Shown here: one piece after another, positions 1 through 64,000 of the stretch
How the letters are laid out: each line of letters starts with the position of its first letter
Position numbering within the stretch: the first letter of the stretch is position 1
From: Saksenaea vasiformis B4078
Lineage: Eukaryota; Mucoromycota; Mucoromycetes; Mucorales; Saksenaeaceae
NCBI GenBank assembly: GCA_000697055.1
Contig: JNDT01002300.1
Coordinates: 1 to 64,000 of the forward strand
Length of the DNA stretch: 64,000 nt
Direction: 5' to 3'
The notes under the pieces: generated by a model
Told to the model about the DNA's origin: nothing
The model's input: only the letters and a program-made list of their open reading frames with translations
Databases searched by the model: none
Program-made: the position numbers and the translations under genes

Positions 1-80
1 ATAGAAAATAATTTCGCTAAGTGGATGATCATCTAGTCTATTATGGCTCGAATGGATAATGACAGCAGGTAATTGGTTCA

Positions 81-225
81 ATCGTATGCACTTTGGATCG
101 TATGCACTTTGGATCATATGCATCTTGGATCATATGCATCTTGGATCATATGCATCTTGGATCGTATGTACTTTGGATCGTATGCAGTTTCGATTGTATG
201 CAGTTTCGAGTGGATGTGCCTTTGG
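81..225. repeat. 16-bp minisatellite, about 8-9 units
   Basis: Consecutive units of consensus ATCGTATGCACTTTGG run head to tail from 81 to about 208, followed by one more diverged unit. Variants replace CGTATGCACT with CATATGCATC. Three neighbouring units share the same variant, which suggests recent unit-level amplification. An ORF crosses it only because 16-bp units shift frame without stops; I do not think it is coding. Confidence 0.85.
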
Positions 226-580
226 ATAAGGTTTGGGGGTCTTGTTGGGGGTGATACCAGAGGTCATGTGCCATTGTCAGAGTGGATGTCGGTTTGTATA
301 GGATTCCATGAGCCTAATGATAAGAACCTAGAGGACTTCAAAGTTGTAACACAACTTTGAAAGATATATTGTGTCAAGGCGACATCTTTTATTGATCCAC
401 TTGAAAAAGAATAAAAAAAATAAGAACAAAGTAAAATCGATATTGTGGATAAAAGAAAATAAAAAGGCAAGATTGCCACAGAGTAAAAATCGGCGCGCTA
501 CAACGACACTATTGTTCAGAGCTTATATACTAGTTATTGAGAATGATAATGACAGTGATGTTAACATGAGTAATGACAGC

Positions 581-678
581 CTGTTGTCATATCTTATGCA
601 TGGATGATGCATGTCAGAATGTTAGTATACTGTTGTCATATCTCATGCAGGGTTGACGCATGTCTGAATACTAGATTA
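581..678. repeat. 49-bp tandem duplication
   Basis: Two adjacent imperfect copies start with CTGTTGTCATATCT at 581 and again at 630. They lie in the stretch that should be the LTR of the decayed gypsy element whose right LTR edge is near 985, so this may be an internal LTR duplication. Confidence 0.6.
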
Positions 679-985
679 ACTTTAGATATATATATTGTTG
701 TCTAGGAAATGTAAGAATATATCATAGAATGCTTGTATCTGAGATAGATCATAGTCATCGTAGTTGTCTTGTTACATGATTGTAAGATAGAGGAATGCTG
801 ATGGTACCTTAAGCTTATAGCAGAATGTCCTATCTTAAATCATCATATCCTAATGCAGATGTCTGAGTATGTCAGGTAGTGATCTGAGGATGAAGTGTCA
901 ATGGTATGAAGAATGAATAGTAGATTGTATAGATGTAGCATATGAAGTATTTCTTATGGTCACAATATGTCAAATATGACAGACA

Positions 986-1400
986 TTACCCTCCTTCAGA
1001 CTGTTTAGCCATGGAAGTCTTATACTTGTTGATGGGTTCTATAATTATGATACTTTTTGTTTGACATGCTTTGCTTGGTTACAGTTTGATTTGTTTGATA
1101 TTTGCATTTGTTATTTGCAGTTATAGATTCTGCTGATTGTTGTTCCAACTTCTTCCAGTAGGAAGTAATCAGTTTAGGATCGTTAAAACTATTTGGTAGC
1201 TCCCAAGTATCATCTTTTTCTGAATATCTGTTTCATCTTACATGATATAAATAATTGCCTTTATGCAGCTTGTATGCTACAATAGCATCAAATTCATAAA
1301 TTTTGTCCTCTGATACAGGATCATTGTTGTTATGCTGTATTTTTGACTTGTTGATAAAAATGAGTATGTTTCCTAGTAGTACCTAAGCATAAACTTGATG
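986..1400 (-). mobile_element. 3' end of a decayed Ty3/gypsy chromovirus (integrase chromodomain, polypurine tract)
   Basis: On the minus strand, 1380 down to 1020 reads as the C-terminus of a gypsy integrase with a chromodomain. Recognisable stretches are EDKIYEFDAIVAYK, YSEKDDTWELPNSFNDP and KLITSYWKKLEQ. The aromatic-cage tryptophan codon of the chromodomain is TGA (1233-1235), a G-to-A change from TGG. The frame ends in TAA at 1020-1022. About 20 nt further on is a purine-rich tract (complement of 986-1001) and then TG, the expected start of a 3' LTR lying leftwards from 985. Upstream of about 1380 the frame is broken; a shifted frame still hints at the usual pre-chromodomain segment. Chromodomain integrases target heterochromatin in known chromoviruses. 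The element is dead here. Confidence 0.75.
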
Positions 1401-1816
1401 ACAGAAATAGCTGGTAAGGTATAGAAAAAGTAGCTTTGGTAGATGAAAACAGTTCAGTTTGTGTGAGCACCAGGTGTAGATTTGAGTCAAATACCAAGAC
1501 TTGAGTAAGCAGTAAGGCTTGAGGAAAAGAAAAGAAAAGATAAAATAGAGTATCTGTTGTCTGTGTAATATATGGAGTATTTGCTATCATGTCTTCTGCA
1601 CAAAATTACTATGCACAGCTGTATGCAGCTGTGCAGAGATTATCGTATTTTAATTTTACTTTGACATGGAGATCTGCATGCATGAATATGCAGTCATGGT
1701 AATCAGAGCAGAAGGACAATCATATCTATCATCACTCTAAACGAACATGACATTTAATCTATCTTAATGAAAGCTCTTATTCAACATGCACTGCTGATCA
1801 CTGTTATTTCTATTAT

Positions 1817-1932
1817 TGTAGAAGAGCCAGTAAAAAGATATATAAGCTGGATCGATTAATATACAATAAAGAATATAACACAAGTCTCAAAGGATTTATC
1901 CGTCTGATTCTTTTTATTGATTTTCTTCTACA
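1817..1932 (+). repeat. LTR-like direct repeat, copy 1
   Basis: 116 bp bounded by TGTAGAAG and CTTCTACA, a perfect terminal inverted repeat starting TG and ending CA, as expected of an LTR. It contains a TATA-like GATATATAAG and an AATAAA, so it could act as a promoter/poly(A) LTR. A second copy of identical core length lies at 2343-2456. No obvious 5-bp target duplication was seen. Confidence 0.55.
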
Positions 1933-2342
1933 AACCTTTCAATTTCTATATTACAGATAGATCAAAAAATAGAAAAATCAGATGAGTAAATTCTTTGAGA
2001 CTCTTTTTAATTGTCAAGTTCAATAAAAAAGAAATGTTGTTCTAGTACATCATTTTCTATCCTATTTATATTCAAGAATTAGAGTAAAGCTTGTAGAAAG
2101 GTCATAGTTAGATAAAACATGTCCTTTCAGGTGACTTGGTACTCTTATCTTGTCCATCATATTCTTCTTATTCTTTTCTGCTGTAATCTTAGATCAAGCA
2201 GAGTTATTTTATGTACCTGATCTTTAATTTTACTCAGATCAAGATACTCAGTTTTGTACTAATTATAGGTGACTCTCTGAGTTTATTTCATTATAGTCAT
2301 TACTGATATGACTTATACATCAATATGAGTCGTCCTATACAA

Positions 2343-2456
2343 CAGAAGAGCCAGTAAAAAGATATATAAACTGGGTCAATTAATATACAATAAAGAATAT
2401 AATACAAGTCTCAAAAGATTTATCTGTCTGATTCTTTTTATTGATTTTCTTCTACA
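2343..2456 (+). repeat. LTR-like direct repeat, copy 2
   Basis: The core from GAAGAGCC to CTTCTACA is 112 bp in both copies with no indels and only a few substitutions. The 5' TGTA is altered here. Some similarity continues past the right end (AGTAAATTCTTTGA in both copies), so the repeated unit may be larger than the LTR-like core. The spacing of about 525 bp would fit a miniature terminal-repeat (TRIM-like) element or two nested fragments. Confidence 0.5.
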
Positions 2457-5173
2457 AACTGTAATATAGCTCAAAAATATAGACTTAGTAAATTCTTTGA
2501 AACTGAATTACTTTTATTAAATGTTAATGTCTGCTCTTTTATATTATGTTCAGTTCTCTAAAGTATATTCTAATAATAATCTATTTTTTATATAATTCTA
2601 TTATATGTTAATTTCCTTAATACAAATGTCGTATTCTACATACAGAATGACTAAATCATATTATGACATCTACAGATAAACCTCACAGACGAGAAACTGG
2701 ATAAATAATAATTAAGCTGAAGTACAAATCATATCAGGGTCCAATATCTGATTGTACCTGAAACCTCTTTAACATCGATCATTGATTCATCATTGTAAAA
2801 TTTTTATTTCTCAAGAATACTGCCACTGCTATAAAAGCTTCCTGTAAAACAATAATAAACAATCATCTAAGAGTCTCAATGTATTTCTGTTATTATCCAT
2901 CTGTCGTATCTGACATAGTTACATTACTACACAGTAATTAGAATAACACGTCAGAACATGACAAAAGGTACTGAGGGTGGTTACTTTATTAGAACACGGT
3001 TCTAGACATGTCTTATCCCATCTATCTGTTGCTGAGATACCAGCGGACACAGAATATATCAGGATAAACATAATGGTCCCACTCTAGTAAAGGATCATCT
3101 AAAGATATCTCTAAACTCCTCTATCCCGCCATTACCCGCAAGCACCATGAATTATTTAAACAATAGAACAATCATTTTGATAAAACGATCCTTTTTTGAG
3201 TCTTGCTTACTTTACGTCGCCCATACTTGAATTTGGATACATCAGTGTGATATACTTATTAGGAACTGTTGTATAGCATTGAGTTGTTTGGACACAACAA
3301 ATTGTAATCAAAAGTTAATTTTTTTTAGCAATTAGAAAAGAAGTATATATTTAAAATTATAAAAACTAAAATAAAGCTAGTACTTTTAGAAGGATGGTTG
3401 TGTCTCATCAGTGTTGTATCGTGTAGTCGTAAAGGTTGAAATAAAAGTGTGAAAAACAAGGGATACAATGAAACCGAAGTGTAGGGGAGTTTATTCTAGA
3501 ATCAGAACCAGAGATCAAGACTATACTAGGTGGTGATACTTATATAGTGCTGGATTGCGTCAGTAACGGAGTTCCTGAGTTAGTTCAGATATATTTAATT
3601 AAACATCCGCTTATAATCGCACTAGACCATTTGATATAGCTGGATACTACAATCAGAATGTCCAAAAGTTTAGTAAATGCTGCATGTTTGCACATCATAC
3701 ATCATTTCTTTCAAATGACTCCTTCTAAATAAAATGAGTACATCCTCTTTAAAAGCATTTATGCTATCATACAGTAGTGATCATTTCAATCAATCATATT
3801 TCTTAGAACATCAGCAGCTATTCAATCATTGCATATTTATTTATCATCTTTTGATTCAAAAAATAATCTCATATCTACAAACCTTCTGAATATCCGCCTT
3901 AGTATCTGTTGTACCTTGACATCTTCAGAAATAAACTCGAGTCTCACAAATTCTCTCGTTATCCATCTCGACGCCAACAGACATCTCAGTATCTAAATAT
4001 TATCATACTGCAAAATGCTTCTCGCATCTGTCAAGAATAATTATAAATGTAGTATTCAGCTATATCAAATGGTCTAGTGCGATTATAAGTGAATGTTTAA
4101 TTAAATATATCTGAACTAACTCAGAAACTTCATTACTGACGCGATCCAGTGTTATATAAATATTACCACCTAGTGTAGTCTTGATCTCTTGTTCTGATTC
4201 CAGAATAAACTCTCCCACACTTCAGTTTCATTGTATTCCTTGTTTTTTACACTTTTATTTCAACCTTTATGACTATACGATATTACAGTAAACTAGAATC
4301 ATTGCAATACTTCTATTTTTTTTAAAATAAATTATTATTTTAATGACTTTTTATTATTTTTATTCTTTAGTAATTTCTTGACATTGACATATTGCCGTTA
4401 AAGTTAGTATTTTGTCATGTCTCTTTGTTCTCATTTTTTTATTAATAAGATCAATAAGTAATTAATTTAAATAGTATCAAAAATAAGAATAACTTAAATG
4501 ATAATTTTTACTCATTGTAAAAGATTTTACATGATAATAGAATTCAAAAAAGGATTTAAAAAGAATGGTAGGTCATTTTCTCTTTAACTCTCAGATATAT
4601 ACAGACGGTACATCAGCTCCTGTTATTTTCCTTCGTTTAAAGCGTAATTTACTGTTTTGTCTTTTTTTACAACTGATTATTTCAGCCCATACCAAATTAC
4701 TACATCCAATCTATCATTAAAGAAAAGAAATTGTACTCTCTATTACCAAAAAACGGAGAGATGCCTCGGACAAACAAGCTTAGATCTAAACACATTACAA
4801 GCGTTAACTATGAATTAATTTTTTATGTCGCATGGACAAAATTTGCCGGTAGAAACCTTCACAGTTTAATCAAAGCATTTTGCTAATTCAGGTTCGGCTT
4901 TTCATGAGAACAAATGTTTTCAGACCAGCATAAGTTCATTCAACAAAATCAAGGTAACCAATATCTTAGCTGAAAACAGCTGACCAATTGCTTAACGTAC
5001 AATTGATTCCCAGTCAGTGCAAACCAGTCATTCGCCAGCACAAAACAATTTTCACGCCACGCAAAACCGCCTGGAAATTCTTACACGTTGTTTTCTCATT
5101 CGAACCGGAGATATTCGTTTGCGCATTCCCGTTCAACTTGCACACCATCGAACACTTATTCTAATTTCACATC
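2457..5173. other. AT-rich intergenic DNA outside the inverted-repeat element
   Basis: Apart from the inverted-repeat element I see no coding exon here. All frames are closed and the sequence is AT-rich with long A/T runs. The last 500 bp should contain the promoter of the Ran-binding protein gene that starts at 5174. Confidence 0.5.
3413..4286. mobile_element. large inverted-repeat (foldback/MITE-like) element
   Basis: Two arms of about 240 bp (3413-3652 and 4047-4286) are reverse complements of each other with scattered mismatches, separated by a unique 394-bp centre. Examples: ACTAGACCATTTGATATAGC at 3621 matches its reverse complement beginning near 4058, and GTTGAAATAAAAGTGTGAAA in the left arm matches TTTTTTACACTTTTATTTCA in the right arm. 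No transposase ORF is visible inside. It could be a non-autonomous foldback element or two LTR-like sequences inserted head to head. Confidence 0.7.
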
Positions 5174-7113
5174 ATGTCTTCACCACATGACTCTGTTAGT
5201 GACGTTGGTAAGTGCTTCGTCTTGATACAGTATAAAATCTTTTGCCTGCCGTAAAGCGGACGTAAGTTTGCAGGGCATCTGGATTAGACTTCATTCTTGC
5301 GAAATGATCATACTGCATGACTCATTCATCATAATAGAAGATATTTCTTCCAATAAAAAGCGAGGACGTGCCCATTCCGTTGAGCCAGAACCAACGCAAA
5401 CAGATGAAGTAAGGCACAGTGTTTATTGCACGTACGTTTTTAATCATGTAACAGCCCATAGAAGAGGTAGCAACTGATGTCTCTGCTCCAAAGAAGACGT
5501 ATGTGTGCCCCACTCTATTTTTCCTTTACCACCATTCAACTAAAGACACAAGATATTGATAGAAGTGTTTGCTTGTAGGAAACGCGCAGACGAAATTGCG
5601 CCTACATCGATGAGTACGATCCGGCGAAATTTGAAAGATATGTCTACGACGGATAAAGCAGTGGCTGAAGGAACCGAGACGCCTACGTCTCAAGAAGAAG
5701 AAGAATATGATGATGACACCCAGCCAAATGGAGAGGAAGATGCTGAATCACTAGATACGCCTATGTCACAGTACAACGAAAAGAAACGATCCATGATGGA
5801 AGACACGTGCGATAGTACAAGTAAAATCGAGGAAGCTTCTAGTGAACGGAAAGACGAGGAACAAGAAGATGATGACAAGGCGTCACCCAGGAAGCGTATC
5901 CGTGACACCACCGATTCATCAAAGTCCCCAGAAACGAAGCAATCGTCGCCGGGTGGTATATTTTCTCAATTTGGTGGCAAAGGGGATAATGATGATTGGA
6001 GCGATTTTGCCGAAGAGTCTACAAAGGAGGAAACTGTGCCAAAAAAGAATGGGGATAGCAAAGAGCAGCCGAAATATACCTTTGGTACAACGTCAGGCTT
6101 CGGTACAAAAGGCTGGGCGGCTACTCATGCGACAGCACCGATACCGACAAAGGTAACATCAGAGTTAGAAGGTACAACTGTTGCTTACGCGTGAAATCAA
6201 TGGTACAGCCTGCTTTTGGAGGGTTCGGTACAACCGCCTTTGGAGGCTTCTCATCAAGTGCTGCATCTACACCGTCATCCACGCCATCTACGGCATCACC
6301 ATCCTTTAGTTCGTTTGCAAAAGCTTCCGTCTCGCCATTTGTGCTTGCTGCAGCCAGCAGTAAAACCAACGCGTTGTCATTACCATCGGAAGCCCCGTCC
6401 TCATCGACAACGTCACCAGCCGTGAATGATGAACCCACCCAGAAAGATAAGAAATCAGCAGAAAAACAAAACGAGGCCAGCGATGAGAACGAAGAATCTA
6501 GAAGGGAGGACGAAGTTGAAGCACAAGAAGAGGACCCCTCCAGCGGACAGCAGCCTGCCAAATTTGGGGAAGGATTAAAGTTCAAGGCACCTGTTGTTAA
6601 GCCCAAAGAAGGTACATCTCCTGGCAAGTTCATGGGTGGAGTGCTAAACGTGTGGTAGTTAAAACGGGCGAGGAAAACGAGACAACTGTCTATCAAACAA
6701 AAGCCAAACTCTTGGTATTGGATAATGCCACGGGTAATTGGAAGGAGCGTGGATCTGGAACCATGCGCATAAACATAGCAGAAGATGCAGAGAAGGGATC
6801 ACTGGCTCGCCTTGTCATGCGTACCGATTCTGTATACCGAGTGATATTGAACGTTCAAGTTTTCCCGGGAATGCAGGTGTTTATCATGCAAGAGAAGTTT
6901 GTACGTTTTGCCGGTTTCGAAACTGAGACAAAAGAGGATGGTAAAAAAGAGCAAAAGCTGGTTAATTATGCCCTTCGGGTAAGTGCTATATGAGCAAAGC
7001 GAAAAAGTGAATTGAACTGACTGGTATTTACGCTACAGGTGAGTAATGCATTAGCGGCTGAGGAACTTCGCAACCAAATCGCGTCTTGTGTGTCCCCTGC
7101 GTCCACAGACTAA
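5174..7113 (+). CDS. Ran-binding domain protein, RanBP3/Yrb2/Hba1 type
   Basis: Seven exons by eye: 5174-5207, 5338-5408, 5455-5498, 5579-6152, 6209-6611, 6659-6978, 7039-7113, giving 506 aa. All junctions are GT-AG and all phases fit. The N-terminal half is acidic and basic low-complexity sequence with NLS-like KKRGR and RKRIR. The middle has FG-type repeats (FGGFG, FGTTSGFGTKG). The C-terminal 110 residues are a Ran-binding domain, recognisable by VKTGEENETTVYQTKAKLL, GSGTMRIN and MRTD...VILN. This order matches yeast Yrb2 and animal RanBP3, which bind Ran-GTP together with Crm1 and assist nuclear export; Nup50 is the alternative but has a different N-terminus. The 47-nt intron at 6612-6658 removes an in-frame stop just before the domain, which supports the model. 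Expected location: nucleus and nuclear pore. Confidence 0.85.
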
Positions 7114-7329
7114 AAAAGTAAAATTTCCCAAATTCAGGCATTTTCCAGTGATAGGTTGCATCCAATGTTGCTTAATGTTAAAAATGATACATCAGCGAAC
7201 CATTTACATATCATTTATACATTTTTCTTTTAATGCGTTTTGGACGTGTGGTGAATGGATCAACTATCCTTTTAAAACTAGATAGCTTTGGGCATAGAAA
7301 GCGAGATATCATGTGGTGATGATCCTGGC

Positions 7330-7900
7330 TACGCTATTTTACCCGTTGTCTCCAGTAACAGTTTCTCCGTACGACTCTGTTTAGTTTTAAGCGATTTGAT
7401 GTTAGCTCAAATAAATTTTTGTTGGGAAACATCTTTGCGTCAGCTCAAAAGCGCATTACCCTGGTTCGCTGCTCTGACACACTCTCTCCTAATTCCTCGC
7501 TCGGAATGCGCGAGGTAATGGGATGTGATGGGACACATGTTTCTTTTCCTTTCCTTGGCTCTATCCACTTCACGTACGGATATGTATCTGGGGTAGCTCA
7601 TTTTCCCGTGCCAGTCATTTCGCCTGTGCGACCACCGTCCCGGACGTTTCAGCGGTACTGGATTTCTTTATCTATCACTTAATCAACTTTGTCGTAATAG
7701 ACCGCTGAAAGTTGCATTGCTTCAGATCATCTGTAACGCGCGCCGTTGGAGCCAAAATTCTTGTACTCGCCCTGCCCTCGTCCACCACGGTGTGAGTACA
7801 GCCTCCACGATCTCGTGTTAATAGCTTTTGGGACAAGTAAAGCGGGCATCCAAGTATTATTTCATTTATCAACTACAATGAATTCCTACGCTATTTGTAA
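7330..7900 (+). repeat. decayed dispersed repeat, copy A
   Basis: Between the Ran-binding gene and PEX13, segments near 7400-7460 (GTTAGCTCAAATAAATTTTT, then GTTGGGAA) and near 7845-7890 (GCATCCAAGTATTATTTCAT) resemble blocks in the same order at 25.5-26.2 kb; the first block also occurs on the minus strand at 35.5-35.7 kb. The second block translates to HPSIISF, close to HPSVIPF in copy B. No complete ORF survives. The rest of 7114-8063 shows nothing else. Confidence 0.4.
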
Positions 7901-8063
7901 ATTCTTTGCTAGATAGTAGGGTTAAGCATTTTCTAATAAATTGTCAAGAATAAGCCTTATCACAGATACGGAAAGTTTGTATAATACAGTGTTTCATGCT
8001 TGTAGAGTTTGGTATATGTATGTATATCGTTCTTTTTTTCTCATGTCACTTCAGTAGACATCA

Positions 8064-9214
8064 TTACATGAGCCGTACATAGGTGGCTGGAAAGACACCC
8101 GAAGAGCCGTCCTCTAAACGTCCGTGCCACCATTCACTTGGCGCACCCGTGACGGGATCAACAGTGGATATGACGTACACCGTGTCTCCTTGTCGAAGAC
8201 TAAGTTCCATGGGTGATTCAGCTATGAAATTATACATCGCCTTGCCAATCCTTTCTTGATGTTTGGTAGGAAAAGCAGGATTTTGAAGGGCCATCTGCTG
8301 CTGTCGTCTGTTTGCTCTTTGCGCCAGCTTATAAATAATATATGGCAATCCAACGACAAAAGCCAGAAATAGCAGAATAGGTCGTCGGCGAGATACCTTC
8401 GTCTGAGCCACTTCCTGTTGCCCATCCACTTGCGGTTCCTGCGTGTCTTCTTGTTGTTCCTGTTCTTCAACTGGAAGCGTTCGTCCCGTGATTTTGTAGA
8501 GTAAGCGTTTGACGAAGCGAATCAAGGCGAAGATACTAAATATATTGCCGAGGTACTGTTTTAAATACCCAAACTGCTCGGCAACACCGACCATGGCCAT
8601 AAAGCTTGAGTGAGTTGCCATGTACGTTGAATCCAACATATGGGCAAATCCTCCGAACGCCCCGACAATTGACTCGATCACTTCAAAGGTGGCCCGAGTA
8701 CCAGCTTCCATACGTTGTGTCAAGCTGAATTCATCTTGCGGGCCATACATGCCACCACCTGCACCAAATCGATTGTATGCAGAGTATCCGTTTCCAAGCC
8801 GATTATAACCCATGTAGCCAAGGCCACCATAGGAACCCATTCCACCATAAGAGCCCATTCCGCCATAAGAACCATAAGAACCGTAAGAGTTATACGATCC
8901 ATAACCACCCATGCGATTGTATGGACTAGTACCATAACCCATACCACCACCGTAACCTGATAAAACGTGGATTGCAATTCAGAAATGTATGCTAAGCAAA
9001 ACGCTTGTTTACCTGTGCTGTAGCCCAAACCACCCATTCCTCCTGTGGTGGCGGCTAAACTGGATGGACGAGACGGTAGAGAAGGGGCGCTTGTTGTATT
9101 GCTTGTCGTTGTAGGTGTACTTTCTGCTGCTGTTGTCGTCGTCGGTGTTGTCGCAGGTACAGCAGAAGCTGCAGAATTACCGTTGACTTCCCATGGTTTT
9201 GGAGGTGAAGGCAT
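8064..9214 (-). CDS. PEX13: peroxin 13 (peroxisomal docking complex)
   Basis: Two exons on the minus strand, 9214-9013 and 8956-8064 (56-nt GT-AG intron), 364 aa. The start MPSPPKPWE is typical of PEX13. Residues about 68-120 are a Gly/Tyr/Ser-rich repeat region (YGSYG, GGMGSYGG). Then comes a conserved alpha-helical membrane region including IFSIFALIRFVKRLLYKITG and a second hydrophobic stretch, ILLFLAFVVGLPYIIYKLA. The C-terminal 60 residues form an SH3 domain (ALYDF-like MYNFIAESPMELSL, then EWWHGRLEDGSSGVFPATYV). PEX13 sits in the peroxisomal membrane with PEX14 and PEX17 and docks the PTS1 receptor PEX5; the YG-rich part is thought to form a phase-separated import conduit. Length and domain order match fungal PEX13. 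Confidence 0.95.
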
Positions 9215-10376
9215 AGTGGAGAAGTGCTGTAGTTATTCAAATCCAGCTTGAAAATGGGGAAAATCATTTGCATGTGACAACCCTGGCATTTTTGATACCA
9301 TCATAGGCCTTTTTTTTCCCCACGTAAGTTGCGGTACCCTTGTGTTCCACTTTGAACTCAAAGAGCGCGAATACATATATTAGAAGCATGAACTACATAT
9401 TCTTAATCAGTAATATATCCTTTTCTTGAACAAGATATCTGGTATGGCAAGTAACGTGATGAACGTAAGAACGTCGTGAAAAATTGGCTTACATAGCATA
9501 CAATAGCTGAACATGGCGTCGTATTTTCTAGCGTAATACGGTCACTTAGCCTCCAAGGCAGCAGGCATCCAGTATGTCCTTGGCCTCTGTATAACCCAAT
9601 CCAGGCTGCATGACCTGAGTAAATTTCAAGTATTGGTCTGCGCATGAAGTGCTGATAGGTCAGGGCACAGATAAAGGTAGTGCATGATGTGAATGATCGC
9701 TATAGAGAAAGTATGCACCAGAGAAGAAAGCCACAGTAGAAGACGCCACATAGTAATATCATTCCCGCGCGCTGCTTCCTTTAGCTTTGATGGGTGTTTC
9801 GACTGCTTAGATATGAACACAAGTTTATCCTACAAGCCTATGCCAAAGGAATCCATTTCTCCTGCAAAATAGCTTCCAACTTGTCGAGCTTTACTGAGGA
9901 TCCATGTACTTCTATTGCGTTACGATCAAGTGAGTTCGCCGAACAACTTAACTTTGTCATATTTTCATTTTGCAACCATTTTTTGCGAGCTTGCTACGAT
10001 GGACAGGCACATCGTTGTCTATAAGTATATGTTCCTTGCCTCTCTCCAGAAGTGATAAAGTGGGTCCTCATCATTGTTTCACAAAGCCTCTAGCTCACCG
10101 ACTACTCTTGCAGGGAATGCTAGTTCTACTTTCTTGCCAAGACAGCTGGCACCCTTTGTATGATGGTTGATATATCGCTCTTGAATGTCGGCGTATATCA
10201 TGCAGAATCGTGTGCAATGTTTGAAAAATACCCTATGTTTATTGTATGCGTGTTTTTGTCTCTTCCAAACTGCGATTCGTCTGTCCAATCTACTTCTTCC
10301 AACTTTACTAGAGCTGAGTCGTATCTTATTGTGAACTTTGCTTAGGAATGACTACTTCTTTACGATTGTGGCGTCC
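9215..10376. other. intergenic, no recognisable gene
   Basis: Many short closed ORFs on both strands and no family resemblance. The first 200 bp would contain the PEX13 promoter. The remainder may be decayed repeat DNA. Confidence 0.4.
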
Positions 10377-11045
10377 TTATTTGTGAAGCTCTCTGAGTCC
10401 AAGCGCATGATATATAGATTTATTAGGAGTAACGTCGTCTTTGCTTTGAATATCCATGTGGCCTGTATCGGATGGCGATATCTGGCCCAGTGAAACGTAG
10501 TAGGCAGACTCATCACAAAATTTAGGAACCGCGCTAAATCTAAATGACCCGCGGAGGTCGATACTGTAGTTTGATTTCAATTCCAGCTCTTTTGCTGGGA
10601 ACAGCACTCTAAAAAAGTTTAGCCGATGACACTTTCGAGGACAGAGTATATCCGTACTTGCCTATATGGAAGTGTTGCGTGAGCCAAGTAACAACGCTAC
10701 AAACAATCATGGGACCAAAAATACTCTTAATACAAATGTTTTTGATGCCATCTATCGTGAGAATAAAAAAACAAATCACGGAGATCCGAGCCAAGAAAGA
10801 TGCTGCAACAATGACGAAGAATAGTATGACGAATGTTCCCTAGCTACAACGTTTCGGAGAGAAAACGGACATCCAGCACAATCAAGATCAGGTCCTCCTA
10901 AGTGGACATTGTAAATCACTTCATCTGCCCTGGTGCGTGTTGTGTCGTTATGGAGTGACAACGTAGATAACTGTGCCTCTACATCATTGAAAACTGTGAC
11001 TGAACGACGATAGTGTCGAATGCGCAGAGAAAACGTAATAATCAT
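10377..11045 (-). pseudogene. possible decayed membrane-protein gene, unrecognised
   Basis: Three minus-strand open segments look protein-like but do not join in frame. 11045-10848 begins MIITFSLRIRHYRRSV. 10790-10660 encodes two hydrophobic stretches around ISVICFFILTI and FGPMIVCSVVTWL. 10610-10379 includes NYSIDLRGSFRFSAVPKF. Splice-like signals are present, including a possible GC-AG donor (AG-GCAAGT near 10664) and an acceptor TTTTTTAG, but every combination I tried leaves a stop or a frame break. It is either a pseudogene or a real gene whose structure I mis-assembled. No function is proposed. Confidence 0.25.
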
Positions 11046-11373
11046 GTTGTTATGAGCAGTGGACCTGGAGTATTTTCGGTTTAACGATTATCCCAGAAAT
11101 GCACATATCGCTGCGTCAAGAGATTATCAAGCCTGTAGGTAGGGGTTTGCGAAGAGAGAGAGAGTCTCTGATCTGACAGAATGTACGCCATTTGATGTGA
11201 TTTACCATACCAAGGGGAGGATCAGTGGTACTTGCAAGGCTAAAAATAGGTCTCTACGCGTTGTACAAAATTTCGTTTACTCAGAAAAAAGGGAGGAGGG
11301 ACCAGCTACTATTCTCATAAGGCGAGAGCTTTTTTCTTTACAGCGATCTCAATCATTGCTGTCATTCCATAGG

Positions 11374-12481
11374 ATGTCCATCAAAAAGTCATCCATCTTC
11401 CAAGCCATTGCAGCATTGTGCATAATTTGTTTAATCATTGTAGTAAGACAGTCAAGAGACACTGCATCTGCACATGATGAGTTAGGTAGACTTTCCTTTT
11501 AGTGAGGATAACCTGTTCAACCCATATATATTCTCTTTCTTTTTTCCAGCGATGGTTAGTGCATGTGGATTGAATGACGGTGAATGTCATGTACCGACGG
11601 ACGATCTCGAACATGTCAGCAATCGATTTTCGTACAACTATACATTTGTCACTGCGGCCAGTTCTAACCACTTTTGTGCACTTGAGAGTATGTTATATGC
11701 GCTTCAAGAGATCCGACAATACGTGCCAAAGGAAGAATTTCCGCGTTTGACAGTATACGATCTTGGTCTGACGTCGTTTCAACGCGAAATCTTACAAAAC
11801 TTACGAGAACATCACTATCTGGACGAGTTAATAGCGTTTAACTATTCAGCTTATCCAGATTTTTGGGATATTACAAATCAACGTGGTCAATACGCATGGA
11901 AGACAGGTGCAGTGAAGGAAACACAGGAACGACATGGCGGCGTGATTGTGTGGCTGGATACGGGCAATATTCCGAATACGAGATTTGTTCGTACGATCCC
12001 TAGTTATATCCGAAGACACGGGTTCTGGTCACCACGTAGCACAGGTCTGATGGATACCAAGTTCAATCATAATGGACTATTTGAATATTTTAAAACAAGC
12101 CCGGAAAAATTTGCAAAGATGGAGAATTGCAACGGAGCGGCGCTGGGATTTAATGCAGATGATGACCAGATCGTGCAACAACTGATCGATCCATGGACAC
12201 GGTGTGCACTTGACGTCAAGTGTATTGCACCACCAGGTTCTTCCCGCTTAAATCACCGCCAAGACCAGTCAGCTATTAGTTTACTAGCGATTCGTGCCGG
12301 TTACCAATGCTTTGAGTACCCAGAATTCCATGGACTAACGATACATCAAGATGGTCGGTGTCATCAACGTCTTTCCATTTTAAACCAAAGCGGAGTATTA
12401 TTGCACCCGTCATCGCTCGGTAGGTTGGTTACCCCAACACCAGGGTTTCTAATCTCTTTGTACACACCTACAGATTACTAG
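11374..12481 (+). CDS. type II membrane protein, DUF1647-like putative glycosyltransferase
   Basis: Two exons, 11374-11485 and 11550-12481, joined by a 64-nt GT-AG intron in phase, 347 aa. Residues about 7-25 (FQAIAALCIICLIIVV) form a signal anchor; the rest should be lumenal. The lumenal part starts FVTAASSNHFCALESML and continues TVYDLGLTSFQREIL, a pattern I associate with the DUF1647 family of Golgi-type proteins with a nucleotide-sugar-transferase-like beginning. It contains several NxS/T sites and conserved Cys (CNGAALGF, RCALDVKCIAPPG, CHQRL). A likely role is protein or wall-polysaccharide glycosylation in the Golgi, but neither substrate nor catalytic residues can be named. The start was chosen because it directly precedes the anchor. 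A GA repeat (11153-11162) lies in the upstream region. Confidence 0.75.
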
Positions 12482-13408
12482 CCATTTCCCTTGCAATTTT
12501 TGCCTTTACCATTTTCTTTCTTTCTTTTTGTTTTTTTGTTTCCCCTTTTATCTCTCTTTTTTAGATGGTCAGTGCAGGTTCACTACTTTATTCAGAAACT
12601 AAAACTATAGAATAGAATTAAGAAATGAAAGAGTGAAGTATATATACATTATATATGATACAAATTCTACGCAATATATAGAGCAAGGGGGGTGGGACTA
12701 TTGTTGGATCAGAAAGAAACCTACCACCGAGAATCCATCCATCTGATCGATCATGCACCAATAGAAATGTACGGGGTTGCATTTTCTACCGCCTTTGTGT
12801 AATGACTGGGTTGGTCAAAACAAAATAGGAAAAAAGTCGGTTAAGGAAGGTTGGCAGGACAGTCAGATTTCGTGGGTGATCATCAGAAATCCATACCACA
12901 TGATTTCATCGAATTGGGGTAAACAGATGACTTTTAAAAAAAATGGCTTCATCCCATATAATGATGAAACTGGTAAGGACCGCAAAAAAAAAAGTAGGCG
13001 CCACCGCTGATTCCCAAATCCAGCGCAGATTTTCCCGCCCTGGGTGCCTGCTTTCTTTCTCTCTTCTTCTCTCTTACTTCTTCTTCTTCTTCTTCCTCTT
13101 TTGACCTTTTACCTCTTGAATATATTTACTTCTTTATATTCTTTCTTTTTGTATCAATTACATTCACAATATTCTCTGTGCATTTTAGTTATTTATTTTT
13201 TTCCACGCTAAATTCTTCTCCTTACTCTTCTTTTTTTTTTTTTCTTGCTTGGTCTATACGATTGCTACACCATTTCAGTGTGTCATTCATTTAGGTAGGA
13301 ATGAGGGTTTACTGATTCAAAAGACTTTCTCGAAATTACGGTCATGAAGCTTGTCAAAAGCAAAAAATATTTATACTCTTAATTTTGTTATTTTTATTTT
13401 CCCAGACC
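12482..13408. other. intergenic, pyrimidine-rich promoter region
   Basis: Strong T/C tracts (about 13040-13260, TTCTTC repeats and a long T run) precede the HMG-box gene, a pattern common upstream of other genes here. An acceptor-like TTTCCCAG lies directly before the start codon, so a 5'-UTR intron is possible. No coding exon seen. Confidence 0.45.
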
Positions 13409-15636
13409 ATGTCCCAACGCCCACCACCACTGTTTTCAGGGACACATAAAACGATGCCTCACGTATTTCATTCGACTTATACCGATTATCACCCTTTCTC
13501 TCAACCATCTGAATTTCAAGAGGATGTCAGTTGCATAGTTGAAGCGGTAAGAAATATTACATTGTTTCAATCAGCAGAATGAATAAATCTTTTTCTCTTT
13601 TTTAGGCAAGCCATCGGCGTTTTGAGGATCTTTATTCAGCAAGACCAAATGACGATCTTGGTGGAAATCAATTCGCTTTCGATGGTACTACCATTTCATC
13701 TTTTACACAACCAGCAACGTCTCCACCTACACCAACAGTCGAAGTACATCCTTCTTATTATCTACCACCCATTGTGACAGCACAACAACAACAACAACAA
13801 CAAACAAAAGAAACCATGGAGACAGTGAATAGTCCCACGCGCATCAAGTCGACCATGAACGAATCGCCCACTGAAAAGAGGAGTACAAACGGTTTCTATC
13901 TTTTTTGTGCAGATCAACGCCCCCAGCTCTCAGAAGAGCAACTGAACATGAGAACATTAGATGTAGATAAAATTCTGGATGCGCGTTGGCAGGCCCTTCC
14001 CCAGGTATGTCTGTGCTCATTGCATGAAAAAAAAAACAATACATTTTCTAAAACGAGGATGATAGACACATAAAAAGGAGTATCATCAACGCGCTATTAT
14101 TATCAACTCAAAATTGGATGAACTGGATGAAGATACAACCAAATTACCACAAAAAAAATCATACCGAGATATGCATACAGAAAGTCCACCGACGCACCTT
14201 GTGTCTCCTGAGGCTATTCTTAAAGCACAACAGGAAGAAACGGAAGAAGCGTTGAGTAAATCAAAGCCTCGGCCTTTTTCCGCCTTCTCCTCCTTTTTGT
14301 CAATGAAACACATGCATGAACAGCAACAACAAAAATCCGAAGATCTTTCACTCAATCATGAAACGGTTACGATCGACGGTAGCTCGCCTCCTAGTTTTTC
14401 AATACCTAGTTTTAGCCCAAACATATCAAAGTCGACAACTCCCTCACCTTCACTGTCTTCCGAAGTCTTTTACCCGGACACCTTTGAAGAGCCACGACGA
14501 CCGTCCACTTGTCTTTCAACAAAAGCTCGAATTAGTGTCGCAACTCAACTGGGCGCCGAAGAAGCCGAAGCTTTGGCTTCTTTGGATGACATGCGCAAAC
14601 ATGCCAAAAAAGACAAACCGCCTCAGCAACAACGCATAAAACGACCGCCCAATGCATATCTACTCTTTAACCGTGACATGCGGCGTAAGCTCTTGGAAGT
14701 ATCTCCAAAAATGACTGTAGCCGAAATCAGTAAAGAAATTGGTGACCGTTGGAAAGTTTTACCCATGGTAAATATTTCAAATTTCCGTTCATGTCCTTTT
14801 TTTTTTAATTCAATGTGATACAGGAACAAAGACAGGAATACATTCAAAAAGCCATGTTGTTGAAACAGGATCATTTAAGAAATCATCCTGACTTTATTTA
14901 TACACGAAGATCAAAAGCCGAGCTTGCCGAAGCACGTCGATTATCAAAAGCAGGCCGAAAACGTAAAAATAAGGATGCCGTGACGACAACGACCGTCAAG
15001 ACGCTGGACGTCTCCAAAAAGCGACCTAAATCAACTCCCGACGGACCCCGCGATCCACGCGGACGTAAGAAAAAGAGACACAGGCACCCAACAGCTCCAA
15101 AACACCCGATGTCGGGCTTTCTATTCTTTTTGGCTGCTGTGCGGCCGCAAGTCGCGCGACATTTCCCGGGCTCTACAGTGGGTCCCATCAGCAAAGCCAT
15201 CGCATCTCAGTGGCGTGAGATGAGTGATGAGGATAGGATACCATGGCTTCAAAAAGCAGAACTAGATAAAGCAAGGTATGCCCGCGAAATGCAAGCCTAC
15301 ACAGCAGGTCTTCAACAAGCAGACGATCCATGTTTGTCCGACAATGAAGACGACGACGATATTGATGATCACACCGTCGCCACCGTGGCGCAGATGGTGA
15401 ACAGCAGTTCAAGTTATACATCAACCCCCTCCTCTTCTTCCTCTTCTACTATCACTTCCACCTCTTCATCATCTACAATGGCAACCATAATAACAACAAC
15501 AACAACAACAACTCCATTTATTCATGATCCCACTGCTTTTCCATTGGCTTCTTCAAAATCCCACCAAACAGCGATGTATTCAAACCAAGGACATAACTCT
15601 ATCCTCAGTCCATCGCCCTATGCGGCTAGTGGATAA
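13409..15636 (+). CDS. protein with three HMG boxes
   Basis: Four exons, 13409-13546, 13606-14004, 14066-14767 and 14824-15636, all in phase, 683 aa. Three HMG-box modules can be read. Box 1, about 139-195 (STNGFYLFCADQRPQL ... ILDARWQALPQ), is divergent and split by an intron. Box 2, about 369-437 (KRPPNAYLLFNRDMRRKLLE ... EISKEIGDRWKVLP), is canonical and also intron-split. Box 3, about 503-575, reads APKHPMSGFLFFLAAVRPQV, then ISKAIASQWREMSDEDR. Linkers are rich in Q, S, P and T; a basic NLS-like stretch (GRKKKRHR) precedes box 3; the tail has Ser and Thr runs. The boxes look closer to non-sequence-specific HMGB/Nhp6 types than to mating-type MATA-HMG. Likely a nuclear architectural or transcription factor; the exact orthologue is not recognised. 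Confidence 0.85.
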
Positions 15637-16176
15637 TACTTCTTATATTAATAAATCGGGCAACTGGACCATTCCTTTTCTTCTTCATTTTTTTTTTTCA
15701 ACACAATAAGACCCGTTCCCCACCCAACTACTGTTTTTGTCCTTTAACATATGAAACTCAATAGTGCGTACGACACATGACAACATCTTGCAGCCTTTGC
15801 ATTTTTTACTTTTTGCCAGTTATTCAGATGAATCCGCCACTCCCGCTTATCTTCTGTAAAGGGCCCGGTCGAATTTCTGTGTGAATTTCGCGTGCCTCTG
15901 CCATTTTTCTTAGTCAACTTGTATAAAATATTGAAAAAGAAGTACGCTTTTTTCTTCTCATTTTTTCTTTTTTCTATTGTTTTTATTTTTATACTTCACA
16001 TGAAGTACGTGACGTGCGTAGCCGAGTCTGGCAGCAACAACAGCAACAGCAGCATGACCCCGTTCGGTAGTACTATTCATCTTCCCTTTTTCCTACTCCG
16101 GTTTCACACAAGCAAGTTGTATCCCTATACGTTGCTTCGTTCCGTGTTTTTCCCAGCCAAAGAAGAGCCCGTGGAT
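15637..16176. other. intergenic/5'-UTR of BRO1
   Basis: T-rich tracts at 15660-15720 and 15945-15990. The frame of BRO1 exon 1 stays open upstream to about 15892, but the family-like N-terminus begins only at 16177. An acceptor-like TTTTTCCCAG near 16155 suggests a 5'-UTR intron. Confidence 0.4.
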
Positions 16177-18845
16177 ATGGTGCCGGCTGAATTACCCCTC
16201 CATTTATCCATTCCCCTTAAACGTACCGACCCCATTGCGTTTGCTCCAGCCTTGTCACACTATATTGACACTGCCTACGCCGAAGATGCGTCGAACTATC
16301 AAGCCGATTTTGAAACATTAGACTTTCTACGGCAAGATTGTCTCCATGGAGAAACCGTCGATAGGGCAACATTCGATCGCATGTTCATGTAACTTGTCCT
16401 CTCCCTATCTTCTCACTGTATGCTTAATAGCTGGGAACTTGCTTTTTTTTTTCTTTTTTCCTTTAGTTACTATGCACAGTTAGTGTTTATTGGATCCAGA
16501 TTTCCTGTTGATGTAAGAGCAAAATGATCCAAAAAGATATCAAGTTAGCCGAATTGATATCGATGAGAGAGATGTATAGGTTGGTTTGTCGTTTCCCTGG
16601 TATCCTGCTTTTGATACAACGAAAGGAGCAAATAGGGAGTCAGGTCCGTTACCTAATCTTCTATTCTTATTTTGACATAATAATTATCATTAGTGGCCCA
16701 TAGCAATCTCAACTACGAAAAGGCATGTGTACTCTTCACCATGGGAGCTGTATTCAGCCAGCTAGGGTGCAACGAAAGTCGAATTTCCACAGAAGGCATC
16801 CGTAAAGCATGCAACTATTTTCAGGTATACAAAAATTGGATGAACGCTGGCAGGGCGACTAATATCCTGTTCTTTTTTTTTTTTCTGTTTTAACCGTTGT
16901 TTATAGAATGCTGCGGGATGTTTCAAGTATATCCAGACGAATATTCTGCCTGATCTGCGTGCTGCTCCACCTGCTGATCTATGTCACACCAGCCTAGATG
17001 CATACATTTCCTTGATGCTTGCTCAGGCTCAGGAATGCGTGTGGCAAAAAGCAGTGATGGAGCATATGTCATTTGCTACCATTGCACGAATGGCCATCAA
17101 GGTGGCCGATTTCTACGAAGCCATTGAGGCTGGGGTATTACCCCCCGAATGGCAGACGTATGCGCAAATCAAGGCATCCTACTTTGCTGCTTCTGCACAA
17201 TTTCAAAAAGCCAACGAATGCATCTCAAAGGGCAAGTATGGCGAAGAAATTGGTCGATTACGCGTAGCCGAAAGACACAATCGCAAAGCATTGGATGCGA
17301 TCGCCTCGACCTTTGGCTTTTTGCGTGGAGCTGCCGTGCAGTTGCCTCGATCGTTTTTGAATGATATCCGCCAACTTGAAGAAGCTATCGAACGTGATTT
17401 GATACGAGCAGAAAAAGATAATGACGTGGTATACCTGGAGACCGTACCTGAGGAAAGTAAACTCGCCCCCTTGCTTCGATCTGAGATGGTCAAGCCTGCT
17501 GTCCCGCAAGACATACTGGATCCTGCCAATCGATTACATACCGAGTCTATCCGACCCTTGTTCGAGGCTCTGGTGCCATTTGCTGTTCACCAGGCAGCCA
17601 GTGTCTATGCAGATCGAAAATACAATGTAGTCCATATGGATATCGTAGCACATTGTAAAGAATTACGTGATGAAAGCACAAAGTAAGTTAAGCATTCTGG
17701 ACAGGCACGTTACCTACTTCTACACCGAAGTACTCATAAGCTCTGTATGGTAAAGTGTGTTCACGGAGCTTTCGTTACCATTATCAGTGGATATTGTGGA
17801 TCCTGAGACGCTTCCTATGTCACTCATCACTTGCGCGGAAGAAGTTCAACATGGAGGAGGCGGACAGGCACTTCGCGACATGTTAACAAAAATCCAACAC
17901 ATGTCACAAAAGAACGCAGAACTTGTGGATGCAGGATTCAACGTGCTCGAAGAAGAAAATGAACAAGATGATATTTTACGAAGGCAGTATGGCAACTGTG
18001 AGTATTCTAAAAAGATAGCAGCAACCCACTAACTTCATTTTTCATAGTATGGACACGTCCAGCATCCCAACAACTAACGGGCACGTTATTAGCCCAAGGT
18101 GCCAAGTACCACGACACATTGCAGGCAGCTCAAAAGGCAGATCGAATTGTACGTGCCAAAGTCACCAACTGGGGCAAGGCGATTGATATGCTATCACGAC
18201 CGATTCCTGAGATCCAAGCCAGCTTACCTACAATCAAAGAAGAGGACTCACAGTATCAACCCATCATGGATTGTGTAAAACGTTTACGTGAGCTACTCGC
18301 GGAATGTCAACGTGCTGATAACGAACGCGATAAGCTGATGGAACAGACCTTGCAACTGAATGCATCGGACGATATCTCAAAGGCACTGTTAGAAAAAGCA
18401 GCCGAGCTCACAGGGGGATCACCTACTGTCAAGATTGAACCAGAACAATTTGAGGACGTCTATGTTCGCGAGATCAAGAAATATGAAGCGATGCAAACAC
18501 AAGTGCAGCAACTCATGGAAGCACAAATGGATCGTTTGACGAGGTTACGTCAAGTCTATGAACAGTTCTCGCAAGTTGTTCAAATGTGCACCACGTTGAA
18601 TAAGCGCGAAAGAGCTGTTCAAAACTTGGAACAAGCTTTTGCAAAATTTAAAGAGATCCGTACAAATTTGGTAGAAGGCATCAAGGTAAGAGAAAAATAA
18701 GTGTATGTGCGATTGAATGGGTGACTGGAAATACGAAATTTTATAGTTTTATTCGCAATACACGGACACATTGGCACAATTTCGTGATAGCTGTGTTGAC
18801 TTCTCATTGGCAAGAAGAATGGAAGCTTCCGAATTAGCAAAGTAA
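16177..18845 (+). CDS. BRO1: BRO1-domain ESCRT-associated protein (Bro1/ALIX family)
   Basis: Eight exons: 16177-16388, 16467-16512, 16580-16643, 16694-16824, 16907-17682, 17756-17997, 18048-18685, 18747-18845; 735 aa, phases consistent. The start [20 protein letters not shown] fits Bro1 proper better than PalA/Rim20. The BRO1 domain covers roughly residues 1-390 ([49 protein letters not shown]). It is followed by a coiled V domain ([26 protein letters not shown]). Bro1 binds Snf7/CHMP4 of ESCRT-III on endosomes and recruits the deubiquitinase Doa4 for multivesicular-body sorting. The predicted protein stops shortly after the V domain and lacks the usual proline-rich tail. The stop codon lies inside a perfect GTAAGT donor (18842-18847), so a further 3' exon is possible. 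The 17755 acceptor is a less common AAG. Confidence 0.88.
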
Positions 18846-19021
18846 GTCCAAGTTAAGACGAAAACGCTAAAGGGACTCATACGTGCTCAGTAAGGACGCC
18901 CCCAAATTAACGCGGCTTTTGAAAATGACCTGAACATTCATGCGCCGATTACCATAAAAAATTTCCTTCTCCCCTTGTTCTCCTTTCTTACCCTTTTTTT
19001 TCTTTTTACACACAAAGAAAT

Positions 19022-20495
19022 ATGAAATTTCCTGCCATTACTTTATTATCTGTGGTTGCCACCAGTGCTTTGGCGTCAGCAGGGCTTATCCCAGTGCTGG
19101 ATCAAATCCGAATTTTCAGGGACAGCGAGCCAGAACTGCGTTTGATTAAATATGGGTATATACTTCTTCTATTGAGGCGACCTATATATTGAGATACCAG
19201 GATTTATATAGCGATGATACACCAGCAAAATGGATGTCAGAGGCGGATACCTTTGCGTTAATAAAAGCTGGTATTAAGTTTATGGATATCACCGATTATC
19301 CGGAAAGTTTGAGAACGGCTGATACCTGGAAGCCAAGTAAATAATCTCTTTTTTGGTGAGAGGGGTGCTGGTGACTGACTAGTACCATTTCCGCAGCTAT
19401 TCCCACGGACGTCAAGTATCAAAAGGAAGTGCAGCCCTTCATTGGCAATCTAACGACAGACGTGATGGAAGAGGTGCTCACCAGGTTCACCAACTTCCAT
19501 ACACGATACTACAAGTCGTCTTGGGGTAAAGAATCCGGAGCTTGGCTATTTGGTAAGGTCCAAGAAGTCGCGAAAGGTTATGATCATGTGTCCGTGTCGC
19601 AATTTGAACATCCTGTAAGCAAGCACCCTTTTTGGACCATTCTTACTAAAACAGGAAATCCTAATGTTTTAGTGGGGCCAACATTCGGTGATTGCGCGAT
19701 TCGAAGGAACCGATGACTCGCTGAAGGATGAAGTGGTTGTTGTGGGCGCTCACCAAGATTCCATAAATCAATGGATACCCTATTTCGGCCGTTCTCCTGG
19801 AGCTGATGTAAGCGTACTGTTTACTGTAGTCGTACTTAAAAAAACAATTGTGCAGGATGATGGTAGCGGCACCGTCACTATCTTTGAAGCTTTCCGTTCG
19901 CTTGTCCATCATGGTTTCAAGCCGACACGACCTGTTGAATTTCATTGGTACAGTGGTGAAGAGGCAGGGTTGCTAGGTAGCCAAGCTGTTGCCAAGCAGT
20001 ACAGGAAGGAAGGCAGACGCGTGACAGCCATGCTTCAGAACGATATGACGGGTTATATCGGCGACAGAGGTGAAGTGATCGGTATCGTCACAGACCATGT
20101 TGATGATAAGGTAAGCTCTAAGAAAGAAAGAAAAACAGGTATGGCATCTTTTTTTTTTTCTAAATCCCATGTACAGCTTACCAAGTTCCTGACCGCGCTT
20201 GTGGATAACTACGCGGATATTCCGTATGTTTTGACAAAATGCGGCTATGCTTGCAGTGGTATGCTTTTGTAGTGACAGATGGCGAGTGTAGCTTCTAACG
20301 AAAAGGCGTTTGATAGACCACGCATCGTGGCGTGAGGAAGGTTATCCATCTGCCTTCACCATCGAAAGCGAATTTGAAGCATCCAACCATTACATCCATA
20401 GCGCGGCAGATACAATCGACAAGTTGTCATTTGATCATATGAAGGAGTTTGCCAAGGTCGCCGTGGGCTTCGCCGTGGAATTATCCCATGCTTAG
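19022..20495 (+). CDS. secreted M28-family leucine aminopeptidase
   Basis: Seven exons: 19022-19155, 19194-19336, 19397-19614, 19673-19807, 19856-20110, 20177-20258, 20317-20495; 381 aa. Residues 1-20 are a clear signal peptide (MKFPAITLLSVVATSALASA). A propeptide-like segment follows. The M28 zinc peptidase domain shows all expected residues: His192 and Asp194 in GAHQDS, Asp211 in ADDDGSG, Glu245-Glu246 in GEEAGLLGS, Asp273 in QNDMTGY and His324 in DHASW. The CGYACSDHASW cysteine pair (317, 321) is typical of fungal LAP1/vacuolar-type aminopeptidases. It should remove N-terminal residues from peptides outside the cell or in the vacuole. The first intron is only 38 nt with acceptor TTGAG, chosen because it restores the family-like GYQDLYSDDTPAKWM; this junction is the least certain. 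Confidence 0.9.
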
Positions 20496-20962
20496 GAAGA
20501 GCAAAAGATGGCTAGAGAGAGAGCATTAGCATAATCAAATTTACTTTTTCTGTGGAGTATCATTAGTTCTATTCACTTGAAAACGTATCTCAATTGAAAC
20601 TCTATCATCTGGAAATTCATTTCGGTGTGTACAAGTTCCTTCTATGCCCCATTATTTTGAGACAAACCCCCCAAAAAAAAGGACAGCAGAAATATAGAAA
20701 ATGCAAAGTCATTATTTGGCTGGCAGACAAAGAGGGTGAAAGGGATGTTTTCCAGCTTGCGACGTCTTGACAATTAGGCGCATTACAGTGGAGATCCCAT
20801 GCGCGGCACTAGAGGAAGCGTGCTTACGTTTTTGTTGATGTGGTGTGTTTCATTTGCGACGTGATGGCTGCCAGCAAACATCCACGACGTTGGTTTGTTT
20901 ATTTGATTGCATGACCATTTCATTATTTGATGTAGTTTAGCAGAGTGAATGAGAGATATATA
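20496..20962. other. convergent intergenic spacer
   Basis: Lies between two 3' ends (aminopeptidase on plus, Hikeshi on minus). Nothing beyond A/T-rich 3'-UTR-like sequence is visible. Confidence 0.5.
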
Positions 20963-21624
20963 TTATAATGTTTTGTCAGACAAGTAGGTTGGATCATTTG
21001 CCAATTTTCTGCCCAGGTTATCATACCAAGTTTGGAAAGCCTTCAAAGGCAAGACACCTTCGTTTGAATCTTGCATAAAGGAAGTGACGTAGTTGTATAG
21101 GTTCTCGAGAATTCGTTGGGCTATTTGACCTGCCTGATTGAGTTGATTCGACTTGACAACAAGCTGTAACTGTTGTGCCTGCTGTTGTTGCAAAACCGCG
21201 TCCAAAGGCTCAACCGAAATACCTAATGTCGCGCTTCCCAAAGGCATGGCCTCACCCATTGGCTGTGTGCTCCGCAGACGGAAGATAGCACTTGGTTTAT
21301 CGTTGGACAAACTGTATCATGTCAATATAAGACAAAGGATCATAATAAAATCATTGTTCTTACATGCCGAGAAATTGCCATTCTTTGTTTGGCCATAACA
21401 AATGAACAGTGGCTGCAAAACCAGGTTCAAATGGGATTGTACCGAGAAGAAACACGACAAGATGATTGATCGTGTGAGCGTCGGACAATTCGAAGACATA
21501 CTTGTTGACATCGACTTGTTGAAGATTGGTTTGCACCTAAACGACCGTATGAGAGAAAGGAGCCATTTACAACATCCCAGTAGGTTTTATGTACCAGGCG
21601 ACCAGCAGCAATACAGCCAAACAT
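20963..21624 (-). CDS. OPI10: Hikeshi/OPI10-family Hsp70 nuclear import carrier
   Basis: Three minus-strand exons: 21624-21595, 21536-21364, 21311-20963; 183 aa, close to the usual size. The start MFGCIAAGRLV matches the family hallmark MFGCLVAGRLV. It continues INHLVVFLLGTIPFEPGF, LWPNKEWQFLG, LSNDKPSAIFRL and ends with the helical NLYNYVTSF and TWYDNLGRKLANDP. The first exon is only 10 codons long. Human Hikeshi imports Hsp70 into the nucleus during heat stress; yeast OPI10 is the homologue and is linked to inositol regulation. A Gln-rich insert (QQQQAQQLQL) sits in the variable linker. It lies about 320 bp downstream of the 4E-T-like gene on the same strand. Confidence 0.92.
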
Positions 21625-21944
21625 GTTTTTTTTTGAAAGAAGAAAAAGAAACAAAAAGAAAGACGTATGCGGGGATGAATGGACTCCAAATCGGAGGCTT
21701 TCTCGATATTTCCACCGTTTAAAAAAATCAGGCTCGTTCCTTTTCTTTTCTTTTTCTTTTTTTTTCTTAACGCCGGATGAAATAAAATAAGGCGCCTCTG
21801 TCGGCAGCAATGCTAAACAATCTTTTTCCAAAACATGATTACAAGGCAACGTCGTTCCTTTCTCATGTAGGATCACGTTGATGAGGCAAAAGGAGGAAAC
21901 GACGTTAACGGGACTTATTCGAAGAACACACGCAAACATTCTCT

Positions 21945-24825
21945 TTATTGACGATCCCAACCTTGATTTTTGGCAAACAAGTGTGGCGGTATTCCTGCGC
22001 CAGCTACCGCGAGTTTGTCATCAGTTGCTTTATATTGAGTGTCTAGGAACTTACCGTTTGTCATGATATGTGGCAACATATTGGGAACATTCATCCGGAA
22101 CGATTCATTGGGTGGCATCATCTCTCTTTGTGGAGGAAAGCGTCCCTGTATGTGAGGTGGAATATGGTGTGGAGGGAGCATTGGTCGCATCGGTACGGGC
22201 GGCATCATATGTGGCATCATAGGTGGTGGCATGAACTGTTCCATCGGTTGCTGTTGTGTGTAGGACATAGGTGGTGCCATCATTGGATTGACAGGTCCAT
22301 TCATACCCGATCGTGCAACATTCTGTAATGGGACCGAGGGGATGCCTTCGTTATACTGCAACAGCTGATCCATTGCAGGGCCATTGCCAGGTAACGGGTA
22401 TCCCGACGACGGTGGCATACGTTGATAATTATTAGCATATGGATAACCGCCAGGAGATGCCGCCTGTGGAGGTTGCTGTTGCTGTTGTTGCTGTTGTTGT
22501 TGTTGTGCTGGTGGCATCACCCCCGATGCCATTGTCAGTTTGGCCGTTGCAGGTGAATGGGTTGACAAGGAGGGAGATGCTGTGTTTGACCCGTGTCGTC
22601 CGGTAATCGATGATGTCGTCGATTTGTTAGATCCCATGGAAGGAGAACGTCCTCCTGACGAGCGTGCACTCATTTGACGCAAAACAGAAGTGGGAAGATT
22701 ACCACCAAACAAGTTGCTAACTACCTTTGGCTTCGGTGTTGCACTCTCCGCTAGCTCTGAACGTTGTTGCTGCTCTACTTCCTTCTGCTGTGGCGATGTG
22801 TTGGCTTCCTCCTCTTTTAGTGAATGACCATTGACATTTGACACAATAGGAGAAGAAGAGACGCCCTCTCCTCTTTGGCCATTCGCCATTTCTTCAGCTG
22901 ATGTCACTGGTGCAGTCTCCTTTGAAGAAGGAATAGCCTCTTGTTCACCTGCGATCTTGTCTGTCTCGATCGGATTTGGCTGCGATAATTTTTGTTCAAG
23001 TTCGGGAGTGCGTGGTTGCTGGGGAACCGTCGGCTGATGTAGCAGCGTTCACGTTACTTCATTGCTATACAAGGAAAACCTCTTTTCCTTACCTTTGGTT
23101 GAGACAATATCTGAAGTACTCTGTTGAATCCCATGGCATCCTCCTTTGCGCTTGGTTTCTCTTGTCCTTGATTTGTTGCTTTCTTTGCACCTAACGTCTG
23201 CAATACTTCATCTTCTGAAAGCATACGTACCCCCGTCGCTGGACCAGGTATTCCATTGGTAGGCTCTTCCGGTATGATTGCTTCAGGCTTTGTTTCTCTC
23301 ACAAAAGGTGCCGGTCGACTACCGCCTGGGCCTTGGAAAAGGTCTTCCAAGCTGATAGATCGCGGCTGTGGTGGTGCGGTCGGGTCAGGCTGTTGCTCCA
23401 AAACCGATTCTTCCCTTTGGGCAAAAAACTTTGCAAAACGTGATCCACCTTTCGATGGCTCACGACGTGGAATGTAAGGTGAGGAAGGATTAGAAGCATC
23501 AAAGAAAGATGAGATCAGTCCATCACGTTGCGGCATCTCCAAAGCAGTGTTCAAGTCAATTGATCCGATAGCCAGTAGTTCATCAATATTACCCGGATCT
23601 ACATTCAAAAGCATTTCTTTCTTTAAAGGAACTCTCCTCACTGATATGAACTCACCTTTGGCGGGCGCAGTTTTCTGCCCGTACGATGGTAACGACCCAG
23701 AGTTATCTTTTTGCGTCGTAGAAGTTTCCGCCGACAGCATATCTCGCTGCTTCATACTCGTTTTCCATGCTTCCAAATCATTGGCAAATTCAGCCTTCAT
23801 GTCCATCTCTTTTGTTGCTGCTAATGGATCTTGCTGCTCCGATTCAAAATTAGGATTGTAGTCCATCCATTCTGGCAACCTTTCGGACGATTTGTCATCG
23901 GCAGCGTTATAGTTATTTTTTCCGGCAGGGGGTCGCCCCGATGCTTGCTGCTCTTTTGAATCTAGCGTTTGTATATTATTAGTTGCCACCAATTTACATA
24001 GGTTCATGAACTACATACTTTCGCGTCGATTTTTGCCACTTTCATTTGTACCTCCTGCCCGATTACCGTAACGGTCGTGATGGTGTCGTTTGTTGTTTGC
24101 AGGCGTTGGTGATGTTACGTATTGTCCGGTAAACGAATGCGCTCGTCGTTCTGTTTTTTCATTACCACGATCTCGATGGAATCCTTTCTCTCCAGGATAG
24201 GGTGGACCTCGTGCCGTCCTGTGTTCCTTGGTGTTGTGTTCCCGCAACCTCGTCTCATCGTTCTACATGGCAATAGCAATATCATAAGCTGGCAGCCTCA
24301 GCGGACCTCCACATTACATGTCGCTGACGGTTGACGGAAGTCGATTGCGTGTACGGTTTTGCGGATGTTGAACCTGCTACTTCGTCCGAACGTTTTAGAC
24401 CACCATACAACGACGAAGCAAAATTGGTTTTGGTTGGACCGAGTATAATGCTCTTGTCTAACAAGTGCATAAGGGGGCGATGTAATTAAAATGTGTTGTC
24501 TTGGTGCAAGACAGAAAAAGAGGAAAAAAATGCATACCTGGTGTACGGGATATGACGATACCATTTAGTATGTTCTTAGATATCGGGGCATTGGTATCAT
24601 CACTACAAAATCAATTCTCCATCAGTCCTTCCATGGGCAAAGTAGCAGCAAACATTACCCAAACCAGGATGACAAGGGTGGCATACCCTCCGGCTTAGCA
24701 ACAAGTGGGCTGTCATGTAGGGATAGTAGTATCTCCTTAGAATATCGGGTAACCGTTGTGTCTTTTGGTGATGGTGCCGGCTTAACATCTACTTCTGTAT
24801 TACTTGTGTCCTCAGGTTCAGACAT
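21945..24825 (-). CDS. 4E-T-like eIF4E-binding protein
   Basis: Six minus-strand exons: 24825-24659, 24602-24538, 24457-24318, 24262-24019, 23961-23093, 23033-21945; 857 aa, phases consistent. Near the N-terminus is Y28-S-K-E-I-L33-L34, a canonical eIF4E-binding motif (Y-x4-L-hydrophobic), in the context RYSKEILLSLHDSPL. This resembles metazoan 4E-T (EIF4ENIF1), where YTKEELL sits at the same place. Further resemblance: LPEWMDYNPNF, a hydrophobic GSRFAKFFAQREE like the SRFSRWF region of 4E-T, and NVDPGNIDELLAIGSIDLN. The C-terminal third is Q/P/M-rich and disordered, ending IPPHLFAKNQGWDRQ. 4E-T binds eIF4E and DDX6 in P-bodies and represses translation. The donor of intron 1 has an equally framed alternative 9 nt upstream. 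Assignment rests on motif order, not on a search. Confidence 0.72.
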
Positions 24826-25509
24826 CGTGGGACGGCAATGGCGTTAGGATATAAAAAAATATGTTCTACGATGGGTGCGTGCGAATATATGCGTGTTTTT
24901 CTTTGTTTTTTTACGAATGCGTTGTCGATAAGGTTAAGAAACGTTAGCTGCTACTTCTTTGGCGTGCAAACGTTGATGAAATTATGTTCTGCTAAATGTC
25001 ACAAACCAGTAAGTTTTCTTCCAAAGTGGAGATTCCCAAAATTTTTACAGTCGAGAGCTTGGCCAATCACAAATTAGACGGAAAATAAAAATTCACCAAT
25101 GAACATGTAAAGGTTCAAGAGCTGGGAGAAGATGCTTGTCTGACGCTCCGTACCTCTAATTTCCTCCCTCTTCTTGGGGCTGTAGGGCCTCGAAAACTCT
25201 ATCCGTAAGGGGATTTCTCTTTCGCTCTTTCCTTTTTATTATTCTATTTGCTGATTACTTTGGCCTCTCAATGCATTTTTCTTGTCTTTGGTAATGTAAC
25301 CTGCAGAAGCGTAGTTTTATTAATCCAATTCTCGACGTCAGTGTCAAATCCGCAAGGTCGCGTAGCACAAACTTCAAAAAATGATTGGCTTATTTCACGT
25401 TCCGCCAGCTTTACGTCTTTCACGTAATACTAGAAAGACATCGGTTCAGTGCGAGTCGTTTAAGTCGCAATAAAATATGAAGTAGTTCTCATGAATCTTT
25501 CAGTGTCGG
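24826..25509. other. intergenic, promoter side of the 4E-T-like gene
   Basis: No coding exon recognised. Mixed-composition DNA leading into a decayed repeat. Confidence 0.4.
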
Positions 25510-26260
25510 CAGTTTTGCTTTACTCTTAGACTATTTGGCGTCAGCTCCAGATAAAGTTTACGTCGGGTGTAGCCCTTTTTCATGCTGTGCTCTTGAACCT
25601 TGCATGAGAAGCAGATCTTCATGCATCAACTCAAAGTGCATTTCATCGGTGATTATTGTTCTCAGTGTTCAATTGCGACATTTGCTTGAGATAATGAAGT
25701 ATGATGCGTATTTAAAAAGATGCATAAATCTTTTTTCTTTCTCTTTAATGCTACTTCCCTTTGACATCTCCAGTATGCGCCTGTAATGAATACTCTTTCA
25801 GGATCATTCATGCGCTTTTGTTTATCATCTAGCCTGTAAGACCTTTGTCCAAAACCGTCTTGGCTGTTAAAGTATACTCAACGTTGTCGCACACTCAGTA
25901 CGATCCGTCCTCTGCAATAGATAGCCAGACGTTGTATCGCTCAAGTTCTCTACAGTGCGTAACATCCTACCACCAGCCAGCGTTGCCAGGCTCCGCTCTC
26001 GCTGGCCACACCGGACACAGTGGGGAACTGGCTACCTGCCATCAGTGGTATTAACTCTTCCGGGGGGAGTTAAGTAAAATGCCATCCAAGTGTTATTCCA
26101 TTTACTAACCGTGAACGTAGTTTTATGTTGCTCTCGATGAATTTCGCGTCCATTGAGGGCCGGATTGAGTACTAATGACCGCATACCCCATCCTTCAGTA
26201 ACGCAGACTTTGGCTCTACAGGCGCAGAATTTATATAGATTAGCATAAATAGATTCAGTC
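25510..26260 (+). repeat. decayed dispersed repeat, copy B
   Basis: An ORF fragment around 25535 reads ASAPDKVYVG, matching ASAPNKFYVG in the minus-strand copy near 35.65 kb. Later, HPSVIPFTNRERSFM then NFASIEG (26085-26160) parallels copy A (HPSIISF) and copy D at 40.0 kb (NFASIEG). After that, GGCTCTACAGGCGCAGAATT (26211) matches a block near 40140. These look like decayed copies of one formerly coding repeat. Confidence 0.5.
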
Positions 26261-27312
26261 TAACAGTAAGCGGTCCGTCAACTTCATACAGCAAGAAAAC
26301 ACACGTACTCGCATACTTCAGTTGCATCTGTTTATATAAGAACAAGAAATACTTACCAGCTATAGATGTAGCCTATGAATACTTGAATGAAAGGTTTCCG
26401 ACTTAAGCTCTGCGGTCTTGAAGAACTGAAAGCAAGAGAGCCAGGCTATGCTACGTAGAAACGTAGCGGATAAATTAAGACAGGGACAAAGAGTGAAATG
26501 CAAAATAGAAGATCGACGTCCGGCTCGTAAATAGTACGCACGTTCTCTAGACTAGCATCTGCTGCATAACCTGCCATAAACTCGCATTTTATGGTTCGGG
26601 CTTGACTATGCTGCATATGTCGTAGTTCGAGTAAACCGGGGGGATGTTCGCTTTAGGCAACTACCACGTATACAGATAAAACAGGGAACAGGTGCCAAAG
26701 TGGCCTACCCCCTGTCCCTCGGAATTTTGTCACAGGCGAGTGCAACTATCTAGATGCCCAGACGCTTAGCCATGTCAAGAAACTTGTAATGGACATATGT
26801 ATATTAACTGCCGACTGAATGGTTCCTTCGGTAGAAAATTAGCAGGTTACCCGTTTACCATCAAATCATGAACTTTTGGCATAATCATTAGCGTAACTCC
26901 AAGTCCACTGCACAACAGCATACTTAACTAGCGAGTTTGAGAATGAGTACAGCAACAATGCAAGTATCTGTACATCAGCAGGCATATTGAAAAGTGGCAA
27001 CGCTTCATTGATTTAACAAAAAGGCTAAGCACACTCCCGTAAGAAACAGCACTTCCTTAGCATCAAAGCGCTTCCGGAGAATATTCCCAGAGAAAGTGTT
27101 TTAAACCATATGGATTCACCTATAGACACAAAATATGTCCGGCCGCAGGCCATATGCTTAGTGACATGCAAAACAAAAAGGTTGAAGGTTTCCACGTAGC
27201 AAAACTCCGAAGAGTGGGTATCGATGAGAACGAATTGCCGCCCAATCCATGTGACTCTGGCATTTCGTAATTAAAAGGCAACAGCAGGGATCATACCACT
27301 TTAAATTTGAAT
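26261..27312. other. intergenic, nothing recognised
   Basis: All frames are closed and no family resemblance was seen. The last 200 bp should hold the HEM14 promoter. Confidence 0.4.
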
Positions 27313-29090
27313 ATGTCCACTGTAGCTGTTCTCGGTGGAGGTATCTCGGGCCTATCTGCGGCCTATTATCTGTCACGTTTTGCACCCAAGACCACCAAAA
27401 TTGTGTTGGTTGAGGGGACAAACCGTGTGGGAGGTTGGATACGTAGTCAACGTGTAGCACCAGGAACTTTTCTTTCTGCTGACGCAGCACAACTCGATCA
27501 AGACAATGGCATTCTGTTTGAATCAGGTCCCCGTAGTTTACGCCCACAGGGGGCAAATGGCGCCGTCATGCTTGAAATGGTTTGTCTGTCATGGCTTGGG
27601 GGAGAGGCGAGCTGAGCTGAGCCTCTAATAATTGTCATTCTAGGTGCGCGATTTAGGCTTGACAGATAGTTTATTGACGGTTCCTAAATCAGCCGCATCC
27701 GCGAAAAATCGATACATCTACTATGCTGACGAGATAAACAAGCTTCCCACCAGCCTCCCATCCCTTTTATTTAACAAACCGCCCGTGTTCAAGTCTGTTT
27801 TATTGGCAGCCTTGCGTGAACCGTTTATATCTTCCAGGTTCAAACATGCTTCGGACAGTGAAGCAGACGAGTCATTGTACGATTTTACCAAGCGGAGGTT
27901 TAACGAGCATGTTGCATTGAATTTAATGGGTGCCATAACCCATGGTATTTATGCCGGCGATGTCAAAGCACTTTCTGTCCGATCGACTATGCGAATTCTT
28001 TATGAGAATGAGCGTGTGTATGGGAGTGTATTGAAAGGATTCGTAAAGGGCGCCAAGACAGAAACGTTCCGTGAGCGTGGGATGGCTGCGCGAGCTCGTC
28101 AAGCGTCACCCGAGTGGTTCGGTGAGATGGAGGCAATGAGTGTGATTGGCTTTCGGCATGGAGCACAGATGCTTCCGGACAAGCTACGCGTGTGGCTTGA
28201 AGGGTGTGAAAATGTCGAGATCATCACAAACGATCCCGTAGAACGGCTCGAATTCAAAGATGGTCAAGAGTGCAAGGTAAACTAAATGGTGTACATCACA
28301 CAGGACGTTTTATGAGTCTTATTCAATTGTTTCAAAGATTACGACGCGGCATACCGAAATTCATGCGGAGCATGTTATCTCTGCACTACCAGCACCAACA
28401 ATGAGCAAGCTCGTGGACTTACCACATTTGGACCATAACCCGCTCGCAGATGTTGCAGTAATCAACCTAGCCTACGCGCCTGAAGATGTCAAGTTGCCGT
28501 ACGATGGTTTTGGATTCCTTACCCCACATCCAGATTCACCATCCAAGATGCCGGTGCCAGGAACGCTGGGTGTTGTTTTTGACTCCAATGCCTTGCCCGG
28601 TCAAGATAAGGAACCAATGGTAAAGTTGACAGCGATGCTTGGCGGTCATGCGTGGACCCATGCATTTGGTCATGTGCCAATTGAACAGCTGGATCCAAAT
28701 GAGGCGCTCCGGTATGCTAGCGCGGCGATGAGCGCGTATCTTGGCATCAACGCAACACCTCAGCATGCAATGGTCAACTTGCAGGCGAAGTGTATTCCAC
28801 AGTACTTAATTGGCCACGAACAAAGGCTAAGCGCATTAAACACAGCCATGAAAGAACGCTGCGATCATTTGTTGAGTATGACAGGCGCAAGTTATTTGGG
28901 GGTCAGCGTTCCAGATTGCATCAAGAACAGCCGAGCCCTCGTGGAGGAACTTGTTGTATCTGGTGCATTGGGATCAAGAGAAAAAGTGATTACTGGTTTA
29001 CAACGAGCAGGTCAAGAGGATGATCCCGTCAAGGTACGCGACAGTGCACGAATCAGTAAGAGTCATGTCAACATTCTTATGAAATCATAA
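27313..29090 (+). CDS. HEM14: protoporphyrinogen oxidase
   Basis: Three exons: 27313-27579, 27644-28276, 28338-29090; 550 aa. The N-terminus [20 protein letters not shown] is a dinucleotide-binding fold (GxGxxG) for FAD, followed by [11 protein letters not shown]. Other family landmarks are [31 protein letters not shown], a [12 protein letters not shown] stretch, and near the end [18 protein letters not shown], the second FAD-contacting segment. The enzyme oxidises protoporphyrinogen IX to protoporphyrin IX, the penultimate step of haem synthesis, on the inner mitochondrial membrane. Length matches fungal Hem14. A tail of about 30 residues after the FAD segment ([15 protein letters not shown]) is unusual but in frame. 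Confidence 0.95.
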
Positions 29091-29165
29091 ATATGTCATA
29101 CTATATTTGCAAAAAAGAAAAAATGACTTTGTACAACTATGAGATAAGAACATGTGTAGTATATG

Positions 29166-29735
29166 TTATGTTGTGATTTGGCTACTGTAAGCTGGTGGTG
29201 GGGGGAACACAGCATCATAGGCAGGTGGACCATCGTAAGATGGTGGATCAACCCAGGATGGGTTTGGCAATGCCTGTTTTTTTGATGCGAGACCGGTAAG
29301 AACCATGGTCAAATATTCTTTAAATGTTTCCAGCCGTTCACGTCGATTTTTTATCTTCTTGGTGAAGTTGAATTGTATAGACATGAGTTGACCGGCAATA
29401 AAATCCAACTGCATGACATGATTCTTCAGCATCTTTGATTTGAGGGACACCACGCTAGCAAGATCAATCTCGAATGTGCGGAATGGTGATAATGGCTGTC
29501 GTCGAGAACGCGATGACGAGGATGGCTGCAGCACAAGTATAAGTCGCCTATCCGTCAGATACACAGATGCCGTATCCATCGTTACGTGTTGTGATCCTAG
29601 TCTGATCACGGCAGTAGTCAAGCCTTGGCTAAAGTAGAAGCTTTCAAGGTGATATGGTACAGGTCGGCGATTATCCACAGACGAGGACCCATTCGCGGTA
29701 TGTGTTGGCGTTCGGTTTACAAGAATTGCTACCAT
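29166..29735 (-). CDS. WBP2-like GRAM-domain protein with PPxY motifs
   Basis: Single exon, 189 aa from ATG at 29735. The frame is open to 29756 with another ATG, but MVAILVNRTP resembles the family start. A GRAM/PH-like module spans about residues 30-130 (ASVYLTDRRLILVLQ, then FEIDLASVVSLKSKM and MSIQFNF), similar to WBP2. The C-terminus carries three PPxY motifs in a row (PPSYDGPPAYDA ... PPAYSS), ligands for WW domains of Rsp5/Nedd4 ubiquitin ligases. WBP2 acts as a transcription coactivator in animals; the role of fungal members is unclear, and membrane or ligase recruitment is an inference. It is convergent with HEM14, with only 75 bp between stop codons. Confidence 0.75.
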   Translation of the reverse strand: MVAILVNRTPTHTANGSSSVDNRRPVPYHLESFYFSQGLTTAVIRLGSQHVTMDTASVYLTDRRLILVLQPSSSSRSRRQPLSPFRTFEIDLASVVSLKSKMLKNHVMQLDFIAGQLMSIQFNFTKKIKNRRERLETFKEYLTMVLTGLASKKQALPNPSWVDPPSYDGPPAYDAVFPPPPAYSSQITT

Positions 29736-29940
29736 AACTAAAAGGAAGTAACACAAAGAAAAGAAAGTAGAGAAAATGTGGAAGAAAAAGACAAGTTGTA
29801 TGCAGATATATAAAACGAATAAAAAAAAAAGAAGCTTTTTTTCCTTTAAAAAATGATTTTGCTGCGGGCTGCAATATGACTAGGAAAACCATGTGTTTCT
29901 ACGTTCCAAGTTGCATAACAAAATTTATTATTCCGCTGAC

Positions 29941-32541
29941 TTAGTATGTGACAGAGTAGATCTTGAAATGGGTTGCGTGTTTATCCTTTGACAAGTGAAC
30001 CTTTGCCACACCGTCTGTCCCGAGGTACATATCCGTACCCTTGTGGCGCACATGGTGATGTGCATCGCTAGCATGGTATTCAAAAATCCATGAAGTACCC
30101 TTACATTCACTAATCAAAGGCTCTGTGCCCCATACGTCAAGACACTTGTCAGGATGGGCCAAAGATCGGATCATGTATTCGCCAAGTTCACCCACTGGTA
30201 CTACATGGAAAAGGTCGGATCGGTCGAAGGCTTGTGTATCACGTTTTGTCAACTTCTGAATTTCCAGCTTTTCCCCGCCCGTCGTAGTTCTCATCAATGC
30301 GCCGGTACTGCTGACCATGGCCAATGCACGTCCCTCTGTCAATTCGCCACGGATAAGTTTAGAACCCTTCTCGACCTACCATTTGATTTTGCAAACAATT
30401 AAGGATCATCCCACATTTTTCATGTTAGAAATAACTTACGGTAGGATATGTCTGATTTCCGTACTAAAAAGAAATAGTTCGATAAGTTAACTTTTTTTCT
30501 GCGCCCCCTTTTCTCTCGGGAATGAGACTTCCGATAGACTTACCGGTGGTTTAGTCTTAGGATCAGACAACTTCTCGCACATTTCTTCAAACACAAATTG
30601 ATACATTTCAGCAAGGATCGTATGTTTTTCAGACAGTTTCTTCTTTTTTTTTTTTTTACCTGTGGGATCCCACATGCCAAAACTATTTTTTGTAGGCATG
30701 GTGGTCTTTGGAAGCTCAGGAATACTGTAGTCAGGGTTATCAAAGTCAAAAGCATTCACGAGGTTCGACGTTGTCTTTCGGTGCCAGTCATCCACAAGAC
30801 CAGCTGGGGCGATGTATTCACCGCTATTTGATTTCCCAACCCATTCTTCCATGAAACGGAGTGTAGATGTATGATCCGAGACTTCGCTAAAGACATGACC
30901 ACCACGGGTCCAAGGCGAGATAATCACCATGGGTACACGCGGTCCTATGTAAATAATAATTGGGAAAATCCTACGTGAGATTACCAATGACGATCGATCA
31001 CTTACCCAAGCCGTTGGGAGCCTTGCCACCAGCAAATTTGTCCTTGACCCAAAGCTCTTTGGGTGGAGTGGGTGGAATGACATGATCAAAGTAACCACCT
31101 GACAAAGTTGGGAAATTTAATCAGATCAGCCCCACTTTTTTTCTCAAAACTATTGATTCTGGTATGATTTTCTTACCACTTTCATCATAATTAATAAACA
31201 GAGCGGTCTCGTTCCACTTTGGACTATGCATTACTGCATTGACAACTTGTTCCTGCAGCCAAGCTCCAGCCTGAGGCGTATTACTGGGGTGTTCGCTCAG
31301 TTCGGTAGCTTTATGAAATCATAAGCAAGAAAGACAGAACCAATGGAAATTTTTAAACTTACGGCCCACGATGATGCTGAACTGCGGCAGGGTGCCATTG
31401 GCAGCTCGATCATAGAAACTCTGAAGACCGACAAAACCAAGACCCTTCTGCTTCTCAGGACCATCTTTTAGGCCACGCCAGTAACTATACATAACTATTA
31501 GTACAATGGAACTAAAAAGATGGACAAGGGGACATACGCAAACCATGCCAGTGCGTTATCGTCAAAGTTGTCTAAAAACGGAAAGTATTATAACTCCCAC
31601 TCGTCATATTAACGTGTTTTCTCTTTTCTTTTTTTACCTTTGTCCTGGAACACTACGCAATGAAACAATTTTAGATATCCTGAAGTCATCTTTTGTTATG
31701 CATGAATTTTACCTTGCCATGTGATGCCAGCCTTGGTCAGGTTTTGAGGATACGTGTCCCAGCCCAGAGAAATAAACTCGGTGTTGTCTTCAAGAATGTA
31801 ATTATTGGGTGGACCTATTTCCTTGTATAAATAGGGATGTGGTTTCTTTTAGTGTGTTAATTTCACCTTGATTTGTACCAGACATCCAGACAACTCGATT
31901 AGGATCCGTCGATCCAATCACTGACTGGAAGTACATATCGCAGATAGTGAAGGATTCAGCAAGAGCATAGTGGAAGGGAATTTGGTCACGCGTGAGATAG
32001 CCCATAGAGGTAGGAGCGTTGCCATCTGGCCAGTTGTTATATTTGCCATTATTCCACGCTCGGTGATTGGGTGCCCACATGTTACTTCCACCAGGTGTGC
32101 ATCTAAATAGAACAATGAATACTATATCTTCCTTCAGCAATGACCACTTGAATCTTACCCCGCACGGTTGCCTTCGAAATGGTAAGGCAATAAATATGAT
32201 GTACCATTTTTCTTGTCTGGCGACTTGGAATCCGGCTGGTACAATAGGTTCAGACCATTGTCTTGGAGAGCGATGTTGGGATCCTGGAACCCGCGGACAC
32301 CAGCCATTGTACCATAGTACATGTCAAACGCTCGGTTTTCCTTTTTTTTTTTTACAAAGTTAAGTAAATGCGAACGAAGAATGAATCATTTTAATGTTAC
32401 CTGCATAAAATAGACAACGTGCTTGATTTTCTCTAGTCCAGGTATACGGCCGCCGCCACCAGAGCCTGCCGGTGGCGTAGGTGCAGCATTACTAAGGGCA
32501 ATAAACAATGCAGCGCTAATACTGATGGAAATGGCCTTCAT
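29941..32541 (-). CDS. secreted phosphoesterase / phospholipase C-like (acid phosphatase family)
   Basis: Twelve minus-strand exons: 32541-32401, 32340-32159, 32102-31867, 31814-31713, 31652-31638, 31571-31538, 31484-31363, 31308-31177, 31098-31006, 30944-30544, 30463-30440, 30375-29941; 638 aa, all phases fit. Signal peptide 1-20. The phosphoesterase domain begins KHVVYFMQENRAFDMYYG (family ENRSFDHYFG) and continues AGVRGFQDP, LPYHFEGNRAG, NHRAWNNGKYNNW, LFINYDESGGYFDHV and VPMVIISPWTRGG, all hallmarks of non-haemolytic phospholipases C and related acid phosphatases with a metal-bound nucleophile region. The last 130 residues form a separate beta-rich module (GTSWIFEYH, GTDMYLGTDG). Exon 5 is just 15 nt. 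A run of A gives GKKKKKKK in exon 10; it is in frame but could be part of a mis-called intron. Expected outside the cell or in the wall. Confidence 0.88.
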
Positions 32542-33310
32542 TATCCTCTTCCTATTGTTCTCGTGCTCCATATGTCTCTTTCCATTCTCTTTTATACTTG
32601 GGTTTTAGGTACAAAGTTCCCAGATGCATGATAATATTGGTCGTACCGAAAACTTTTGGATCCAAACAAATTAATATCTCTGTACGAGTGATAGAATAAA
32701 AGAAAAATGTAACACTATCGATGCACCCTTTTTTACATAAAGGGTCTCCAGCCAACCAATAGGTCATTAGAGATAGCACCAACGTGCCAGCGCAAAGGAC
32801 AGCAAAAAAAGTTCTACCTTTCTTTTTCAGCGTTAGCGTCTTTACCGTTGCAGGCAGTACTATTCTACTTTTTCCCGAAGACCAATGGTCTGTGAGGGTA
32901 GACTCACATGTTATCCGTAGAATGATCACCCATTTGGATCTGTTACGGAGGTTGTCACACGACGTGAAAGATCGGTTAACTTTGATTTGCCAGACCAGAA
33001 ATCCCACTTGTGCGGTGTAACCATCCCATTTAAGACCCTTTTTTTCTTACTCATCTGCACAACGAGTTCCTGTCCACGGAGAAGAAGAAAAAAGAAACCG
33101 CAGGTGTTATATGACGTACAAGAGCCGGTCAAATGAACAATAAAGATAAAGACGGTAGGCTGATGCAAGTGAGCCCAACCGGTGCGGGCAAATTCGACTT
33201 TTTTGGTCTTTTATCCAAATACGGTAATTATTTCTTTTTTTTTTTCGTGGACTTTCACAAAGGAAAGGGATCACCAGCTCCCTTTCTTTCCTCTTCTTCT
33301 TTTCGTTATC
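32542..33310. promoter_or_regulatory. shared divergent promoter region (phosphoesterase and CCC1)
   Basis: 770 bp between two divergent start codons. A 151-codon minus-strand ORF (33007-32552) crosses it but overlaps the phosphoesterase start and shows no family features. T-rich tracts precede both starts (33233-33245 before CCC1). No specific operator can be named. Confidence 0.4.
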
Positions 33311-34339
33311 ATGGCCGAATATCAACCCTTACCCAAATATTCCCTTGATCGATCCAAAGACTCCAACGGGAACGATTATGATGAAGAGCTGGCTCTCGGC
33401 TTTGTTGGAGAAGAGCCTGTCCCTCGTATTCCACATCGCCATCATCAAAAAGATCTTAAACGACATGTGGAGGAACATTTTTCGCGACCAGAACTTGTTC
33501 GAGATTGCATTCTAGGTCTATCTGACGGATTAACTGTCCCGTTTGCTCTCGCAGCAGGGCTATCCAGTCTGGGTGATACCCGAATCGTTATCTACGGTGG
33601 TCTAGCAGGTAAAGGGATACAGAAATGATCACAGGAGGACATGTTAGAGCTAAATATAAACACAATGACAGAACTTGTTTCTGGAGCCATCTCCATGGGA
33701 CTTGGTGGCTATTTAGCCGCAAGATCTGAAGCAGATCATTACGACACAGAGCGACGTCGTGAAGGTAAAGTCAGCGTCACCTGCTACTTGCGGATGATGT
33801 ACTTAATCTGTTCAATCAGAGCATGAGGTGGCCATGTATCCGGATGAAGAAGAAGAGGAAATTGTTGAACTGTTCGAACCTTATGGTTTAGATCGTGCAT
33901 CCATTGAACCAATGCTTGTCCGATTTCGACAGAACACAGAAAAATTTGTGGATTTTATGATGAAATTCGAGTTGAACCTTGAATTACCTGATCCAAACAG
34001 GAGTTGGGTACGTGAACGAAGTACACGCGTGATAGCGAGAAACTTAAAATTTCCTAGATTTCTGCATTAACTATTGGTACCTCCTACCTGATAGGAGGAC
34101 TTATCCCGCTGTTACCTTACTTTTTTATCGCGAGTTCAGTAGATGCCTTATTTTCATCCATCTTCGTTACTTCTTTGACATTGCTCGCTTTTGGTTATAT
34201 CAAGAGTATTTATCTTCGACCTGCCCAGGCTATCGTCGGTGCCATTCAAACATTGGCCATAGGCGCTGTGGCTGCCGCGAGTAGCTACGCTATGGTAGCA
34301 TTTGTCAACCATTTATCACCCACTCCCAGTACATCTTAA
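33311..34339 (+). CDS. CCC1: vacuolar iron/manganese transporter, CCC1/VIT1 family
   Basis: Four exons: 33311-33608, 33672-33764, 33820-34007, 34058-34339; 286 aa. Family landmarks in order are RDCILGLSDGLTVPFALAAG (TM1 with the metal-binding Asp), ELVSGAISMGLGGYLAARSE (TM2 with Glu), a cytosolic acidic metal-binding hairpin (EEEEEIVELFEPYGL ... FVDFMMKFELNL), then SALTIGTSYLIGGLIPLLPY and two more membrane spans, AIVGAIQTLAIGAVAAASS being the last. The protein should move Fe2+/Mn2+ into the vacuole, probably by proton exchange. Length is close to yeast Ccc1 and plant VIT1. The frame is open upstream of 33311 but that stretch is a T-rich leader. Confidence 0.95.
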
Positions 34340-35037
34340 AAAAACCTGTATGTATGTGTATACCCATCTTTATTGTTGGAAAGAAATATCTGTTTTAGAC
34401 GTCTTCATCTTACAACATGTTCATGCAAGTGGTGGGAAATGTAAAATAACTTTTTTGTGTATCGCAATACAGACGACGCTATTGTTGAAACTTGTAAGAC
34501 CAGTCCATCAGCATTGACCAATCCGCAACGTGGAAACGGAAAAAAATTAAATTCGCAGTTTGTAAAGGGAATACGTGCCTTTTACTGCTTATTGAATGGA
34601 TCTTCACTCCGATGTACATAAATTCAGCGTTCCATGAAGAACCAGTTTGCGCTAAGGAAGGGAACTGAATATGAGGCCATTAGAACGGAGAACCGTAACA
34701 AACTCATGTTTTATTTACGGCAACTTGATCCCTGCGGCAAACACAAGATCCATACAGAACAACGTAGAAGTTCATTCATGGTTATCAAATAGGATAATGA
34801 CTTGATGTTAATTTACTTGCGCAAAGCTAATTCTGGCTTTGCTACAGAAATGGTATCCGCATCTTCCACTGGTGAGGTCGACGTGAATCCTATCCGTGTG
34901 TACAAGGGATCAGTGATGGAAGATACGCACTGTTGGAGGGATTGAAGTGATGTAACGTCTGGCAATAGATTGTGGGAAAATAAAGTACCATGAGATTGTG
35001 ATAGCATTTACTTACTGGATTAATGACCAGAAGTCGT

Positions 35038-35087
<50 letters not shown>

Positions 35088-35401
35088 AGACAGACAGACA
35101 GACAGACAGAGACAGACACACAGATAGATACACAGACGACGTCAGTACAATCCGGTACATAGATCATGCAGGCTAAAAGACATATGAATGATCCTGTATA
35201 GATGATCAATTGACATTCTTAGCGGGGATGTTTTTCACGCGTTCCTTTAAAGTTTTATCATTTCAGGTCGTCTGAAAACTACTGTTTATCGAATTCTTTT
35301 TGACGCTACTCTCAATAGATCTCGCTTCCATCAAGATGTCCAATTTGCTCTACGGAACGACTGAACATGCGCTATTACTTCATCCATTTTTCGTCAGATT
35401 A
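34340..35401. other. intergenic with microsatellite
   Basis: No gene seen apart from the CA/GACA microsatellite listed separately. It leads into the minus-strand repeat copy at 35402. Confidence 0.45.
35038..35135. repeat. (CA)n/(GACA)n compound microsatellite
   Basis: About 20 CA units are followed by six GACA units and further CA/GATA-like remnants. Simple-sequence repeat; the ORFs over it (Cys/Val-rich on minus) are artefacts. Confidence 0.95.
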
Positions 35402-35728
35402 TCAATTAACTTGCATGAGGTTGGTCCCTCCGACAGAAAGAGGATTTATCCGAGCAGCGTAAAAATAATTCGTTTTAGTAAATGGAATAATCGCAGCGTT
35501 GAATGAACGCAGGAAGACATAATTCAAAATGCAGAGTTCATTGTAAATAACGCTAAATCCTGCATTTTCTAACTGGGCACTGAGAGAATCAATCGCGATA
35601 AACAGACTTGGTACACTTCGAAGTCGATGCGAAAAGAACTGCTTCCCAACGTAAAATTTATTTGGAGCTGATGCTAAATAATATAAGCTGATGCCAAAGT
35701 TATACGAAAATCCAGTGATTCTTATCAT
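35402..35728 (-). repeat. decayed dispersed repeat, copy C (open frame)
   Basis: Minus-strand 108-codon open frame containing ASAPNKFYVGKQFF and AIIPFTKTNYFYAARINPLS, parallel to ASAPDKVYVG and SVIPFTNRERSFM in copy B. It retains the longest open frame of the family but has no recognised domain. It ends about 40 bp from the stop codon of the viral-type RdRp, so the RdRp sits against repeat DNA. Confidence 0.5.
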
Positions 35729-35765
35729 TTTCTTCCCTTTCTTACATCAAACAGAGAAATAAGTC

Positions 35766-37499
35766 TTAAGTGCCGTCTGTGGTAGTACTTGGTAGGACGA
35801 CCAGACGTACCCATTCCTCATAGGGAATACGTCCACACTCTGGTACCTCCATACCACGATGACCACGCAAGAACCACTGCAAAAATTCAGGTGCCCATTC
35901 TGTCGGCGGCGGATCCTCCATTAATCTTTCCAGCCAGTTCAAATAGCCATCAAGCCACTCTCGCATTTCCTTATTTCCCGCGCAGTCATACCAGTGACCC
36001 AGAGCACGCATGTACGAATACCGTATTTTTTCTTCCTTCACTTTCGGTAGACGAAATCTGTCCGGTTGGAAGTACAGTTTTAAATAAGTTTCATGCGAAG
36101 GTCGAAAGGGGATGACAGAATCCTGGTGATAGGCAATGCCATCTTCAACGTTAGCCTCTCGAAAGTATTTTCCTAAGAACTGGATCCCTTTGAATTGATC
36201 GTCGAGAAGGGTGTCTGTGTAGAAGCTTTTGGACCCGCTCCAGTCAATACCAAAATGCTCCATTGCCACCCTAGCCAAGCCATCGCTACAGATGGAATGT
36301 CGGTCCCGAACAGCAATAATATTGTCATCCCCAAGGCTACCAACCCAGACTTCCGAAAAGACTTCCTCCGGTGACCGATGGGGATTGAGTAGCAGTAGAG
36401 ACGCATAGGCAATAATGAGCGTGATAATGGACTGTAACAACGAGTTATGTGGATGTCCGGAATTAGATCCGACGTGTTTTCGGAAGCACAGACCGTCATC
36501 CCGGTAGAGTACCGGTTCCACCATTCCTTCGTATACAAAGTTCCAATAAGCATCGTACTTCGCATCGGCACCGTCTTGGAACTGCCGTCGAACGACGTCG
36601 ATGGCCATTCGCACCATCCAACCATTGATGTTGGCATCAAATTTCTTAGCATCCAGACAGTGGTAGCGATCATCCCCACGCAGACGATCAATGAAACGGT
36701 CGCACCCGCCGTGCCACCACGACATGCCAAGTGCAATAGGATACTTGTCGTCAAGATACTCTTTGGTCAGCACCATTTCTGTTACACCATTCAGTTTAAG
36801 GTCGCGATGCGAAGTCATCAAAATCATTCGGCCGGCGCAGGGCTCCTTTCTATGAGTCTCTTCAAGGACATGTTTGCCCTTGCCTCCCATACGAACACGA
36901 TGCGGCTCCACATGAAAGCCATCCATGAGTTTGTCGTACGCGAATTCTGCATCTTTCTGAGCAAGTGGGTCCGCAAGTATTCTTTTGTTGAGATTTTGCA
37001 AGGCATAATCAATACCAGCAAACTTGCGCGGTTCAAATGGAACCTCGGCGAGCTTCTCTCGTCCCGGAAATGGTTCCTTGTTAGATATATCCATGATCGA
37101 TAGCACATGTTCGTAGGCTCGCGTAAGTTCTTCGATTTCAGGACGTGGCTGATCAGGCCGGTCAAACATTTTTAGATGAAGCATTTGGGTATATGTATTT
37201 CCCCTGACGAAAATGTAGTCATTAGGATTGATGTTGGAGATAGGTGGGGGGCTAACGTCGCTGTAGCAAGCAACAAAACTGTCAATTTCCCCAAGCTCAG
37301 GTTCCATCGAAAGTTCTTTCACGTAAGCCACATCGATATCTTTCACAGTGAAGTGAGGATAGCTAGCGGCAAATCGTCGCTTATCCACTTCCGATAAGAT
37401 ACGTTGCCGTGAACGGTTCCGGGATAGAACGACTGCTGTACGTAAGAAATCCAATGCGTGTGGCGGTAAGTCGTCCCACGCTATGTTAAAAAAATCCAT
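35766..37499 (-). CDS. endogenous viral-type RNA-dependent RNA polymerase (partiti-/picobirna-like)
   Basis: One uninterrupted minus-strand frame, 577 aa from ATG at 37499, about the full size of a partitivirus RdRp. Palm motifs are present in order. Motif A: CLDAKKFDANI with Asp283 and Asp288. Motif B: GSNSGHPHNSLLQS (Ser347-Gly348). Motif C: VGSLGDDNII with Gly390-Asp391-Asp392 (bases 36324-36332). Conserved-looking finger residues precede A. Motif B has Asn where many positive-strand polymerases have Thr. Nearly all neighbours have introns and this ORF has none, as expected from a captured viral RNA. The frame is open further upstream to 37697, but that part is a pyrimidine-rich leader coding for Phe runs, so 37499 is preferred. 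It is not a cellular QDE-1-type RdRp, which has a DbDGD motif and a different fold. Whether it is expressed, domesticated or recently inserted cannot be seen. It lies 286 bp behind the ULP1 stop, same strand. Confidence 0.88.
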   Translation of the reverse strand: MDFFNIAWDDLPPHALDFLRTAVVLSRNRSRQRILSEVDKRRFAASYPHFTVKDIDVAYVKELSMEPELGEIDSFVACYSDVSPPPISNINPNDYIFVRGNTYTQMLHLKMFDRPDQPRPEIEELTRAYEHVLSIMDISNKEPFPGREKLAEVPFEPRKFAGIDYALQNLNKRILADPLAQKDAEFAYDKLMDGFHVEPHRVRMGGKGKHVLEETHRKEPCAGRMILMTSHRDLKLNGVTEMVLTKEYLDDKYPIALGMSWWHGGCDRFIDRLRGDDRYHCLDAKKFDANINGWMVRMAIDVVRRQFQDGADAKYDAYWNFVYEGMVEPVLYRDDGLCFRKHVGSNSGHPHNSLLQSIITLIIAYASLLLLNPHRSPEEVFSEVWVGSLGDDNIIAVRDRHSICSDGLARVAMEHFGIDWSGSKSFYTDTLLDDQFKGIQFLGKYFREANVEDGIAYHQDSVIPFRPSHETYLKLYFQPDRFRLPKVKEEKIRYSYMRALGHWYDCAGNKEMREWLDGYLNWLERLMEDPPPTEWAPEFLQWFLRGHRGMEVPECGRIPYEEWVRLVVLPSTTTDGT

Positions 37500-37784
37500 T
37501 TGATAAAAAAAAAAAAGAAAACAAAAAAATTGAAAGTTGTTAACAACAAAGAAAGAAAGTACGTAGTAGTAGTGCAAGAGTTGGACGTGGGTACTCGTTT
37601 TTGTATCGGAGTTAGTGCCGAGCTTACACCAGGTGCACAGCTCAGAGAATAGGATGATCGTTTGTTTCATGCTCATCTCTCGCGCTGTAACACGCATGTT
37701 CGTTCCGTAAACAATATCATGCCCGCATGAAACTTTATGCTGAATACAGACGATATTACTCCAAAGATCATTTGCAGAACATAA

Positions 37785-39399
37785 CTATAAGCTTAGTTTC
37801 TTTTTAACTATATCAAGTACCATCCGTCGACGGATGGCAACCATATCTTCCTGGGTAAAATCAAACGTCTGTTGCCGAGAAAGCCGTTCTGCAAATGTAC
37901 ACGTGAAGACACCGCAGTCGGACATATTTTTCTGACGCGGAATATCCTGGGACCACTGCATTAAAATGTAGTTTCTTTTTTTTAAGGTTGAGACAAACCT
38001 TTGGTACGTTGAAGCTCCAGTCGCTTATGTCTAATGGTGTCTTTTTCTTGTCCATATGTTCTTCTGTAAGATACTTGAACAATAACTGACCAAGGATGCA
38101 GTGAGCTTTCTTTCTCATTTTTCTTTTCTTTTGCAGTTCATGTCATCGTTACCTTGACGTTGTAGTCGTGGTGACCACCCATGGAATCGTATATTTCTAC
38201 AAGTTTCTTCTTCATGTGTATCACCCCTAATGTCCAATGGTAGGACTGATTGATCGGCACAAGAACTAAATCTTTTGCGAAGATATCAACCTAACCAATC
38301 TGTTCTCAGCCACTGATGGCGCGTCAGCTAGATTGTATCACCTTCTTTGTCCAACGTCTAATCTTGGTATAGCCGGCATCCTTAAAAGTAGAAAAAAAAA
38401 AGGTACTGAAACAATGGATCGACGGCATCTTTTCCGCACCGGTCTGTGCACGATCCGACAGTAACTCCATGTAAAAATTGATGATCTGATGATGTATCAT
38501 GTGTCAACCTATGGAAGGTAAAAAGAAAGACCGCAGTTACCTCATCGTTTAACCATGTCTCGGGGAGTAACTTGTAGATGTCTTTGTATTCAACTACTGC
38601 CGTCTTTATCTGTGCTATCAAACCAAATTGTCCCTGTTTCAGGTAGGTATCCACCTACAAAAGTAATTCATTAGAATGAATGATGTCAATCTTTTTGGGG
38701 GTTGTTTACAAGTTGTTCTTCTTCTGCGGTTAATGGCGGAGGTTTCGCTTGTGGAATAGCTGCTTTGTCGTAGAGTTCCTCAAAACGTTGACTCCTCTTG
38801 GTTATATCAAACGTCTAACCCATTTTCTGCTTTAATAAACTAATGGAGGCGGTGACTCTTCTTACGTCGTAGAGATTCAAAACGGACTCTTTCGCACGGA
38901 GTACCTGTCAACAGAAAGCTATCAGATCCACTCCGTGTCCAACGACTACGGTGTACCCACCTCTTTCCTCCACTCATTCCGGTCATGTTGTGGTTTAGAT
39001 TTTGGTTTCTGATTCGATTCTAATGTCAGCCCTTGCAGCTGGTCTAACAGATCGTCCACCGAGCTTTTTGTTGTTTGGTCACTGTTGGCATCGTCATCGG
39101 GCATCCTCGGTAGCGATTCATCTTCTTCTGGTGGCTCGCTCTCTGTGCAACAGCGATCGGTTTGCACACTTTTGCTTCCGGGTTGGCGCGCATGGTAGTA
39201 CCGCTCGTACATGTTGCGGCACAACAGTGAGACTCGAAAAGGGTCCTTGTTGAATATGGGTGAATGCTTGTAATTTACGTTCTCAGGTTTTGTCCTCGAA
39301 ACTAAACTATTATCTGCAGGGAATATGAGAGGTACTGTGTGCAAGACTCAAGATACCTTGACCGGACGAAAGAAACTGGGATGTGTCTCCTACTTTCAT
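37785..39399 (-). CDS. ULP1: SUMO protease, Ulp1/SENP (C48 family)
   Basis: Nine minus-strand exons: 39399-39357, 39313-38961, 38904-38866, 38814-38710, 38654-38541, 38485-38342, 38290-38153, 38109-37999, 37955-37785; 405 aa, all phases fit. The N-terminal about 150 residues are unstructured and acidic. The C48 protease domain starts PPLTAEEEQLVDTYL, then LPETWLNDEIINFYMELL. Catalytic residues are visible: His284 in SYHWTLGVI, Asp301 in YDSMGG, oxyanion Gln357 in IPRQKN and nucleophile Cys363 in SDCGVFTC. It should process the SUMO precursor and remove SUMO from conjugates at the nuclear periphery. Several introns are 43-55 nt. The start codon is the first ATG giving an in-frame exon 1 of 14 codons, so the true N-terminus is the least certain part. 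Confidence 0.93.
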
Positions 39400-39890
39400 G
39401 TTAACCATCAAATGTCAACGAGCAATGGCCAAAGCAAGGATTAGTACTTTGTTTCCCCTTAGGGTCGCTATTGCGGTGGATCTTTTGAGCCTTATTAGCG
39501 TGGAAGTTCGGGAAATCGAGTGGGATGCACCGTGCCAGATCTTTATCCTTCATCAGTAGTAACTTCGAAAGGAGAGACAACCGTGACCGTTGCTTAATGC
39601 AGCCGACGGCAGTTACGTGACTTCGCATCCCACTGGGCGCTCGTTTTCCGCAATTCTTCTTCTTCTTTTGTTGGTGACCGACGTTAAGTATGCTTGTGGA
39701 TGGAATACTTGATTAGATCAAGTTCTGCGTTAACTATTTCAGACGACATATACGTGTTTCTCACCTTCCCGTCATCCAAATTTGGGAATCTTTGAATGTC
39801 TAAAACTTTCTTTTTTGAAAAGCAAAACCAATTCTACCAAGATTACTATGTTATATTTGATGCTCTCCATCGTGTAATCTCATTATTTTT
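39400..39890. other. intergenic upstream of ULP1
   Basis: Contains the putative ULP1 promoter. Short closed ORFs only; nothing else recognised. Confidence 0.4.
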
Positions 39891-40190
39891 CGATGGTTGA
39901 AGTTTCTCGTCTCGCTATTAATTATCAAAAATTTGGGCAAAAAGTCGTGGACTACAAATTTGGCGGTATATATATCGGATAAACCGTTTGCTTATTTTAC
40001 TGACCATGAACAACTTTTTATGCTGTCTATATCAATTTCGCGTCCATCGAGGGGGCCGCGTTGACGTAAGTAGTGTATGAATTTGTTGCCAACTTATGTA
40101 TTAATGAACTCATACTTGGTTCTTTTCTTAGCGTAAAAGTGGCTCTTCATAGACGCAAAAATTATATAGATGAGCATAAAAGTCTGATCA
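39890..40190 (+). repeat. decayed dispersed repeat, copy D
   Basis: A plus frame reads AYFTDHEQLFYAVYINFASI then EGAALT and a stop; the NFASIEG block and ATTTCGCGTCCAT are shared with copy B. About 100 bp further on, GTGGCTCTTCATAGACGCAA and TTATATAGATGAGCATAAA match 26208-26250. The preceding strand reads K-x-L-G-K-K-S-W-T-T-N-L-A, without known family. Confidence 0.45.
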
Positions 40191-40314
40191 AAACTTTTAT
40201 TTAATTTTTTAAATGGCTGTGAGCGCGGCGCTAACTAAGCATATCCGCTCTAGCCCGGTCTTGTAGTTAAAGCAGAAAAAAAACCCTTGCGAGCAAAGGG
40301 AAAAAAAGGCAAAG

Positions 40315-41389
40315 CTAAAGTGTGCGAACTATGGAGGGGGACGTGAGGGGAGAAGTGGAGGACTTGGGGAGGTGGAGCATATCCATGGTGGTTAACCAGC
40401 CATGGGAGACGAAGAGACGGGCAACCGCGCGCTTCACGCTATCCTGCAAGGATGCAAGTGCGCGAAGGTGGCGGTTCCGTTGGCAGTGGAGGGCAATCTT
40501 CTGGCGTCCTTTGGGAGGGAGCGAGGAGTAATCAGGGTCTCGTAGATGTGTGGGATCGGCGGGGCCAAAGTTGGTGATAGTGGGGATGTTGGCTTGCTGT
40601 AGGTGATCTGTGAGTTCGGGCAGGTATCCTTCATGGACAAGGAGGCCAACGACGTGGCGAGCGGAAAAACCGAGATCGAGTATGCGAGCATTGTTGATAC
40701 CGATCATGCGTAAGTACTGGGGATTTCTGAGCGTGGTAGTCGTTTCTTTCATGGGATGTACAGGTACTGGAAACGTGACGGAGTGTTTTCAGGCGCTTGG
40801 AAGAATTGGCTTGCAGTGAGTGCATCGATGAGCGGTGCAGATTTCTTGGGGGCGGAGCTGGGAGCTTGTAGAGTGGTTTTGCGGGAAGGGGAAGTGGGTC
40901 GTGTTTGCGAAATTTTTCTGGCTGATGGGGTAGACGTACCATCCTTCCTGGCTGATACGCTGGGTGTGGGGGCTGGTGGTGTGGGTTGTGGTTTGCTTAG
41001 TGTCTTTGACACTGGAGAAGTTGCAGTTGGCGGGAATGGTTCAGATGTTACTGGAGTCGCTGATGCTGGTGGTGAGGGCGATGAGCAAAGTTGCTTGGGA
41101 ATGGGGGGCAATGGACGCGGTGAACACCGAGCAAGTGGTGAAGCGTGGAGCAGTAGGGGTCTTGATGGGATGGCTTTCAAGTTCGTTGACACGAGCTTGA
41201 AGAGTTATCAAGTTGTCTTTGTTGGCGGGCAAATGCTTTCTTGTATGAGTCGCGGTCCGCTTGGGCCTGGCGTAATTGTTCTCGAAGTTTTTGAGCTCCA
41301 GACTGTTGTGGAGGTTTGAACATCCAGGCTGGATCGCCGCGACGTGCATTGAAGACATCGCGCGGAGGGGTGAGTTTCTTATGGGTCAT
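40315..41389 (-). pseudogene. frameshifted LINE (non-LTR retrotransposon) ORF1 remnant
   Basis: Three overlapping minus-strand frames read as one protein broken by frameshifts. 41389 to about 41210: MTHKKLTPPRDVFNARRGDP, then a coiled-coil-like LREQLRQAQADRDSYKKAF. About 41210-41050: ITLQARVNELESHPIKTPTA. 41190-40749: Pro/Ser/Thr-rich linker. 40752-40315: YLRMIGINNARILDLGFSAR, RHVVGLLVHEGYLPEL and HNR-like CQRNRHLRALASL with AVARLFVSHGW. The last block resembles the C-terminal domain of gag-like ORF1 proteins of fungal LINEs. At 40750 the two frames overlap at TGATG-like context (stop TGA inside ATGA), so a shift there is needed to continue. Very few stops within each frame means the decay is recent or that base-calling indels are involved. 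No reverse transcriptase is present. The G-rich plus strand sets this stretch apart from its neighbours. Confidence 0.55.
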
Positions 41390-41937
41390 GGCTACGAAAA
41401 CCTTGTGTAAAGCATAAAAGTCTGTTCAATAAACAGTATGTGAGATCGCAGGGTAACTAATTCTCCTTGGTTGCCATCTGTTTCTGGTTTTCTGTTGGTA
41501 TGTGCGATATTGTGGATGATAGGTCAAATAAAGCAATACATCGAGAACCAAAGATATACGTGAGACTCCTGTTTATTCGGATTAAGAATAAAAAGGATGG
41601 AGCTACTTCCCGCTACTGCTCTTGGTTGCGGATACCCGACCACAAATATAGAATTATGAACTGTAAATTAGACAATGCATTTGTATATCTCAGATCTACA
41701 GGCAAATTTGTATTGTAAAAAAGAAGAAAAGAAGAAATTGATATATATATATATATAAATAAAAAGCGTCAAGCCAAAAAGGAGAAAAGAAGACCCTAGC
41801 CAAGGCAAACGAAAAAAAAAAAAAGATACAGGCTATTATACATAAGTTAGGCTACTTGTAGATGAAAGATAATGAACAAAGTGGGAAGAGGGATGGGAAA
41901 ATCTAATAAATAGTGTCTAACAAAGGAAATAAAAAAT
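41390..41937. other. 3'-flank of SREBP, A/T-rich
   Basis: Contains an (AT)n run near 41740 and A-runs near 41815. It is mostly the downstream region of the minus-strand SREBP gene. No gene seen. Confidence 0.45.
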
Positions 41938-44900
41938 CTACATGCTTAAAGCGTCATCTGCTTGTGAAATGTAAGTTTGGATATGTTTCCTGCATCGTAC
42001 GGACAGACATCGGGTCAGTGGCAGAGCCAAGTCATGTGCCAATTGGTCGCGTAGTTCACCGAGGTAACGCGCTGCCGCTTGAGGGGCCAGGACAGACCGC
42101 GAGAACTGATGTTCAGCGATGGTGACAAACGCCCGAAGGTTGACGGCCAAAGAAGAGAGGACCAGAACACTGGCCTCAAGATTGGTGGATGGCAAAGAGG
42201 TGATCTGACGGATGCATTCCATGGAGGCACGTCGGTCTTCGAAAGCCAATTCCAAATAGTGAGCGGGATCACCGCTGTTCTTGATCTCCATGATAGCCTT
42301 CAACGTGTTGAAAGTGGCTGCACGATGACGTTGCAGTAAGGTCGACGAAGGGTGATGTTGGGAAACCTTTTGATCGATAAGAGAGACCAAGTGTTGTTCT
42401 TCTTCATCGTCGTTCCCTTGCAGTGCCAGTGCCAAGTGGATCCACCAAGCAATCATCTGGTCGACTGGCGTTACTATGGCAGGAGGCAGCTGTGATTTGC
42501 TGAAGACGGCATCGGCCGACTTGAGCGCCATACCGTCCAGAAGCTGAAGCCAGGTCTGTTGGATCTGACTCAGATTCTGCCAGTAGAGGATCCAGTCGAG
42601 GGGCGAGGTCAAGTAAGGCAGAACGAAGGAATAGAATGCATTGGAACAATTCAGCGACGTTGGGGCGACGAAGCCATTACGGGCGGCCGCCATGGCAATG
42701 ATCTGACGATGGCCTTGGCTGGATAACCAGGCGTCATTCATGTTCTTGGTTTGAAGGAGCCAGTGATCAGGTTCTTCCTTGTGCTCCTCTGCGGCTTTGT
42801 ACTCTTCTACGGCACTAGTAACACGTTGCCAGCAGAGACGTACAAGCGGAGCGGAAATGAAGGACGGCAAGGCAAGCTCAAGTTGGATGACAGCAACAGA
42901 GAAGATACGTGCAACGGTGCGAGGTCTGAAGAAAGCAGAATGATGCTTGTCATTCATGAGCTTTCGGACTTGAGCAAACATGCCGGCACAGGAACGAAGC
43001 ATATGGAGACGAGATTCTTCCGTGTTACCTATGTATCAAATCGACGTCAAAAAGAAGTTCGAAAGACAAAATGCGACAACGTACCACCGAGACATTCAAG
43101 TTCACACATGCGTACCCATGCGCCTGTATGCGAAAGATCTTCTTGGCTGATAACAGTTCGACCTGAGAGGAAGCGAGGGGCACAAAGGCTCAACAGATCA
43201 TGGACCATATCGTAGACTAAGCTGACAGAATTGGCCATAGGATCAACAGGAACAAGGTCAGCCAAAGACTGGTACAGATGATGCCATGCATGAGCCACTT
43301 CAGGAGCATAATGATGATGACCGAGACATTTCTTCTTTGGCTTGTTAACACGTTTGGGCCGGAGCCAGCTGATCATCAGAGGAAGAAGGCAGATATAGAC
43401 AATAGCAAAAGCATAGAAAGCATACGTCGCGAATGACCTAATAATACAAGAAAATGAGCATTTTCTGAGCCATCCTATGTTTTTGTTTCGCCTGCTTACC
43501 AAAGGTCAAAGTGGAAGGGAGTACTGAACAACGATGCATTCGGGCGCGCAATGGTCTGGTTGCTGTAAGCAAAAGCTCTTGCTGCATGATGTGAATGAAC
43601 AGGGGAGCGGTCAGCTGCAGGTACTGAAGCTGGAGCGGCAAAGAAGACAAGGCACATAAACATAGCCATGAACATCTGGTTGCTGCTCTCGTCATCTGTC
43701 TTTTTCGATGTTGTCTGCTTTTTTGCGCGACGACGGTAAGGTCGACGTTCTGGCTTGGGAATCAATTGTGCTAGAGCGGCACGCTGGGCAGCGCGTTCGC
43801 GGAGAACACGTTGGCGTTCGGCACGTTCACGTTCAACCGCTTCTTTACGTTCGCGGGCTAGACGTTCTTGTTCTGCTCTTTCAAATTCGCGTTTTTGTGC
43901 CTGAAAACGGCCAAGTACTTTGAGACCTCCTGGCATCTGGGCAAGAATTTGCTGAAGAATTTGGTTTTCCCGATCGGCAAGTTCGTTATTGTGTTTCAGG
44001 AACTGGATATATTCCGTTGCCTTTCGTAAAATGGTTGCCTTGTTGAGCTTTTTGGCGATTTCGACACCATCTACAATTTCGTCACTATCGCTACTGCTTT
44101 CGTCGTCATCGTCGTCATTTTGTCCTTTTTCTTTGATCTTGGCTTTGTACAACGCAGGGACAACGTTTTTCAGGTCACGGATGCGATCATTAATATTGTT
44201 ACGATAACGTCGTTCGATAGCATTGTGTGCGACCTTTTTTAGTTGCAATCCTGGCTCAAGATTTCGTCCTGGAGAGGAGTCGTAACTCGTTCGTTTTGAT
44301 TTTCGCCAGTGGCGCGTTTCGTGATCGGAGCCATCCTGGGACGGTTCAACTTTTACTAAAAAAAAAAAAAGATGAAATTTGTGTTTAGAGAATGAGAAAG
44401 AAAAAAAGAAAGGAAATATGTATATTACCTTTTATATCAGGATGCCATTGATCAATAGCAGCAAAGGCTGCTGTCAGTGGTTGATCGGGCATCAACGGTG
44501 ATGTGAGAGAGGACGAAGAAGTAGACCCCGAGGGAGACAGAGAGGGATGTGAAGGAGGGGACTCGTTCACCGGTGTTGCTGGTATTGCAATACCAGGCAT
44601 GTTGCCATTGAAGCCATTTAGATCAGAAAATGATACATTGTGTTGTGTACCATACTGACAACCAGATAATGCCTTGCGCGCTTCGTCGCGGATGTGTTGT
44701 GGTCGATCAAAAGGCGAAGCCAGAGGAAATGCCATGGGTTGACCAGAGAAACGGGAGGATGGGAATTGTGGAGATAAAGCGCCCGCTGATATAGGACTAT
44801 GTGAACTTGATGTATAATCTGTAGCGACTGTATGAGGAGAGTTGTTTGGCGAAGGATTCAGGTCCCAGTCAAGAAGACCAAAATCTGTTGTGCCTGATAA

Positions 44901-45140
44901 CAGGCAGTCCGACATGCTTTGTGGATATCGCATACGGGGTGCCTCGGATGGTGCATTGATTTCAAACGAGGGCAGAGGTGAGGTAGGTTGACTTTGTTGT
45001 TGTTGTTGGTCGTTATTAGGAGGACTAAGTTGACCGTGACATAAAATGTCATGTTGTATGGATGGTTCGTTCTGCATAGGGGCAGATGTTGTGACGTTGA
45101 GGTATGAATCAAAATCTAGTTCGGGTATATCTTGTAACAT
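41938..45140 (-). CDS. SRE1: sterol regulatory element-binding protein (SREBP/Sre1), membrane-bound bHLH-Zip
   Basis: Four minus-strand exons: 45140-44429, 44355-43500, 43437-43085, 43028-41938; 766 aa. Residues 1-240 are an acidic, S/T/P-rich activation region. The bHLH starts near 278: KKVAHNAIERRYRNNINDRI, with the Tyr (about 288, ERRYR) that marks SREBPs and allows SRE binding; an acidic loop insert (DDDDDESSSDSDE) and a leucine zipper follow. TM1 is about 465-482 (MFMAMFMCLVFFAAPASV), then a lumenal loop of about 40 residues with NQT and NAS glycosylation sites, then TM2 about 524-547 (YAFYAFAIVYICLLPLMISW). About 220 C-terminal cytosolic residues would interact with SCAP. Known SREBPs are cleaved in low sterol or low oxygen to release the N-terminal transcription factor. 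Both TMs and the C-terminal domain are intact. Confidence 0.93.
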
Positions 45141-45703
45141 TTGAAGAAATAAATAATAATAAAAAATCCAAGACGTAGGTTATTTAGGGCATAGTTGGGG
45201 TAGATATACGATCTGTTAAAAGAAACAGGCCACTTTTCAAAGACATTCCCGCTGTGTCATTTGATTGGCGCAGAATGCGTCACCTCATCTTTTTCAACTT
45301 CCTCAAGCAAGAACGCGGACCAAAGAATTGAAACCTCACGCCACTCGGCCAATAAACAATAAAAACCAAGTAATTAACCATACTCATCTCTTTCCTTACA
45401 TGTGAAAAGTTTCCAATATCTTCCACTTTACTTCCCACACCTAAGCTTGACATGCTTCCAGTTTTGCTCTGGTGGAGAATTAAAGTTGATTTGTCAATAA
45501 TAAATTGTAAATTGCATCAATAGGGTTTTCGGGAACGTAAGGAAGAATAAGAGCGAACTTTAACTCTGAAAATGACAAAGGCGCTTCGGCAACCGGAACC
45601 AACAAGCAGCTAAGAATTGAGAAGTGGCGTTTCGGCAAAATAATTACCGTAATACAAAATAGCAATCGTCCGATCATCCCATTCCAAGGAATTTCATTCT
45701 AAG
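45141..45703. promoter_or_regulatory. putative SREBP promoter region
   Basis: Directly upstream of the SREBP start. CCAAT-like boxes are present (TTGATTGGCG near 45262, GGCCAATAAA near 45346). No further gene. Confidence 0.35.
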
Positions 45704-46270
45704 TTACACCAATGCCGAATGGATGGACAAAAAGGGACCAACTTCCCTTTGATGACATGATCCTCTGGCATTCCCCCTTCTTCTCAACTTTGTGTTCCTT
45801 CTATATAGTTCATGACTAAACTTGGGAAGGAATTGATGTTTTTTTTTTTTTTTTGCTGCGGATCGGTGGGGAGCATCTGCTGTTCTCAGGTACGATATAA
45901 ATCTGGAAAGTACCACCGTGTTAATATGACAAGAAATGTGGGTATGGAAAGTGGGATCATGGCGGTGCAATAAAATTTGGTTTGACAGCCTATCTTCCCA
46001 TGCATGGATGATTTCTAAATCGATGTGAATCTCAAACAAAATCTCTGTATTCGCTTCCAGAATATACTTCTTCGCACGGTTACAAAAATAGCCCCATGGA
46101 TAAACGTAAAATGGATTATCAATTGAGAACGTCATCCTTATCCGACGCCAAACCTTATTACAATTTTTTTCTGGAATGCTCGGTCTCTTCCTATACTCAC
46201 GGATTTTTTTTACAGGTGACGCTGACCTAAACAATCTAAAATTTGCCATGTATGAAAGATTTGGTACCAC
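45704..46270 (-). CDS. unrecognised ORF, low support
   Basis: 188 codons on the minus strand with protein-like composition in the middle (SIDNPFYVYPWGYFC, EANTEILFEIHIDLEIIHAW) and a Lys run from an A-tract near 45850. The N-terminal 40 and C-terminal 50 codons look non-coding. It may be one exon of an unrecognised gene or a repeat fragment. No family recognised. Confidence 0.2.
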   Translation of the reverse strand: MVPNLSYMANFRLFRSASPVKKIREYRKRPSIPEKNCNKVWRRIRMTFSIDNPFYVYPWGYFCNRAKKYILEANTEILFEIHIDLEIIHAWEDRLSNQILLHRHDPTFHTHISCHINTVVLSRFISYLRTADAPHRSAAKKKKKHQFLPKFSHELYRRNTKLRRRGNARGSCHQREVGPFLSIHSALV

Positions 46271-48364
46271 ATGTTTCTTCTTGACTTCCTCAAGGGTTCA
46301 TCTTTCGATTGGTGCAAAAAGCTAGTGACCAGTTGATCTGTTGCCAACGCATTTGTCATTACTTCTTTTGTATTATACGTTGACAACCCTATTCATTTGC
46401 CTTGGGTTTAAACTACATATGGCTCTTGTGATTAGCATGCAATCAACTCCTCCTTTTCTCATCTTGAACTATCACGGCAGTTTTCCGATCTAAGAGTGTG
46501 GGAAACGCAAGAGATACGCCTTGACAGCGTAAGAAAAGGGTGAAAATCCCATGATATCTTGTTTTGGATAGTTCGTTTATCTTCAACGTCGGTAAAAGGC
46601 TGCAAGCTATTTACCAGTAGCAACTACAGTATAGGATGACAGCAGATGGCCTGTTTATTGACTTCTGCCTATCTCAGATTACGGGCCTTACCATTCTAAC
46701 GATAGTACAGAACCAGATCTTCTATATAGAATAAACAGTATAATGTACCGAACGTTAATTGTACATCAAACGATTCCATTAGGTGTCGCAGCGCGAGGAC
46801 ATGGATCAGTGCTTTAGATATCGAGAAGTAGTCGTCAAGTATTCTCCTTTGTTCCCGTCCATCTGGCTCCATCATACACCATAGGCGCTGCACGTTAGTC
46901 TCGTGCGCAGCTTTGCATCGGCGCTACAGTTCTCGCTTTTCCGTAACTTTTACTTTCCGCAGATAGCGCTTGTGATAAACCGGAAGGTTAAGAACTCATC
47001 AATCAACCATCAACGATCCCGGTCGTTTCCTATATATTGATGACGCTGAATCAAGATGACTTCTAGGTAGATAGGCCGTAGATACCAGCCTTCCAAAGCA
47101 CTTGAATAGCGCCATTTACGCCGATGTCAAGCTTACGACCAGTGTGGCAGAAAAGACTGGGACCGCTCTTGTCACGCGCTCTCGAAGATAGCAAAGTGTA
47201 CTGGCTTACTGTTCATGATAACCATCAATGAAGATGAGGTGCCTAACCCGTGCCCTCGGAATAGCTTCAGAAGTACCTGATGGATATATAGTTTACTGAC
47301 GAGCAGAACGAGACGTTGCATAGCATGAACGTTTGTTTGAACTGTTAGTAAACCATGGCAGTGTGATGTCAATGCAAGTCGGAATATGCATATGCATCTT
47401 ACCTGCCAGCATACAAGGTAGCAAGGGTCCACATGTATTTCGATGTGAAACTTTAAAAAAAAAACTCTGCGTAACAGAAACGCTCAGTGCTTACAGTGGA
47501 AAACACCGATAAGAACCCACCAGGTCTGTAGCTGTTCCGCACTCAATGCTAAAACGAGGCTTCAAAAAGAAAGGACAGCATAACAAAGTCCCTGCTGAAC
47601 ATGAAGCACGTGCACTTTTTTTTTAATTATCCTGCTTATGTTGTCTGGACGAATTGGCAAAATGGCTTACTGTTCGAGGTTGGCATGAATCAAAAGATGT
47701 CATCAACCTTTTATGGAATGATCTTGTGTTCCAACCAACTTGTATCGTTGATAACGTTTGTAGCCATCTCCTCTGGAAAGTTCGAGGAGCAAAGACTACA
47801 ACCAGTCATGTGCCATCTACTCTCTTTTGAAAACTTCCGAGTAGCACAGCCATTCTATTTAAAAAAAGATGAGTTAACTTCCTTTGTCATTATTTGTCGT
47901 TCAAATCAATCAGTAGATTCCATTTCTAATTTCAGCAAACAAACAGTCTCTCCAATACAGCGTGTGAGAGTGGTATTCGATTACATATACTACATGAAGA
48001 TCAGAAATCGGATGGTACGTTTTGGTGGATGGTGTAACACCAAAAGGGATCTGAGTATGTGGGGCGTGAAAATGAAAAAAAAAATCGTTTATTTCCGTGC
48101 TATGCCAAGCATAGCTATTATGATAGTAAAAAGAGTATCATTTGCCTGTTTGATGAAATGTTCATCGTTTAGGTTTACCTATCAGGTTTCATATGAAGGT
48201 GCTTTGTCTTTCAAGAGGTCTATACCCAATACCCAATAGAGTACACACGCTATCGATGGCTATAAGATAAGGAATAACCCGAATCGGAGAATTATATACA
48301 CGTTAGCCGACTCTACAGCATTAACTGAGGATATATCGTAAACGTTTTTCAGTCCGTTTTCTCT

Positions 48365-48401
<37 letters not shown>

Positions 48402-48477
48402 CGAAGGGCATATAAGGATAAGAAGCATAATATTATACTATCCAGAAACCGTAAAAAAAAAAGGTTTGTATTTCGAA
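46271..48477. other. long intergenic region, no recognisable gene
   Basis: About 2.2 kb with only short ORFs, except a 212-codon plus frame at 47601-48239 that has no recognisable domain and starts from an ATG after a 5' A/T-rich stretch. A 32-nt T tract lies at 48368-48399, just beyond the 3' end of the minus-strand PPxY gene. Confidence 0.4.
47601..48239 (+). CDS. 212-codon ORF of unknown nature, low support
   Basis: Long for chance in this AT-rich sequence. It begins MKHVHFFFNYPAYVVWTNW and has repeated hydrophobic stretches (MILCSNQLVSLITFVAISSG) but no recognised domain, no signal peptide and no introns. It might be a decayed repeat or orphan gene. Confidence 0.2.
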   Translation: MKHVHFFFNYPAYVVWTNWQNGLLFEVGMNQKMSSTFYGMILCSNQLVSLITFVAISSGKFEEQRLQPVMCHLLSFENFRVAQPFYLKKDELTSFVIICRSNQSVDSISNFSKQTVSPIQRVRVVFDYIYYMKIRNRMVRFGGWCNTKRDLSMWGVKMKKKIVYFRAMPSIAIMIVKRVSFACLMKCSSFRFTYQVSYEGALSFKRSIPNTQ

Positions 48478-48972
48478 TCATGTGTAAGGAGGAGGAGATT
48501 GGGTAGGTCGATTATGTCTTTCTGTGCCAGCATCTGTTGCGGCAAGAGGAGCCGAATTATCTACAAGTGTTTCTGCACTTGTACGGTAAGCAAGTTGAGG
48601 TGCATATTGTTGTTTGGTAGGACTAGTCGGCAACCCTTTGGCTTGATCGTGGGTGTACACAGGCGGGGGTGTCTGGCAGGTACTAGCGGTGGACCACGTG
48701 CGTTCAAGTTTCTTTTCTGTACTTGCACGACGTCTTTGTCTTCTACGGATCAAGAACAAGACCACCGCTCCAATAAGGGCAAGTGCACCTAATGTACCGA
48801 GAAGTGGGCCTAACCAGGTTAACGAAGATCTGTAATACCGGCCATAGCCGTGGTGTCTGTGTCCCCTATGCCAAGGACGTTGATCTGGTCCTAACGTAGA
48901 AGTGACTATTGGCGTATTTGGCGGAACAGACGCAGATGTTATGTTCAAGGTATTATTAAAAGGTTGCGACAT
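48478..48972 (-). CDS. small single-pass membrane protein with PPxY motifs
   Basis: Single exon, 164 aa. Residues about 1-50 are polar, with N-glycosylation-type sites (NNTLNITS), and probably lumenal or extracellular. One membrane span follows, about 52-75 (LGPLLGTLGALALIGAVVLF), then a stop-transfer RRRQRRR. The cytosolic tail of about 85 residues carries PPVY (TPPPVYTH) and ends PPPYT, both PPxY motifs for WW-domain ubiquitin ligases. This architecture (one TM, basic stop, PPxY tail) is that of Rsp5-adaptor or cargo-like proteins and of many fungal plasma-membrane sensors. No orthologue is recognised; the adaptor role is inference. Confidence 0.7.
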   Translation of the reverse strand: MSQPFNNTLNITSASVPPNTPIVTSTLGPDQRPWHRGHRHHGYGRYYRSSLTWLGPLLGTLGALALIGAVVLFLIRRRQRRRASTEKKLERTWSTASTCQTPPPVYTHDQAKGLPTSPTKQQYAPQLAYRTSAETLVDNSAPLAATDAGTERHNRPTQSPPPYT

Positions 48973-50338
48973 TTGATTAAGAAAGAAAGATCAAAGACTC
49001 CATATAAAAAATAGGGATTTACTTTCTATGCGAAAAAAAAAAAAATTTCAGCGCGCAGTTGCAAACAGTTACATTATGAAAAAAGTTGAATCCTGACCAT
49101 CTATTGTTTCATGATCAATACAAACAAATGACAAGAATAATTAAAAAAAAGTCGAAGCGGGTAGTGAACTGGTTAATTTTCTAAAATAGTGACTATCAGC
49201 CGGTTGTATGCGCTTTATACTTATAGACATGTACAAATGAATCACCATTTCTTTAGTTATATTGCACATTTGTCCACTCACTGAAACCTATAACATTACT
49301 CTGTCAAGTGTGCGGACAGCAAATTGTGCTAAGATAATTCCCAGAATCGTGATGCGCATAAACCGTCTTGACAACTCCCAACACAATAGCCTGCATGCTT
49401 CGTCCCCCCCCCACTCTATCCAGAGGTAAAGTAGAGGATAAAACTGGTGAGAAGAAGGGGTACATGTATAAATCTAGATCTAGAAAGATTTCGTGTGGAA
49501 GGGTCTCGTGACAAATAACATCATTTCCTTGGCTATGGCCATCCAATGGACCGATCGTCCGTAACACGGGACAAAACAAGGTAAAGCATCAAGTAAACTC
49601 CCGCCATGATTCGACATCCACATTTTCTATAGCACTGCTCGATGATACAAAGCATATTTGCTAGGAGATATAGAAATGGAAGTTAAAACGGGACGCATGA
49701 TAAAGAGATACCATTGCAAAAATACAGGTTAGGCAGAGATATAGATAAGACAGGCATTGTAAGAAGGCACACTTCGATAAGACATATTGCAAGGGGGCAG
49801 GGCCTGTTTTAAGAATGAGACATCACATGAAGAACCACAATGAGGTGGTTGTGAGATGGATACAGCACGATTCAATTTCGGAACTTCAAGGCACGGTTTT
49901 TCCTTTTCGAAGGCAACGCGTCTGATTGGTCCATTCAAGTGACTGTTATTACATCACAATTTTTTTTTTTTTTCCTTTTGACCGTTTTCCCAGATGGAAA
50001 AAAAAAAGGCGAACTTTGCCTTCGTCACAAAGGTCTACGTCGACTTTCAACATCGTCATCAAAAAGTAATCCAAGTTTCAGCGGCCGTTCGAATCACAGA
50101 CGAAGTACAATACGAAGCACCGAAAGCTGAAGAAAAGCTTTGAATATCCTATTTTTCTATTATCGTGAACAACCTCAAAAGTTAAAGACGTAAAAAAGGA
50201 GCGTGATTCTATTTTTTGGCAATTTTTTCTTTCTTGTATTTTTCCTCTTTCTCTTTTACTTTCACATAACATTTGATACGGTACATTTATTCATTATTTC
50301 TTTATCTCTCTTTTTGGAAACTCCTTTTTTTTTATATT
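48973..50338. other. divergent intergenic region
   Basis: Between the PPxY gene (-) and the bZIP gene (+). Contains C- and T-rich tracts (a C8 tract from 49407, a T-run near 49965). No coding exon recognised. The last 120 bp are a pyrimidine-rich leader for the bZIP gene. Confidence 0.45.
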
Positions 50339-51697
50339 ATGACGGATGCTGGAACTGCTGTTGCCAGTGACACCTCATTCACTACTGCCATCTCGGACCA
50401 GGCCGACCACTTTGTGCAAGAAGAAGAAGAACAAAACAAGTCACTTCAAGAGAGTAAACCCGTGAAGAAAAAACGGCTGGCGTCGGAAGAGCCAGGTGAC
50501 GTGAAAGAAGCAAAGACAAGAAAAATGTCCAGTGATATATCAGTCGATGTAAAGGAAGACCAAGGTACCAAGCCGACGTGTACAAGCATCGATAGCAGAA
50601 TATCAAATCAGACTGATCCGGAACGTAAGGAATCCGATCGCGCTATTTCTCCCGACGATCAGCAACAAGCCGCCGTTGAAGCGGCTGTAGCGGCTGTAGC
50701 TGCAACCCAGGGAGGAGGAGGAAGTACCACCACTACACATCCTACTACTACTGCTACATTGCTTAACATTCCACCTACCAATGGCCCACCACCTACTACT
50801 ACCAATCCTCTATCTTTATTATCGGAACAACAGCACCAACAGCTTTTGCAGACGTATGCCCAGGCAAGTGGCCAAGACCTGGCTAATCTGACAGCGTCTT
50901 CACTGGCCCAAGCCATGGTGTCACCGATCGCTGTACCAGGATTGACTCAAAACCTTCTGCAACATTTGCAAGGTGGAAGTGTCATTACCGCGTTACCAGG
51001 TCCACCCCCTCTCCCACAACCCACTTCAATGCCTCAGGACCATGATACCAGCGTGTCAGAAGACAATCAGGCGGCCAAACGTGGCCCAAGCGTACGGAAT
51101 CTGTCCAATGATGAACGTAGACAACGCCGTCTGTTACGAAATCGAGTCGCTGCGAAAGAATGTCGCAAGAAAAAGAAACAGTATATCCAAGATATGGAAG
51201 GGAAGATTCAAAGACTTGAAAGTGAAAATGCACGACTGAAAAAAGAAGTCGAAGAACTCACAAACAAATTATCGATGGGAGATCTACATAGTACCGAAAG
51301 TTATCGATTAATGAAAGAAGTCGAAGAATTAAATGCCAAACTGGGGATTGCGCATTTACCACCAGGTAGCAATGCGTTAACCACAGCCATCATGGCAGCA
51401 GCACATCAACAACAACAGCAACAACAGCAGCAGCAACAACAACAACAAGCACATCCACAACAACAACAACCACCACCACCACCGCAAGCTTCATCACAAC
51501 AACAACAACAACAACAACAACAACCTCTTCCTCGTCTTCCTCCTCCGCCTCCTCCATCAACACAACCTATTGCCCCTCAGCCGACAGGTATTACCGAACA
51601 TGAAGAAAACCGACCAAAAGACAGCAAGACAAATGATAGGAAACTGTCGGAACTTGATAACCGGTTGCCAGCAAGTCAAGAAGTGAATCCCGAATAA
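50339..51697 (+). CDS. bZIP transcription factor (CREB/ATF-like)
   Basis: Single exon, 452 aa from ATG at 50339; the open frame upstream is only a T-rich leader. The N-terminal half is acidic and then Ala/Thr/Pro/Gln-rich, a likely activation region. The basic region (about 260-283) reads RRLLRNRVAAKECRKKKK, with the N-x2-A-A-x2-C/S-R signature of the CREB/ATF class. It continues into a zipper with heptad leucines in QRLESENARLKKEVEEL. The region after the zipper holds long Gln tracts (CAA/CAG repeats at 51405-51450 and 51495-51525) and Pro runs. It should bind CRE-like sites (TGACGTCA) as a dimer in the nucleus. A stress or nutrient regulator is likely but cannot be specified. Confidence 0.9.
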   Translation: MTDAGTAVASDTSFTTAISDQADHFVQEEEEQNKSLQESKPVKKKRLASEEPGDVKEAKTRKMSSDISVDVKEDQGTKPTCTSIDSRISNQTDPERKESDRAISPDDQQQAAVEAAVAAVAATQGGGGSTTTTHPTTTATLLNIPPTNGPPPTTTNPLSLLSEQQHQQLLQTYAQASGQDLANLTASSLAQAMVSPIAVPGLTQNLLQHLQGGSVITALPGPPPLPQPTSMPQDHDTSVSEDNQAAKRGPSVRNLSNDERRQRRLLRNRVAAKECRKKKKQYIQDMEGKIQRLESENARLKKEVEELTNKLSMGDLHSTESYRLMKEVEELNAKLGIAHLPPGSNALTTAIMAAAHQQQQQQQQQQQQQQAHPQQQQPPPPPQASSQQQQQQQQQPLPRLPPPPPPSTQPIAPQPTGITEHEENRPKDSKTNDRKLSELDNRLPASQEVNPE

Positions 51698-51919
51698 TAA
51701 AATGAACCCATCTTTTGCTATAAATAAACTTTTTTTTTTGTGTACCACAACAATAGGCTTTTCATACCTTTTTTTTTTTGGGCTCTTTACCCGGGCGGAC
51801 ATTTTTAGAATATAAAGAGCCATAGCAAATCGCTGATATATCTCTTCTTTTTTTTTTCTTTTCTCTTTCTTTTTTTTTTTTTTAATTTTTTTCATTTTCA
51901 TTCCATCTTTCACAATCTG

Positions 51920-53263
51920 ATGCATAAAGCAAATAAGCTTGTTTGGGGAGCAACATTTGCAACTTTATTGTTGCTGATTATCTACATCACTCATATCCAA
52001 GTAACACCACGGTTGCTGAGCCAGTTTGGAACACATGGATTCTCGTCAAAGAAAAACCTTCGACCACAAGAACCGGTGTGGATGGAAGAAAAATACCTTA
52101 CCTATTTGCCACATTCTGGACTGCACAATCAACGGATTGCATTAGTCAATGCCATGGTTCTTGCCAAAGCACTCAACCGTACACTTATTATGCCAGAACT
52201 CAATATTGGAAAAGCCAACTACTGGCTTCCATCCGATCGACTTGCCGACAGATTTGACCGTTGTGTGGATAAAGAACGACAAGCTGCCAATGGTCTTCCC
52301 AGTGGTTGCCGAGACTACCGTCGTTATCTTGCCGTCGATGTGGAAACCATGTTTGATCTGACCCCCGCCTACCATACAGGCATCCGTTTGTTGCAACGTT
52401 CCGACATGAAACGCGATTACTTCAGCCGCGTCTGGGCCGTACCAGATGATCATGTGTTTTATGTCGATGACTTGACACGCTTCTCTTATCGGATCTACGA
52501 CAGCCGACAAAACACCATGAAACTACTGAATTTCCAGGAACGTATTGATCTGGAAGACTTGCAAGACCGACCTGAGCCGTTCCTTATGTTTGGCTCTTTG
52601 TTCGGTTCTCACCGCATTGCTCTTGAACGGCCAGAACTAAAATGGCTGTGGGAATATCTTTTTCGGGAGATGGGCATGTCTTATCCCGTTGTCACAGAAC
52701 AAGCATTACGCGTGGTCGGAAGACTCGGTGGCGCAGACAACTTTGTCAGTGTCCATCTGCGCCAGGGTGACGGCGTGTTCAAGGCAACGATGGCTCAGAC
52801 AATGGCTGTGGTCCGTGGCAACTTAACACTGACAAACACAGCCACATCTACTGAAGAAGAAGAGGCTGATCAGAAGATGATCGAAGAACTTGATCTGCTG
52901 CGCAGAGAAAATAATTTGGAACAACTGCTAAACAGGTGTCAGATGGTCAAGTCCAGCAAAAATCCGCGTTTACATCTGATCTTCATGGCAACGGACGCAC
53001 GTCAGCCCCGTCTGACACTCCAACATCTTTTTGAAGAATTCGTCTGTCTTTTTTCCCTCGATGATTTCCAGGAAGTGATCGAAGCAACACTGGCAGCACC
53101 GCCAGCAACAAACGACACAACCCGCTTTGGACCCCTCTTACTACCTCTGATCGATGCAGAAATCGCATCCCACGCCTCTCTCTTTGTCGGAACACCAAAG
53201 AGCACTTTCTCAAAATACATTCAATACCGCAACAATCGACTGCATAGCTATTACGAGCAGTGA
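51920..53263 (+). CDS. type II membrane protein, O-fucosyltransferase-like
   Basis: Single exon, 447 aa. Residues about 7-24 (VWGATFATLLLLIIYITHI) form a signal anchor. The lumenal domain begins YLTYLPHSGLHNQRIALVNA, then LAKALNRTLIMPEL, the nucleotide-sugar-binding opening of GDP-fucose protein O-fucosyltransferase-like proteins (GT65/GT68 superfamily). Near the middle, FVSVHLRQGDG matches the HxRxGD-type motif expected to contact GDP-fucose. The C-terminal FVGTPKSTFSKYIQYRN resembles the region that ends the second Rossmann fold. Predicted Golgi or ER enzyme adding fucose or a related sugar; the acceptor is unknown. Only 222 bp separate it from the bZIP stop, with T-rich DNA between. Confidence 0.82.
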   Translation: MHKANKLVWGATFATLLLLIIYITHIQVTPRLLSQFGTHGFSSKKNLRPQEPVWMEEKYLTYLPHSGLHNQRIALVNAMVLAKALNRTLIMPELNIGKANYWLPSDRLADRFDRCVDKERQAANGLPSGCRDYRRYLAVDVETMFDLTPAYHTGIRLLQRSDMKRDYFSRVWAVPDDHVFYVDDLTRFSYRIYDSRQNTMKLLNFQERIDLEDLQDRPEPFLMFGSLFGSHRIALERPELKWLWEYLFREMGMSYPVVTEQALRVVGRLGGADNFVSVHLRQGDGVFKATMAQTMAVVRGNLTLTNTATSTEEEEADQKMIEELDLLRRENNLEQLLNRCQMVKSSKNPRLHLIFMATDARQPRLTLQHLFEEFVCLFSLDDFQEVIEATLAAPPATNDTTRFGPLLLPLIDAEIASHASLFVGTPKSTFSKYIQYRNNRLHSYYEQ

Positions 53264-54549
53264 AAAAAAAAAAAAAGAAAAAATTTCAGTCATCCGACCC
53301 TTTTACCCCCCCCAACCAAACCAACCGACATTTTTATTTTTTGTACTTATTTCCTTTTCATTCATGTTGTTATTTTTAACCCTGTATACACATTCCGCCC
53401 CCACACACCCCGCAGCCGAAGAAAGAACGAAAGAAAGAAAGAAAACGCCTGCGAGATCACATAACTAGAAATGTTTTTTTTTTACACATATCACATTGCA
53501 CATAATTAAAAAAAGAAAAAAAGAGCATCATCATTTCCTTATATTATCATTGTTTTGATTTGTCTCACAAGCTTGATAATGTGAAGTGATATTAGCCTAT
53601 CTATCTGAAACCCTGGAGGCTTGGTAACTTTTTTTTTTGTGGAACTACCGAATTTCCAACATCGCCAGGTATAACTGTGTAGTAGTTCCGAGAAATCTTC
53701 AATCTACCTGTCATGGGTAAATCGGCAAAAGATAAAAATAAGATCCTCCTCTTTTTTTTTTCTTGCGGAACCGGAAGCATAGGGAATTTGGTGTTTGCCT
53801 TTAAATAATCCTGCTTACCACTCGTAAGAAACATATTTGGATAATCCTAGGCGACATCGGCGAATGCGATACAATTTCTTAGCCACATTGACGACGCGTG
53901 TGTGTAACCGTGTTTATTTTCATGCCCCGCAATCACACAAAAGCCCAAAAGAAACAGTGGTAATTCTTCTACAAACAAACAAATAGAATGTTGCAATGGA
54001 TAGTATCATTATCAATACACGTCTTTTGGGTGTTCAAAAACCAATTCGCCTGTTTTCTAGCGAGAGTCGGTTCCGGGTAGAGCGCGGTACCTAAACCATG
54101 GACCACACCAAATGTTGAGTTCTCCGAAAGGACGGTGCTTGAAAATGCCATCGTTCTTTATTTTTTATGATGCAGTAGACCACCTCTCTCTTGTACAAAG
54201 GAAGAAGAAGCGCGAATAACGCCGAGGAACGGCACATTTCCTAGGTTTTACTTTATGCTCCTAAGTGATTCCACATCGTTTACCGAACCATTCTCGCTGT
54301 ACCGAAGACGCGGATTGAAGGATGACACCTCGGGATGCGCGTTCCTCACTCTCCGAAATAGATTGATCCGCAAAAATAGCCCCCCCAGAGATGCTCCTGA
54401 ATAAATTCACTACTGCTCTACAAGCTTTTCGATGTTGAATAAGAAATAGATGGGGCGGAATGTCTTTATTTTTCTTTGTTGATCGACAACAAAGAATTAC
54501 TTTGTCTATATTATATTTATTTGATGAGAAATGCATGAGCCGGGACCAT
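53264..54549. other. intergenic, A/T-rich with GAAA tract
   Basis: Contains a GAAA-type simple repeat (53420-53445) and A/T homopolymers, mostly 3' flank of the flanking genes. A 60-codon minus ORF at 53969-54151 (MAFSSTVLSENSTFGVV) is too short to support. Confidence 0.4.
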
Positions 54550-55140
54550 TTAGTACGAATAGATAACGTCATCCTCTGAAGACTAATGCAAGAAAAAAAA
54601 GTTAGTCCACGTGAACAACCGTTTTGATCAAACCTTACATCTTCATCGTAGTACCTATACAGATTGAGTAAAAAAAAAAAAAGGAAAGCAGTAAAAAAGG
54701 GGTTCACTTACGATTCACCTAAGAGACTTTGTAAATCGCGTACTTGGTTTTTTAGGTCATTTTTTATTGAGACCAGGTGTCGAATATGTTCCACCGCTAC
54801 AGGATTTCTCTTCTTAGTCAGATCATCCATATACGTTTCTTTGAAGTTACATACATTTTTGTAAAATCACAGCTTCACTTCGGTTGCCATGGGTTAGGGA
54901 GGGGACAATGTCAATGAGTTGATCAAATCCAAGACGTATATTTTGCCGCCTTTTTTGTTCCGAGGCAATATGGTTGGCTTTTTTTTCTGCTTCTGTCAAA
55001 AGTTCATGAGGTGCTTTACGTCGTCGTTCACGCGTTTTGGACTTTGAGCGTGTCGGTGCATCCTCTCGTTTTCGCAGAGCATTTTTTTCGTCTTCTTGCG
55101 ATAATGTATGAAGTTGTTCAGGAAGAGGATAGGGATTCAT
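54550..55140 (-). CDS. small bHLH transcription factor, INO4/MLX-like
   Basis: Four minus-strand exons: 55140-54855, 54796-54712, 54654-54639 (16 nt) and 54582-54550; 139 aa, phases consistent. The bHLH spans about residues 53-115: NHIASEQKRRQNIRLGFDQL with the H-x3-E-x3-R DNA-contact triad (His57, Glu61, Arg65), then loop THGNRSEA and helix 2 AVILQKSVEHIRHLVSIKN with a short zipper (LKNQVRDLQSLL). Resembles yeast Ino4 and animal MLX, which work as heterodimers. The acidic tail ESYYDEDSSEDDVIYSY depends on the 16-nt exon; without it the frame would stop at a TAA inside the donor. A basic NLS-like RSKSKTRERRRKAP precedes the domain. Confidence 0.8.
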
Positions 55141-55283
55141 AAGGAGAAGAAAGGGTAAAAAAAGAACAAGAAAAAAAAAACGAAGGATGATCTTTATTAT
55201 TTCAAATATAATAAAAAAGAGAAAAGGACCGTGCGACATAGGTTACGCTGACATGTGAAAGTGAAAGACCGTTTCTTTTCTTT

Positions 55284-55946
55284 TCACATGTGGACAATCG
55301 ACTGTGCAAACTCTTTTCCTGCGCGTTCAAACGCACCATCATCCTCACGTTGTACCCAAACAGGTTGATGAGAAAAACCGTGGGTGCTTAGACGCTCCAG
55401 TAACCTAATGCGGAGGAAGGAAAAATGAGCATGAACAGTGTTATTTTTTTCTGGTTTGTTCATTACCTGTGGTCAATGCGGTGGTCGCTATTAATTGGAC
55501 CATCAAAGGTTGAATGACCTGCCATGACGACACCATATTTCTTTTCTTTCAATTCATCTGGTATTGCTGTATTGCCAAAATAATGTTTTTCAAAAACAGA
55601 GAGTGCTCCTCTATCGAAGAAAGAAAAAAGATGATGAGAATTCCTTCACACAAGACAACCAGCTGTTCGTACGTTGTAGAGAAAATATAGGCGTCTGCAT
55701 CCATGGGTGGCTTTTCATCGTGGACATTGGCATCTTTTTTTTTGTTTTTTTTTTTGGTACAGATAAGATGAATGTTAAGAGATAAGATTTTTTTTGGGAA
55801 CCATTGTTTTATTTACTCTCAGGCGCATGAGCTAATGACTTGATCTCCACGTTACACAGTCCATTTTCTCGGATACCCTTTGCCAGCGCTTGAGCATGAC
55901 GTTCAGATACAGGTGAGCTATCAGTGAAAATATCAATACGAGGCAT
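55284..55946 (-). CDS. flavodoxin-like small protein of unknown role
   Basis: Four minus-strand exons: 55946-55817, 55733-55652, 55610-55467, 55404-55284; 158 aa, total in phase. The N-terminus MPRIDIFTDSSPVSERHAQA suggests a beta strand plus phosphate-binding loop. DADAYIFSTTYEQL and KYGVVMAGHSTFDG sit where flavodoxin-fold proteins have their second and third nucleotide-contact loops. The end RLLERLSTHGFSHQPVWVQ and FERAGKEFAQSIV is helical. Whether it binds FMN cannot be told; the fold assignment is inference and no named family is recognised. The exon 2/3 junction (donor GTGTGA) is the weakest. Only 143 bp from the bHLH start, same strand. Confidence 0.6.
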
Positions 55947-56250
55947 TTTTCTTAAAGAAGAAGAGTGGAAAGAGAAACAAGCAAAAAAAAAAAAACTTCG
56001 CTCGTCCCCCAAAAAGCATAGTGAAACCAATCTGCATTGGTGTCAGTTGGACTGAATTGAATTGAATCGTAAGTGAATGGTTCAAGACTGCGTTTGAAAT
56101 CTAAGCGGAGTAAGTGACGGCGTTTTTAGACCACATGGTGTCAATTATGTCGCGTGTTCTCATGTTCTGCCCCCTTCCCTTTCCCACTACATCTCTTTTT
56201 TTTTCTTTTCTGATAGAGAAAGAAAAAAGAAAGATTAAGAAGGAAAGTTG
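55947..56250. promoter_or_regulatory. divergent promoter between the flavodoxin-like gene and SSD1-like gene
   Basis: 304 bp between two divergent start codons, with A-runs near 55985 and T/C tracts near 56190. No specific site can be named. Confidence 0.35.
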
Positions 56251-59200
56251 ATGCGTGTCCATTCTGCTTCTCAAGTGTGTAGTCAACCGACGGAATGGGT
56301 CCGGTCGGTGATGTCTCCACCGTCTGGGGAAAATGGACTGGAAGATCCTGAGAAAAGCAAGACGGTAAAACATCCACGCAGACGGCGTCGTGGCAGTCGA
56401 CGCAGGTCATCTTGTGCCACAATCGAAATTCATGCCGCTACGACAGAGGGGTGTCAAAACACACAGGATGGATCAGCGGCATTGCAGTCGTTGCAAGACA
56501 TCATTGCGGAGATGAAACGCTTGCCAGCGCATTCTGTACGACGTGCATCCCATTCCGCTGAAGACCCATTCGTATCAGAACAGAAAACGCATGGACGTAG
56601 CAGACGCCATTCAGAACCACCTCAAAAGAAAACGAGCCACACTACAGAAGAACAAGGACAGGAAAAAGAAGAAGAAGAAGATGGTGATATTTATTCGCAT
56701 CTACCACAACCTTTAATTTCCCAACCGCTAACAATGGAAGCGCCTTTGGTCGAAGAAATACATCCTACAACAACAACAACAACAACAAAGCCGGCAACCA
56801 TTGCAAGAAGACATTCTGGTATGAGCCTAAGGAATGCAGATAGATAGATAGACCGGCTAAAACAAACTCCTCCTGTTTTTTTTTTTACTACAGTACCTGA
56901 TAGCCATGTTTATCGACGTCAACAACAACAACAACAACACCATCCACCATCACAATCTAGTACGAGTGGCAATACTAGAAAGGCGTTGTATCCGCCTCAT
57001 TTATCACCTGTCGAAGCGACTCAACTACTCCGTACCTCGAAAGCATTTTCAGGTGTGTTAAAAGTGGATAAGCAGGATAGTTCAGACGCCTATGTGGAGT
57101 GTGAGGAACTGGGCCCTATTTATGTCTATGGTTCCCGAAACCGAAACCGCGCGTTAGACAGTGATATTGTGGCGGTAGAATTAGTAGACGTCGATGAAAT
57201 GTTGACAGAAAAACTACACAAAAAACAAGCACGAACCTCTTCCAGACGACCCTCGGTCCCCTCCTTACTTTCTACATCGCACCCACCCTTAAGTTCTATT
57301 CCAGAAGACAGTGCACCGATGAAACGACCCGCTTATTGTGGCAAGGTGATCTGTATTCTTGAACGACCAAGACACACCCTGTTCTCGGGGTAAGCTTTTG
57401 TGTTTTATTATTATTATTATTGCGTGAGAATCATTTTTTTTTCTTCAAACAAACTCAATGATCACACACACAAACACGTATAACCCACGCTTCATCTCTA
57501 CATCTATGTCTGTCTATTTTTATCTTAGAACACTGTCTCTATTTCGTCCAAATGCACATCGTGAGAACGACAAGGAGAAGAAACATCATCCCAAGATCAT
57601 TTGGTTTGTACCGGCTGACAAACGACTTCCTTTGGTCGCGGTTCCCATCAAACATGCTCCCAGTGGATTTGTAAAGTATCACGAAGAATTTAAGTACCGG
57701 ATATTCATCGTAAGTTAACTCAATGAAAAATAAATACACAAATAATAAACTTTATTTCAAGGGAAATATTCAACGATGGCCAGCCAGTTCGTTACATCCC
57801 TTTGGCACCATTGAAAAAGAAATTGGTTATATGGGTGAATTGGATGTTCATTCTGCTGCATTGGTTGCCGATCATCATTTAAAAGACACCGAATTCTCGG
57901 ATCACGTCATACGATCAGCCATGTCTGTGCCAGATCAGGAGCAATACAAAGATCGTCGGTCATTGACCGAACACGTAGTGTATGCTGTTGTTGGTGATGA
58001 TGACGCAGACGCAGACACTGGTCTGGAGCATGCTTTTTCCGTCGAAAAAACAGAAAAAGACGATGTGTACGAATTAGGCATCCATATTCCCGACATTGCC
58101 TATTATGTACACCTCAACACACATGTCGACCGTGAAGCCAGAGATCGTGCCACCACCGTTCGTCTTGTCGAAAAGGAAATACCCATGCTTCCACCCTCTT
58201 TGACCAAGGCACGTGGTCTAGCTGTAGGCCAGCAAAGGTAAATGCCGCCGACTATTTTTATTTTCATCGCTACAACCTAAACAATTTTTTTTTGGTAGAT
58301 TGGCATTCTCGGTGCTTTGTCGTATTACCCGAAATGGGTCTGTTTTACATACATGGATCGGGAAGACGGTCGTCAGGTAATATATATATACATATATATG
58401 TATTTTTTTTTTGGCTAGTTCTTATCTTTTGGTAAGTGTGAAGGAACGCATAGGTTATGGGAAAGCTGAAGGCCATCTGAGTGACTTCATGCATCTATGT
58501 CGTGTGTTGCAATTACACAGAACCAACGACGGTGGTCTTGATCTTATGCAACACCACCAACAACAATTTCAATTGGGTGACCATGGCTATCCTCAACAGA
58601 TAACCTCCATGGATTCCCAAGAGGCAGCTATTCGAGCTTTATTGCAAGAACCACTTTTGTTAGCGAACAAAGAAGTGGGTCAGAAAATAGCCAGTCGTTT
58701 TCCTGATCATGCCCTACTCTGTCGTCAAGAAAGTCCACGCATGGCCAATCTTGTAAATGTGAAAGCAAAAGTCCCTTTTTTTTTGGCTTGTTCTCATCTG
58801 TTCTATGTATCGCTTAGGAATTGTTGCGTGATTATTTTGAAATAGAGGATCTGCATGGTTTATTACGAGCTATCAAGCAGGTGCCAGAAGATGACAAGCG
58901 TGAAACACTTGGATTTTTGATTCAAAAAACCGTACCTCCCGTGAGCTATTTTTGTGCAGGATCATTGGACATTGCCAGATACCGTCATTTCAGTTCAGGC
59001 GCAGCTTTGTGCACTGTATTTACCGAACCCCTCCACAATTATGCAAGCTTAGTCGTCCAACGTCAACTCGACGCCGCACTGAAAGGAGGTAACGAAAAAA
59101 AAAAAAAAAATCCACAAAGTTGGGTGGGATGATTTATTTTATTTTCCTGTAGAGAGTTTGCACATGAGTAGTGAGACGGTGGATAAAATTGCTCGCCACT

Positions 59201-59667
59201 GCAATGCCAAGCAGGCGGCAAAAGAGGCCGCTTATCAAGGCAGTGTCCATCTTTACACGGCAGCGTATGTTTATCGGCAAAATCTGGATACATCCATCAC
59301 CACAATAACAACAACTACTACACACCAGGCGATTGTGACAGGCATCAAGCCGAATACATTGATGCTGTACATTCCTGAATTTGCATTAGAACTCCCTGTG
59401 ATGGTTCCCTGCATGGTTGTCGCAGAGAACAGTGCACATATTGTTTGGCAAAAAAAACAACCTTCGCGTGAAACGGTTGTCGTCACGGAAAAAGAAAACG
59501 ATTTCATGCTGCAGGTCGATACACAGCAGGAAGAACATGAACAACAACAGCAGCCAATGAAGCAGACAGTGACATTTTTGTCACGCATGGATGTCCGTGC
59601 CAAGGCGGACCTTAAGACGGCGCGTCCTGCGCTAGAAATTGAACTAGTGAATGTTTTGGATGTCTAA
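56251..59667 (+). CDS. SSD1-like RNA-binding protein with eroded RNase II domain
   Basis: Eight exons: 56251-56818, 56894-57389, 57529-57709, 57762-58237, 58299-58376, 58419-58752, 58818-59088, 59153-59667; 972 aa, phases consistent. The N-terminal 190 residues are basic and disordered (PRRRRRGSRRRSS). Cold-shock-like domains follow (YPPHLSPVEATQLL, AFSGVLKVDKQDSSDAYVE, PIYVYGSRNRNRALDSDIVA). The RNB region is recognisable by YELGIHIPDIAYYVHLNTHV, DREARDRATTVRLVEKEIPM, RLAFSVLCRITRNGSV and YFCAGSLDIARYRHFSSGAA. The metal-binding Asp cluster of active RNB enzymes (DPPxAxDLDD) is replaced by VGDDDADADTGLEHAFSVEK, and the FTSPIRRYAD segment reads FTEPLHNYAS. It should therefore be a pseudo-nuclease, as fungal Ssd1 is. 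Yeast Ssd1 binds 5'-UTRs of cell-wall mRNAs and controls their translation and localisation under the NDR kinase Cbk1. An RRHS site (ARRHSG) and several HxRRxS-type sites in the basic region fit that regulation, by inference. Confidence 0.8.
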
Positions 59668-59739
59668 TGAAAATGATGTATTTATTTTTATTTCTAACAT
59701 TCTTTGCTTGCAATGGTGTTCATTTTGGTCATACCCATC

Positions 59740-59770
<31 letters not shown>

Positions 59771-59834
59771 GAATAATTGAATCGATGGTGAGAAACTAGC
59801 TCATCAATTTTTTTTTTTTTTGCTGCTGCTGCTG

Positions 59835-60875
59835 CTACTGTCTTCTCTTGTTTTTTCTTACCTCAAACCATGTTGCATGATCCCCTTTGGCTTCTTCCTG
59901 CACAACATTGACTAGTTCTGTAACATGGTCGACAAATTGTCGAATGGGTAGTTGCATAGCACCTTCTTCTTCAATGTCGTAAAGCTGCGAGACCAGTACA
60001 TCCACTTCATCCGCCACCTTTTGTCCTGCTTCATAGACACGGTCAAGCCATGCAACGGACTGACTGTCGGGGATGGAACGACGTTCGATTTTTTGGAAGA
60101 ACAAAGCAACCAAATCCACTAAATCCGCACATTGTTTTGCTACTTTACTCTTCTCTTCTTCTTCTTCTTCCACAATCTCATGGACTTCTGACTTGGCATC
60201 GAGAACCATTTCGCGCATGGACACCCATCGCCGTTTGATGGCTGTCTTGTTATCCACAGGAGACGCGCTTTCCATCTCTTTGCATGTTTCCCATAACACA
60301 GCCGTGGGCACCATGAAAGAGGAGGGCTGTGCTGTCATAAAGCTAGCGCACAAGCTCATTTGACCTTGCAATAATCCACGAAGGAACGTTGCATAAGCCG
60401 CTTTGTACGCCTTACCAGCACTCGATGGAATTGTATGGTGAAAACCAACAATACGATAAAAGGTGTTGCTGATCTCTACAAGATCGCGTCAGATGCCATG
60501 TCACAACAGCCTCTCCCTCCTCTTCTTCATACCTTGTATCATTTTGATCGCGTCGTCAGGTTTTCGTGGTGGCTTGCATGCCAATGTCAACTTGGTAGCG
60601 TCATGGGAAAGGATTTTACTTAGTTTCACTAACGGGAAACATAGTTTTAACTTTAAAAAATAAGTGGATCGTCATTTTTCTTTTACCCATGGTATCCTGG
60701 TGTTTGGCAGTGTCGAATGATCCATCGTTATTTACTTTTCGTTCCTCCTTTAGATCGTCGAGATAAGAATTGCACATGGCATGACATGCCTTGAGTTTGG
60801 CTAAAAAACTGAATCGACTGACCCCATTGGTACAAAACTCATTGTTGTACCTTGAAAATCCTCCTCACTGGCCAT
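59835..60875 (-). CDS. cyclin-D1-binding protein 1 (GCIP) family-like protein
   Basis: Four minus-strand exons: 60875-60851, 60800-60687, 60628-60533, 60475-59835; 291 aa. An all-helical protein: [20 protein letters not shown] (family LSHEATKLSL), then [20 protein letters not shown], a long acidic helix ([20 protein letters not shown]) and [21 protein letters not shown]. Resembles animal CCNDBP1/GCIP, a HLH-type nuclear/cytoplasmic protein; its fungal role is unknown. At the 3' end a strong GTAAGA donor follows TGG-TTT-GAG (about 59862). If spliced to the acceptor after the long T run (about 59742), the C-terminus becomes MGMTKMNTIASKEC instead of the read-through VRKNKRRQ. Both are in frame. 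That putative intron contains a (CAG/CTG)n and two T/A homopolymers. Confidence 0.7.
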
Positions 60876-61140
60876 GACGGAATCACAAGGAAAAAAGGAC
60901 TACAGCTTTGCCTTATTTTTTCTCTCTTTTTTTGTTTCGGAGACACGGTGGGCCAATCATAAAGTGAGGTCACAGGTAGCGAAGTATTTTTATGCAAACA
61001 TGCGTCTCTTTTTTTCTTTTTCTTTCTTTAAAAAAAACTATACAGGGAAGAAGAAAAGAGAGAGAGCTGCGTATGTATATGTATGTAAGTGTGAGCGTGC
61101 GTAAAAAAAGAACATATGTGTGTGTGTGTGTGTTATGAGG

Positions 61141-64000
61141 TCATTGTTGTTCTTGTTCTTCTTGTTGTGTGTACAGAGACCGCGATCCTCGATGTGAATT
61201 CCTCATGGACTGTTGAAATTTCCCTCCTAATAAGCCGCTGTATGTTCGTAGGAATTGTTTTGAATCCATGTGGGTAATACTCTCCACGATATTGGTTTCC
61301 GCCAGTGCTTTGAGCATACTTGAAGGAACCTACAGGATAGACTAAAATTCAGTAACTTGTCGTCTATTTTTCGTATTCTTTTCTTACCGCGCTTAATTCT
61401 TCTTGATATTGGATCAACAAAGAAACAACATTAATTTCATCTTGGGTATTCTTTGGATGTTCCGTTTCTTTTTCTGGATAAAGCACATTGGGTGCAAAGA
61501 CACGAGCAAGATTATGAATATCCATCTTATTCTGTTCCTGGAAAGACGCAATTCTATTCAGAAAACAGAACAGCAGCTGCATCACATCACGATTCGGTTT
61601 CGGGAGTAAGCAGCACACCAAATGCAATGCCTGCTTAATGTCTTCTTTGCTTTCCATACCTAAAGAGCTCGTTGTTATTATCTTTTTTCTCAGCAGGAAA
61701 TAAAAATAATAATAAAAAAGTTACCCATGGCGGCAAGAAACAGATGGTATAATTTAAATGTCAGCAATGGTTCAGGCATTTCGCGAAAGAAGCGTTTCAA
61801 TAATGCAGCCAGCTGAATTGAACCCACATTTGTCAGACATTTTTCCATTTGCATTGGATTGTCATCGATTGTCTGACATAACCGTTTCAAATCACGGATA
61901 TTGCCATTTTTGCGGAAGATGCCTTCTACACACATATCTAACATGATTTTTTTTTTTTACCCTTCGTTAGCACACACAAAGAAGTCGACTTTTTTTTTAT
62001 TTTTATTTTCGCCTTACCTACGTGCCATAGTGTGAGGATACAGCGTTTTACAAAGATAGGGACTTGGGAGTTATCCATAAAACAGGCTTTCATGGCCGGA
62101 CTCATGGATTCCAGCCGATGGGAAGAAGGTCTTGTTTGAAACCCTTCGCGCCGTACCAACGTGACTAACGGCACACCAAAGGTTCGATTACCATAACAGT
62201 AATCATCTTCCGGTTGCAACGGCTGCTTAAAGGCACCGCCACGCATATGGATCTTAAGCTTGGTCCACAACGTTACCGCTTTTTTCGAGTCGATCAGATT
62301 CGCAGATTCTTCCAGAGAAAGGTCTTTTAAATAGCGTGCGAGATAGAGTACAGCAAGATGACGAACTGCCACATCGTGAAATTCAAAAAGATCAATCAGT
62401 AACGCGGGAAGACTTTGCCGATGAACAAGTGTGGATAAAGAGTCCAATGCCTGATCGTTAATATTCGGTAATGGCTCGCTGTCAACGACTTTGGAAAGAG
62501 AGGTTGCCTTCCGTCGTCGGCCACTGAAAGCACGTCGAAGACTGTTCATCTTGCCAGGGGTACTACTGCGCGAAGGTATTGTGGTATCACTTGTCATCGT
62601 CGTCGTGGTTGCTCGTCGTACGGGAACATTTGGTTTCGGTGATGGTTGTTGTTGTTGTTGTAGTGGTTGTGGAGGGGCGGACAACCGAGAGACGGTCAAC
62701 ATGGTGCGTTTGACGTTTCCTATCTGGACTTTACCAAATGTAGGTCTTGCAAGAAATCGATGATCGTCTGTGGTTGTTGTTCCCATCATGCGAAGGAGAG
62801 AAGGGGGTTGTTGTTTGTCGATCGCATTGCTATTTATCTTTCTTTCCAGAGCATGCATCTTGGAAGGTTTGACCTCATCAGGCCTTTTGCCTATAACAGA
62901 GACACATGACAGTTTGAGTAAACATTTAGAAAAAGGGGAAAAAGGTTGTGTTTTTTTTTTTTTACCTGGAACATCAAAAGCAATGGCCAGGTCTTCTAAT
63001 GCCGTCTGAATCGCCTGTAGTTCTTTTTCCATGCCTGTTTGTTCTTTCAGTTTGTCATCCAGAATTTCTTTGCTTTGATCAGGCGACGCGGGTTGTGTTT
63101 TCGGGTTCTTGAACCAGTACTGTCCAGAGATCCATTCGCGTATTTCTTCAAGTTGACTGAATGCACCAAGAAATTGAGACATGGCGTCTTTTTGACCATC
63201 TTCCTGTTCCTTTTTTGGGGTTGAGTGACTTCCCACGGTGAACAAGTTTAAACTTACCAATCGTAATGCTTCGACAAGACCAATATGGATAAGTTCTTTC
63301 AGACTTTGAGCCAACCCTGTGACAACAGGCAACATCTCAGCCCTCAAACCCCTATTCCCGTGATCCTCTTCTTTGATATCCGTTTGTGCAAGAATACGAA
63401 AGAAAGAGATGGTCTGTTGACAAAGGATCTGAGAAGGTTTATCACTTGGCAAAGCTACCACAACGCAATTCGTAAGAAACAATAATAATACAATAAGGTA
63501 CACTATTCGTTTTTTTTTTTTTTTTACCTTGACCGTACGTCATGGATAGAGTGTGAAGAGCAGAAAAGATGACATGGATGTGTTTCAGAAATTGATTTGC
63601 CATGAAAATACCGTTTTGATAAGCACCTGCAGCAACATGAAGAAGAATACCCGAGATACATGTTGCAGAGGATTCTTCAAAAGCAGACATTTCAGTCCAA
63701 ATTTGATCTCGTTTATGATCCATGGCAGCTTGTCTTTCATAGACAGTGGAAGGGTCAGGTGTGACATTATCTTTTTGGTTGGTTAAGTACACGAAGGAAG
63801 AATCCTGTATGTATTTCTTTTTTTTCTTACCTTGACCATCCGCTAACTGTACGTTCCAATACTACCAAAAAGAAAAAATGTAAGAAAGGCTTGGCGCACG
63901 ATCACACAAAATGTGTATATGTACCCTTTGGATAATGTAACATTCTGGATGCCATTTGGTATAGGCATCTTGTTCTACGAAATTCAACAAGATGGCCTGA
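61141..64000 (-). CDS. LRG1: LIM-RhoGAP protein, Lrg1-like (5' end cut off by window)
   Basis: Partial: N-terminus lies beyond 64000. Minus-strand exons by eye: 64000-63925, 63861-63831, 63770-63528, 63454-63258, 63209-62966, 62890-62018, 61937-61725, 61660-61388, 61329-61141. The first exon contains EQDAYTKWHPECYIIQRYWN, a LIM-associated segment seen in fungal Lrg1. A long helical central region follows. The RhoGAP domain begins in exon 62890-62018 (FGVPLVTLVRREG, PIFVKRCILTLW) and continues EGIFRKNGNIRDLKRL with the arginine finger (Arg after GIF), LAALLKRFFREMPEPLLTF and the Asn-containing NLARVFAPNVLYP. Yeast Lrg1 inactivates Rho1 and so restrains beta-1,3-glucan synthesis and cell-wall growth. 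The 48-nt intron 63257-63210 is a multiple of three with no stop, so it can be retained in frame. The C-terminus ends in a short Gln/Glu tail. Confidence 0.85.

Follow-up and report, generated by a model that had tools for sequence, protein, structure and literature searches.

Results

A viral-type polymerase gene between host genes

The window, by which we mean the whole stretch of 64,000 nucleotides of Saksenaea vasiformis DNA analysed here, contains a polymerase (RdRp) gene of viral type together with two host genes and several repeats (Table 1). The RdRp frame runs on the minus strand from an ATG at 37499 to a TAA at 35766 with zero internal stops, and the same frame stays open upstream as far as an ATG at 37697, which would give a version of 643 aa. 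The stretch adjoining the ATG at 37499 on its upstream side is pyrimidine-rich, and the extension between the two ATGs is taken as untranslated. An earlier note, made from the letters of the window alone, had described an intact, intronless endogenous RdRp frame at 35766–37499; we confirm this frame, and its coordinates are exact, to which we add the strand. That note had also named the lack of RdRp motifs in a profile search as grounds for refuting its claim; the protein matches the Pfam family RdRP_1 (E 1.2e-18, 67.6 bits with a cut-off of 23.9) and no other Pfam family at E up to 1. RdRP_1 is likewise matched by all 20 aligned family members, which are the window protein and 19 homologues.

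Table 1. Features of the RdRp locus (positions are those of the window)
Feature	Position	Strand	Remarks
VIT/CCC1 transporter gene	33311..34339	+	convergent with the RdRp gene; ends taken from the sequence
(CA)n-rich microsatellite	35038..35121	.	same side as VIT
Dispersed repeat, ~212 bp	35280..35491	.	on the VIT side of the RdRp gene, ~275 bp from its stop
Curvulavirus-type RdRp gene	35766..37499	-	577 codons, intronless; Pfam, homologues, structure model
RdRp motif C, GDD, residues 390–392	36324..36332	-	20/20 rows; coordinates computed and checked on the sequence
RdRp motif B, SGHPHN	36444..36461	-	G348 and N352 in 20/20 rows
RdRp motif A, DAKKFD (D283, D288)	36636..36653	-	both D identical in 20/20 rows
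Conserved block GRMILMTSHRDLK, residues 223–235	36795..36833	-	family alignment
ULP1-type protease gene	37785..39344	-	adjoins the RdRp gene upstream; Peptidase_C48 E 1.5e-41, exons joined manually

The draft assembly (38.7 Mb, 666 contigs) holds the RdRp gene as a single copy when searched with the gene's own DNA, and the locus is also the sole match for the RdRP_1 profile, for the protein of Cryphonectria parasitica bipartite mycovirus 1 (CpBV1) and for the Mortierella protein, each searched separately. In codon usage the gene scores below 13 of 15 chosen host frames yet within their range, on a measure of low power, since two antisense frames equal or exceed it.

The ULP1 gene has several introns, an approximate start and a stop taken from the sequence. 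On the other side, the best matches of the VIT protein (88% and 84% identity) both come from Apophysomyces, PF01988 was found in its relative P0021, and the next 24 matches listed, from genera of the Mucorales, have 65–79% identity; these values would place the host in Apophysomyces or close to it. The ~212-bp repeat recurs with 71–80% identity in at least 39 other scored places (196 candidates). Thus, the placement of the locus between ULP1 and repeat DNA in the earlier note is correct, with Peptidase_C48 on one side and the (CA)n tract and dispersed repeat on the other. Nothing was recognised as a gene between RdRp and VIT, where a 108-codon frame at 35402–35728 partly overlaps the repeat. 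No clear target-site duplication was found among repeats of at least 12 bases and no poly(A) trace of retrotransposition was visible by eye at the locus, both being traces that fade with age; a tRNA scan found none. The homologues and the host-gene flanks bear out the claim that a nuclear locus carries an RdRp of the type found in dsRNA viruses, and the gene is an endogenous viral element in chromosomal DNA between host genes.

Beyond ULP1, the window contains a further dispersed element (39996–41410). With 40 of 305 candidates scored, the assembly gives at least 42 further match rows for it, including five matches of at least 660 bases at 78–84% and one more long match at 74%. It holds a 145-codon frame (40315–40752, minus strand) with no Pfam match.

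Polymerase motifs and predicted fold

Motifs A, B and C follow each other in order with their catalytic residues present, as had been claimed from the sequence of the window. The conserved block at residues 223–235 we take to be the finger/motif F region. Another GDD at residues 275–277 is not motif C. Twelve checked positions are all kept in the window protein and in both Apophysomyces copies. Motif B had been called unusual, and the parent virus lineage therefore perhaps undescribed. At position 347, 18 of the 20 rows have S and two have T, and 18 of the 20 carry [ST]GH, so that this part of the motif is ordinary in the family; special is only the P that follows, which among the 20 rows is confined to the window protein and its two Apophysomyces counterparts. 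Because [ST]GH is this common and the P belongs to Apophysomyces-type copies, motif B is nearly ordinary and the hint at an undescribed lineage falls.

A structure model computed from the 20-row alignment has an RdRp fold (mean pLDDT 88.4, pTM 0.88). Searched against solved structures, the single RdRp sequence gave no match, while the 20-row profile matched the RdRp chain 1khv (E 2e-11) over a region spanning motifs A, B and C. When the model was compared with predicted viral proteins, the 605-residue RdRp of a Sclerotium rolfsii dsRNA virus ranked first, Curvularia thermal tolerance virus ranked 6 and 24 and Curvularia virus 2 ranked 23, with partiti-like proteins appearing from rank 7 onward.

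Relationship to curvulaviruses

The protein search, in which ~8000 candidates were scored, returned at least 19 homologues, the weakest at E 1.2e-77. Two are from Apophysomyces (~68–69% identity), one from Phycomyces blakesleeanus (48%) and one from Mortierella (40%); the remaining 15 are viruses or other contigs with 35–44% identity, among them Podosphaera virus A, CpBV1, Phlebiopsis gigantea curvulavirus 1 and Lactarius rufus RNA virus 1. Searching the proteins again with a seven-row alignment, likewise with ~8000 candidates scored, yielded 16 matches at E ≤ 1e-20, none of them new, and a scan of viral contigs with the family alignment gave 140 pattern matches, none of which was confirmed as a relative.

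One homologue (P0010) carries the curvulavirus name, CpBV1 (P0008) is treated as a curvulavirid in the available text of PMC12711003, and the other homologues are placed with these two by the tree. On this sequence comparison, the nearest virus relatives of the window protein are curvulaviruses (Curvulaviridae, order Durnavirales). The earlier assignment to a partitivirus type does not hold up, as no partitivirus name occurs among the 19 listed homologues and curvula-type structures outrank partiti-like ones; the trees held no partitivirus row. CpBV1, Podosphaera virus A and Phlebiopsis gigantea curvulavirus 1 share 41–44% identity with the window protein over 86–89% of its length and resemble it in motifs and approximate length, but they are viral whereas the window gene is chromosomal. 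The RdRp of the curvulavirus HetRV6, not among the listed homologues, can be likened to it by published description only. The second genome segment of curvulavirids codes for a dsRNA-associated/capsid protein, as the accessible part of PMC12711003 states.

The cellular RNAi RdRP (PF05183) presumably carries out the same reaction, RNA from RNA. As an identity for the window protein it was discarded, the protein having no match to the PF05183 profile. PF05183 matches lie on four other contigs of the draft (C442, C441, C598 and C238).

A locus shared with Apophysomyces ossiformis

In A. ossiformis, VIT is EC973_005581 and the RdRp homologue EC973_005582. The consecutive tags and the equal contig size (212102) indicate the same RdRp–VIT neighbourhood as in the window, with synteny judged on the VIT flank from these tags and sizes. 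This speaks strongly against an assembly chimera, makes two recent insertions improbable and points to one inherited locus in both species. With the same VIT neighbour and RdRps 68% identical, the very recent capture considered in the earlier note finds no support. In a second Apophysomyces, BC1034, the RdRp is not beside VIT by tag (DFQ28_010219 versus DFQ28_006143), and the two lie on different contigs, no longer than 33 and 14.5 kb; the copy may have moved or be a paralogue, or the assembly may be broken here.

Trees were computed from the 19 homologues and the window (rows P0001–P0020), with and without the long-branched P0019. The window, the two Apophysomyces and the Phycomyces copies form one clade (100/99) with no sampled virus inside. 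Within it, the window and BC1034 pair at 88/89 (91/90 without P0019), and neither of the alternative pairings is rejected (p 0.076 and 0.226). The three Apophysomyces-type RdRps are mutually equidistant (67–68% identity), and the VIT tree does not separate the three species and so offers no host-tree agreement. In the explanation we favour, the RdRp segment of a curvulavirus would have entered the genome as a DNA copy in a common ancestor of the window species and A. ossiformis, if not earlier; judged from the tree alone, integration probably preceded the split from Phycomyces.

Constraint on the protein

The window and A. ossiformis RdRps differ at 177 of 556 aligned residues, with length differences near both ends only. 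A decaying copy would be expected to differ at roughly a third everywhere. We classed the alignment columns by their variation among 12 virus rows and found that 5 of the 94 virus-invariant columns differ, as do 10 of the 85 with two letters, 41 of the 133 with three or four letters and 111 of the 223 with more (invariant versus most variable, Fisher 5e-16). When nine other virus rows defined the classes, the three Apophysomyces-type pairs differ at 6–7 of 104 invariant and 49–51% of the most variable columns, and three virus-like control pairs of 67–70% identity at 4–6 of 103–104 and 51–54%. The control pairs come from P0013, P0014 and P0016, contigs of ~1.9–2.0 kb that we take as virus segments from their size, as we do for P0005, P0006, P0009, P0011 and P0012; P0017, P0018 and P0020 are called endogenous-like from their place in the tree and, for two of them, from contig size.

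With this virus-like profile, the gene has changed as a working, replicating virus polymerase does. Taken by itself, the profile could equally fit virus evolution before separate captures; it is because the locus is shared with A. ossiformis that the differences are placed after integration. At the protein level, the comparison indicates purifying selection on the gene since its integration.

The absence of stops points, less strongly, the same way. Without selection, the 0.053–0.060 stops per missense change predicted from the gene's codons give 9.4–10.5 nonsense changes for 177 differences, and none was seen (Poisson 8e-5 to 3e-5), a figure softened by ascertainment, since the window was chosen for its open frame and databases list intact proteins, and by those of the 177 differences that lie at the N-terminus, where the predicted genes may fail to match up. 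Neither issue touches the column test.

The Phycomyces copy has changed at 15 of 94 virus-invariant columns (three by gaps), compared with 8–9 of 94 in the Apophysomyces-type copies, and its protein is without 21 residues within window residues 478–510. Either this copy has been maintained less well, or its gene may be wrongly predicted.

Number of captures

A single clade of the four Mucorales copies and the Mortierella copy was rejected (AU p 0.0027, or 0.0006 without P0019), in a test that rests on one named Mortierella sequence, perhaps outside the set of Myers et al. Uniting all eight endogenous and endogenous-like rows was rejected less strongly (p 0.024, or 0.005 without P0019). According to the available text of Myers et al. 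2020 (PMC7482067), sequences from two Phycomyces species, Dissophora, Lobosporangium and Mortierella form a clade, read there as one endogenisation before the Mucorales/Mortierellales split. Contrary to this, our tree comparisons speak for separate captures of the Mucorales and Mortierella copies.

Two metagenome members of the family (P0018 and P0020) lie on contigs of 13.4 and 7.5 kb, as against ~2 kb for the virus-like ones, and group with the Mortierella copy in the tree. They are likely further endogenous genes.

Discussion

A host gene probably selected as a polymerase

We consider it likely that a viral RdRp has become a Mucorales host gene, inherited and selected as a polymerase. The earlier note had left the choice between a recent capture and a retained function; the sequence comparisons lean towards retained function and away from recent capture, and the gene probably remains useful to the fungus. 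Because catalytic residues, fold and constraint are all kept, a primer-free polymerase is the simplest reading. The available text of PMC8473416 describes primer-independent initiation of RNA synthesis by the RdRp of the orthocurvulavirus HetRV6, with ssRNA of both viral and foreign origin as template; by analogy with this enzyme in vitro, the window protein would be made and would still copy ssRNA in the same way. Its products would be dsRNA made from viral or cellular RNA and then cut by the fungal Dicer/Argonaute machinery. The draft contains Piwi matches on two contigs, cellular RdRP on four and two Dicer_dimer matches, one of them weak, so that dsRNA made by the RdRp could feed RNAi. That the gene is put to antiviral or regulatory use through dsRNA is a guess, doubtful on balance and the least certain part of the proposal. 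Transcripts of the Phycomyces and Mortierella relatives are reported in the part of PMC7482067 available to us.

The main rival to the polymerase reading is that the protein blocks related viruses by engaging their RNA or partner proteins, with catalysis unneeded. A captured capsid protein in Debaryomyces, described in the accessible text of PMC6166632, provides a precedent. The catalytic residues would then be free to change, yet 12 of 12 checked positions are kept and constraint equals that of the virus-like pairs, and we regard this explanation as unlikely.

Less likely still are recent independent captures, in which each fungus integrated its own circulating curvulavirus and the copies are virus-like for that reason. 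The Apophysomyces-type RdRps are equidistant (67–68%) although the VIT proteins are 85–90% identical, the constraint profile equals that of the virus-like pairs, and the BC1034 copy does not adjoin VIT by tag, all of which would fit. The common VIT neighbour, however, would require two insertions at one site, and the copies form one clade without a sampled virus inside.

A locus that served only to supply antisense or small RNA directed at related viruses, so that the nucleic acid alone mattered, could draw on the RNAi parts present in the draft; this reading leaves the intact frame and the amino-acid constraint over 177 differences unexplained, and is very improbable. Viral cDNA joined to fungal DNA in assembly, the chimera that the earlier note had named as its refuting case, or contamination could account for the single copy in a 666-contig draft, but we give such an artefact hardly any credence because the same RdRp–VIT neighbour pair occurs by tag in the independent assembly of another species.

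Returning to the inherited, selected polymerase, we tentatively extend it to the proposal, for which we would put the chances a little short of even, that some Mucorales run, alongside their RNAi polymerases, a second, unrelated and still catalytic RdRp of viral origin that serves the cell, for instance by supplying RNAi with dsRNA, and was captured separately from that of Mortierella.

Precedents and meaning

The kind of gene is already known, as endogenous curvula-like RdRp genes have been published for Mucoromycota. Those described in the available texts of PMC7482067 and PMC12548735 belong to the same virus group and host phylum, are chromosomal and keep the RdRp domain. Myers et al. (PMC7482067) name Phycomyces, whose copy sits in the clade of the window gene here, and speak, in the text at hand, of a seemingly novel fungal gene with a function still to be tested. 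In the portion of the paper available, the Durnavirales finds of Brown & Firth 2025 (PMC12548735) include 71 sequences from Mucoromycota, and a single Mortierellaceae clade takes up 64 of these. Apophysomyces is named in neither main text, as far as these were accessible; the seven other Mucoromycota sequences of Brown & Firth may include Apophysomyces-type copies. The accessible portions of PMC7339291, PMC9603141 and PMC12711003 contain no Apophysomyces-type RdRp gene. Relative to the available content of PMC7482067 and PMC12548735, we add the locus shared between species, the profile of constraint and the rejection of a common capture with the Mortierella copy.

Two further precedents can be likened to the window gene, both known to us from partial texts. 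eEBLL-1, derived from a bornavirus L gene in Eptesicus bats (PMC4865735), is an intact captured RdRp with polymerase motifs and signs of selection across species, but stems from a negative-strand virus in an animal host and is compared by description, not by sequence. The totivirus-derived fungal genes (Taylor & Bruenn 2009, PMC2805616) are likewise dsRNA-virus genes in fungal chromosomes under purifying selection; in most of them, residues required for viral function are missing, whereas the checked ones are kept in the window protein.

Genes captured from RNA viruses are widespread, yet not many are known to persist as likely working polymerases. The virus-like placement of differences in a chromosomal gene is a reason to expect enzyme activity in the fungus, and it makes testable the question of what use a cell has for its own viral replicase. 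Should further sequences bear out the two captures, there would have been repeated recruitment, with at least two viral replicases taken up in one phylum.
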